Source: a virus. From it: a stretch of DNA of 35,245 bases. Each line of letters starts with the position of its first letter. The first letter of the stretch is position 1. The stretch is taken from IMG/VR virus record IMGVR_UViG_3300037882_003236, positions 1 through 35,245 of that record; one strand, given 5' to 3'. The position numbers and the translations under genes are program-made. This document shows positions 1-35,245 of this stretch, in pieces. Below the pieces are notes generated by a model. The model had not been told where the DNA came from. It was given only the letters and a program-made list of their open reading frames with translations, and did no database searches.

Positions 1-99
1 CAATCATAGAATCAAAGCGTCTTATTGATTCCTCATCATCTTTCATTGCTGTTGAAAGATGAGAAATTTCTTGACTCAAATCTTCATAAGTTGAGTTTA
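1..99. repeat. Terminal direct repeat (left copy), assembly join
   Basis: These 99 bases are identical to positions 35147-35245 at the other end. Exact end-to-end identity of this length is what a de Bruijn assembler leaves when a circular or terminally redundant genome is closed, so the non-redundant genome is 35,146 bp. A gene reads through the join without interruption, which supports true circularity of the map. It could instead be a genuine short terminal repeat of virion DNA; the sequence alone cannot separate the two. Confidence 0.95.
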
Positions 100-163
100 G
101 AGATTTTAATCGTGCAATAAGATCTGCTCTTTCCGCGATAATCTTCTCGAGTACTTCTTTCAT
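1..163 (-). CDS. Small coiled-coil protein, cut by window start (continues at the other end)
   Basis: The reading frame starts with ATG at 163 (MKEVLEKIIAERADL...) and runs off the left edge. When the circle is closed it continues through 35146 to a TAG at 35115-35117, giving a 64-residue protein. It is charged and predicted to be almost wholly alpha-helical. Its N-terminus (MKEVLEKI) resembles that of the protein at 3896-4093 (MKDILEKL), and both carry a charged helix of about the same length, so the two are probably paralogues. No enzymatic motif is visible and no function can be assigned; small helical proteins of this kind are common in phage early regions. Confidence 0.7.
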   Translation of the reverse strand, partial: MKEVLEKIIAERADLIARLKSLNSTYEDLSQEISHLSTAMKDDEESIRRFDSMI

Positions 164-221
164 GATATTTCCCTAGTAGACATATTTACTCTGCCTGTTT
201 TTAGTTTCCTTCCAAATTCGA

Positions 222-521
222 TTAGGGTTTTTTGTTATTTGCTCTCCAGACAATACCTCCAAATATACGGGTAAAACGATAGAATAGCGTGGCTGTTAGT
301 CTGAGGCGGGTGGATTTGCCTGCCGCCTTACGCATTAGCTCATAAAACTTAAGGTCTATCTCTGAGCGGGTGAGGTCTTGCATGTCGAGATGGTGGAGGG
401 TGTACTGGGCATCATGCCACATACAGGCATCACGAAATTTGCGGGGAGTCATGGTTATGAGCCAGGAGACACCACATTTGCAGGAAGGGTCTTCTGGAAT
501 TTTTAGTTCGAGGAAAGACAT
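222..521 (-). CDS. DUF1353 / phospholipase A2-like small protein
   Basis: This 99-residue protein has a central FRDACMWHDAQY motif, followed by TRSEIDLKFYELMRKAAG and a C-terminal LFYRFTRIFGGIVWRAN. The C-x2-HD-x2-Y arrangement is the active-site signature of phospholipases A2 (His-Asp pair). The overall pattern (HD..Y, then an acidic 'SEID..F' helix, then an aromatic R.FGG helix) also matches the phage DUF1353-type family. Two further Cys (CKC) lie near the N-terminus. I infer a possible lipase or fold-related role near host membranes, for example in lysis or entry, but catalysis is not established. An in-frame TAA lies just upstream of the ATG, fixing the start at 521; the ribosome binding site there is weak. 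Confidence 0.6.
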   Translation of the reverse strand: MSFLELKIPEDPSCKCGVSWLITMTPRKFRDACMWHDAQYTLHHLDMQDLTRSEIDLKFYELMRKAAGKSTRLRLTATLFYRFTRIFGGIVWRANNKKP

Positions 522-550
522 GACTTATATACATGACTATCTAGCCTCCT

Positions 551-721
551 TTACTCTTGTCCTTGTGATGTCTCGTATTTACCACGTTCATAAAGAGCTG
601 CGTTAACTCTCGCACGACACTCTTCGCACATATGCTTCCCGTCGATAGATTTATTCTCTAGCCTCACGACTTCTGTTTTCTCTTGTAAGCAGCCGCGGCA
701 CGTGAAGGTTTCTTCTTTCAT
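551..721 (-). CDS. Small zinc-ribbon protein (56 aa)
   Basis: ATG at 721 opens a 56-residue frame ending TAA at 551. Two CxxC knuckles are visible (FTCRGC near residue 8 and HMCEEC near residue 34), separated by about 23 residues. This is the spacing of a treble-clef or zinc-ribbon fold, and the tail is basic and polar. Such phage proteins usually bind one Zn ion and act as small regulators or adaptors; the partner is unknown. An AAAGGAGG tract follows the stop codon directly and would serve the next gene on this strand. Confidence 0.6.
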   Translation of the reverse strand: MKEETFTCRGCLQEKTEVVRLENKSIDGKHMCEECRARVNAALYERGKYETSQGQE

Positions 722-873
722 AAGGCTCTTAAATTAAAGTACCGATTCGTTTTATCTACCTGAATCGGCAAGCGGTAGCTTCGGAGGCAAATCACGAAGA
801 AAAGTCTTAGCAGTAATATCCTGTAATGTAGGGAATAAAATCTACATTAGAATATGCTCCGACCAATATGTTG
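722..873. other. Short intergenic stretch with weak hairpin and a possible 26-aa peptide
   Basis: There is no confident gene here. A 7-bp inverted repeat (CCGATTC 742-748 / GAATCGG 762-768) could form a weak hairpin. On the minus strand ATG at 887 to TAA at 807 could encode a 26-residue peptide (MEKDDNILVGAYSNVDF...). It overlaps the end of the glycine-rich gene in another frame and has only a poor ribosome binding site. A further minus-strand frame (LQDITAKTFLRDLPPK...) has no usual start codon and may be a gene remnant. Confidence 0.3.
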
Positions 874-1149
874 TCATCCTTCTCCATAGCCATCGCCATA
901 GCCAGAGCCATTTCCATAGCCATCGCCATCGCCATCGCCATCGCCATAGCCATCGCCATAGCCATAGCCATCGCCAGAGCCATTTCCATCGCCATCGCCA
1001 TCGCCATCGCCATCGCCATAGCCATCGCCATAGCCATCGCCATAGCCATAGCCATCGCCAGAGCCATAGCCATCGCCATAGCCATCGCCATAGCCATAGC
1101 CATAGCCATAGCCATTTCCAGAGCCATAGCCAGAATTTATTTCTTCCAT
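874..1149 (-). CDS. Glycine-rich GDG/GYG/GSG repeat protein (91 aa), copy 1
   Basis: The frame begins MEEINSGYGSGNGYGYG and is then an almost perfect alternation of Gly with Asp, Tyr, Ser or Asn, ending GYGDGYGEG. I chose this frame over the two other open frames (poly Met-Ala and Ala-Ile) because an ideal ribosome binding site, AAAGGAG with seven bases to ATG, precedes exactly this start. There is no signal peptide and no globular domain. A homologous protein lies at 10390-10644 on the opposite strand, and the C-terminal portions share GDGYGNGSGY. The repeat unit is six bases, so copy-number change keeps the frame and would only alter length. The function is unknown; low-complexity Gly/Tyr/Asp proteins may be structural, adhesive or metal-binding, which is inference. 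Confidence 0.6.
   Translation of the reverse strand: MEEINSGYGSGNGYGYGYGYGDGYGDGYGSGDGYGYGDGYGDGYGDGDGDGDGDGNGSGDGYGYGDGYGDGDGDGDGYGNGSGYGDGYGEG
883..1133. repeat. Hexanucleotide repeat array (GCCATC/GCCATA), array 1
   Basis: About 250 bp of imperfect tandem hexamers, mainly GCCATC and GCCATA with interspersed GCCAGA and TTTCCA variants. On the minus strand this reads GGC followed by GAT, TAT, TCT or AAT codons. A 39-base exact stretch (897-935) recurs in reverse complement at 10592-10630 inside array 2, so the arrays are inverted repeats about 9.6 kb apart. Confidence 0.9.
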
Positions 1150-1418
1150 ACTGGAACTCCTTTTATTGATTCTTTCCCCGCCGCGGTCACGTCCAGAATC
1201 TCGATAGCTTGTAGCAACTCAACTCGATCTACTTCACAGGGGAATTTACAATTTAATGGATCTTTTGTTCCTTCCATCGCAAGCTGAGAAAGCGATGCCG
1301 CACCAGACCAGTACCAAATTCTCCTTGCGTTTCTTAAGGCCACTTCTGGTCCTTTTCTACTTTCTAATTCTCCTGCAAAAACCCCTGCTGAAAAAGTTCT
1401 TACAATTACATATTTCAT
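1137..1418 (-). CDS. Conserved phage protein (MKYVIVRTFSAGVFAG family)
   Basis: A 93-residue protein starting at ATG 1418, with GAGG about ten bases upstream. Segments such as MKYVIVRTFSAGVFAGEL, RRIWYWSGAASLSQLA and KFPCEVDRVELLQAIEILDV belong to a widespread small phage family of unknown function (DUF6948-type, recognised from memory). The fold is expected to be compact alpha/beta without catalytic residues I can name. It directly precedes the glycine-rich gene: its last codons overlap the first codons and ribosome binding site of that gene, so the two are probably co-translated. The function is unknown. Confidence 0.7.
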   Translation of the reverse strand: MKYVIVRTFSAGVFAGELESRKGPEVALRNARRIWYWSGAASLSQLAMEGTKDPLNCKFPCEVDRVELLQAIEILDVTAAGKESIKGVPVWKK

Positions 1419-1422
1419 ATAG

Positions 1423-1509
1423 TTAATCCTCGTTATCCGTATCATTGTTATTAGTATCATTATCGTTTTGTAATATCTTCTCAGCGAGTTCTTTAGGTGT
1501 CATGTTCAT
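1423..1509 (-). CDS. Tiny Asn/Asp-rich peptide (28 aa)
   Basis: ATG at 1509 overlaps the TGA of the upstream gene (ATGA), with an AGGGG tract upstream; an alternative in-frame ATG lies at 1503. The peptide begins MNMTPKELAEKIL and ends in NDNDTNNNDTDNED, a low-complexity acidic tail. The first bases of the MTPKE start (atgacacctaaagaa) are identical to the start of the heptad-repeat gene at 8689. The translational coupling supports expression; the function is unknown. Confidence 0.45.
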   Translation of the reverse strand: MNMTPKELAEKILQNDNDTNNNDTDNED

Positions 1510-1730
1510 TTGAATAACCCCTCCAAATACTCAATCTCTACACCCGAATATCCTCCACCACAGATCACAAAAGACCGTTCGTTTGCTTTCTCTAGTAGCC
1601 ATTTAGCGCCATCAATAAAACTTTCATTATAAGTACGTTGTTTCTCAAAGTCGTGGAATGTCGCCTTCTCCTTAACCCATGCTTCTGCAGCTTTCTCAAC
1701 TTCGCTCATCCTCGACACAGGCCAAGACAT
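1506..1730 (-). CDS. Small phage protein (VEKAAEAWVKEK..FIDGAKWLLE family)
   Basis: A 74-residue protein. The ATG at 1730 has TAGGAG four bases upstream and is preferred over ATG 1709, whose GAGG is too close. The body (EVEKAAEAWVKEKATFHDFEK...NESFIDGAKWLLEKANER) is typical of a common helical phage protein of unknown function. The frame remains open upstream through a hexanucleotide array coding alternating Ser-Arg/Ser-Leu, so initiation at a TTG (1823) would add an SR-rich N-terminal extension. In another frame the array encodes a Leu/Cys/Gly peptide whose TGA overlaps ATG 1709. Which of these is translated cannot be settled from sequence. Confidence 0.55.
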   Translation of the reverse strand: MSWPVSRMSEVEKAAEAWVKEKATFHDFEKQRTYNESFIDGAKWLLEKANERSFVICGGGYSGVEIEYLEGLFK

Positions 1731-1736
1731 AGAACT

Positions 1737-1834
1737 CCTAGATCTAGACACAGACAAAGCCCCAGACCTAGACCTAGACAAAGACAAAGACCTAGACAAA
1801 CTCCCATACAAACCCCCAAACAAAGATCTAGACT
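1737..1834. repeat. Hexanucleotide repeat array (CTAGAC/AAAGAC type), array 3
   Basis: About 100 bp of degenerate hexamers on the plus strand (CTAGAC, ACAGAC, AAAGAC, CCAGAC). The unit differs from arrays 1 and 2 but has the same six-base period, and all forward frames stay open. It lies directly upstream of the likely start at 1730. Confidence 0.8.
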
Positions 1835-1865
1835 AAGAATCATTTTCATAACTGTGTTTTTAATA

Positions 1866-2642
1866 TTATTTTCGTATTGCTAATATTCCTCTATCTTCAA
1901 TATCGTTATCATCATTCTCCTCGAAAAACGTATCAATATACGGCTTTCCTGTATCCACTCGTACCCTGTGTTTTCCTCTTCTCCATTCACATTCTTCTTT
2001 ACTCTTAGTAATGTAGTGATTTAACTTCAATATATCTGATGTCCAGCCACAGTCCTGCGGATATATTCTCCCCTCTTTGTGTTGTTTGCATCGCTGAAAA
2101 AAATGTTCATCAATCACGAATCCTCTTACACAAAACGAGTGCGGGGTTATCATAAAATTGCAGTCCTGCATTCTCACAATGCTTTTCACCTTCCGCAATA
2201 TTCGACGTCGATGAGTAAATCTTTCACGAACAGGTTCAGGTGAATAAGTAAGATGTCCCGACGATCCAAAATTCAGCCAACACGCCACAACCGCCGACAC
2301 TCTCCTATCATCATACCGCCGTTCAACAATTACCCTCAACGTTCCAACTGCATAGAGAAATTCATCCACATCAATAAACACGCACCAACACGTGTCTTTC
2401 CTGTGATTTTTTATACAGTGATCATACGCAGCTTATTGTTTTCTTAAACCTGGTATTTTGTAATAGGTAACTAAACCTGATTCTCGGTACGGTAGAAGAA
2501 CTCGACTCGTATTATCAGTCGAATCATTGTTGTACAAATAAAAATGCTCAAAGCCCTGGGCGATGTGGTGGTCAAGCCACTCTTTGATGTACAAGCCCTC
2601 GTTTTGTACGATGGCGCAGATGGATAGGTAGTTTATCATCAC
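1866..2642 (-). pseudogene. GT92/Glyco_tranf_2_4-like glycosyltransferase interrupted by one in-frame TAA
   Basis: One reading frame spans 258 codons from ATG 2642 (AGGA upstream) to TAA 1866, with a single internal TAA at 2433-2435. The N-terminal part reads LSICAIVQNEGLYIKEWLDH and HFYLYNNDSTDNT, the nucleotide-sugar binding start of family-92 / Glyco_tranf_2_4 enzymes. After the stop the same frame continues AAYDHCIKNH...WCVFIDVDEFL, where DVD is the metal-binding DxD motif. Length and order match one enzyme, and nothing is shifted or deleted. The downstream half has no start signal of its own beyond a GTG. It is a recent nonsense mutation, a readthrough gene, or an assembly error; the enzyme would transfer a sugar to an unknown acceptor. 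Confidence 0.75.
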
Positions 2643-2721
2643 ATCCTAATCCATTGTAGGCTCAGTTTTGACTTCTTGTTTCGCAGCGTTCTTTGTTTTC
2701 TTGGTCTTCCATAAACTATCC

Positions 2722-3111
2722 TCAAAACAAATAACTCCCCGTTTCTTTTAATCTCAGCTTGTAGCTGCTGCCCAAAATTGTTGCGATATCCGCTGATAAC
2801 TCTACAAATACTTGGTCATCGTTGAGTGAGGTGGTTATTTCTATATTATTCACACCTTGCATGTTTTGTAGCTCTGTTAAGAAGTAAATTCGTTCGTGAA
2901 TATTCTCATGTTCAATAGGCGTGCTTTCATTCGATACGTACTGCCCTGCTACAAGCTCAGGTGTTCGCTCTAGGTGTTGTGTCCCTTCTCTTATTATTTG
3001 TGTGAATTCTAGGTAATTGTTTAAGACTGTTCCAACGTCGAACAAAAGCACGAACAACAGAAAGAAAACTGGTAATACAAAAGATGCTTCTATACTGATA
3101 GAACCTTTCAT
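2722..3111 (-). CDS. TadE-like pseudopilin
   Basis: A 129-residue protein whose ATG at 3111 has GAGG five bases upstream; a longer upstream frame lacks such a site. The N-terminus MKGSISIEASFVLPVFFLLF continues VLLFDVGTVLNNYLEFTQIIREG. This matches the TadE/TadG pseudopilin pattern: a short basic leader ending in Gly3, Glu at +5 of the predicted mature protein, a conserved Pro, one transmembrane helix (about residues 10-30), then an ..REGTQ helix. The remaining ~90 residues are polar and probably periplasmic. TadE proteins are processed by prepilin peptidase and take part in Tad (Flp) pilus biogenesis. A lone copy in a phage suggests acquisition from a host and possible interference with host pili (inference). 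After the TGA, other frames remain open for a short basic stretch. Confidence 0.75.
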   Translation of the reverse strand: MKGSISIEASFVLPVFFLLFVLLFDVGTVLNNYLEFTQIIREGTQHLERTPELVAGQYVSNESTPIEHENIHERIYFLTELQNMQGVNNIEITTSLNDDQVFVELSADIATILGSSYKLRLKETGSYLF

Positions 3112-3272
3112 AAAAACCTCAAAAAAAAGGGAAGAGGGAAAGATAAAAAACCTTAACTTATCTTTCCCTATGAAGCATGTGTTGGTGAGAAGAATGAGCC
3201 AGGGGAAACGGTTGGTATTCACGTTTACCACAATGGGCATAGAAAGCCCTGACTCATTCTCCATCCAATCGG
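3112..3272. other. Intergenic region with two hairpins (terminator-like) before the pseudopilin gene
   Basis: A perfect 12-bp inverted repeat (AGGGAAAGATAA 3135-3146 / 3158-3169, 11-base loop) is followed on the minus strand by CTTCCC and eight T residues, resembling an AU-rich intrinsic terminator or attenuator just upstream of the gene at 3111. A second, wider stem pairs 3191-3204 with 3247-3260 (13 of 14 positions, one G-U). Its arm AATGAGCCAGGGGA (3193-3206) recurs exactly at 3612-3625. Confidence 0.6.
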
Positions 3273-3545
3273 CTAGAACAACTTACGACGGCGCACTGGC
3301 ATGCCCGTCTTTGCGTCGATTTCCCAGTCGTGCGAAAACGCCTCAACCGACGGCATCGGAAGGGTTGATGCAATATGCTCTTCCCTGCTTGTCCGATAAA
3401 AAGGATCTTTGATTGAGGGGGCGATTGTCGGAACCTCCACTCCCTCAACTGCTCCTTGCGGATCCCAGATGGACGTCCCATTCCCATGGCCACCGTTCAT
3501 CCCACTACCAAATACAGTTCCATCTCCTACAGAGTTCTGAGACAT
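3273..3545 (-). CDS. Hypothetical protein (90 aa)
   Basis: ATG at 3545 is preceded by AAAGG and opens MSQNSVGDGTVFGSGMNGGHGNGTSIWDPQ. The first third is Gly/Ser/Asn-rich and probably flexible; the rest contains VPTIAPSIKDPFYRTSREEHIAS and ends in a basic KTGMPVRRRKLF. A longer frame upstream has no ribosome binding site. It lacks a signal peptide or membrane segment. I do not recognise the family. Its leader carries the 17-base element AGGGTAGAGGAAATAAC that is also found, with one change, in front of the gene at 3821. Confidence 0.55.
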   Translation of the reverse strand: MSQNSVGDGTVFGSGMNGGHGNGTSIWDPQGAVEGVEVPTIAPSIKDPFYRTSREEHIASTLPMPSVEAFSHDWEIDAKTGMPVRRRKLF

Positions 3546-3579
3546 AATAAAAACCTTTCGCGCAATAAAGCGCATGAAA

Positions 3580-3596
3580 GTTATTTCCTCTACCCT
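3580..3596 (-). repeat. 17-bp repeated leader element, copy A
   Basis: On the minus strand this reads AGGGTAGAGGAAATAAC. A copy with one substitution lies at 3847-3863 upstream of the next minus-strand gene. Both sit 35-40 bases ahead of a start codon, so they may be a shared leader or regulator site. Confidence 0.5.
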
Positions 3597-3626
3597 AAAG
3601 GGCATTACCATAATGAGCCAGGGGAT

Positions 3627-3821
3627 TCACTTCGTGGTTTCGATAGCATCAAGAATCTTATTAAATTCGTCCCTCACTAATTGTACAGCGAGGGAATCTT
3701 CTATAATAAAAGACTTGATTTCCTCTGATTCTTTATAGGTACAACCGTCACCGTAAACGTCACCTTTGATTAGTGTTTGTGTTTCCAACTGATTACCACT
3801 GGTCTATTGCAAATTAGACAT
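3627..3821 (-). pseudogene. Small gene with in-frame TAG at codon 6 (or TTG-started 53-aa protein)
   Basis: ATG at 3821 has an AAGGA site and reads MSNLQ, then TAG (3804-3806). The same frame continues open for 58 more codons (TSGNQLETQTLIKGDVYGDG...IEDSLAVQLVRDEFNKILD) to TGA at 3627. The downstream part has ordinary protein composition. It could be translated from the TTG at 3788 (METQTLIKGDVYGDG...), which has a poor ribosome site, or by readthrough of a CAA-TAG context. I do not recognise the family. Confidence 0.4.
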
Positions 3822-3846
3822 GTCTCATTCCTTTTCAAACCTTAAG

Positions 3847-3863
3847 GTTATTCCCTCTACCCT
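3847..3863 (-). repeat. 17-bp repeated leader element, copy B
   Basis: On the minus strand this reads AGGGTAGAGGGAATAAC, matching 3580-3596 at 16 of 17 positions. It lies where the transcript from the promoter at 3870-3899 would begin. Confidence 0.5.
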
Positions 3864-3869
3864 GAGAAA

Positions 3870-3899
3870 AGAATAACAGCAATTCGATACCATTGTCAA
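3870..3899 (-). promoter_or_regulatory. Sigma70-type promoter, minus strand
   Basis: A perfect -35 TTGACA (3894-3899) is followed by an 18-base spacer and a TATTCT -10 (3870-3875). The -35 overlaps the stop codon of the upstream gene. Transcription would serve the genes from 3821 downward. Confidence 0.5.
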
Positions 3900-4093
3900 G
3901 ATTGATCATCTAATAAACTAGCAATAAATTGCATGCAGAGGTCGAATTTCCGTCTTCTGTCTGTTAAAATATCTATTTCCTTGCTAATTTGAGATGTTTT
4001 ATCGGTATGTTCTGCATAGAGAATTTCCTTTAGTTCTAGTGTCTCATCGGTTTTGTTTCGTTCTATTGCTAGTTTTTCAAGAATATCCTTCAT
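3896..4093 (-). CDS. Small coiled-coil protein (65 aa)
   Basis: ATG at 4093 follows AAAGGA with eight bases of spacing, just downstream of the large terminase gene. The protein MKDILEKLAIERNKTDETLEL...SKEIDILTDRRRKFD is strongly helical and charged, with heptad-like spacing of Leu/Ile. Its start and length match the protein spanning the map join (MKEVLEKIIAER...), which suggests duplication within the genome. There are no motifs for catalysis or metal binding. The function is unknown; a multimerising or accessory role is inference. Confidence 0.6.
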   Translation of the reverse strand: MKDILEKLAIERNKTDETLELKEILYAEHTDKTSQISKEIDILTDRRRKFDLCMQFIASLLDDQS

Positions 4094-4104
4094 TTCTATT
4101 TCCT

Positions 4105-5601
4105 TTAATAAATATATTTATCTTGTTTGTTTCTTGTTTCCTTCCATATTAAATCCATGGTTACTTGCTCAAGTCCTTTGATATTATCCCGTTCTTTTGG
4201 TGTACTTGTCCAAGGCCGAGACATTAGACCGTATCGAAATGAATCGTAGGGGTGGTCTTCCATATGGTCTAAGATATCCTCTGGTTTTTTAGGATCGTGT
4301 TGTAGAACTGGTAATGTTCTAATTAAGTTCACGCAGGTATTAAAAATTAGTACGCCCGCTCCGCGCTCATCTCCGACTAGTCTTGACCTAACTTGCGAAT
4401 GACCGTTGATTCTGTCAATGACCGCATGGTGAAAAACTATCTTGCTACGTACTTTCTTCTCGAAATCAATAAACTCCATATCCTCGGCTATAGACGGGCC
4501 GCCTTTTTTAATCCATATATCGTGTCCCGAAACACGGTAACTGATTTTTGGTTCTAAAGCCTCTCTCTCGACAATTCCTCTAGCAATTTCGTGATTAGGT
4601 AGTTTCAGTCCTTTGTTTGGCTCTCCTGTAAACCCGTACCATTCTCGGTAAACAACGATAGTTCCGCGAGGGATGACATGTTGTTTATGTTTCCCGTCTT
4701 CATCAATATCTACACCGTCTGAAATGGCGTACCAGAGGACACAAAAGGGGTCTGAACTTCCCCAGTCAAAGGAACAAAATCTTGTCCAGTGCTTTGGTAT
4801 AGGGAAGGGTTGAATAACGTGTTTTGCATAACTATACTCAGGAAAAAATGCTCCCGCGATAATTCCCCAATCGCCATCCCTGTAGGCACGTACTAAAGCG
4901 GCCGAACCTAAACCAGATAACCGATGTTCATAGTATGGGTCATCCTCTAGCAGGGAAGGATTATCATCTAGCCTGGCGGGAATAAATTGACGAGTCATTC
5001 CGCCTTCTGAGTTTGGTGTTTGCCAGATTTCTAAAGGAATATGCCCATCGACCCAGGAGGATTTTACCCAAGCATGACCGACATTGCCAGGGTTTGAGCC
5101 ACAGAGAATTCGTGGGAAATAGTTCTCATATTCAGGTGGGATATTTAATCCGACGCAGCGGACGCGAGAGCGTAGAAAGCGGTACGTATCGGAATCGAAT
5201 GTTGTTAGCTCATCGATAAGGAGTACATGGATTTCAGAGGAGAGATACTTGTAAACGTCCTTAGCATCCTGACAGTGGCAGAGGTATATTTTAGAACCAT
5301 TAGCGAATCGTATTTCTTCTTGAGTGATAAAAACTTGTTTTACTTGAACAAGTGGGGCGAGAAGTGCTCTGAATCCTTTTGGCCCGTCAAGATGCGTTTT
5401 TAGAAGGTCAGGGAGGAGACGACGAAATAGATAAACGTGAAGGCCGCCAACAGACAAGCACCAGCTGAGCGCAGCCACACGCATGAGATAAGATTTACCG
5501 CCTCCTGCCGCACCACCGTAAAGAATTTCATTTGCATTGCTTTGAAGAGCCTGCGCCTGTGGTGGGTGCAGAGTTATTGGAATTATTGGCCGTTGATTCA
5601 T
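4105..5601 (-). CDS. terL: Terminase large subunit
   Basis: A 498-residue packaging motor. The ATPase domain shows Walker A GGAAGGGKS at residues 29-37, a Walker B hydrophobic run ending in DE near 130-131 (LLIDE) and a GSNPG segment near 168-172. The C-terminal RNase H-like nuclease starts with FDWGSSDPF near 278-286, whose Asp is the first metal ligand. The length is typical for TerL. With the portal it translocates DNA into the prohead and cuts concatemers. It is encoded on the strand opposite to the portal and capsid genes, which is uncommon, and follows a probable small subunit gene 20 bases upstream. Confidence 0.95.
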   Translation of the reverse strand: MNQRPIIPITLHPPQAQALQSNANEILYGGAAGGGKSYLMRVAALSWCLSVGGLHVYLFRRLLPDLLKTHLDGPKGFRALLAPLVQVKQVFITQEEIRFANGSKIYLCHCQDAKDVYKYLSSEIHVLLIDELTTFDSDTYRFLRSRVRCVGLNIPPEYENYFPRILCGSNPGNVGHAWVKSSWVDGHIPLEIWQTPNSEGGMTRQFIPARLDDNPSLLEDDPYYEHRLSGLGSAALVRAYRDGDWGIIAGAFFPEYSYAKHVIQPFPIPKHWTRFCSFDWGSSDPFCVLWYAISDGVDIDEDGKHKQHVIPRGTIVVYREWYGFTGEPNKGLKLPNHEIARGIVEREALEPKISYRVSGHDIWIKKGGPSIAEDMEFIDFEKKVRSKIVFHHAVIDRINGHSQVRSRLVGDERGAGVLIFNTCVNLIRTLPVLQHDPKKPEDILDHMEDHPYDSFRYGLMSRPWTSTPKERDNIKGLEQVTMDLIWKETRNKQDKYIY

Positions 5602-5621
5602 TCAACGGTGAATAACACATT

Positions 5622-5987
5622 TTATTTATGAGTCCCATTCGTTTGTGGATTCAGTTCAATAACCTTCCTGGCTTCTTGTGGCTGGGAAAGCATAATCTGT
5701 ATTAAGGGCATTGTTTGAGCGGTTGTTAAAGAATCCTCAGCATGAGGTTGATACACTCCAGCGGCTTTAATAATTGTATCAGAAGCTTTTACGAGGGCAG
5801 AAGCAGCCTTTATTCTATCTCCTATGCAGTACTTGGGTGTTCCATCTTCCAAAACCTCTTCATTTCTCATGATTCCATGTAGAAAGTTTGTTGCATCGGA
5901 AAGGAGTTTTATTGCAGCGGGACATTTCTTTTGCGCTAGTCCTTGGTAATAGCTTACTCTATTTAGTTTTCGAGGTAGATTATCCAT
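5622..5987 (-). CDS. Probable terminase small subunit / TerL-adjacent protein
   Basis: A 121-residue, mostly helical protein encoded immediately ahead of terL on the same strand. Features are a basic N-terminus (PRKLNRVSYYQGLAQKKCPAAIKLL) and a segment YCIGDRIKAASALVKASDTIIKAAGVYQP, which resembles the mixed helix region of small terminases that precedes oligomerisation. No clear HTH is visible. Position and size are what support the call; sequence recognition is weak. It would recognise the packaging site and load TerL. An alternative is an unrelated early protein in the same operon. Confidence 0.5.
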   Translation of the reverse strand: MDNLPRKLNRVSYYQGLAQKKCPAAIKLLSDATNFLHGIMRNEEVLEDGTPKYCIGDRIKAASALVKASDTIIKAAGVYQPHAEDSLTTAQTMPLIQIMLSQPQEARKVIELNPQTNGTHK

Positions 5988-5990
5988 ATA

Positions 5991-6317
5991 TTAGAATGTT
6001 ATTTCATCGTCATCTATATCAACCCTCGGCTTATTTCTAAAGAGGGGTTCTTTAGGTTCAGATGACTCAGGATTTCGTTTAGGAAGTGGATTTATGCAAG
6101 TGTTGAAGTGAGCTCTAAAGACTGGTGGCGGGTTGTCCTGCATCCGTTTATGTAGAGTTGCATCTTTTACTTTGAAGCATATGCCGTCGGCTGTAAATAG
6201 AAATTCATCTTCCTTAATTGTTTCTCTATCTATAGGAATGACGTCTATAGGAACGTTTTTCTTTGTTTTAGTTCTCACCCAACGGATTGGGGTATCGCAT
6301 CTATTGCAGAGTGGCAT
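5991..6317 (-). CDS. Zinc-binding phage protein (MPLCxxCxxxIRWVRT family)
   Basis: A 108-residue protein. The start MPLCNRCDTPIRWVRTKTKK has a CxxC knuckle, and the second half-site is FRAHFNTC near residues 69-77, giving a C2HC-type zinc ribbon. Between them lies NVPIDVIPIDR, typical of a family found widely in actinobacterial and proteobacterial phages. The C-terminus (PKRNPESSEPKE...DIDDDEITF) is disordered and acidic. It lies between the annealing protein and terminase genes in one minus-strand operon with only 1-3 bases between genes. A DNA- or RNA-binding role in recombination or packaging is inference. Confidence 0.65.
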   Translation of the reverse strand: MPLCNRCDTPIRWVRTKTKKNVPIDVIPIDRETIKEDEFLFTADGICFKVKDATLHKRMQDNPPPVFRAHFNTCINPLPKRNPESSEPKEPLFRNKPRVDIDDDEITF

Positions 6318-6318
6318 A

Positions 6319-7131
6319 TTATGGCTTTAAAAAGTGGTTAATTGCTATCATATCTTTTTGGGGTATTTGTTTTAATCCATCATCTCCAAATTTATTGACC
6401 CATTTTATGAATTCTGGCCATACGGTTGGGTCAATGTCATTAATGGCAGCTTGAGCAAGTGTTTTTCCCTTGTATTTCCCTGTTGTGAGTACATAGTCTT
6501 CAATTGGTAGGTTGAGCGATGGATCTGCATCTAGATAATCATAATCTGATTCTGAACTAGGGACTATTTCCTCTATATTTTTCGCTTCTTTAAGAGTTAC
6601 AGTTTTTTGAGGTGTTGCGATAGTTATTGCTGCTCTTTTTTCTTTTGGTGGAGTAGCGATAGTTTCGAATTCTGTTTCGTCGAGCATCCCTAATCCGAAC
6701 AATGACAGTGTAACTCTATTTTTTGCTTTTGTTTCGGCGGTCATTAAGGCATTTGCTAGGTTTTTTCCTTTAAGTCCTTCGATTGCGACTATTCCTGACG
6801 CGACATCTTTACGACCAGAGGGTAGTTCAGCGGAAGCCCAGACGATGTATAGACCGTTTTTTTCTTCGGATCTGAGTTCTGAGACTGTTACCTGGTGGAT
6901 ATTTCTAAGTTGCTCGCTACAGCCCTTTCTAGCCCCTAGAATGAGCTTTCCATTTGCCTCGAAATATTCGAAAGGTTTTGTGAGTGGATTGAGTTCGAGT
7001 GACTCACAAACTCTCATGTAGTATTCTATTCTTTCTTTCTCGGAAAGTTTACTTAAGTCACCTTGAATAAAGACTTTTTCTAGGTCACCGAGAGATGTTT
7101 GTTTTATGGTAGAAGGTGTATTTTTACTCAT
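6319..7131 (-). CDS. Single-strand annealing recombinase (RecT/Erf-like) with C-terminal GKYKGK domain
   Basis: A 270-residue protein. Residues 41-80 (CESLELNPLTKPFEYFEANG, GARKGCSEQLRNIH) and 110-155 (VASGIVAIEGLKGKNLANAL, ETKAKNRVTLSLFGLGMLDE) are the conserved core of a phage recombination family usually annotated RecT- or Erf-like. After a linker, residues 218-225 (GKYKGKTL) begin a short C-terminal domain of the kind seen in Erf and exonuclease X proteins. It would anneal complementary single strands in phage recombination and replication. It is the only recognisable DNA-metabolism enzyme on the early side. A strong promoter lies directly upstream, and the start has no ribosome binding site. 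Confidence 0.7.
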   Translation of the reverse strand: MSKNTPSTIKQTSLGDLEKVFIQGDLSKLSEKERIEYYMRVCESLELNPLTKPFEYFEANGKLILGARKGCSEQLRNIHQVTVSELRSEEKNGLYIVWASAELPSGRKDVASGIVAIEGLKGKNLANALMTAETKAKNRVTLSLFGLGMLDETEFETIATPPKEKRAAITIATPQKTVTLKEAKNIEEIVPSSESDYDYLDADPSLNLPIEDYVLTTGKYKGKTLAQAAINDIDPTVWPEFIKWVNKFGDDGLKQIPQKDMIAINHFLKP

Positions 7132-7136
7132 GAGTC

Positions 7137-7166
7137 ATAATAATCTTCATTCGAGTTTATTGTCAA
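7137..7166 (-). promoter_or_regulatory. Strong sigma70-type promoter for the annealing-protein operon
   Basis: A perfect -35 TTGACA (7161-7166), an 18-base spacer and TATTAT -10 (7137-7142) lie only five bases before the ATG at 7131. The predicted transcript start falls at or within the start codon, so the mRNA would be leaderless. The site also lies in the 39-bp gap between divergent genes. Confidence 0.6.
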
Positions 7167-7170
7167 GTAT

Positions 7171-7527
7171 ATGTCTCGGAAAGTTTTTTCAATTTGCCCC
7201 GATTTTAAAGAATTTTATAAAAGTGTTCACATACAGCCAGAAAAGAAGATGCAGCTTGCGATTTTGGAGAGATCTATTCTGGATTACGTGATAGCGGATG
7301 ACGAAGAAAGCTATAATTATGGGACTAAGAATAATTGTAGGCGAGCAGCTCACCAGTGGTTTTACTCTCAAGATGAGGAGTATTTTCTATCGTTTGGGTA
7401 TATTTGTTTTATGTTTGATTTCTGTAAGGAAAAGATCCTGGAGAGCGTAGAAAAGGCTAGGAGAGAGATTAACGAGAATAAGATGAAGGGATTTCGAGAG
7501 TACAGATTGCTTGACAAACGTAACTAA
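7171..7527 (+). CDS. Phage regulatory-module protein (ALRD/WF-type family)
   Basis: A 118-residue protein, first of three plus-strand genes. The core LAILERSILDYVIAD...NCRRAAHQWFYSQDEEYFLSFGYICFMFDF...ILESVEKARR follows a pattern common in phage early regions: helix 'L..A..D', 'A..WF.S', 'FSF..IC..L', then a terminal '.R' helix. It is small, helical and of unknown biochemical function. It is divergent from the annealing-protein gene and shares a 39-bp intergenic region with it, so the two may be coordinately controlled. The ATG is weakly supported by upstream sequence, but an in-frame stop precludes a much longer form. Confidence 0.6.
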   Translation: MSRKVFSICPDFKEFYKSVHIQPEKKMQLAILERSILDYVIADDEESYNYGTKNNCRRAAHQWFYSQDEEYFLSFGYICFMFDFCKEKILESVEKARREINENKMKGFREYRLLDKRN

Positions 7528-7545
7528 CGAGTTGATATTGAAAGT

Positions 7546-7758
7546 ATGAATAAAAAAGAGGTTTTCAATGAGAATGAGATTATTTTGAACACGAAAAAAA
7601 CGTGTGAGATACTTAATAATATCTCTCGCCAGAGGTTGTCGCAATTACGCAACTTTCATGGACTCCCACATATCAGATTAGGGTACCGTACAATTAGGTA
7701 CCGATATTCCGAGGTTATGAATTGGCTATCTTCTAGGGAAATGAGAATAACGAAATGA
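7546..7758 (+). CDS. Excisionase/AlpA-type helix-turn-helix protein
   Basis: A 70-residue protein with a MerR-like winged HTH: IILNTKKTCEILNNISRQRLSQLRN (helix-turn-helix), then HIRLGYRTIRYRYSEVMNWLSSRE, the wing and following helix typical of HTH_17/excisionase-like DNA-binding proteins. A role as transcriptional regulator is more likely than excision because no integrase is present. Its TGA overlaps the ATG of the next gene (ATGA), indicating translational coupling. Targets could be the palindromes of the control region at 9.86-9.91 kb, which is speculation. Confidence 0.7.
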   Translation: MNKKEVFNENEIILNTKKTCEILNNISRQRLSQLRNFHGLPHIRLGYRTIRYRYSEVMNWLSSREMRITK

Positions 7759-7940
7759 TAAGTATTTTTATATTGTGGGCAGTATCAATCCTCGCGATTC
7801 TAGTAGGATTAGACTGCTTAATGATGTACAATAACCTTAGAGAAGTAAGGAAGGTTAAGAAGTGTATTAATGATTTATTCCTTGAAGCCGTGGCATCGGA
7901 ACTAGAATCTATAAAGACAGATCAAGACGTAGTACATTAG
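7755..7940 (+). CDS. Small single-pass membrane protein (61 aa)
   Basis: The frame begins MISIFILWAVSILAILVGLDCLMMYNN, one N-terminal transmembrane helix, then a charged cytoplasmic helix (LREVRKVKKCINDLFLEAVASELES). Its ATG overlaps the stop of the HTH gene by four bases, so it is translated with it. No lipobox or peptidase site is visible. Roles such as superinfection exclusion or membrane anchoring are possible but not shown. Confidence 0.55.
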   Translation: MISIFILWAVSILAILVGLDCLMMYNNLREVRKVKKCINDLFLEAVASELESIKTDQDVVH

Positions 7941-7991
7941 TGCTATACATCCTAAATTCCAGTGTGCTGCTACAATCATTTTAAGTTTCAT
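7902..7991 (-). CDS. 29-residue hydrophobic peptide overlapping the preceding gene
   Basis: ATG at 7991 follows AGGG with six bases of spacing, right after the stop of the gene at 7995-8186. The peptide MKLKMIVAAHWNLGCIALMY continues into a Tyr/Leu-rich tail and could span a membrane once. It overlaps the plus-strand membrane-protein gene tail to tail by 39 bases. Support is limited to the ribosome site and hydrophobic composition. Confidence 0.35.
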   Translation of the reverse strand: MKLKMIVAAHWNLGCIALMYYVLICLYRF

Positions 7992-7994
7992 ATA

Positions 7995-8186
7995 TTACCC
8001 TAAAACAACAGGTAAGTGGTATCTTGCGTTAGTGTCTTTGATCATCAGGTGTTCGAGTTCGGGGTGATGAGCAATGATTTCGTTCATCATTACGTCCCTG
8101 AGTTGTTCTGCTATTTGTTTGTACTGTAGCTCTAGTTGTTTGATTCTCTCTAGTTCTTCTTTCTTTTTCTTATTAAAAAACCACAT
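7995..8186 (-). CDS. Small coiled-coil protein (63 aa)
   Basis: ATG at 8186 is preceded by AGGAG with good spacing. The protein starts with a basic, aromatic patch (MWFFNKKKKEELERIKQLEL) that could touch the membrane. It continues as one charged helix (QYKQIAEQLRDVMMNEIIAHHPELEHLM) and ends in a short hydrophobic strand, LPVVLG. I do not recognise a family. It is the last clearly supported gene of the minus-strand cluster between 9.67 and 8.0 kb. Confidence 0.55.
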   Translation of the reverse strand: MWFFNKKKKEELERIKQLELQYKQIAEQLRDVMMNEIIAHHPELEHLMIKDTNARYHLPVVLG

Positions 8187-8479
8187 AAATTACTCCTATA
8201 GTATTGATAGTTATTTGAACTAACCAAATTATATTATCGGGAGAGTTCGAGCAAAGCTTTAGGGTATTGTTATGATTTATTTTAGGAGTCGGAGTTTGTT
8301 TTTTTTGCGAGAGGGTGAAGATAAAAAGCCCAGGGGAATTACTCAATCTGTAGATCTATTCGTGCTGAATTATGTAAAAGCCCCTGGGCTTAAAGGAGTA
8401 AACTGTAGCATTAGGAAATCTGCTTTATTCTAGCATAGAATTTATTATCACCTGAGAATATGTTAAAAGTCAATATGTT
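8187..8479. other. Non-coding stretch with long-range hairpin and AT-rich DNA
   Basis: There is no credible gene in about 290 bp. Perfect 11-bp arms AAGCCCAGGGG (8326-8336) and CCCCTGGGCTT (8381-8391) enclose 44 bases containing the palindrome TAGATCTA, which could be the stem of a small structured RNA or a protein site. A 6-bp hairpin, ATTCTA-GCA-TAGAAT, lies at 8427-8441. A T8 run at 8299-8306 follows a purine-rich tract. No tRNA cloverleaf was found. Confidence 0.5.
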
Positions 8480-8529
8480 TCAAGTATTGACGTGATAAAA
8501 ACAGTCAAGTATTGACGTGATAAAAACAG
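8480..8529. repeat. 25-bp tandem duplication
   Basis: Two exact 25-base copies (8480-8504 and 8505-8529) begin TCAAGTATTGACGTGA and end AAAAACAG. They cover the 3' end of the heptad-repeat gene. Because 25 is not a multiple of three, the duplication changes its C-terminal residues. Confidence 0.9.
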
Positions 8530-8689
8530 TATCTCCCTCAGCCCAAAGCTTATCTCCTTCAGCCCAGAGCTTATATCCCTCATCCCGAATCTTAGTTCCC
8601 TCAGCTAGAAGTCTGTTTCCCTCAGTCCAAATCTTATCTCCTTCAGCCCGAAGCCCCTTTCTTTTTTCCCATGCTTCTTTAGGTGTCAT
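8480..8689 (-). CDS. Heptapeptide-repeat protein (KLWAEGD repeats)
   Basis: A 69-residue protein with an AAAGGA site before ATG 8689. After MTPKEAWEKRK come about six seven-residue units: GLRAEGD, KIWTEGN, RLLAEGT, KIRDEGY, KLWAEGD, KLWAEGD. Such x-Leu/Trp-x-Ala-Glu-Gly-Asp repeats occur in many phage hypothetical proteins and probably form a regular helical or coiled array; the function is unknown. The last ~17 residues (TVFITSILDCFYHVNT) are not part of the repeat and are altered by the 25-bp duplication at the 3' end. The DNA under the repeat is a 21-bp degenerate tandem array. The first 15 bases of the gene equal those of the small gene starting at 1503. Confidence 0.65.
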   Translation of the reverse strand: MTPKEAWEKRKGLRAEGDKIWTEGNRLLAEGTKIRDEGYKLWAEGDKLWAEGDTVFITSILDCFYHVNT

Positions 8690-8702
8690 GTTAAATATCC
8701 TT

Positions 8703-8915
8703 TTAAATATCCTTTACCTTCCGCAGGTACCGTACCAACTCATCGAGCTCAGTACAAGTTTTGGTTATTTTATCCGCCGCCTCACCAACCTTGCCCAAAA
8801 ACCTAGTACCCGTCACAAAATACCGCTTTGAATATCTTAAGTGCCCGTTGACCTTACTTACTGTACAAAGATACTTACCCAGACTTAATGTGTACGATGT
8901 ATTGTTATGTGTCAT
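8703..8915 (-). CDS. Hypothetical protein (70 aa)
   Basis: ATG at 8915 follows AGGGTG in the end of the upstream gene, three bases after that gene's stop. The protein (MTHNNTSYTLSLGKYLCTVS...TRFLGKVGEAADKITKTCTELDELVRYLRKVKDI) has a beta-rich first half and an amphipathic C-terminal helix. There is no recognised family, signal peptide or metal site. Its tight spacing with both neighbours places it in the small minus-strand operon running from 9668 to 7995. Confidence 0.55.
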   Translation of the reverse strand: MTHNNTSYTLSLGKYLCTVSKVNGHLRYSKRYFVTGTRFLGKVGEAADKITKTCTELDELVRYLRKVKDI

Positions 8916-8917
8916 TG

Positions 8918-9163
8918 CTACTCACCCTGTATTTTTATTATAGCTTTATTCAATAATCTTAGTTTTTTTTCCTCAGTAGTACTTATATCAACCCCTTGTT
9001 TAATTTTAAGCTTGAGTTCCTTTTCATTTATATCAAACCCATCGATATCGTATGGTTCCCCTGGTAGTTCTCCAAATATACCCACATAAATTGGTTCGAC
9101 CCCCCTATCCTCATCTATTAATATATTTAATAAAAAGCTGAGTTCCCTAACTGTGATTGTCAT
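8918..9163 (-). CDS. Small phage protein (TVRELxxxL family)
   Basis: An 81-residue protein with an AAGGAG ribosome site before ATG 9163. It opens MTITVRELSFLLNILIDEDR followed by VEPIYVGIFGE. This resembles the many small phage and plasmid proteins that start 'MTVxELIxxLxxxDPDxxVxIG', an alpha-beta module of unknown role. The second half is a charged helix (INEKELKLKIKQGVDISTTEEKKLRLLNKAI). No catalytic residues are apparent. Confidence 0.55.
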   Translation of the reverse strand: MTITVRELSFLLNILIDEDRGVEPIYVGIFGELPGEPYDIDGFDINEKELKLKIKQGVDISTTEEKKLRLLNKAIIKIQGE

Positions 9164-9209
9164 AATGTTTACTCCTTATTATCGCCCTTATCGCCTAACC
9201 GATTATCCA

Positions 9210-9668
9210 CTATTTTGAGACCAGCTCTGGCTTACCTTCGATCACTGATGAGATGAGCGTGCTTATTCGATCTTGAATTTTATATTCATATCCAGATTCT
9301 TTAATCCATGCGATTTCTGAATTAAATTTCTCTTCCTCATCTTTTCCGAATTTTATGCTCCAGCCTTTCACGGGATGATCGAGCATTAGTAATCCAAGTG
9401 CTCCGAGCGAGAATTCCCCGAACCCATACCCTCTCGATTTAAGTATATCTTTAATCCCATATGAGTTAAAATTACAGATAATCTCAACTCCTTCGGTATA
9501 TCCTCGAAGAATAAAGCTAGGAGGTAATTTTTCCTCTTCTTTTCTTTTACATTTCCAGCAATCTTGTCTGGCGAGCCAGTCAAGTTTCCTTTCTCGGTCG
9601 GTGTGCTTTCCTTGAAGATTGATTTCGCCCGCGCATCCACATCTATATTCCACTGTGTATTTTGCCAT
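9210..9668 (-). CDS. Zinc-ribbon protein (KYTVEYRCGCAGEINL family)
   Basis: A 152-residue protein. The first ~45 residues (AKYTVEYRCGCAGEINLQGK, DRERKLDWLARQDCWKCKRKE) form a conserved domain known from many bacterial and phage proteins, with CxC and CxxC metal ligands and the internal DREW/DRER motif. The remaining 100 residues (ILRGYTEGVEIICNFNSYGIKDILK...) are unfamiliar, alpha/beta and end in an acidic tail. The start at 9668 has a long AGGAGAAGGAGA purine tract upstream. It is the first gene of the minus-strand cluster and diverges from the small membrane peptide at 9795. The function is unknown. Confidence 0.6.
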   Translation of the reverse strand: MAKYTVEYRCGCAGEINLQGKHTDRERKLDWLARQDCWKCKRKEEEKLPPSFILRGYTEGVEIICNFNSYGIKDILKSRGYGFGEFSLGALGLLMLDHPVKGWSIKFGKDEEEKFNSEIAWIKESGYEYKIQDRISTLISSVIEGKPELVSK

Positions 9669-9692
9669 GTTTTTTTTCTCCTTCTCCTGTGT

Positions 9693-9723
9693 GTTTTACA
9701 ATGGGTACGAATCGATGTAAATA
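9693..9723. promoter_or_regulatory. Possible overlapping divergent promoters
   Basis: On the plus strand TTTACA (9695-9700) is followed after 17 bases by TAAATA (9718-9723). On the minus strand TTTACA (9716-9721) is followed after 17 bases by TAAAAC (9693-9698). The elements are arranged symmetrically between the divergent genes at 9668 and 9795. This is a motif match only. Confidence 0.35.
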
Positions 9724-9794
9724 AGGTTACGACTAGTTTCAGGTTTTTCTGTAGCTTTTTGTTGTAAATGTTTCGTATCAGAAAGGTACTTCTT

Positions 9795-9884
9795 ATGTGG
9801 TACGTATTAGGTTTTTTACTAATACTATTAGGATTGGGAATTTATTTAGATCATACACCAAAAGGAGTACATTCGTACTCCTAA
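9795..9884 (+). CDS. 29-residue membrane peptide
   Basis: ATG at 9795 follows AAAGG by eight bases. The peptide MWYVLGFLLILLGLGIYLDH plus a short tail is a single transmembrane helix with a polar C-terminus. Its last codons overlap the inverted repeat at 9863-9882. It is too small for family assignment; the ribosome site and strong hydrophobic pattern are the evidence. Confidence 0.45.
   Translation: MWYVLGFLLILLGLGIYLDHTPKGVHSYS
9863..9882. promoter_or_regulatory. Inverted repeat, operator-like or terminator-like
   Basis: Perfect 8-bp arms AGGAGTAC and GTACTCCT flank a four-base loop ATTC. On the minus strand the stem is followed by TTTT, so it could act as a weak terminator; as double-stranded DNA it could be an operator. 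Confidence 0.5.
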
Positions 9885-9895
9885 TCCCTAGCTAT

Positions 9896-9912
9896 GTACG
9901 TACAGTACGTAC
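9896..9912. promoter_or_regulatory. Palindromic direct repeat GTACGTAC-A-GTACGTAC
   Basis: Two copies of the self-complementary octamer GTACGTAC are separated by one base, making a 17-base odd palindrome with half-sites that are also direct repeats. It lies 33 bases upstream of a good -35 box, a position suited to an operator or activator site, or an origin element. Confidence 0.5.
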
Positions 9913-9944
9913 CGTGTACATACCAAGCTAGTAACAAATGCGTA

Positions 9945-9972
9945 TTGTATATGTATCAAATATGTATATGAT
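9945..9972 (+). promoter_or_regulatory. Candidate promoter of the control region, plus strand
   Basis: TTGTAT (9945-9950), a 16-base spacer and TATGAT (9967-9972) form a reasonable sigma70 match within AT-rich DNA. It reads toward the virion module. The predicted start is close to the G-quadruplex motif at 9983. Confidence 0.4.
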
Positions 9973-9982
9973 AAAATATAAA

Positions 9983-9997
9983 GGTTGGGAGGGTGGG
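9983..9997 (+). other. G-quadruplex motif
   Basis: GGTTGGGAGGGTGGG contains four G runs with one- or two-base loops on the plus strand, followed at once by the AT palindrome ATTAATTAATTAAT. It would sit in the extreme 5' leader of a transcript from the promoter at 9945. Confidence 0.55.
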
Positions 9998-10012
9998 ATT
10001 AATTAATTAATG

Positions 10013-10279
10013 GTACGCTTGTGGACATATCTATCCTTGGTAGAGTACTCTTGGGGGGAGATAATTTATATAAAGAAAGAATCCTTATAAGAGGGGGGGG
10101 TGTAATGGCCTTGATACCATTTTCAAAAACCGTTGGCAAGGGCTAACGATCTAAGTACTTGAAAAGTGCTGTTTGGAAGATTTTGATGAGTACGCTGAGC
10201 GATGATCAAGAAAAGTTGTTTTCTAATAAATAATTTTTATAAGATTATTCAAATTAGCAAATGAGCTAGGGGCAAAATA
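10013..10279 (+). other. Control region, second half: G-runs and an interrupted small frame
   Basis: This stretch holds a G6 and a G8 tract. The G8 (10093-10100) serves as part of a ribosome site for ATG 10105, which reads MALIPFSKTVGKG, meets TAA at 10144, then stays open in the same frame for 28 codons (RSKYLKSAVWKILMSTLSDD...) to TAA 10231. It may be a degenerate or readthrough gene, or chance. A 27-codon frame from ATG 10010 lacks a good ribosome site. No other feature is supported. Confidence 0.35.
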
Positions 10280-10393
10280 ATGCAGAGAACAGATGGGGAA
10301 ACTACTAAAATGACCGACCGCTCACAACAAGTTCGAGAACTTATCCAGCTCGCTGAAAAGCATGGGTTTGTGCTGCCGAAGGATAACAGATGA
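10280..10393 (+). CDS. Short HicA-like N-terminal peptide (37 aa), possibly truncated
   Basis: ATG at 10280 follows AGGGG by seven bases. The peptide contains DRSQQVRELIQLAEKHGFVL, the first helix and strand typical of HicA/YcfA-type mRNA interferase or double-stranded RNA-binding proteins. It stops (PKDNR) where the family normally has the catalytic His loop and the beta-sheet. The TGA overlaps the ATG of the glycine-rich gene (ATGA), so the two are coupled. I infer that the 3' part of a HicA-like gene was replaced by the hexamer array. Without the His it should lack nuclease activity. Confidence 0.45.
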   Translation: MQRTDGETTKMTDRSQQVRELIQLAEKHGFVLPKDNR

Positions 10394-10644
10394 TACATGA
10401 TGGCGATGGCAATGGCTCTAGCTCTAGCTCTAGCTCTAGCGATGGCTATGGCTCTGGCGATGGCGATGGCTATGGCTCTGGCGATGGCGATGGAAATGGC
10501 TCTGGCGATGGCTATGGCGATGGCGCTGGAAATGGCGATGGCTATGGCTATGGAAATGGCTCTGGCTATGGCTATGGCTATGGCGATGGCTATGGCGATG
10601 GCGATGGCTATGGAAATGGCTCTGGCTATGCCTATGTGATTTAG
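10390..10644 (+). CDS. Glycine-rich GDG/GYG/GSG repeat protein (84 aa), copy 2
   Basis: ATG at 10390 has AAGGA six bases upstream, fixing the frame as MIHDGDGNGSSSSSSSSDGY followed by Gly alternating with Asp, Tyr, Ser and Asn. An octaserine run, coded by AGCTCT hexamers, is specific to this copy. The C-terminal GDGYGNGSGY is shared with the protein at 874-1149. No signal peptide, Cys or hydrophobic core is present, so it is likely extended or disordered. It lies just before the portal gene, separated by a strong hairpin. The six-base unit keeps the frame when copy number changes. It may be a minor structural, adhesive or metal-binding protein; this is inference. Confidence 0.6.
   Translation: MIHDGDGNGSSSSSSSSDGYGSGDGDGYGSGDGDGNGSGDGYGDGAGNGDGYGYGNGSGYGYGYGDGYGDGDGYGNGSGYAYVI
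10395..10634. repeat. Hexanucleotide repeat array (GATGGC/TATGGC), array 2
   Basis: About 240 bp of tandem hexamers on the plus strand, mostly GATGGC, TATGGC and TCTGGC, with an AGCTCT block at 10420-10440. It is an inverted homologue of array 1; 10592-10630 is the exact reverse complement of 897-935. Confidence 0.9.
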
Positions 10645-10660
10645 CTTTCCCATAGTCCTT

Positions 10661-10708
10661 TTTCCTGATAAATCCTTTCAAAGAGTGTTGAAAGGATTTA
10701 TCAGGAAA
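10661..10708. promoter_or_regulatory. Perfect 21-bp hairpin upstream of the portal gene
   Basis: Arms 10661-10681 and 10688-10708 are exact reverse complements and enclose the six-base loop AGAGTG. The arm begins TTTCCTGATAAATCC. It ends 17 bases before the portal ATG and just ahead of its AAAGGA site. The 3' side has no long T run, so a classic intrinsic terminator is not certain; an mRNA processing or stability element, a packaging site or a protein-binding site are alternatives. Confidence 0.75.
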
Positions 10709-10725
10709 TTTGAAAGGACTCACTC

Positions 10726-13083
10726 ATGGATAAAATAACCCAAGATGATGACGACCTCAAGGAACACAATACAACAAATCCACGTGCCTTAAAAAAACGC
10801 TGGTACTCTGAAATCACTCTAGCCCAAAAAGAGTTCGAGAACTGGTACAAAGACTGTAGCAAGGCTTACGACCGATACATTGATAAGCGGAATAGAGCTT
10901 TAGATTACTACGATACCTCTCTTAGAAAGAAATTTAATATATTATGGTCGAATATCCAAACATTCAGGCCACTCCTGTACGCTCGTACTCCTATTCCTCA
11001 GGTGGAAAGGAGACACAAAGATTCTGACCCTCTTGCCCGCCTAACAGGTGAGGTATTAGAACGCTCACTAAACTACCAAATAAAGCTTTATCCGTTTGAT
11101 AGGGTAATGAGCCTATCAGTACTAGATAATTTACTAGCAGCGCGGGGGACGGCTCGTATTTCATATTACCCAGATTTCCAGAATATGCCCGCTGAGTCGT
11201 CCGATGCGGGCGGACAACTCGAATCGTACCAACAAATAATCGAACAAACGGTAAAGTGCGAGTACATTCACTGGACAGACTTTCTCCATCAACCCGCCCG
11301 CATCTGGGAAGAGGTCACTTGGATAGCTTACCGACACTATTACTCACGCAAAGAATGTGTAAAAGAGTTTGGCGAGAAAGTAGGTAGAAAAATAAAGCTG
11401 AATTATTCTGCTAATTCCAACAAAGATGATCATCAACGGCCAGAGCATGAATATTTAAAACGTGCTGAGGTGTGGGAAGTCTGGGATAAAGAAACCAAGA
11501 CCATCATATGGCTCACAGAAGGCTATCCAGAAGCATTAAAAGTAGAAGATGATAAACTAGGACTCAAAGATTTCTTTGATTGTCCTGAGCCTCTTTATGG
11601 TACTCTCAATACAAATTCACTTGTACCCGTCCCAGACTACCTGATGTACATAAATCAAGCCCAAGAGCTTGATCTAATAACAGACAGAATCAGTAAAATA
11701 ATTAAGAGTATAAATCCGAAAGCTCTTTATGATTCATCTCTCACAAGCATATCGAGATTAATTAGTGAAGCGAATGATAACGATTATATTCCGATAGAAG
11801 GTTGGAGGAATTTCGTTCAGCAAGGTGGGATTGACGGCGCAATCTTTTTTGCCCCAATACAAGAGAAAATGCAGGTTGTAGCTCAACTTTACGAAGCTCG
11901 TAACTCAATTATCTCCGAGATTTACGAAATAACTGGCCTCTCTGATATAGTCCGCGGTGCGTCTGACCCATCTGAAACAGCAACAGCACAACAAATTAAA
12001 GGTCAATATGCTAATCTTCGGCTTTCTTCGAGACAACAAGACGTTCAGAGATATGCACGCGACTTACTTTCCATCTCTGGTGAAATCATTGCCGAACACT
12101 TCGAGCCACAAATCATCAGAGAAATCAGCGGCTATGACTACATGTCCGATGCCAACCCCCAAGACCCACAAGAGTGGGATCAGATCATCGGACTGCTCAA
12201 AAACGATCCGTTTAGGAGATTCAGGATCAACATCGAAACCGATTCTACTGTAGCAATCAATGAGCAAATCGATAAACAAAACAGAGCTGAGTTTATTCAA
12301 ACAATATCATCCCTCATGGGCGAATTAGTACCATTTACAGAAGGTCGTCCTGCTCTGGCTTCTGTGGCCTCCCATTTAATTAATTTCTCAGCACGTGGAC
12401 TTAAAGCAGGCAGACAAATAGAAACAGAATTACAGGCAGCTCTAGAGCAATGGGTTGAGCAAGTCTCTCAACCTCCAGAACCTGAGCCAGAAGTTCAACC
12501 AGATCAAGCTAAGCTTGCAGAAATACGAGCCAACGCTCAGGTTGAGCAAGCTAAAATGCAAATACAGGTTCAGGAAATACAGCAGAAGTATGAACTTGAA
12601 CTTCAGAAGCTACAAAAACAATACGAAGTTGATTCTGCTAAGATTGCTTTAGAAACAGAAAAAAATAACAAGCAATTGGCAATGGAAGCCGAGAAATTGA
12701 GGCAATCTGATGTCACAAACACACTCAAAGCATTGGAAATTCATCAAGCCAATGGTTCCCAGCCAGTACGTCTTGCTCTTGCAAATGGAAAGGGTAAGGT
12801 CTCACGCAAGATTTCCATGTCCCGTGACGAGAGCGGACATCTTATCGGACAAACCATCGAAATGCACGGGCCAGACAAATTTGGGAACTTTGTCGAAAAG
12901 CGCAAGAAACATATTATTCGTCGAGACGAAGACGGTAAACTTCGCGGTACTACTGAACTTGAACTAGAGCAGGCCTTGCTTGGTAATCCAATACCAAATT
13001 CTAAGCAAGAATACGTAATATCTCATCTGCCTGATGGTGGTATAGAAGCAGAAAGTATCGAAATGGAGAGTGATGCAACATGA
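10726..13083 (+). CDS. Portal protein
   Basis: A 785-residue protein of the large podoviral portal type. The N-terminal clip/wing region shows YDTSLRKKFNILWSNIQTFR and LYARTPIPQVERRH, typical of portals whose genes stand next to large terminase genes in environmental podoviruses; the middle contains GLSDIVRGASDPSETATAQQ, a characteristic portal segment. Residues about 570-665 form a Gln/Glu-rich coiled coil (QVEQAKMQIQVQEIQQKYEL...) that may build the barrel. It forms the dodecameric ring for DNA entry and docks TerL. The start has AAAGGA seven bases upstream. Unusually, the terminase lies 5 kb away on the opposite strand. Confidence 0.9.
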   Translation: MDKITQDDDDLKEHNTTNPRALKKRWYSEITLAQKEFENWYKDCSKAYDRYIDKRNRALDYYDTSLRKKFNILWSNIQTFRPLLYARTPIPQVERRHKDSDPLARLTGEVLERSLNYQIKLYPFDRVMSLSVLDNLLAARGTARISYYPDFQNMPAESSDAGGQLESYQQIIEQTVKCEYIHWTDFLHQPARIWEEVTWIAYRHYYSRKECVKEFGEKVGRKIKLNYSANSNKDDHQRPEHEYLKRAEVWEVWDKETKTIIWLTEGYPEALKVEDDKLGLKDFFDCPEPLYGTLNTNSLVPVPDYLMYINQAQELDLITDRISKIIKSINPKALYDSSLTSISRLISEANDNDYIPIEGWRNFVQQGGIDGAIFFAPIQEKMQVVAQLYEARNSIISEIYEITGLSDIVRGASDPSETATAQQIKGQYANLRLSSRQQDVQRYARDLLSISGEIIAEHFEPQIIREISGYDYMSDANPQDPQEWDQIIGLLKNDPFRRFRINIETDSTVAINEQIDKQNRAEFIQTISSLMGELVPFTEGRPALASVASHLINFSARGLKAGRQIETELQAALEQWVEQVSQPPEPEPEVQPDQAKLAEIRANAQVEQAKMQIQVQEIQQKYELELQKLQKQYEVDSAKIALETEKNNKQLAMEAEKLRQSDVTNTLKALEIHQANGSQPVRLALANGKGKVSRKISMSRDESGHLIGQTIEMHGPDKFGNFVEKRKKHIIRRDEDGKLRGTTELELEQALLGNPIPNSKQEYVISHLPDGGIEAESIEMESDAT

Positions 13084-13405
13084 CACTATGGATTCTAAGC
13101 TTAAAATTGCTCTTTATATTTTCAGTTGGATATTCACTATATCTGGTTTTCTTATCACAAGGATACTGTCCGAAGTGGATGTTAGAATACGCAATCTCGA
13201 GGATGAAGCGAAAGAAGCACTTAGGAATCGTTCTATCTATACGCCCCAAATCGAGAAAAACAACGGAAGAATTGAAGAACTGGAGCAATGGAGACTTCTA
13301 CAAACAGAAAACTTCGCCTCATTTGCAGCAGCAGTCAGCAAAAATAGCGAACACTTAGAATCACAACTCAATAATTTACAAAAAGAATGGAAGTTAAGTA
13401 AATAA
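13073..13405 (+). CDS. Membrane-anchored coiled-coil protein after portal
   Basis: About 110 residues. ATG at 13073 is chosen because GGAG lies four bases upstream inside the portal gene; ATG 13088 is an alternative without a site. A transmembrane helix near the N-terminus (LKIALYIFSWIFTISGFLIT) is followed by charged helices (EVDVRIRNLEDEAKEALRN; RIEELEQWRLLQTENFASF; HLESQLNNLQKEWK). It overlaps the portal by 11 bases. The topology resembles small phage holin-like or spanin-like proteins, but the position suggests a head/portal accessory; the function is unknown. The overlapping frame from 13080 is weaker because it lacks a site. Confidence 0.55.
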   Translation: MQHDTMDSKLKIALYIFSWIFTISGFLITRILSEVDVRIRNLEDEAKEALRNRSIYTPQIEKNNGRIEELEQWRLLQTENFASFAAAVSKNSEHLESQLNNLQKEWKLSK

Positions 13406-13407
13406 AT

Positions 13408-13761
13408 ATGTCACGCGCAGCTTCAGCTTTAGTAGCCATCAAAAACGAACTTCAATCAGACCCTGCAGGTATGGGTTATGCTGGATTAAGAGATGCAGCA
13501 AGCAAAGCAATTGCTCTATCAAAGCCTATTTCAAAAACTCCACAGGAAATAGTTTCTCGTCCTGCTAATGTCATAGAAATATTATCCACAAAAAGTTTAA
13601 CTGCTGCCCAAATAACTTTATTAAATAATTTTGTTGTGGCAAATGGAATATTAACAGCAAGTGAATTAAGAGATGTTAATACAGAAATATTCACATCACG
13701 CGCAGATATATTAAAATTAGGTCATATAACACAAGGCGAAGTAGAACAGGCATTAAAATAA
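13408..13761 (+). CDS. Conserved small phage protein (ELxxDPxGxGYAG family)
   Basis: A 117-residue helical protein starting MSRAASALVAIKNELQSDPA followed by GMGYAGLRDAASKAIAL. The 'L..DP.G.GYAG..D' motif near residues 15-28 marks a widespread small protein of tailed phages encoded near tail or head genes; its molecular role is unknown. The rest (KSLTAAQITLLNNFVVANGIL, GHITQGEVEQALK) is regular amphipathic helix. It starts two bases after the preceding stop, in the same operon. Confidence 0.6.
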   Translation: MSRAASALVAIKNELQSDPAGMGYAGLRDAASKAIALSKPISKTPQEIVSRPANVIEILSTKSLTAAQITLLNNFVVANGILTASELRDVNTEIFTSRADILKLGHITQGEVEQALK

Positions 13762-13773
13762 GTTGCAATAAAT

Positions 13774-14973
13774 ATGAAGTTTATATTTTATTCGAATGTT
13801 GCTTTTGAAGAATGGGATTGGAGAAATTCAGTAGAAAAAGGAATTGGCGGCTCCGAGACATCACATGTCGAAATGAGCTGGAGACTAGCGGCAAGAGGCC
13901 ACGAAGTTATTACTTATGCACCCATACCGAGTGACTGTCCTGGCAAATGGAGAGATACCATTTGGAAAAGATGCGAGGAAGTAGACTGGAGTCAAAAAGG
14001 TATTTGGATTCTCTATCGTTGCCCTGAGGCAATAGATAATTTCCCCGTAGAAAGAGACGAACAAACTCTTTGGTTCATGATGCAGGATTGGGATTATCTT
14101 TCTTGGAATGAAGAGAGAAAAGCAAAACTAGATTTAGTTATTACCCTTTGCCAAGCTCATGGCCGAGATGTCATAGGAAAACATCCAGACCTCAAAGATA
14201 AGCTATGGTTATCGAGTAACGGCGTTAAGGTTGATCTCATTAAGAAAATAGAAGGGGAATATCTAAAGAATGGTGGCTTCCCTAAAAGAAATCCGCATAA
14301 AATTATATACGCTTCATCGCCAGACCGAGGCTTGAAGCATGTTGTTAAGTCTTTCAGTCGGGCTAGAGAATATATTCCAACGTTAGAGCTTCATGCATTC
14401 TATGGGTTCGATAATCTCGATAAGATCGACGCACCTTGGGCAAAAAAGACAGCAAAAGAGACGAGAAAATTACTCGAATCACCAGGAGTTGTCTGGCATG
14501 GGCGAGCTACACAAGAAGACTTGTACAAAGAATGGTTATCCGCCGGACTTTGGGTTTATCAAACGAATTTCTCAGAAACTTCGTGCATTACTTGCATGGA
14601 AGCGCAAGCCCTCGGAGCAATTCCAATCTACAACCCAATTTATGCACTACGGGAAAACGTGCGAAGTGGAATACCTGTTGAGGGAGATGCTTACGGAGAT
14701 CCGCTTACTCAGGCGAGATTCTCAGCGGAAATAGTTAGGCTGGCTACCTATCCTGATCTTCAGGAGGAAATTAGAATTCCAATGATGAGAGAAGCCAGAA
14801 AACGTTTTGATTGGGAGAATTTCGTTACACAGTGGGAGAATAAAGCAGCTGGTAAATATTATCCATTGGATTTTCCAGTACAATTACCTGGTGTACAGCA
14901 AGAAATCGAGGATGAGTTGAAAGAAGACGAAGAGCTCTACCAACCAGAAGAAGGGCAGCAAATTTCAATATAA
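13774..14973 (+). CDS. GT4-like glycosyltransferase (GT-B fold)
   Basis: A 399-residue enzyme. The N-terminal domain shows GIGGSETSHVEMSWRLAARGH (from residue 23), the glycine-rich acceptor-side loop of family 4 enzymes. The C-terminal domain has IIYASSPDRGLKHVV (about 177-191) and the EX7E signature E268...E276 followed by ALGAIPIYNP, which contacts the nucleotide sugar. An acidic tail (QEIEDELKEDEELYQPEEGQ) is added. It would transfer a sugar to an unknown acceptor, retaining anomeric configuration by family rule. Lying between portal-cluster and virion genes, it may decorate phage structural proteins or host polysaccharide; this is inference. Confidence 0.85.
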   Translation: MKFIFYSNVAFEEWDWRNSVEKGIGGSETSHVEMSWRLAARGHEVITYAPIPSDCPGKWRDTIWKRCEEVDWSQKGIWILYRCPEAIDNFPVERDEQTLWFMMQDWDYLSWNEERKAKLDLVITLCQAHGRDVIGKHPDLKDKLWLSSNGVKVDLIKKIEGEYLKNGGFPKRNPHKIIYASSPDRGLKHVVKSFSRAREYIPTLELHAFYGFDNLDKIDAPWAKKTAKETRKLLESPGVVWHGRATQEDLYKEWLSAGLWVYQTNFSETSCITCMEAQALGAIPIYNPIYALRENVRSGIPVEGDAYGDPLTQARFSAEIVRLATYPDLQEEIRIPMMREARKRFDWENFVTQWENKAAGKYYPLDFPVQLPGVQQEIEDELKEDEELYQPEEGQQISI

Positions 14974-14983
14974 GGTAGTAATT

Positions 14984-15736
14984 ATGCTTCACGGTAAACA
15001 TCCAATAGGAACAGTGGGTATCATGTGCGGATTACCTGCTGTGCCTGAGTATTTCTTGTGGTCGTACTCGCAAATGGTTCAGTATAATTCTGAATATTTA
15101 GTAAGACCAAATGAATTCATTCATTACAATAAGACAGCCATATCCTACCATTCCTCAGCAAGAAACGGTCTTGTATCAACTATGCTCGGTGAGTGGTTGT
15201 TGATGCTAGACACAGATCATCAATTCGACCCTGACATTTTGGCTAGGATGCTGAAGGTTTTGCAAGATAATCCTGACGTTGATGTCCTCTCAGCGCTTTA
15301 TTTGCACCGTGGTGCACCTCATATGCCTGTTTTATATCAGTGGAGTGACAAAGGTTTAGTAAGAGTTGCTGACTGGATGAGACACGAAAAGCCTTATTTA
15401 TTGCCTATGGGCTCATCTGGAGCTGGTTGTTTATTGATGCGTAGATCTGCACTAAAGAAAGTGATTGATCATTTCAAGTGCGAACCGTTTGATATTATTC
15501 ACCCATACGGTGAAGATCATAGTTTCATGAAAAGATGTTTTGAGTTAGAGCTAGGTTTATTTTGCGCTCCATTTATTCAATGTCATCATGTCACACCGAG
15601 AGCATTGGTATGGCCTGATGATCATGATGAAGAGGCCTCAACTAAATTCGAGCCAATAGTTTTTGGTGAAGAAAACAAAGACAAGTGGGTAGTCTTAGAA
15701 GATAAACAATCAGAGGTGCATGTAAATGGCAACTAA
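14984..15736 (+). CDS. GT2-like glycosyltransferase (GT-A fold)
   Basis: A 250-residue enzyme following the GT4-like gene by ten bases. GEWLLMLDTDHQFDPDILAR (from residue 69) holds the DTD metal-binding DxD motif at 76-78; GSSGAGCLLMRRSAL and YGEDHSFMKRC are later family-2-type segments around the acceptor and the catalytic Asp/Glu. The first 60 residues (GTVGIMCGLPAVPEYFLWSY, HYNKTAISYHSSARNGLV) resemble phage and capsule GT2 enzymes. It is soluble with no membrane helix. It probably works with the preceding enzyme to build a short glycan; acceptor and sugar are unknown. Confidence 0.8.
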   Translation: MLHGKHPIGTVGIMCGLPAVPEYFLWSYSQMVQYNSEYLVRPNEFIHYNKTAISYHSSARNGLVSTMLGEWLLMLDTDHQFDPDILARMLKVLQDNPDVDVLSALYLHRGAPHMPVLYQWSDKGLVRVADWMRHEKPYLLPMGSSGAGCLLMRRSALKKVIDHFKCEPFDIIHPYGEDHSFMKRCFELELGLFCAPFIQCHHVTPRALVWPDDHDEEASTKFEPIVFGEENKDKWVVLEDKQSEVHVNGN

Positions 15737-16103
15737 CTCAACACCTGTTGTCGCCTGGGTGGCAACAACTATGGCGGCTACGGGAGTCAATCAATCGGCT
15801 TCCGTTACTGCCACAATTAATATTACAGGACAATGGGAGCTGCAAATCCCTGTTCGCTGTCAGTTTTCTAACGTATCAGCAGACCCGATAGTAAATATCT
15901 ATTCCTCTATGGATGGTGGTGCTGGTTACGATACAACGCCACTGCAATCATTTGCTATAGCTCGAATTGCATCTGGAACAGGACAAGCATCAATTCGCTT
16001 AACGACAGGTCAATACGCTATTCAGGTACTAAATTCTGGCCCCAACAGTGCAACAATTTCTTTAGTAACGGCATTAGCTGTCACGGCGATTAATAATGCA
16101 TAG
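15726..16103 (+). CDS. Beta-rich virion-type protein (125 aa)
   Basis: The start overlaps the end of the GT2-like gene, with AGAGG upstream. The sequence is Ala/Thr/Ser-rich with alternating hydrophobic strands (VTATINITGQWELQIPVRCQF; VNIYSSMDGGAGYDTTP; ASIRLTTGQYAIQVLNSGP), which suggests a small beta-sandwich. There is no signal peptide. It is likely a decoration or fibre-associated structural protein by composition and by position before the LamG-like gene. No family is recognised with certainty. Confidence 0.5.
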   Translation: MATNSTPVVAWVATTMAATGVNQSASVTATINITGQWELQIPVRCQFSNVSADPIVNIYSSMDGGAGYDTTPLQSFAIARIASGTGQASIRLTTGQYAIQVLNSGPNSATISLVTALAVTAINNA

Positions 16104-16965
16104 ATTATTTAAAGAGTGGGACAGGAAACCGCCCAGAGGGACGCGTTTAATTCCAGACCATTATTTAAATAAAGGTCTTGTAGCTTTCTGGCCTTTTTGG
16201 GAACAAGCAGGGACTACGGCTTATGATATCTCAGGGTATAAAAACCACGGCCAGTTTACAAATATGGCTAACCCTGGAGATGGTGCAAGTGGTTGGCACA
16301 TGGGTCAAAATAGCCCAGGGGTAAGATTTAACGATGTAGTAGCAAATCAGTATATCACTGCTGGCAATAGCCCATCGTTAAAATTGCTAGGTGAGATGTC
16401 ATGTTATTGCTCGTTCATGTTTACAGCAACGACGACGCAATACATTATAGCCCATAATCGTAATGCTACTAGAACATCTGCATTTTCCTTGAGAAATAGT
16501 GGAACAGGAGCAATAGAATGGGGCTGGTATATTGTACCGAATGTATGCAGTAGCCCGACTACAATATCAACAAAGGTGTGGTACAAGGCTGTTGGTGTTA
16601 GAACTGGGCGAACTGGTTCTTGGACAGGAATATTATATGCAGACTGGAGTAAGAAACCAGACTATATTGACGTTACATCGACATCAACAACTGATCCTAC
16701 TATGGATAACGAGACAACTGATGCCACGTCAATAGGTGCAAGAGCTTCGACTTTAACGCAAGGAAGCTTTATGGGGGGAATTGTCGATGATATTCGTCTT
16801 TGGAATCGAGCCTTAACAACTGCTGAGGTGAGGGAATTATTTGAAAATCCTTACACCGTTTTTGAAGTTCCTTCATATAGGAAATACTTTTTCCAAGGCG
16901 AAGTTGCTGTAGCGACAGGACACGGACGTTTACTTTCTGATGAAAGGAGTCATTTAATTATATGA
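16096..16965 (+). CDS. LamG/concanavalin-like domain surface protein
   Basis: A 289-residue protein. After a basic N-terminus comes HYLNKGLVAFWPFWEQAGTT, YDISGYKNHGQFTNM, the canonical opening of LamG/concanavalin-A-like jelly-roll domains, and the domain closes with GGIVDDIRLWNRALTTAEVR near residues 226-245. Such domains bind carbohydrate and are common in phage fibres, spikes and decoration proteins. The final residues (FFQGEVAVATGHGRLLSDER) are a short linker. It overlaps both neighbours by a few bases, so it belongs to the same operon. Proximity to two glycosyltransferases makes a glycan-related role attractive but unproved. Confidence 0.75.
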   Translation: MHRLFKEWDRKPPRGTRLIPDHYLNKGLVAFWPFWEQAGTTAYDISGYKNHGQFTNMANPGDGASGWHMGQNSPGVRFNDVVANQYITAGNSPSLKLLGEMSCYCSFMFTATTTQYIIAHNRNATRTSAFSLRNSGTGAIEWGWYIVPNVCSSPTTISTKVWYKAVGVRTGRTGSWTGILYADWSKKPDYIDVTSTSTTDPTMDNETTDATSIGARASTLTQGSFMGGIVDDIRLWNRALTTAEVRELFENPYTVFEVPSYRKYFFQGEVAVATGHGRLLSDERSHLII

Positions 16966-17729
16966 GCTATTACGGCGACCTTCGCACTTCAGATATTATC
17001 GATTTTAAATTCACCACAGTAAATACGTCGGGTGTTCCCACTCAATTGGCTGGCTCTCCCGTGTTGTCTGCCTACAAATCGAATAGCGTAGCGCAAACTA
17101 CAACTGGGGTTACTCTAACTGTAGATTTTGATAGTGTCACTGGACTAAATCACGTTCGAGTAGACACCTCAGCTGATGGTACTTTTTATTCTACAGCAAC
17201 CAATTTTGATATCATTATCACAACTGGAACGGTTGGCGGCGGTAGCGTTGTAGGCTACACAGTAGGCTCATTTTCAATAGAAAACCGCTCTGGCCTACGA
17301 CCAACTGTTGCCGGTAGAACTCTTGATGTAAGCGCAGGAGGTGAGGCAGGTGTTGACTGGGCGAACGTTGGTACTCCTGGCTCAACTGTAAGTCTTTCAG
17401 CAACAACTATTGCTACAGTTACAACCGCGACAACTGCTACAACAGTAAGCGCCCTTGCCGCCAATAGCGTTACTGCTTCTGCTCTAGCTACTGATGCTGT
17501 GAATGAAATTGCAGATGGGCTATTAGCAAGAGCCATAACAGAAAGTTATTCAACGGATGGTGCAGCACCTACCGTTCAGCAAGTTTATTCACAGATATTA
17601 GCAATTCTTCAAGAGCCAAATTACTCAGGTGTTACGATGACAGCTAAGAAGCTAGATGGTAGTACTACTGCAATGACCTTTACTCTTAACGATGCTGTAA
17701 ATCCGACCTCAATGACTAGAGCTACATGA
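16962..17729 (+). CDS. Virion structural protein, fibre-like (255 aa)
   Basis: The first half is beta-rich (GDLRTSDIIDFKFTTVNTSG; VLSAYKSNSVAQTTTGVTLT; GLNHVRVDTSADGTFYSTA). A segment RPTVAGRTLDVSAGGEAGVD followed by WANVG is a pattern I recognise from environmental phage structural proteins. The second half contains repetitive Ala/Thr/Val helix or beta-helix sequence (TTIATVTTATTATTVSALAA), typical of fibre shafts. It starts inside the last codons of the LamG gene. The function is inferred from composition and context: a tail fibre or collar-type protein. Confidence 0.55.
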   Translation: MSYYGDLRTSDIIDFKFTTVNTSGVPTQLAGSPVLSAYKSNSVAQTTTGVTLTVDFDSVTGLNHVRVDTSADGTFYSTATNFDIIITTGTVGGGSVVGYTVGSFSIENRSGLRPTVAGRTLDVSAGGEAGVDWANVGTPGSTVSLSATTIATVTTATTATTVSALAANSVTASALATDAVNEIADGLLARAITESYSTDGAAPTVQQVYSQILAILQEPNYSGVTMTAKKLDGSTTAMTFTLNDAVNPTSMTRAT

Positions 17730-17753
17730 AATTAGGAGCTACATGAAATTAGG
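17720..17753. repeat. 17-bp tandem duplication at a gene junction
   Basis: AGCTACATGAAATTAGG occurs twice in tandem (17720-17736, 17737-17753). It carries the stop of the upstream gene and a start codon. In the second copy the ATG (17743) gains TAGGAG from the end of the first copy. Confidence 0.9.
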
Positions 17754-17922
17754 ATTCTTCAGACGAAAATACTATAAACTATATGCTCTTATAACTGGTC
17801 ATTTGCATCCTTGGGTGCAAGAAAATGTGGTCAAGCCGTCTGTTCAAAAGCACGAAAATCAATTTTTAGAATCAATTGAAGCTAATAGAGCTCTTCTGAA
17901 AAGATTACAAAAAGTTAAATGA
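17743..17922 (+). CDS. Small basic protein (59 aa)
   Basis: ATG at 17743 has TAGGAG upstream created by the tandem duplication. The protein MKLGFFRRKYYKLYALITGH...VVKPSVQKHENQFLESIEANR is basic at the N-terminus and helical at the C-terminus. Its TGA overlaps the next ATG by four bases, a sign of translational coupling. No family is recognised. Confidence 0.5.
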   Translation: MKLGFFRRKYYKLYALITGHLHPWVQENVVKPSVQKHENQFLESIEANRALLKRLQKVK

Positions 17923-18506
17923 GTCTAACTACTCTCACGCGAGTTGGTTTTAATTCAAGCTCCATTGCTTTCATGGTGAAGCGAGGTTTCGGAGCAGCCT
18001 CTCTTCTCGCCGATACTCATGATGGTAGTGGTGACCGTGACGGACGTTTTGTATCTCAACCTTACGTTAAGAAATTAAAATTACGAAAAGGAACTCACCT
18101 TTTAGGTACATGGAAGCGTAGCTACGAGCAATTACCCTCTGAAAAGCAAAAGATTCTCGATGAAGTCAATCAGATTGCCCAAGATATTAAGGCAGCTCAA
18201 GCTCAAGCAACTGTAAAAGATTATTTGACAGTTCAAAACCTGTCAAATTCCGACTATTTATTGCAACAACTCGAAAAATTCGAAGAGTTGCGGAATCAAT
18301 TACGTAATATAGAAAATGCTATCGAGCTTCAGAGAATTCAATCTTCTAAACTTGCTGAAATATCAGAGCAAGAACGTCAAAAGTATCAGTTCTTACTTGA
18401 TGAAGAGAATCAGGTTATGGCCTTGCATTTTGCAATAGCTGAAAAGATAAAGAAGATGAATGAAGAAGAACAAGAAGCATTAGCGATTATTATGAGTCAT
18501 GATTGA
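17919..18506 (+). CDS. Coiled-coil protein upstream of scaffold/capsid genes (195 aa)
   Basis: The N-terminal 65 residues (FNSSSIAFMVKRGFGAASLL...GRFVSQPYVKKLKLRKGTHL) are compact and mixed. From about residue 70 on, the protein is a long charged coiled coil (EKQKILDEVNQIAQDIKAAQ; LEKFEELRNQLRNIENAIEL; EISEQERQKYQFLLDEENQV). It is coupled to both neighbours by overlaps. It may be an assembly or connector accessory factor by position between fibre-like and scaffold genes; no family is recognised. Confidence 0.5.
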   Translation: MSLTTLTRVGFNSSSIAFMVKRGFGAASLLADTHDGSGDRDGRFVSQPYVKKLKLRKGTHLLGTWKRSYEQLPSEKQKILDEVNQIAQDIKAAQAQATVKDYLTVQNLSNSDYLLQQLEKFEELRNQLRNIENAIELQRIQSSKLAEISEQERQKYQFLLDEENQVMALHFAIAEKIKKMNEEEQEALAIIMSHD

Positions 18507-18711
18507 TTTTTTTAAAGAAACACAGGTTAACGTCCCTAACGTTGAGCAATTCCTTGAACAAATTGATGCTATTAAAGCAGGGCTTATTGATGCTTACCGT
18601 CAGCAGGGTGTTCAGATGTATGTATATCAGGAACGAATTAAGGAATTGGAAGCCTTAATTGTGGCAAAAGAAGAGGAAATAGCTTGGACTAAAGAACAGG
18701 ACTGGAAATGA
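18499..18711 (+). CDS. Small helical protein (70 aa)
   Basis: A 70-residue protein overlapping both neighbours by four to eight bases. Sequence: MIDFFKETQVNVPNVEQFLE, then KAGLIDAYRQQGVQMYVYQE and RIKELEALIVAKEEEIAWTK, predicted as helices with a coiled C-terminus. There are no motifs. The tight coupling in the virion operon suggests a morphogenesis accessory protein. Confidence 0.5.
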   Translation: MIDFFKETQVNVPNVEQFLEQIDAIKAGLIDAYRQQGVQMYVYQERIKELEALIVAKEEEIAWTKEQDWK

Positions 18712-19082
18712 AAACAACTTACACTTGGAATCCAGCAACAAAAACTTTCGAAGCTATTGGCGGAAGTGCTCAAAAGCGCAAACAAACTCATTCTGTTATT
18801 CAAGACTCCATGAATTCAACATGGCATCCTATTACAGGAGAAATGATTGATTCTAAGTCCAAATTCAGAAAAATCACGAAAAGTCATGGCTGTATAGAAG
18901 TGGGCAATGAAGAACAAAAACAACGCCCACCAGAAACCAAGGATTCGGATTATACAGAGGCAATAATAAAAGCCTACGAAAATCCGAATTATCAAGGAAA
19001 ATCAGTTGACAGAAATACTAATTTCTCAGATACCATGATTAGAGATGCTATTGAAAAAGCACGAAGTGAATTAAATAAATAA
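18708..19082 (+). CDS. Conserved phage head-region protein (STWHPITGEMIDSKSKF family)
   Basis: A 124-residue protein with the stretch MNSTWHPITGEMIDSKSKFR followed by KITKSHGCIEVGNE. This combination recurs in small phage proteins encoded just upstream of scaffold and capsid genes. The C-terminal half is charged and helical (DSDYTEAIIKAYENPNYQGK; TMIRDAIEKARSELNK). It looks like a small adaptor and carries no catalytic site. It ends 80 bases before the scaffold gene, after which the longest gap in this operon carries RNA structure. Confidence 0.55.
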   Translation: MKTTYTWNPATKTFEAIGGSAQKRKQTHSVIQDSMNSTWHPITGEMIDSKSKFRKITKSHGCIEVGNEEQKQRPPETKDSDYTEAIIKAYENPNYQGKSVDRNTNFSDTMIRDAIEKARSELNK

Positions 19083-19085
19083 TTA

Positions 19086-19140
19086 TGCCCGAGGATGAAA
19101 CGGATTTTATCTGAGAGAATAAAAACTCTCACGGGCTTTC
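19086..19140 (+). terminator. Compound hairpin before scaffold gene, terminator-like
   Basis: GCCCG near 19087 can pair with CGGGC near 19132, and just inside it TGAGAG near 19111 pairs with CTCTCA near 19126. The stem is followed by TTTCTCC. It is imperfect, with a long 5' bulge, so it may be an attenuator or processing site rather than a strong terminator. Confidence 0.4.
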
Positions 19141-19145
19141 TCCTA

Positions 19146-19165
19146 ATTCAATAAGGATATTGAAT
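19146..19165 (+). promoter_or_regulatory. Hairpin presenting the ribosome site of the scaffold gene
   Basis: ATTCAAT and ATTGAAT (19146-19152, 19159-19165) pair around the loop AAGGAT, which holds the ribosome binding site, while the start codon ATG (19164) begins in the stem. This could tune initiation of the scaffold gene. Confidence 0.4.
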
Positions 19166-20201
19166 GAGCGACGAAGATACACAAGATGACGTTGAAGACT
19201 CGCAAGAGCCTGAGCACATGTCTCTCGATGATGCTGTCGAATCTGCATTTGAGGAACATGCTGACAGTGTATCTGATAGAGATTTAGGTGATGAAACTCA
19301 AAGTTCAGTCGATAAACCAACAAGAGAAGCGCCTCAGGATAGCAGCACAGAGCCTCAAGAAGCTGACGCAATCCCAGCGCCAAACTCCTGGGCTAGAGAG
19401 TCTAAAGAACTCTGGCAAGCTATCCCTCGTCAAGTTCAAGAACAAATCTTTCAGCGCGAGTTAGACAGAGAACGTGTCTTTACTCAGCGAACTCAAGAAG
19501 CTGCTGACCTAAAAAGACGCTATCAACAGCTCGACGACCTATTCGCTCCTTATCAAGAGGAGATGCTCTCCAAAGGCTTGAATCCTTCTCAGCTCGTTGG
19601 TCAATATATGATGTTTGAGAAGGCATTCTCTGAGAATCCTGCTGAGGTAATTAAGAACCTCATGGCAGCCAAAGGGCTAACCTTCGATTCTCTTACCGAC
19701 GACCAAAGTCAAATCAATCCAGAAATTCAAGGCTTAAAACAGCAAGTTGGTACGCTCACACAGTATTTAGAGCAGCAATACCAAGCAGCTGACCAGCAAG
19801 CTCACGAAGCCAGAGCGTACGAGGCTTATGAGTTTGCACAAGAAACAGATCAAAATGGGAATTTGCTTAGACCGTATTTTGAGCAAGCTTCCGAAATGAT
19901 CTTGCTCCACGCTCAGCAGTTGGCGCAAAGGTATCCACAGGCAACGAATCGGCAAATCTTGGAAAGTGCCTATGACATGGCAATCCATGCTGACCCGAAC
20001 ACTCGTTCCGCCGTAATGGATGCTTACGCCAGACAACAAGCAGCGAAGCAAATAGAAGATGCGCGAAAACAGGCGCAAAAAGCACGACGAGCTAGCTCCC
20101 CTCTCCGTGGGAGTCCCAGCGGCGGTGTGATGAACGGTAGTCGAGCGATGACGCTCGAAGAAGCTGTAGAAGCTGCATACGACAAACACATTGGTGCATA
20201 A
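19164..20201 (+). CDS. Scaffolding protein (probable)
   Basis: A 345-residue, highly acidic and Gln-rich protein encoded directly before the major capsid gene. The first ~75 residues are acidic and disordered (DEDTQDDVEDSQEPEHMSLD...). NSWARESKELWQAIPRQVQE near residues 75-94 is typical of phage scaffold proteins; a helical middle (LKRRYQQLDDLFAPYQEEML; GLKQQVGTLTQYLEQQYQAA) and a basic C-terminal segment (QIEDARKQAQKARRASSPLR) for capsid contact complete the pattern. It would guide procapsid assembly and leave before DNA packaging. No protease motif is visible. Confidence 0.8.
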   Translation: MSDEDTQDDVEDSQEPEHMSLDDAVESAFEEHADSVSDRDLGDETQSSVDKPTREAPQDSSTEPQEADAIPAPNSWARESKELWQAIPRQVQEQIFQRELDRERVFTQRTQEAADLKRRYQQLDDLFAPYQEEMLSKGLNPSQLVGQYMMFEKAFSENPAEVIKNLMAAKGLTFDSLTDDQSQINPEIQGLKQQVGTLTQYLEQQYQAADQQAHEARAYEAYEFAQETDQNGNLLRPYFEQASEMILLHAQQLAQRYPQATNRQILESAYDMAIHADPNTRSAVMDAYARQQAAKQIEDARKQAQKARRASSPLRGSPSGGVMNGSRAMTLEEAVEAAYDKHIGA

Positions 20202-20221
20202 TTTAATTCAAGGGACTCCTT

Positions 20222-21190
20222 ATGGCCTCTCCAAATATCTCGGAAATCGCTACCAGTGCGATTCAAAACAGGACTGGTGCGCTCGCTGATAACGTGAGCG
20301 ATAACAACGCTCTTTTGTTTCGATTAAGACAAAAGGGAAATAAGAGACCTGTTGATGGTGGTGAAGATATTCGACAAGAACTAGAGTACGCAGAAAATAG
20401 TACTTTCATGTACTACTCTGGATCTGATGTTCTTAATATATCTCAGTCTGATGTCATGACTTCAGCTAACTACTCTTGGAAGCAAGCTGCTGTTGCTGTT
20501 ATCATCAATGGACTTGAGGAAATGCAAAACTCTGGAAAGAGTCGCATTATCGACCTTCTCAAGGCTCGTATTAGGAACGCAGAGCGCACCATGAAGAATC
20601 AGATTGCAAGTGGTGTTTATTCTGATGGTACTGGAAGTGCTGGTAAGCAGATTGGCGGTCTTCAGCTTCTTGTCGCAGATACGAATACGAACACAGTTGG
20701 TGGAATCAATGCTAGCACTTACTCCTTCTGGAGAAACATCAGCTTTGATGCATCCTCTGACGGTGGTGCTGCTGCTTCTGCAACCAATATTCAGTCTTAC
20801 ATGAATAGAGTGTATGTTCAGATCGTTCGAGGTACAGATCGTCCAGACCTTATTGTTGCAGACAACACATACTGGAGACTTTATCTTGAATCATTGCAGG
20901 CCATTCAAAGAATTTCTGATGATAAAATGGCGCAAGCTGGATTCATGAACTTGAAGTACATGGACGCTGACGTTGTTCTTGACGGTGCTCAAGGTGGCGG
21001 ATGTCCATCAGACCATATGTATTTCTTGAACACTGAATACATATTTTATCGTCCACACACAGAAAAGGACATGGTACCACTTAATGCAGACCGTTTAGCA
21101 GTAAACCAAGACGCAATGGTTAAACTCATTGGATGGGGTGGGAACATGACAGTTTCTAACCGTTCTTTGCAAGGTGTGTTGAAGGCTTAA
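20222..21190 (+). CDS. Major capsid protein
   Basis: A 322-residue protein, the right length for an HK97-fold capsid subunit without a large N-terminal scaffold domain. Typical segments are LLFRLRQKGNKRPVDGGEDI, SWKQAAVAVIINGLEEMQNS, GGLQLLVADTNTNTVGGINA, STYSFWRN and PDLIVADNTYWRLYLESLQA, an arrangement seen in many phage capsid proteins of this type. The start ATG has GGGA upstream and is flanked by the scaffold and a decoration-like gene. I judge this assignment firm; no protease or delta domain is apparent. Confidence 0.9.
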   Translation: MASPNISEIATSAIQNRTGALADNVSDNNALLFRLRQKGNKRPVDGGEDIRQELEYAENSTFMYYSGSDVLNISQSDVMTSANYSWKQAAVAVIINGLEEMQNSGKSRIIDLLKARIRNAERTMKNQIASGVYSDGTGSAGKQIGGLQLLVADTNTNTVGGINASTYSFWRNISFDASSDGGAAASATNIQSYMNRVYVQIVRGTDRPDLIVADNTYWRLYLESLQAIQRISDDKMAQAGFMNLKYMDADVVLDGAQGGGCPSDHMYFLNTEYIFYRPHTEKDMVPLNADRLAVNQDAMVKLIGWGGNMTVSNRSLQGVLKA

Positions 21191-21214
21191 CAAATCTTAA
21201 TTTGGAGATATAAT

Positions 21215-21709
21215 ATGGCTAATTGGGTTTCATTAAGACACCAAATCGGTGACCAGCCAATTGAGGACACTGTGCTTTCAACTGCACAGCATCCCACTGG
21301 CTCGATTACCAGGGCGCGCAATATTACTAGTGCTTCTGTCGAAGGAGAGTTTATATACCTTCTCGGCGTGGCTAGTACAACTGCGGGCAGCCTGGTTGTT
21401 TATAATAGCGCAACAGGAACAGTTCTTGCTCAGACAGTTCAGAAGGGGCCTGTTGCAGTTGCTATGAGCGCAAACGTTGCTAACCAGTACGGTTGGTATC
21501 AGGTTGGTGGTTTGGCTGTTGTGGTTGCCAACTCCGCTTCTGCTGGTGCTCCTGTTTATGCAACATCTACGGCTGGATCTGTTGATGCTGCTGCAATATC
21601 AGCTCAGAAAGTTGATGGCGCCATCTTTGCTGGCGCTATGGGAACGCCAGTTGCTGGTACAGCTTATGTAATGCTAGACAGGCCAGCAATGAACGGTAAT
21701 ACCAACTAA
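21215..21709 (+). CDS. Capsid decoration-like protein (164 aa)
   Basis: GGAG seven bases before ATG 21215. The protein is Ala/Val/Thr-rich and beta-structured, with repeated short strands (EGEFIYLLGVASTTAGSLVV; QKGPVAVAMSANVANQYGWY; AGAPVYATSTAGSVDAAAIS; GAMGTPVAGTAYVMLDRPAM). This composition and its place right after the major capsid gene fit small head decoration proteins (DUF2190-like in style). It probably binds the capsid surface. No lectin or Ig motif is seen. Confidence 0.6.
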   Translation: MANWVSLRHQIGDQPIEDTVLSTAQHPTGSITRARNITSASVEGEFIYLLGVASTTAGSLVVYNSATGTVLAQTVQKGPVAVAMSANVANQYGWYQVGGLAVVVANSASAGAPVYATSTAGSVDAAAISAQKVDGAIFAGAMGTPVAGTAYVMLDRPAMNGNTN

Positions 21710-21720
21710 GAGATACTTCT

Positions 21721-22458
21721 ATGCATAATGGTTACTATCAGGCTTCAGATTCAGAAGGATTCACGCAATTGGCTTTGCCTCCTCGCGCCAAAGATCCCGA
21801 TGATTCTCTGATAGTAACCTTCTCGCAAGAAGCGGTTAGAAATAACCACAAGTCTGATTTAGCTGGTAGAGCTATAGCAGATGTGCAGGAATGGATAACT
21901 ATTCGTGCTCCAGGAAATAAAGACGACCTTTATCGCGGGCCAATAAGAAAAACAGATTTAGATAGGCCAAGTTTCAAAGCCAGATACGATAGATGGAAAG
22001 AAACGGCTGAGAACGTTGAATCTGGTACGCGGTTAGAAGACTGGGGCTATTTAAATGTCGCCCAGATATTTGAGCTGAAGGCTCTTGGGATAACTACCGT
22101 AGACCAGCTTTCAAATGTCGCTGATAACCTTCGTTCTAAGCTAGGAATGGGTGCGATGACTTTGGTGAAAAAGGCCAAAGATTTTATCGAGGCAACAAAT
22201 GGTCAAGCGCCTTTTCTGGCTCTTAGAGATGAGCATGAGAAGCTAAGAATTAGAAATGCAGATTTAGAGACGCAGTTTCTGGCTCTCAAAAGACAGCTTG
22301 ATATGATGCAAGATAGACAAGTAGCTCAGCCCAGACATTCTCAGATGCCGATGTCATCTCTGGACTTTGCAACTGAGCCAGTAAGAGAAATTAGTTTTCA
22401 ACCTGAGAACGCAACATCTGCCCCAAAGAAGCGCGGCAGACCTAAAAAGGATAAATAA
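21721..22458 (+). CDS. Head-region protein with C-terminal AT-hook-like tail (245 aa)
   Basis: The N-terminal half includes DSLIVTFSQEAVRNNHKSDL and EWITIRAPGNKDDLYRGPIR, then RPSFKARYDRWKE. The middle contains ALGITTVDQLSNVADNLRSK, a helix-hairpin-like 'GI.TV.QL' segment, followed by a coiled coil (DEHEKLRIRNADLETQFLAL). The last residues KKRGRPKKDK match the AT-hook core GRPKK, which binds the minor groove of AT-rich DNA. Similar proteins with this order occur next to capsid genes in environmental phages. I infer a head protein that touches packaged DNA. Confidence 0.55.
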   Translation: MHNGYYQASDSEGFTQLALPPRAKDPDDSLIVTFSQEAVRNNHKSDLAGRAIADVQEWITIRAPGNKDDLYRGPIRKTDLDRPSFKARYDRWKETAENVESGTRLEDWGYLNVAQIFELKALGITTVDQLSNVADNLRSKLGMGAMTLVKKAKDFIEATNGQAPFLALRDEHEKLRIRNADLETQFLALKRQLDMMQDRQVAQPRHSQMPMSSLDFATEPVREISFQPENATSAPKKRGRPKKDK

Positions 22459-22460
22459 AT

Positions 22461-23060
22461 ATGAGTTTTGCTAGTGATTTGATGTCCGCAAGCGCTCCAG
22501 CGTTACTTGCTAATACGATTGCTAATCCAACTGGAGATATTGTGAGTACGGGGGCTATTACAGGAACTACAATTACTGGAACTAGTTTTGTTAAAGTTGG
22601 AAAGCAATTGCTCGTTTCAGCTACTCAAGGTGTGATTGGTGCAACTGCTGGATGGGCGAATCCAAGTGCTCATACGGGATTTACAAATGCTGGCGTGGTT
22701 GGCCTTCCTGCTGCTCAAACGGGATCTACTTTTGTAATTCCTGTTAATGGCTTGCATGTCGGAGATACAATTACAGCATTTGATGTAAGAGCGCAGATTG
22801 AATCAGGGGGCAATACTGCGACACTTGATGCCGACTTAAGAAAACTAACTGTTGCTGCGGGCGATATCACAGACGCTTCGATTGGAGATATTACGCAGAT
22901 TTCGGTCACAGCTGATACGGCGATTGCAACAAGTAAGACGCTCGCAACACCTGAAGTAGTTGCAGCAACGGAACAGTTTTATGTTGTACTCACGGGAACA
23001 ACGGCGGCATCTACAGATATTCAGCTTTTGGGATTAACAATTACTTACTCATCGGTATAA
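22461..23060 (+). CDS. Virion structural protein (199 aa)
   Basis: It starts two bases after the preceding stop. The sequence is Ala/Thr/Gly-rich with strand-forming repeats: DIVSTGAITGTTITGTSFVK, then HVGDTITAFDVRAQIESGGN and TLDADLRKLTVAAGDITDAS and FYVVLTGTTAASTDIQLLGL. It is probably a beta-sandwich. A Ser/Ala-rich N-terminus lacks a signal peptide. Position between capsid and tail genes suggests a head decoration or fibre component. I know no named family. Confidence 0.55.
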   Translation: MSFASDLMSASAPALLANTIANPTGDIVSTGAITGTTITGTSFVKVGKQLLVSATQGVIGATAGWANPSAHTGFTNAGVVGLPAAQTGSTFVIPVNGLHVGDTITAFDVRAQIESGGNTATLDADLRKLTVAAGDITDASIGDITQISVTADTAIATSKTLATPEVVAATEQFYVVLTGTTAASTDIQLLGLTITYSSV

Positions 23061-23064
23061 ATTA

Positions 23065-23838
23065 ATGAGCTTGAACTTTGCTACTTTCTTAAATGAGAAA
23101 ATTGCTCATGGTGACGTCCCAGGGGTAAGTAATTTTCTTCTCACTGGGTATAATGGTGCGATAACCACAACCAAAGAAACTGTTTGGGATGATTCTACTG
23201 TTTATACTTTCCGCTCAACTGCCGTCTCTACAATGAAAGTTTCTAGTTCAGATGCAAATGATACCTCAGCGGGAACAGGAGCGCGAACAGTCACGGTAAC
23301 CGGTGTTGATGGTAGTTATGTTACTGTTTCGGAGGTAGTGACACTAAATGGACAAACTGGAGTGGCAACAACCAACACCTACCTGTCTATCAATTCGCTT
23401 TCTGTTACTACTGCTGGCAGTGGTGGGGTTAACGCTGGTGTTATCTATGTCGGAACGGGAACAATCACCGCTGGTGTGCCCGCCGTGCCCGATGCGACAA
23501 TTGCCATAGGGCGAAATGTTTCAACGCATGGTTTTTATACCGTCCCATCAGGTAAGACCCTGATATTGAAGCGGTTGCACTGTGCATCAAGAAATGTCAC
23601 TGCGGGTGGTCATGAGCTGAGTTTGGAAACGATAGTAAACGGTGGATTATTGAACATTCCCCATCTTTGGGCATTTCAAAATCTCGATGGTTTGAACCTA
23701 TCCTTTGAGCAGGGCTATTTAGTTGCCGAGAAAACTCAGTTGCAATTTAAATTACTTGCCTCTGCTGGCACAGGGCCAGCAACACTTTTTGCACAAGGAT
23801 TTTTAATTACTAACGCAAACAAAGAGATTTTTGGTTAA
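23065..23838 (+). CDS. Virion structural protein of environmental phages (257 aa)
   Basis: The segments VYTFRSTAVSTMKVSSSDAN, TVTVTGVDGSYVTVSEVVTL and NGQTGVATTNTYLSINSLSV, followed by TTAGSGGVNAGVIYVG, form a pattern I recognise from structural proteins of uncultured tailed phages. The C-terminal part (HGFYTVPSGKTLILKRLHCA; LQFKLLASAGTGPATLFAQG) is a second beta-domain. It lacks catalytic motifs. It is likely a surface protein of head or tail, expressed within the capsid operon. Confidence 0.65.
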   Translation: MSLNFATFLNEKIAHGDVPGVSNFLLTGYNGAITTTKETVWDDSTVYTFRSTAVSTMKVSSSDANDTSAGTGARTVTVTGVDGSYVTVSEVVTLNGQTGVATTNTYLSINSLSVTTAGSGGVNAGVIYVGTGTITAGVPAVPDATIAIGRNVSTHGFYTVPSGKTLILKRLHCASRNVTAGGHELSLETIVNGGLLNIPHLWAFQNLDGLNLSFEQGYLVAEKTQLQFKLLASAGTGPATLFAQGFLITNANKEIFG

Positions 23839-23842
23839 AGCA

Positions 23843-24472
23843 ATGCGATTACCTCAAAGAGCATCTTCGCTAGGAGCAACTGCACAAAGACTTAGCCCTG
23901 GAATTTATAGAGATCCAGTAGGCGGAGGCTTGATTCGGTCAAGAACTGCACCAAAGGCAGCTGCACCAAGGCAAGCTGCAGCTCCAATTGCGCCGCCTGC
24001 TGCAGCACCAGCAGCGCCAGTGAATCCAGGTATTTATGATCAGTTATCGCAGGTTCTAAAACGACCGCCCCAGGCTGCACAGCCACAACAGCAGATTCCT
24101 TATGGAGATGATGCTATTGCGCCTCCTCTTCGCCCTGATTCGGTTATTCCTTACGGTGAAGATGCGATAACTCCTCAAACAAGAATTCCTTATGGTGATG
24201 ATGGGATAATACCACAAGATAGAAGGTTTGATTTGTCTGGAGATGTTGCACAAACACCAGGAAAACCGCAAATACTGCAGTCAGTTGAGCAACTTGGCAG
24301 GCCTCCAGGGAAACCACAAGTAAGACCGCACACACCTGAATATCCAGGGCGGCCACCAGGCAAGCCAAGAGTATTGCAACCACCTCTACCACGACCAAGA
24401 CCACGACCAAGACCACGACCATTCGGAAGACCACCAGGGAAACCACGAGTAAGACCAGGATATTTAGGATAG
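23843..24472 (+). CDS. Proline-rich repeat protein (IPYGDDAI and RPPGKPxV repeats)
   Basis: About 209 residues. I use ATG 23843 (MRLPQRASSLG); a TTG at 23831 would add four residues. After an Ala/Pro-rich linker come three IPYG(D/E)DxI units, then four copies of a (G)RPPGKP(Q/R)V-type unit with an RPRPRPRP tract between the last two. Such sequence is extended and rod- or collagen-like but lacks regular Gly-X-Y. SPGIY and NPGIY motifs recur and are shared with the protein at 28623. Located in the virion module, it may be a flexible linker or minor tail protein; the function is unknown. Confidence 0.5.
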   Translation: MRLPQRASSLGATAQRLSPGIYRDPVGGGLIRSRTAPKAAAPRQAAAPIAPPAAAPAAPVNPGIYDQLSQVLKRPPQAAQPQQQIPYGDDAIAPPLRPDSVIPYGEDAITPQTRIPYGDDGIIPQDRRFDLSGDVAQTPGKPQILQSVEQLGRPPGKPQVRPHTPEYPGRPPGKPRVLQPPLPRPRPRPRPRPFGRPPGKPRVRPGYLG

Positions 24473-24473
24473 T

Positions 24474-24917
24474 ATGGAAAATTATTATTCGCGATTAAGT
24501 AGAGTATTGTCGAGACAGGGTTATTCACCAGCTGGCGGCGGAGGTGGTGGCGGTGGCGGCTATCCTACGGGAAGTGCTCCTATAGGTAATTATCCAACTG
24601 GTGGAAGTCCGTATGGACAATATGCACAATATCGACCAGCGGGTCAGCCGACGGCTACTCCGACACCTATTCCTCAACAAAAAACTGCTGCGGATAGACC
24701 AAGTTCGGCCAGTGGCTACATCATGACTCTTGATCCAAGAACAGGGAACAAACCATTTGGACAGCCTCCTCAGAAACCACGAGGTGGCGGAACTGGGGGT
24801 CTAGGCATCAATGGATATGATAAATATGGGCAGCCTATTTACGATGGCACAAAGCCAAGACAATCTGGGCCACAGGGAAGACCACAGGGAAGACCACAGG
24901 GAAGACCAACTCGTTAG
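24474..24917 (+). CDS. Gly/Pro-rich repeat protein (147 aa)
   Basis: ATG at 24474 follows AGGA by four bases, directly after the previous stop. A run of nine Gly (residues ~22-30) and YPTGS/YPTGG units are followed by a Pro/Gln/Thr-rich region, and the end carries three QGRP(Q/T) units coded by an exact 12-base repeat (cacagggaagac). The sequence is low in complexity throughout, so a disordered or fibrous protein is likely. No family is recognised. With the previous gene it forms a pair of repeat-rich proteins upstream of the tail connector. Confidence 0.5.
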   Translation: MENYYSRLSRVLSRQGYSPAGGGGGGGGGYPTGSAPIGNYPTGGSPYGQYAQYRPAGQPTATPTPIPQQKTAADRPSSASGYIMTLDPRTGNKPFGQPPQKPRGGGTGGLGINGYDKYGQPIYDGTKPRQSGPQGRPQGRPQGRPTR

Positions 24918-24932
24918 ATAGGTTAAAATGCA

Positions 24933-25646
24933 ATGTCTCTTCTCACAATGCTTACCGATGTTGCTGATTTAGCTAACGTTACCCGACCCACGTCTATAAT
25001 AAGCTCTACCGACCCTCAAACTAGGCAGCTTTTAGCCCTTACTCACCTAGCTGGTAAGGAAATACGTCAATGTTATCAGTGGCCTCAATTAACTAAGATT
25101 CATACCTTTGCTACTGTGGATGGCACAGCGGGCTATGCTCTTCCTGCTGATTTTGAGTATCTTGTTAATCGCAGTGAGTGGGACAGAACAAATCATTGGG
25201 AGGTTACAGGCCCGTTATCACCTCAAGAATGGGAATATCGAAAGTCTGGTATCACCTCAACAGGGCCGCGACAGCGTTTCAGAATTTTCGGTCTAACAAC
25301 CACCAGGTTCACCATAGATCCAACTCCATCTGCTGTTGCAACAATAGCGTTTGAATATCAATCTAGCTATTGGATTACTGATTCCAATGGGACGGCCACA
25401 ACTTCAGAGACATTTGCTGCTGATACAGAGCTACCTTTTCTCAGTCAACGAGTTCTTGGTCAGTATGTTCTTTGGATGTTCTTGAGGGCAAAAGGGTTGG
25501 AATATCAAGAGTATAGAGCTGATGCTCAGAATATGCTTAAAGAAGAGTTTGCCCAGTATAAAGGTGCAAGAACTCTTAACGATGGAAACTACGGCGGGAC
25601 TCGTTTTATAGGATACGAGAATATCCCAGATGGTAATTGGTCTTGA
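24933..25646 (+). CDS. Head-tail connector / tail accessory factor, P22 gp4-like
   Basis: A 237-residue protein. The N-terminal helical part (TRQLLALTHLAGKEIRQCYQ, then WPQL) and the beta part (TVDGTAGYALPADFEYLVNR; EWEYRKSGITSTGPRQRFRI) are hallmarks of the gp4-like family (tail accessory factor) of P22-like podoviruses. FLSQRVLGQYVLWMFLRAKG and DAQNMLKEEFAQYKGART follow. Its role is to bind the portal and receive the tail stabilisation protein. The gp10-like gene follows about 1.4 kb downstream, consistent with a short-tailed virion. Confidence 0.85.
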   Translation: MSLLTMLTDVADLANVTRPTSIISSTDPQTRQLLALTHLAGKEIRQCYQWPQLTKIHTFATVDGTAGYALPADFEYLVNRSEWDRTNHWEVTGPLSPQEWEYRKSGITSTGPRQRFRIFGLTTTRFTIDPTPSAVATIAFEYQSSYWITDSNGTATTSETFAADTELPFLSQRVLGQYVLWMFLRAKGLEYQEYRADAQNMLKEEFAQYKGARTLNDGNYGGTRFIGYENIPDGNWS

Positions 25647-25664
25647 ATGACCGAAGGAGAGAAT

Positions 25665-25874
25665 ATGGCATCATTACAATCGGTAAATGATCAAGCTGCT
25701 GGTCTACAAGCTACGGCTGCCTTAATCGTTACCTTAATATCTGATTTAAGGGCTCAAATCGTCGCGCTACAAGAACAACTTGCCCAGACAGGGACTATCA
25801 GTGAGAGCGACTTAGATCCTCTTGCTGCATCATTACAGGCTGTTCAGGATGCGCTTAACGGAGCGTTAGCCTAG
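25665..25874 (+). CDS. Small helical protein (69 aa)
   Basis: ATG at 25665 has AAGGAG five bases upstream, which makes it preferable to the ATG at 25647. The protein MASLQSVNDQAAGLQATAAL followed by IVTLISDLRAQIVALQEQLA is a short hydrophobic-heptad coiled coil, and the rest (SDLDPLAASLQAVQDALNGA) is helical. It is probably a trimeric bundle, as in small tail or fibre assembly proteins; no family is recognised. Confidence 0.5.
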   Translation: MASLQSVNDQAAGLQATAALIVTLISDLRAQIVALQEQLAQTGTISESDLDPLAASLQAVQDALNGALA

Positions 25875-25884
25875 GTAAAATGAG

Positions 25885-27072
25885 ATGCAACCATTTCAAT
25901 ATACACCTATAGATTTTTCTCAGTATCAACCTAAAAGCTATTATCCTGAATATGCTGTAGACACGTCGGGATACTATGCGGGTGTTAACGCTGCGCCTGC
26001 TGGTGCTGCACAAGGTGGAGGCATCGGACAAACTGTAGGACAGGTTGCAGGAGTAGTTGGCGGTAAGTATCTAGGTGGTAAGGCAATAGGTGCTGGTAAG
26101 GCAGCTTTAGGAATAGGCACAACTGGAGCAGCTACTACAGCTGGTGCAGCACCTATTGCTTCAGTTGCGGGCAGTGCTATTGGTTCAGGTGTCACAACTC
26201 CGCTTACTTTTGCTGGGGGCTCATCTGGTGCTTTTGGAACAGCGGCGGGAAGTGTTCCAGCTGCAAGTTCTACTCTTGGTGCAGGTGGGGCGGCCGGTGG
26301 TGCTGGCGCTGCATCGAGTCTTGGGGCGGCGGTGCCATATGCAGCTGGAGCGGCTGGTGCATATGGACTGTATGATTTAGTAAGAAATCCAGAATCATCG
26401 GAAATTAAAGCTGCAACACAAGGAGTAGGTTCAGGAGCTGCTCTTGGTTTTGCTTTTGGCGGCCCGATTGGTGCGGGAATAGGTGCGATTGCAGGTGGTT
26501 TGTTTGGTCTTGGCTCAAGCTTTAAAGGTTTTCGCACAGGAAAAGGTAAAGATCAAATAGCAAGAGATAAAGTAAGAAAAGCTCTCGTTAGCTCTGGCGC
26601 GCTAGGAAAAGACTATCAATTAAAACTTCCTGGCGGCAAAACTTTTGACATCGGACAAGATGGTAAGAAATTCGCAACTCATTCTGACGTTGATTTCTCT
26701 AAGCCTGGAATTGATGACGTCGTAGCAGGAGCAAACCCTCTCGCCTTAGCTATTACAGGAGGAAACCCAAAACTTCAGTCAGATTTTGCAGGTTACTTCA
26801 CAAATGCAGCTGTAAAGAACTCAGAAACACCAACAGATGCATTTAATAACCTTCGTTCTATTGCCACACAATTAAAGCTAGATCCTCAAACCTTGCATTC
26901 AACAATAGATGCTGCAAAAGATAAACTCAGCGACGAGCAGTTTAAGGTTTATCATGGAAGCGTAGATTCTTTATTTGGTGGTTATTACGATGAGAAAGCT
27001 AAGGAATCGTACTACCAATTACCAGACAAAGTAAAACAAAGATTAATCAAACCTTTAGTGCAGTATGCCTAA
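25885..27072 (+). CDS. Ejection-type internal virion protein with glycine zippers (395 aa)
   Basis: Residues about 40-210 are Gly/Ala-rich with many G-xxx-G spacings (GQTVGQVAGVVGGKYLGGKA; SGAALGFAFGGPIGAGIGAI, then AGGLFGLGSSFKG), the pattern of proteins that insert into or traverse membranes. The C-terminal half is soluble and helical (KVRKALVSSGALGKDYQLKL; FNNLRSIATQLKLDPQTLHS). This resembles phage DNA ejection or internal virion proteins, which are injected to form a conduit. It overlaps the gp10-like gene by eight bases and lies between the connector and stabilisation genes. Confidence 0.55.
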   Translation: MQPFQYTPIDFSQYQPKSYYPEYAVDTSGYYAGVNAAPAGAAQGGGIGQTVGQVAGVVGGKYLGGKAIGAGKAALGIGTTGAATTAGAAPIASVAGSAIGSGVTTPLTFAGGSSGAFGTAAGSVPAASSTLGAGGAAGGAGAASSLGAAVPYAAGAAGAYGLYDLVRNPESSEIKAATQGVGSGAALGFAFGGPIGAGIGAIAGGLFGLGSSFKGFRTGKGKDQIARDKVRKALVSSGALGKDYQLKLPGGKTFDIGQDGKKFATHSDVDFSKPGIDDVVAGANPLALAITGGNPKLQSDFAGYFTNAAVKNSETPTDAFNNLRSIATQLKLDPQTLHSTIDAAKDKLSDEQFKVYHGSVDSLFGGYYDEKAKESYYQLPDKVKQRLIKPLVQYA

Positions 27073-28579
27073 AACAAGAGCGTCCGTGAGTTATTCTATT
27101 CCCGCTCCCACAGGGGGATGGAATGCCAGAGATCCGCTCGATAACATGCCCGAAAATGATGCTATCAAGTTAATTAATATGTTCCCCGACACTCTTTCTG
27201 TCAAAGTCAGAAAGGGCTTCCGTTATCACTCATCAGGAATGGGCGGCCAAGTTCAGTCTGGCATAGAATATTCCAAGGCTGATGGCACAAAACAACTCAT
27301 TGTTTTCGCTAATAACAAAGTTTGGAATGCCAGCACCTTTCTAGGAACTGCTACTGATATTACAGGAGCAGCAACAATCACTACAAGCAAGTGGCAAGTT
27401 GTGAATGTTAGATCATCGGCGACTAATTACCTCATAATGGTAAATGGTTCAGACCAGCCGCTTAAATGGGACGGTACGACTTTAAGCTCGACCGCATTTA
27501 CGGGTGTCACTGATGATAATTTAATTGATATCAATTACTACAAAACCATACCCTATTTAGTAGAAAAAAACACGGCGTCCTTCTGGTATGGTGGTGTTGA
27601 TGCTATTTCGGGTGCTCTCACACAATTTGATTTAGGAAGTATCTTTACTCTTGGCGGTTCTCTCCTCTGGACAAGAACATGGTCTAAAGAATCAAGCGGC
27701 TCTTTGGAAGATATTTTTGTCGCTTGTTCCGCAAACGGCGAAGTACTTATTTATTCTGGCCTTAATGCAGGTGATGCCTCTTGGACACTTATCGGAAGAC
27801 ATTACATTCCTCGACCAATAGGAATCAGAAGTGTGGTGAATTTGGCAGGTGAGCCGCATATTCTCACAATTCAAGGTATTATTCCTCTATCTCAGCTCCT
27901 TCATAGAACAGATACACAAGCATTTGTTACAGATAAAATCAGACAAGCAATAACTGCTGCTGCATCAACATACAAATCAAATTTCGGTTGGCAAATGGTA
28001 CCTTATTATCAGGGGTATTCATTGTACGTTAATATCCCAGTCGCCGAAGGTGTAACATCAGAGCAATATGTCATGAATTTCCTTAATGGGTCATGGACTC
28101 GTTACACAGGAATGAACGCGTCATCCATTTTCACGTATAATGATAAACTATACTTCGGTGGAATGGATGGTTTTGTTTATGAGGCAGATGTCACCAATTC
28201 TGACCTTGGCGGTGCAATAGATTGGGAAATGAAACAATCTTTTAATTATTTCCAAGACCGCGCAAACCTAAAAAGATTTGTTTATGTAAAGCCAATTATT
28301 ACAACAAACAATAGCCTGACTTTCTCAACAGGGGTTGATGTTGATTTTAGTGATATCACCCTTACTGATTCAAGCATTTCGGTCGGAACGGCTGGAACTC
28401 CTTGGGGCTCTGCTTGGGGTTCTCCTTGGTCGTCTGAAAGCGACATGGTTGTACAGAACTGGTATAATATACTTGGTATCGGCAGAGCTGCAGCATTTAA
28501 ATTAAAAGGTAGTAGTCAAGAGATCTCTTTTGCATTACAAACTACAAATATACTCTATGAGCCAGGCGGGGTTTTATAA
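27065..28579 (+). CDS. Tail/packaged-DNA stabilisation protein, P22 gp10-like
   Basis: A 504-residue protein. The opening SIPAPTGGWNARDPLDNMPE, NDAIKLINMFPDTLSVKVRK is diagnostic of this family. The body is a set of beta-propeller-like blades (QLIVFANNKVWNASTFLGTA; IMVNGSDQPLKWDGTTLSST; FVACSANGEVLIYSGLNAGD; DKLYFGGMDGFVYEADVTNS). It docks to the gp4-like connector and closes the tail base to hold DNA. The length matches homologues. Its end carries a hairpin that may terminate or process transcripts. Confidence 0.85.
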   Translation: MPKTRASVSYSIPAPTGGWNARDPLDNMPENDAIKLINMFPDTLSVKVRKGFRYHSSGMGGQVQSGIEYSKADGTKQLIVFANNKVWNASTFLGTATDITGAATITTSKWQVVNVRSSATNYLIMVNGSDQPLKWDGTTLSSTAFTGVTDDNLIDINYYKTIPYLVEKNTASFWYGGVDAISGALTQFDLGSIFTLGGSLLWTRTWSKESSGSLEDIFVACSANGEVLIYSGLNAGDASWTLIGRHYIPRPIGIRSVVNLAGEPHILTIQGIIPLSQLLHRTDTQAFVTDKIRQAITAAASTYKSNFGWQMVPYYQGYSLYVNIPVAEGVTSEQYVMNFLNGSWTRYTGMNASSIFTYNDKLYFGGMDGFVYEADVTNSDLGGAIDWEMKQSFNYFQDRANLKRFVYVKPIITTNNSLTFSTGVDVDFSDITLTDSSISVGTAGTPWGSAWGSPWSSESDMVVQNWYNILGIGRAAAFKLKGSSQEISFALQTTNILYEPGGVL

Positions 28580-28581
28580 TC

Positions 28582-28603
28582 TCTAACAAGGACGTTAGAG
28601 AGA
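28582..28603 (+). terminator. Hairpin after the gp10-like gene (weak terminator or processing site)
   Basis: TCTCTAAC and GTTAGAGA pair around an AAGGAC loop directly after the stop codon. No T-run follows, so termination would be partial. It is more likely an mRNA processing or stability element. Confidence 0.4.
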
Positions 28604-28622
28604 TTAAATAAGGAAATTCAAT

Positions 28623-29954
28623 ATGCCAACGGTAGGGCAGACTATACGCTCGATTAAAAGACCAGGAGCTGGCTATGTACGCCAAAGTCCTGGTATTTAT
28701 AAATACGTCGGTACACCTGGTAAAACACCTACTGGCACGCCTATCACACCTGGCACGCCTCGACCGAAGGCTGTGCCTCCGCCTCCTCCTACTGTTCCTG
28801 ATTTTGGTGGGACGCCACAGCCTAGCCCATTTCAACCAAGACCTGGTCAAGAATTTAAACCATTTGATTTAGGCAATCCCTACGGCGCAATACAAGGGCA
28901 ACAGCAGGCAAATGAACAAAATGTTCTTGACCAATTTCGGGCAAATAGACCAACAACAACAGTCAATCCTTATGGACGACAAGACGTAGGATACGACCCC
29001 GCAACAGGTGCTTATCAAGTCAGACAAGACCTCGATCCTTTTGAACAAGAAAAGCTCCAACAAAATAGGGGTCGGGATATTTTTCTAGGTAGGTATGCTG
29101 GAGATAAATTACAAGAATTCCCAGGAACTCCCTTTAGCTTGTCTGGTCTTCCCGCTGGTTTGGATACCAGTCAATTGGAGGCGGCTCGTCAATCAGCTCA
29201 GGATTCTGTAACGAAGCGTTTTGAGCAAGTGAATGCCCCTGTTTTTCAGAAGCAGACTGAAGACCTGAATCAAAGGCTTTTATCTTCTGGTATTCCTCAA
29301 GGCTCTGAGCTTTGGAATAAAGAGCATGATCGCTTAGCGCGCCAACAACAAGACGCGCGAGACGCTGCAACAGCTCAAGGCGTTCAGCTTGGAGGCCAGG
29401 AGTTGCAGCGCTCTTTTGATATTGGTCAGCAAGGTAGACAATCAGCCTTGCAGGAACAGCTAACCGCGAGAGGTCTTCCATACGATGAACTCAGTAGAAT
29501 TTTGGGTTTACGTGGAGATGTAGTTAACCCTCAGTTTCAGGCTTTGTCAAATATCGATGTACCACAGAACAATATTTATCAAGGTACTTCTGGTTATCTT
29601 GGCGCTGCCTCCGATATTTACAGACAACAAGTACAAGGCAAGCAAGACTTAGCACGACAGTCTCTAGCAAATAGAGGCGGCGGCGCTTTATCACTTGCTG
29701 ACCAGATAGCCAGAGCACAGGCACTTCAGGATATAGAAACAAGAGGCCAAATTGACCTGAGAAACTTCGATTTTAGAAATAACCCTGCTTATCAAAGCCC
29801 GTCAACAGGTTCTCAAATTGGTAGCTTTTTGGGCGGTATAGGCGGTGCGTTTGGTGGTGCTTTTGCTCAGGGAGCTGGGCAAGGTTTAGCTAATAGTATT
29901 TTCAGTTCTGGCGCTCCTGCAGCACCCAATATTGTTGGAGCTAGTTTTATTTAA
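28623..29954 (+). CDS. Virion-associated ejection-type protein (443 aa)
   Basis: The first ~85 residues are Pro/Thr-rich (TPGKTPTGTPITPGTPRPKA, PPPPP) with an SPGIY motif shared with the protein at 23843. The centre, NPYGRQDVGYDPATGAYQVR, is a segment I associate with virion proteins of environmental podoviruses. A long Gln/Ala-rich helical part follows (QSAQDSVTKRFEQVNAPVFQ; QDARDAATAQGVQLGGQELQ). The C-terminus is a Gly-zipper segment (GSFLGGIGGAFGGAFAQGAG). Membrane-active Gly-rich ends and helical bodies fit a DNA-injection protein. Position after the gp10-like gene agrees with this. Confidence 0.55.
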   Translation: MPTVGQTIRSIKRPGAGYVRQSPGIYKYVGTPGKTPTGTPITPGTPRPKAVPPPPPTVPDFGGTPQPSPFQPRPGQEFKPFDLGNPYGAIQGQQQANEQNVLDQFRANRPTTTVNPYGRQDVGYDPATGAYQVRQDLDPFEQEKLQQNRGRDIFLGRYAGDKLQEFPGTPFSLSGLPAGLDTSQLEAARQSAQDSVTKRFEQVNAPVFQKQTEDLNQRLLSSGIPQGSELWNKEHDRLARQQQDARDAATAQGVQLGGQELQRSFDIGQQGRQSALQEQLTARGLPYDELSRILGLRGDVVNPQFQALSNIDVPQNNIYQGTSGYLGAASDIYRQQVQGKQDLARQSLANRGGGALSLADQIARAQALQDIETRGQIDLRNFDFRNNPAYQSPSTGSQIGSFLGGIGGAFGGAFAQGAGQGLANSIFSSGAPAAPNIVGASFI

Positions 29955-29970
29955 TTTTTAGGTATTAATT

Positions 29971-31056
29971 ATGCCATTTCCTAAATTCGACGAATCAGAA
30001 TATTCAGACCCCTATGCTTATCAGATTGCTCAACAGCAACGATTAGCAGATCTAGCAGATGACCCCTTTTATGCAGGTGGAACGGCTATATTGTCACAAC
30101 CTGCACCTAGAATAGGCGATAGAAAAGGGTCATTTTTAGGCTCTTTTCTTCCTGCTTTCACTCAACCGATAGTGGGAGGTTTTGCAAGGGGATTTGGTCA
30201 AGGTAGAGTTGATAATGCATATGATAATCCCTCAAGTGGTTATCTCGGACTACTTTCTCAAGCTCAAAGTGCATCTCCAGAAGAGTATCAAGATATTCTT
30301 AAAAGCAATCCAAAGTTTCAGAAAAAGTTTGGTGCAGAAACGGGCTTGTTTAGAAGCATTCGACAATCTCAGAAAGAAGAAACGCAAAAAGAAGATCAAC
30401 TGAATTTATTGAAAATAATTCCAGAACTCCAAAAGGCTGGAATTGATGCTAGCCCATTATTAAAGAAAGCGGGGCTAGAAAATCTTGCTATTACGGAATC
30501 GCCAGAAAAGAAAGCAAAAAGTTTCGAGGCTTCTAGTTCTTTGCGAAAAGAATTAACGAATAGTGATGCTTTTAAGAATTACACTACGACGAAAGGTATA
30601 CTTGATTCTCTTAATCGATCGGCTTCAGAAAATAGTCCTTCAGGAGATTTGGATTTCGTTTACGGTATTGCAAAAATCCTCGATCCTGGAAGCGTGGTTC
30701 GTGAGAGTGAGCAAAAAATCATTACTAGCGCTAGCTCTCCATTAAATCGTTTCAAAGGAGCATTAGAGGGCGTTCTTGGAGGGGCAAGAATGCCACCAGA
30801 AGTAAGAAAACAATTACTCACAGTTGCTAATTCAAGATTGCAAAGCTCAAAAGCTAGTTATGACCAATACGCAACAACACTTAAAGACGTAGGAGAAAGG
30901 CAAGGACTGGATTCTAGGGATTTTATAGTTGCTCCAATAGAGCAGCAGAAAGGTGGAGAAGCACCGCAAATAATACCTGTGACATTACCTAATGGCAGGA
31001 TTATTCAAGTACCTTCTAACGATCCACGTTTAAAAGCTTTAGGGATTGCCCAATAA
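29971..31056 (+). CDS. Ejection-type virion protein (361 aa)
   Basis: The protein begins MPFPKFDESEYSDPYAYQIA and has a Gly/Phe-rich patch (GSFLGSFLPAFTQPIVGGFA). A helical region (PEEYQDILKSNPKFQKKFGA; ETQKEDQLNLLKIIPELQKA) leads to GDLDFVYGIAKILDPGSVVR, ESEQKIITS, a stretch also known from other phage internal proteins that precede the transglycosylase. The C-terminus (LPNGRIIQVPSNDPRLKALG) is compact. It shares one base with the start of the next gene. A role in DNA ejection with its neighbours is inferred. Confidence 0.55.
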   Translation: MPFPKFDESEYSDPYAYQIAQQQRLADLADDPFYAGGTAILSQPAPRIGDRKGSFLGSFLPAFTQPIVGGFARGFGQGRVDNAYDNPSSGYLGLLSQAQSASPEEYQDILKSNPKFQKKFGAETGLFRSIRQSQKEETQKEDQLNLLKIIPELQKAGIDASPLLKKAGLENLAITESPEKKAKSFEASSSLRKELTNSDAFKNYTTTKGILDSLNRSASENSPSGDLDFVYGIAKILDPGSVVRESEQKIITSASSPLNRFKGALEGVLGGARMPPEVRKQLLTVANSRLQSSKASYDQYATTLKDVGERQGLDSRDFIVAPIEQQKGGEAPQIIPVTLPNGRIIQVPSNDPRLKALGIAQ

Positions 31057-33167
31057 TGCCAACGCCAGAGGACATATACGCCTCGCTAGAGCAAGATTAT
31101 GGCGGAGCACCACAACTACCACAATCCAATCCAAGTGATATCTATGCGTCATTAGAGGCCGATTATGGGCATCAAGAGCCTACTCTTTCTCCAAGTGTTC
31201 AAGAATCAATAGAGCCAACTTTATTTGAAACAACTACAGTTCCATCTATTTTAGGGGGTGCATTAAATATCGGAAATGCGCTTACTTTTGGTGGAGCAGA
31301 ACAAGCCGTTGCTTTAGGTTCAGCAGGAGCAAAAAAGCTTGGGCTACCAACTCCAGGATATGAGGAAGCTTTAGGAATTCAACGCGGTGCTGTGCAACAA
31401 TTTCGCGGCGAAAATCCAGTTGCGGGTTTTACAGGTCAGGCCGCGGGTGCATTAGCAAATCCAGTTATTCCTGGGATTCTAGGAGGGCTAAACGCAGCTA
31501 TTAAAGGTAATAAAGTTGGCGCTGCTGCGCTAGGTCTTGGCAGGACTGCTAATGTCGCAGCTCAAGGCGCAAAAGCTCCTGGTGTGTTGGCAGGATTTGG
31601 GAAAAATGTTGCGAATATTGGTGCATACGGCACAGCTGCAGGGTTTGGCGAAACTCCTGGTGATTTATCAGAAAGAATCGAAGGAGCAAAAGAAGGCGGT
31701 CTGACTGCCCTTAAATTCGGTGTTCCTTTAGCTGGCGCTGCTCCATTAGTTGGCAAAGCTGCAAAATACCTTGGTGGTAAAGCTGCAGACCAATTCGAAA
31801 GGGCTGGTTTTGGCCTAACAAAACCTCAGATTGAAAAATCCATTGAAGCAGCAAAGAGATTTGGCTTTGATGATGCAAGTGAAGCTCTCCTTTTTAAAGC
31901 AATTTCTAATTTCAGAACTGCAGGAGGAGGGAAACAGGGCTATGGTGCAGAAAAGCTTTCAAAGTCTCTCCAGGGTCAAATTAACGAACTAGAGACTTCT
32001 TTAAGTACGAGACTAAAAGAGGCTTCTGCAAAACAAACAGAACAAATAGTTCCCAATTTTACCAATACTCTGAAATTTGCAGAATCACGAGGTTCATCAG
32101 AAAGAGAGGCCGCTCTCAGAATAGCTAATGAAGAAATAAATAAATTCTTAGGAGATCCAAACAATAAAGGAAGGCTACTTGATTGGCAAAAGCAAAAGGT
32201 GCTTCTGGGTCAAACAATTAGCAATTCTTATAAAAAAGATACCACTCAAAACCCTCTTAGAACTCAGATACTACAAAAAATCAGGCAGGATTTACGAGAA
32301 ACCATAGAGGATAACTACGGGAAATTAATAGGTAATCCAAAGGGTGCTCAAGAAGTAAGAGAATTAAACAAAGCTTTAGGCGAGAAATACCTTCTTCAGC
32401 CCGTCATGACAAAGCTGCAAGCTGGAGAAGAGGCAACAACGCTTGGCAGACAAGCATTACAATTTACTAAAACAACGGGTGGAGTTGGTACTCAACTTTT
32501 GCTTGGTGCAGCGACTGGAAACCCCTTATTTGCCGCCTCTGCTATAGGAACAGCACTAGCAAACACAAAAAGAGGTAACTTAGCTCTTTCAGATTTATTG
32601 CGAGCAACTTCGCCAAAAATATCAAAAGCAAGTGCCGTAACTCCAGAAATTGCAGGACGACTTGCTTCTACATTTGGAGTGGATTCAGTGAAAGATAAAA
32701 GTCTAAAAGGCAAAGCACCTTCTACTCCTGTTATTGTATCAGCAACACCTAAGAAATTTGATGTAGATAAAGCCGTCAAGCAATATTCAGCGAAATATGA
32801 TTTGCCTGAGAAACTAGTCAGAGCACAGGTCAAAAAGGAATCCTCTGGCAAAGTTAATGCCTTATCGCCCAAAGGTGCATTTGGTTTGTTGCAGCTTATG
32901 CCAGCTACGGCAAAAGAGATGGCTGAAGAATTAGGAGAAACCTATGATAGGAATGACCCGGATCAAAACCTACGGCTTGGGACGGCGTATCTCTCAAAAC
33001 TCAAAAAACGATATAAATCATTACCACTGGCTCTTGCTGCTTATAATTGGGGTCTTGGTAATCTTGACAAAGCTATAGCAAGAGCAGGAACGAGAGATAT
33101 CGACAAAATAAAGCTTCCTGATGAGACAAGGGACTATGTCGATAAGTTAAGGACTTATTTAGTTTAG
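31056..33167 (+). CDS. Ejection protein with C-terminal SLT lytic transglycosylase domain (703 aa)
   Basis: The N-terminus contains two copies of a DIYASLE(Q/A)DYG unit (about residues 6-16 and 28-38), then a Gly/Ala-rich section with membrane-like stretches (GGALNIGNALTFGGAEQAVA; GFTGQAAGALANPVIPGILG). The middle is helical. Residues 584-703 are a complete SLT domain: the catalytic Glu at 595 (KKES), GLLQLMP at 610-616 and AAYNWG at 661-666. It cleaves peptidoglycan glycan strands, so the virion can open the cell wall during DNA entry. This is the only peptidoglycan-cleaving enzyme recognised in the window. Confidence 0.85.
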   Translation: MPTPEDIYASLEQDYGGAPQLPQSNPSDIYASLEADYGHQEPTLSPSVQESIEPTLFETTTVPSILGGALNIGNALTFGGAEQAVALGSAGAKKLGLPTPGYEEALGIQRGAVQQFRGENPVAGFTGQAAGALANPVIPGILGGLNAAIKGNKVGAAALGLGRTANVAAQGAKAPGVLAGFGKNVANIGAYGTAAGFGETPGDLSERIEGAKEGGLTALKFGVPLAGAAPLVGKAAKYLGGKAADQFERAGFGLTKPQIEKSIEAAKRFGFDDASEALLFKAISNFRTAGGGKQGYGAEKLSKSLQGQINELETSLSTRLKEASAKQTEQIVPNFTNTLKFAESRGSSEREAALRIANEEINKFLGDPNNKGRLLDWQKQKVLLGQTISNSYKKDTTQNPLRTQILQKIRQDLRETIEDNYGKLIGNPKGAQEVRELNKALGEKYLLQPVMTKLQAGEEATTLGRQALQFTKTTGGVGTQLLLGAATGNPLFAASAIGTALANTKRGNLALSDLLRATSPKISKASAVTPEIAGRLASTFGVDSVKDKSLKGKAPSTPVIVSATPKKFDVDKAVKQYSAKYDLPEKLVRAQVKKESSGKVNALSPKGAFGLLQLMPATAKEMAEELGETYDRNDPDQNLRLGTAYLSKLKKRYKSLPLALAAYNWGLGNLDKAIARAGTRDIDKIKLPDETRDYVDKLRTYLV

Positions 33168-33176
33168 AGGGGGATT

Positions 33177-33704
33177 ATGCCATACGCATCAGATGGGACA
33201 TTTACGAGGACAACAGGGGTTTATACGGGCTCAACTGCCTGGGCACAGGAAAGCGCAGCAGGAAACACCATTCTTGCATCAAAATTTGATACACATGATG
33301 CTGATATAGCATCAGGAATTGGTGATGCTATTGGCAAATGGACTTCATGGGCACCTACGTATTCAGCTGGCGGCTCAATGACTTTTACGAGTACGACAAC
33401 TGCTTGGGCGCTATATTTACGGACAGGTAGACGTGTCGAATGTTTAATTTATGTAACTGGGACGATTGGTGGAACTCCTGATATTTCTTTAAAATTTACT
33501 CTTCCAGTGAGTGCCAATGTCAGAAATAGCGTATATGTTGGTGATGGTAATGGAAGCTCGATCATTGGATCCAATTTTACTGGTGGCGCTCACTGTGGCT
33601 TAGATAGTGCCACGGTTGCTTCGGTTGGTTTATATGATAATTCCAATTGGACAACAGGAACAGGAAGGGGTTACAGAATTCACTTGGTTTACGAGGCTGC
33701 ATAA
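33177..33704 (+). CDS. Tail fibre/spike-like protein (175 aa)
   Basis: The N-terminal stretch YASDGTFTRTTGVYTGSTAW, NTILASKFDTHDADIASGIG is typical of short phage fibre or spike N-terminal regions. The rest is a compact beta-domain (YLRTGRRVECLIYVTGTIGG; PDISLKFTLPVSANVRNSVY; DSATVASVGLYDNSNWTTGT). It is short for a complete spike, so it may be a receptor-binding head or a fibre tip. AGGGGG lies a few bases before the start. It is the last structural gene before the lysis-type genes. Confidence 0.6.
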   Translation: MPYASDGTFTRTTGVYTGSTAWAQESAAGNTILASKFDTHDADIASGIGDAIGKWTSWAPTYSAGGSMTFTSTTTAWALYLRTGRRVECLIYVTGTIGGTPDISLKFTLPVSANVRNSVYVGDGNGSSIIGSNFTGGAHCGLDSATVASVGLYDNSNWTTGTGRGYRIHLVYEAA

Positions 33705-33808
33705 TGGATGAAGAAACAATGGAGTGGCGATACACTGTAGGGAGTCAGTATGAAAATGAAATATTTAATCATCAGTTTTTTACTTTTTGCTCAAAATCTA
33801 GGCTGTAA
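33704..33808 (+). CDS. Possible 34-residue peptide overlapping the lipoprotein gene
   Basis: ATG at 33704 overlaps the preceding TAA (TAATG). The frame MDEETMEWRYTVGSQYENEI ends in TAA at 33806 and overlaps the lipoprotein gene in another frame. Coupled reinitiation is plausible; otherwise support is weak. Confidence 0.3.
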   Translation: MDEETMEWRYTVGSQYENEIFNHQFFTFCSKSRL

Positions 33809-34004
33809 AACTGGGGATACCAGTATCAGCCAGAATCAAACTCAGGAAATCAATAATAACCAAAATCAATGTGTATTAGAGGAATTTCTAAATTGTCCAA
33901 AAGAAGAAGTGCGACAGTTTTGTCAATCTGATCCAGAAACTTTAGTGGGATTCAGAAGTCCAACATGCTTAGAATGTCCCGAAATGGTACAATGTCTTAC
34001 TTAA
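33750..34004 (+). CDS. Cysteine-rich lipoprotein (84 aa)
   Basis: GGGAG lies five bases before ATG 33750. MKMKYLIISFLLFAQNLGC is a short signal sequence ending in a lipobox-like NLGC, so Cys19 would be lipidated (signal peptidase II). The mature ~66 residues are polar with six further Cys (CVLEEFLNC, FCQ, TCLEC, QC), likely disulphide-bonded outside the cytoplasm. Phage lipoproteins near holins are often Rz1-type spanins or superinfection-exclusion proteins; the Cys content is unusual for Rz1, so its role is open. Confidence 0.55.
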   Translation: MKMKYLIISFLLFAQNLGCKTGDTSISQNQTQEINNNQNQCVLEEFLNCPKEEVRQFCQSDPETLVGFRSPTCLECPEMVQCLT

Positions 34005-34024
34005 TGCTCAAGGAGATTCAAGTT

Positions 34025-34273
34025 ATGGAAGAAACAAAACCAAGGATATTCAGTAAAACCTATCAAGGTATAGCAGGATTGGGAGCTTTAAGTTTCGATG
34101 AAGTTAGTGAACCAATTATTGATATACTCCAAGTGGTTGGATTGTCATCTCCAGCAAGTGCTATTGTTGTTGGTGTTTTGAAATTTGCATTTGCTATCTA
34201 TGCACTTTGGGGAAGAGAATCAGCGGGGGCTTTAAGTGGCATTTTTCAAACGTCCAAGGCTAAAAGTTCCTAA
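34025..34273 (+). CDS. Holin candidate (82 aa)
   Basis: AAGGAG nine bases before ATG 34025 defines the start; longer upstream frames lack a site. A polar N-terminal half (ETKPRIFSKTYQGIAGLGAL, DEVSEPIIDILQVVG) precedes one clear transmembrane segment (SAIVVGVLKFAFAIYALWGR, about residues 46-65), and the basic C-terminus ends KAKSS. The '...IYALWGR' end resembles phage holin or lysis-membrane proteins where 'A.YGR' closes the final helix. Location after the lipoprotein supports a lysis cassette. A separate endolysin gene was not found. Confidence 0.5.
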   Translation: MEETKPRIFSKTYQGIAGLGALSFDEVSEPIIDILQVVGLSSPASAIVVGVLKFAFAIYALWGRESAGALSGIFQTSKAKSS

Positions 34274-34634
34274 AGAAAGTAAGCATCTCAATAAATTCTG
34301 TTGGGTGCATAAACTTGAGCTTGTACTTTTCAGAAAAAAGCCAGATGACAAGCATAATTATTATCGATTTGACTCTCTGAAAGAGGGCAATCGGTTTATT
34401 GAATTAGTCCAGCTACAAAGACATGGTTTTATCTCACAATTGTCAAAACAAGTCTGTTACCCTCTCGTTGTTAATGAACAAATCATAGGAAAAATGCGCC
34501 TCGATTTTGTCTACAAAGATGAAACTACGGGGGAATATATAATTGAAGATGTAAAGGGCAAGGCAACGCCTTTGTGGTTGTGGAAAGCTAAGCATTTCGA
34601 GGCTCAGTTCGGCAAGAAAATAACTATTAGCTAG
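34236..34634 (+). CDS. DUF1064-like putative nuclease (132 aa)
   Basis: It starts with GTG at 34236 inside the end of the holin-like gene (GGGGG upstream). The sequence YRFDSLKEGNRFIELVQLQR, HGFI then MRLDFVYKDETTGEYIIEDV, KGKATPLWLWKAKHFEAQFG is a good match to DUF1064, a PD-(D/E)XK-type phage nuclease family. The Asp of RLDF and the D-V-K of EDVKG fit the active site. It may cut branched or single-stranded DNA in recombination or packaging. It ends at the first copy of a 21-bp repeat and overlaps the tail of the convergent minus-strand gene. Confidence 0.75.
   Translation: MAFFKRPRLKVPKESKHLNKFCWVHKLELVLFRKKPDDKHNYYRFDSLKEGNRFIELVQLQRHGFISQLSKQVCYPLVVNEQIIGKMRLDFVYKDETTGEYIIEDVKGKATPLWLWKAKHFEAQFGKKITIS
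34613..34633. repeat. 21-bp direct repeat, copy 1
   Basis: The 21 bases CAAGAAAATAACTATTAGC plus TA at the end of the DUF1064 gene are repeated exactly at 35097-35117. The two copies flank a pair of minus-strand genes. Confidence 0.85.
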
Positions 34635-34873
34635 AGAGGATTTTGATGCCTATTGCAAGGATGGCATTTGTTTTGATCATATTTTGTATAGTCCATTATG
34701 GCAAATAATATGTGGTTACAGGTCTGCGGCTGTTGGGTGTCCAGTATTGATAAATAATCAGTATGACAAGATTCGCAATGTTTAACTATCGGAAAAGTCG
34801 TTGTATACCATAGATTGCAAGTATGGCAACGATGGCGCTTTAAATTCCAATTTCTATATTTAAGATAATCCAT
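34631..34873 (-). CDS. Zinc-finger protein (80 aa)
   Basis: ATG at 34873 overlaps the stop of the upstream gene (TAATG). The protein has HRCHTCNLWYTTTFPIVKHC, ESC, with two CxxC pairs about 14 residues apart, a zinc ribbon. A further C-terminal CHPC may or may not contribute. The second half (QPQTCNHILFAIMDYTKYDQ) is unfamiliar. It runs convergently into the DUF1064 gene and overlaps it by four bases. The pair at 34631-35064 is bracketed by 21-bp direct repeats, which suggests acquisition as a cassette. Confidence 0.45.
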   Translation of the reverse strand: MDYLKYRNWNLKRHRCHTCNLWYTTTFPIVKHCESCHTDYLSILDTQQPQTCNHILFAIMDYTKYDQNKCHPCNRHQNPL

Positions 34874-35064
34874 TATTTCCAGCGTTCAGGAATTTCTATC
34901 TCACCCGTATCACGTAATTTAATCAATCTTTCTCTTTTTTCATCAATACGTCTCTGATCACCATCGAGCATTGCCAAACAAATAGTGATAGGGTCTTTCT
35001 CGAAAGATTCTAAGTCAAGTGGCATCCTTTCCATGATAAGGCTGCATTGGATAGCTAAATTCAT
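34873..35064 (-). CDS. Small phage protein (63 aa)
   Basis: The protein starts at ATG 35064 (MNLAIQCSLIMERMPLDLES) and contains DPITICLAMLDGDQRRIDEK and RERLIKLRDTGEIEIPERWK. Composition and helix pattern are those of a genuine small soluble protein; no family is recognised. Its stop overlaps the start of the zinc-finger gene, so the two are translationally coupled. Upstream are AT-rich DNA and the palindrome TTTCTTAAGAAA (35134-35145). Confidence 0.55.
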   Translation of the reverse strand: MNLAIQCSLIMERMPLDLESFEKDPITICLAMLDGDQRRIDEKRERLIKLRDTGEIEIPERWK

Positions 35065-35096
35065 AACTTAGATTTTTGAAACCGGTTTATATTTCT

Positions 35097-35117
35097 CAAG
35101 AAAATAACTATTAGCTA
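35097..35117. repeat. 21-bp direct repeat, copy 2
   Basis: An exact copy of 34613-34633, ending in the stop codon of the coiled-coil gene that crosses the map join. A perfect palindrome TTTCTTAAGAAA lies about 17 bases further at 35134-35145. Confidence 0.85.
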
Positions 35118-35245
35118 AAAGTCATTTATATATTTCTTAAGAAACCCAATCATAGAATCAAAGCGTCTTATTGATTCCTCATCATCTTTCATTGCTGTTG
35201 AAAGATGAGAAATTTCTTGACTCAAATCTTCATAAGTTGAGTTTA
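35115..35245 (-). CDS. 3' part of the join-spanning coiled-coil gene
   Basis: This is the same gene as at 1-163. The segment 35115-35146 is its true 3' end (GFLKKYINDF then TAG), and 35147-35245 is the redundant copy of 1-99. Read on the circle it is one intact 64-residue frame. Confidence 0.7.
   Translation of the reverse strand, partial: NSTYEDLSQEISHLSTAMKDDEESIRRFDSMIGFLKKYINDF
35147..35245. repeat. Terminal direct repeat (right copy)
   Basis: Identical to positions 1-99; it should be counted once in the genome. Confidence 0.95.

Follow-up and report, generated by a model that had tools for sequence, protein, structure and literature searches.

A lone TadE-domain gene beside the packaging genes of a complete phage genome as candidate minor-pseudopilin cargo

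Tad pili contain TadE as a minor pilin, and the prepilin peptidase of their assembly machine is TadV; prepilin leaders vary in length, end in Gly or Ala and are often followed by Glu at +5 (review, PMC10191384). Tad pili serve as receptors for some phages, such as Caulobacter phiCb5 (PMC11067988), and phages are known to disable type IV pili and so exclude rivals, for example through PilB (PMC11436027). We analyzed the window, that is the whole 35,245-nucleotide stretch of IMG/VR record IMGVR_UViG_3300037882_003236, in which a sequence-only reading had pointed to a lone, phage-encoded TadE-like pseudopilin that could enter or poison the host Tad machine.

The TadE-like protein

The open reading frame, start codon, motif and coordinates given in the sequence-only reading were all exact against the list of open reading frames and the translation, and the good ribosome site that it had noted is the GAGG at 3120-3117, 5 nt before the ATG (Table 1). 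An alternative longer frame of 180 aa opens at 3264; we favor the ATG at 3111, which is preceded by the ribosome site, whereas the N-terminal part of the longer form would be encoded across the upstream hairpin. The 129-aa translation begins MKGSISIEASFVLPVFFLLFVLLFDVGTVLNNYLEFTQIIREGTQHLERT..., and can be written MKG|SISIEASFVLPVFFLLFVLLFDVG... with the predicted cut after Gly3, which puts Gly3 at -1 and Glu8 at +5. Pro14 and a single long hydrophobic helix, with the hydrophobic stretch running from residue 9 to about residue 30, precede the sequence IIREGTQ. The protein thereby conforms to the definition of a prepilin motif as a small residue (Gly/Ala) at -1, often Glu at +5, and then 20-25 hydrophobic residues (PMC10191384); it carries, in other terms, a type III (prepilin) signal.

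A profile search with PF07811 (Pfam TadE) matched residues 3-43 at 30.6 bits (E 3.8e-7), above the curated cut-off (gathering score) of 22.9 bits, in agreement with the identity proposed earlier, and at the low end of the range of 22.6-62.5 bits found among TadEs. As a chance control, the protein was scored with an HMM built in this analysis from 36 cellular TadEs, giving 16.4 bits as against 9.4 bits for the best of 2000 shuffles of its own sequence. Because the PF07811 cut-off and the shuffle control are both exceeded, the TadE domain is genuine though divergent, and the gene product is very probably a TadE-domain protein. Profile support is confined to the N-terminal 44 residues: nothing in the C-terminal 85 residues matches a profile, and the one similarity in the C-terminal half is a weak full-length BLAST match to a cellular TadE. 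PHROGs, NCBIfam, PDB sequences and PADLOC gave no match to the protein, and a defense or anti-defense identity was dropped in view of the PADLOC result.

Structure prediction, which the sequence-only reading had suggested as a check, bore out the long N-terminal helix as the best-confidence part of the protein in both models and gave the C-terminal half no confident fold in either. In TadE proteins a periplasmic alpha/beta domain follows the long helix; the single-sequence model shows, at low confidence, a helix plus three strands, an arrangement that is missing from the 5-sequence model. These findings bear on the alternative that the TadE-like stretch is a mere signal anchor for a protein with some other job in the phage, in lysis timing, the virion or the envelope, and with no link to pili. 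Such a protein could well have a C-terminal part of 85 residues lacking both profile match and confident fold, and its gene could well sit in the packaging block downstream of the gene for the terminase large subunit (TerL); however, the curated TadE cut-off is passed, which goes beyond mere hydrophobicity, and the weak full-length match extends into the C-terminal half of a genuine TadE. We consider this alternative very unlikely.

Members of the TadE family typically have a hydrophilic, charged leader. Here it comprises three residues (MKG), whereas the shortest among the 36 cellular TadEs has six residues including the Gly, with cellular starts taken at the nearest upstream ATG, a choice that favors short leaders. 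Because of this difference, processing of the phage protein by a prepilin peptidase would be possible but not assured, and must be called doubtful.

Table 1. Coordinates of features in the window and of TadE/TadG gene pairs in other phage sequences.
Feature	Positions	Strand	Description
Terminal direct repeat	1..99 = 35147-35245		Exact, 99 bp; circular or complete assembly
Inverted repeat, left arm	891..1127		237 nt, 84% identical to right arm; CCATAG-type hexanucleotide units
GT92/GT2-like glycosyltransferase gene	1866..2642	-	Directly downstream of tadE-like gene; in-frame TAA 2433-2435
tadE-like gene	2722..3111	-	129 aa, stop codon within coordinates; ORF and translation, PF07811 match
TadE domain	2983..3105	-	Residues 3-43; prepilin-type G|SISIE motif, transmembrane helix, IIREGTQ
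Shine-Dalgarno GAGG	3117..3120	-	5 nt upstream of ATG; sequence
Stable hairpin and tail	3121..3169	-	Stem 3169-3157 / 3147-3135, then CTTCCC, T8; non-canonical, terminator-like
TerL gene	4105..5601	-	Upstream of tadE-like gene, same strand; PHROGs phrog_979, phrog_2
Inverted repeat, right arm	10400..10636		Pairs with 891..1127
Musica TadE and TadG-like genes	L214 3950-5549		
Momento TadE and TadG-like genes	L215 3950-4712		
TadG-like gene (with DUF7305) and TadE-like gene	L223 4733-6405		Within replication gene region

Genome setting and expression

Identical sequence ends are the usual sign of a complete, circularized assembly, and the window is an end-to-end, complete phage genome; contamination or host flank is ruled out by the exact terminal repeat together with the phage gene set, which comprises TerL, a portal (phrog_12082), a major capsid protein (phrog_9953) and a lytic transglycosylase-type tail protein (PHROGs). 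The phage location claimed for the gene is thereby established. At 30-34%, the portal resembles its counterparts in Bradyrhizobium phage ppBjS10J-1 and Myxococcus phage Mx8. Most relatives of the capsid protein come from Proteobacteria; Nitrosovibrio sp. Nv6 and an IMG/VR record hold the closest ones, at 68%. The phage is podovirus-like, and its host is probably a proteobacterium. A profile scan of the record returned the tadE-like gene as the sole PF07811 match, and no other Tad gene (ATPase, platform, secretin, Flp or peptidase) was matched among the window proteins scanned, so that the description "lone" holds as far as examined.

Directly downstream lies a glycosyltransferase gene that is interrupted by an in-frame stop, which probably reflects either true breakage of the gene or an error in sequencing. 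Two more glycosyltransferase-like genes are found at 13774-15736, between the portal and capsid genes. The intergenic DNA of the window also holds two identical copies of AATGAGCCAGGGGA (3193-3206 and 3612-3625), with a similar 20-nt pair at 3577 and 3844.

Upstream of the gene, folding identifies a hairpin with a 13-bp stem (-19.1 kcal/mol, z -3.43), the T8 starting 6 nt past the stem and the GAGG following directly after the T8. Of the terminator-like hairpin with T8 that had been read from the sequence, the hairpin is thus real, but the T8 stands off the stem and the structure is not listed by a terminator consensus scan. If it terminates, the tadE-like gene would be expressed by read-through only; an mRNA structure close to the ribosome site is an equally good explanation of the hairpin. 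The earlier suggestion of a separately controlled accessory gene finds no backing, since a consensus scan detected no promoter-like site between the hairpin and the ATG.

The minus-strand block with the tadE-like gene and TerL is bracketed by the two arms of the 237-nt inverted repeat. TerL lies directly upstream of the portal gene on the same strand in nine of nine related loci having both genes, as against the opposite strand and a distance of 5 kb in the window. An inversion, natural or assembly-made, is a possible explanation of this arrangement; reversing the block again would put the tadE-like gene between TerL and the portal gene, in the late direction.

Distribution of TadE in viral and cellular genomes

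Among 49 related viral records, many of them fragments, no TadE match was found even at E 1. This absence places the gene outside the core of the phage group, and on its distribution it appears to be lineage-specific cargo. Close homologues of the protein were likewise absent from viral and cellular contig collections, and tblastn searches of phages and plasmids gave chance-level matches or nothing. One cellular match was obtained by tblastn in 399 sampled Pseudomonadota genomes (28%, residues 2-111, E 2.3e-5), with no additional match in two further proteobacterial samples of 369 genomes each, the three samples being overlapping draws. The matched cellular TadE belongs to a full tad locus, which also has a second TadE as well as frames resembling secretin, TadA, TadB/C and TadG, the gene names other than TadE and TadG resting on a reading of the translations. 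TadE is present in 11 of the 19 genomes that hold related phage capsid genes, and in 23 of 185 genomes of one class.

A TadE from a Methylococcaceae assembly matches genes of the Burkholderia cenocepacia phages Musica, Milagro and Momento (Peduoviridae) at 39-41%; the TadE genes of these phages are annotated "hypothetical protein". In Musica the TadE scores 59.4 bits, with a TadG-like protein of 402 aa (PF13400, Tad_C), also annotated as hypothetical, encoded after it; the annotated TadE start lies within the domain, and with a start at an upstream ATG the leader would be normal. The TadG-like gene of Momento is cut short ahead of transposase genes. There is no BLAST-level similarity between the Burkholderia phage TadE and the window protein, and a Musica-type TadE used as query gave no match in viral contigs. 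A profile-type scan, in turn, returned five IMG/VR contigs with a TadE domain above the cut-off, one also with TadG. On L223 a TadG gene and then a TadE gene stand beside genes for a phage-type DNA polymerase and a single-stranded DNA-binding protein (SSB), and L221 and L224 have terminase matches; the weakest of the five cases is L222, whose TadE frame shares its position with a frame on the antisense strand. The terminase frame of L224 (G641:C1:30253-31374) holds two TAG and one TAA codons, possibly reflecting a decayed gene, introns or an altered code. Neither the TadE of L225 nor the TadG of L223 matched isolated phages, and no PHROGs family corresponded to the phage-borne TadE genes scanned. 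The scans for phage-borne TadE are pattern-limited and their counts are lower bounds; phage-borne TadE is not unique to this phage. The homologue search proposed by the sequence-only reading thus yielded nothing close to the window protein, together with TadE genes in other phages. Its remark that no characterized phage protein of this kind is known holds for the open full-text literature searched, in which no title or abstract describes a phage-encoded TadE; the kind of gene itself, however, also occurs in other phages.

The main rival to a role in the Tad machine is that the gene is a passenger, a host-captured TadE that is now functionless, is being lost and is expressed by read-through only. 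Viral relatives without a homologue, a broken adjoining glycosyltransferase gene, the low-end PF07811 score, and a hairpin with no promoter-like site ahead of the start are all consistent with it. Phage genomes, however, lose useless DNA and would be expected to shed such a gene; the frame is unbroken and has a good ribosome site, the divergence from every TadE found points to a long stay in the phage or to a donor that is poorly covered by sampling, and TadE recurs in unrelated phages. We regard a passenger as unlikely.

A second rival is cargo of the lysogenic-conversion type, in which a minor pilin is supplied or swapped and the host pilus is changed rather than blocked, perhaps together with the adjacent glycosyltransferase. 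Temperate Burkholderia phages carry TadE with a TadG-like gene, and the tadE-like gene lies near glycan-type genes in the window and, by our reading of the loci, in L221 and L224, both of which would suit this alternative. Glycan genes are common phage cargo in any case, though, the glycosyltransferase gene of the window is broken, and the scan of window genes recognized neither an integrase nor a repressor, and we hold this alternative to be distinctly unlikely.

Proposed role and comparison with known systems

Our preferred reading, held tentatively and at somewhat less than an even chance, is that the gene product is a cargo minor pseudopilin that acts in the host Tad machine, altering or blocking it. 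The phage would have acquired a TadE-type minor pseudopilin as cargo adjoining its packaging genes; the protein would insert into the inner membrane N-in, may or may not be processed by the host prepilin peptidase TadV, and would enter the host complex for Tad pilus assembly, where it would be one minor pilin too many or a mismatched one. Assembly of the Tad pilus would then be changed or blocked, and adhesion or Tad-dependent phage entry altered. Because the leader is very short, an unprocessed form that poisons the complex is also conceivable; judged from sequence, the net effect could be either inhibition or substitution. A PF07811 score above the cut-off, a cellular match within a tad locus and the occurrence of TadE in 11 of the 19 genomes with related phage capsid genes argue for this reading. 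Against it count the MKG leader, the C-terminal half without fold or profile support, the absence from the related viral records, the hairpin directly upstream and the lack of a promoter-like site. The recurrence of TadE in phages, with TadG in Musica and beside replication genes on an IMG/VR contig, favors a Tad-related role over chance capture.

As a broader and speculative proposal, which we consider somewhat unlikely, tailed phages may repeatedly and independently recruit TadE, in some cases along with TadG, and use these subunits as decoys or replacements to remodel or jam the host Tad pilus from within its assembly complex, an uncatalogued counter-receptor class working by subunit mimicry and not by ATPase inhibition. 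Should phages indeed bring Tad subunits along in order to alter the pilus as a receptor, this would amount to superinfection control by subunit mimicry. With no PHROGs family for the genes tested and with "hypothetical" annotations in isolated phages, such a class is easily overlooked.

Phage proteins that disable type IV pili (D3112 gp05, DMS3 Aqs1 and the Pf4 proteins) are among the closest described systems: they are likewise phage-encoded, act on a type IV filament machine and exclude other phages (PMC11436027). D3112 gp05 and Aqs1 differ in that they inactivate the PilB ATPase, and the passages on these proteins in that source describe no pilin homologue. Compared with a Tad (type IVc) pilus locus, the window lacks neighboring ATPase, platform, secretin, Flp and peptidase genes among the proteins scanned. 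With the TadE family (PF07811; Tad/Flp, type IVc pili) the phage protein shares the G|xxxxE motif, a helix with Pro, the REG motif and its size, and it differs from that family in its phage encoding, the missing further tad genes, the three-residue leader and weak C-terminal similarity. Musica, Milagro and Momento resemble the window in carrying a TadE-domain protein in a tailed phage genome, and differ in that theirs is a classic TadE (59 bits), with a TadG-like gene next to it in Musica and Momento; those Burkholderia phages in which TadE and a TadG-like gene occur together represent an available test system.
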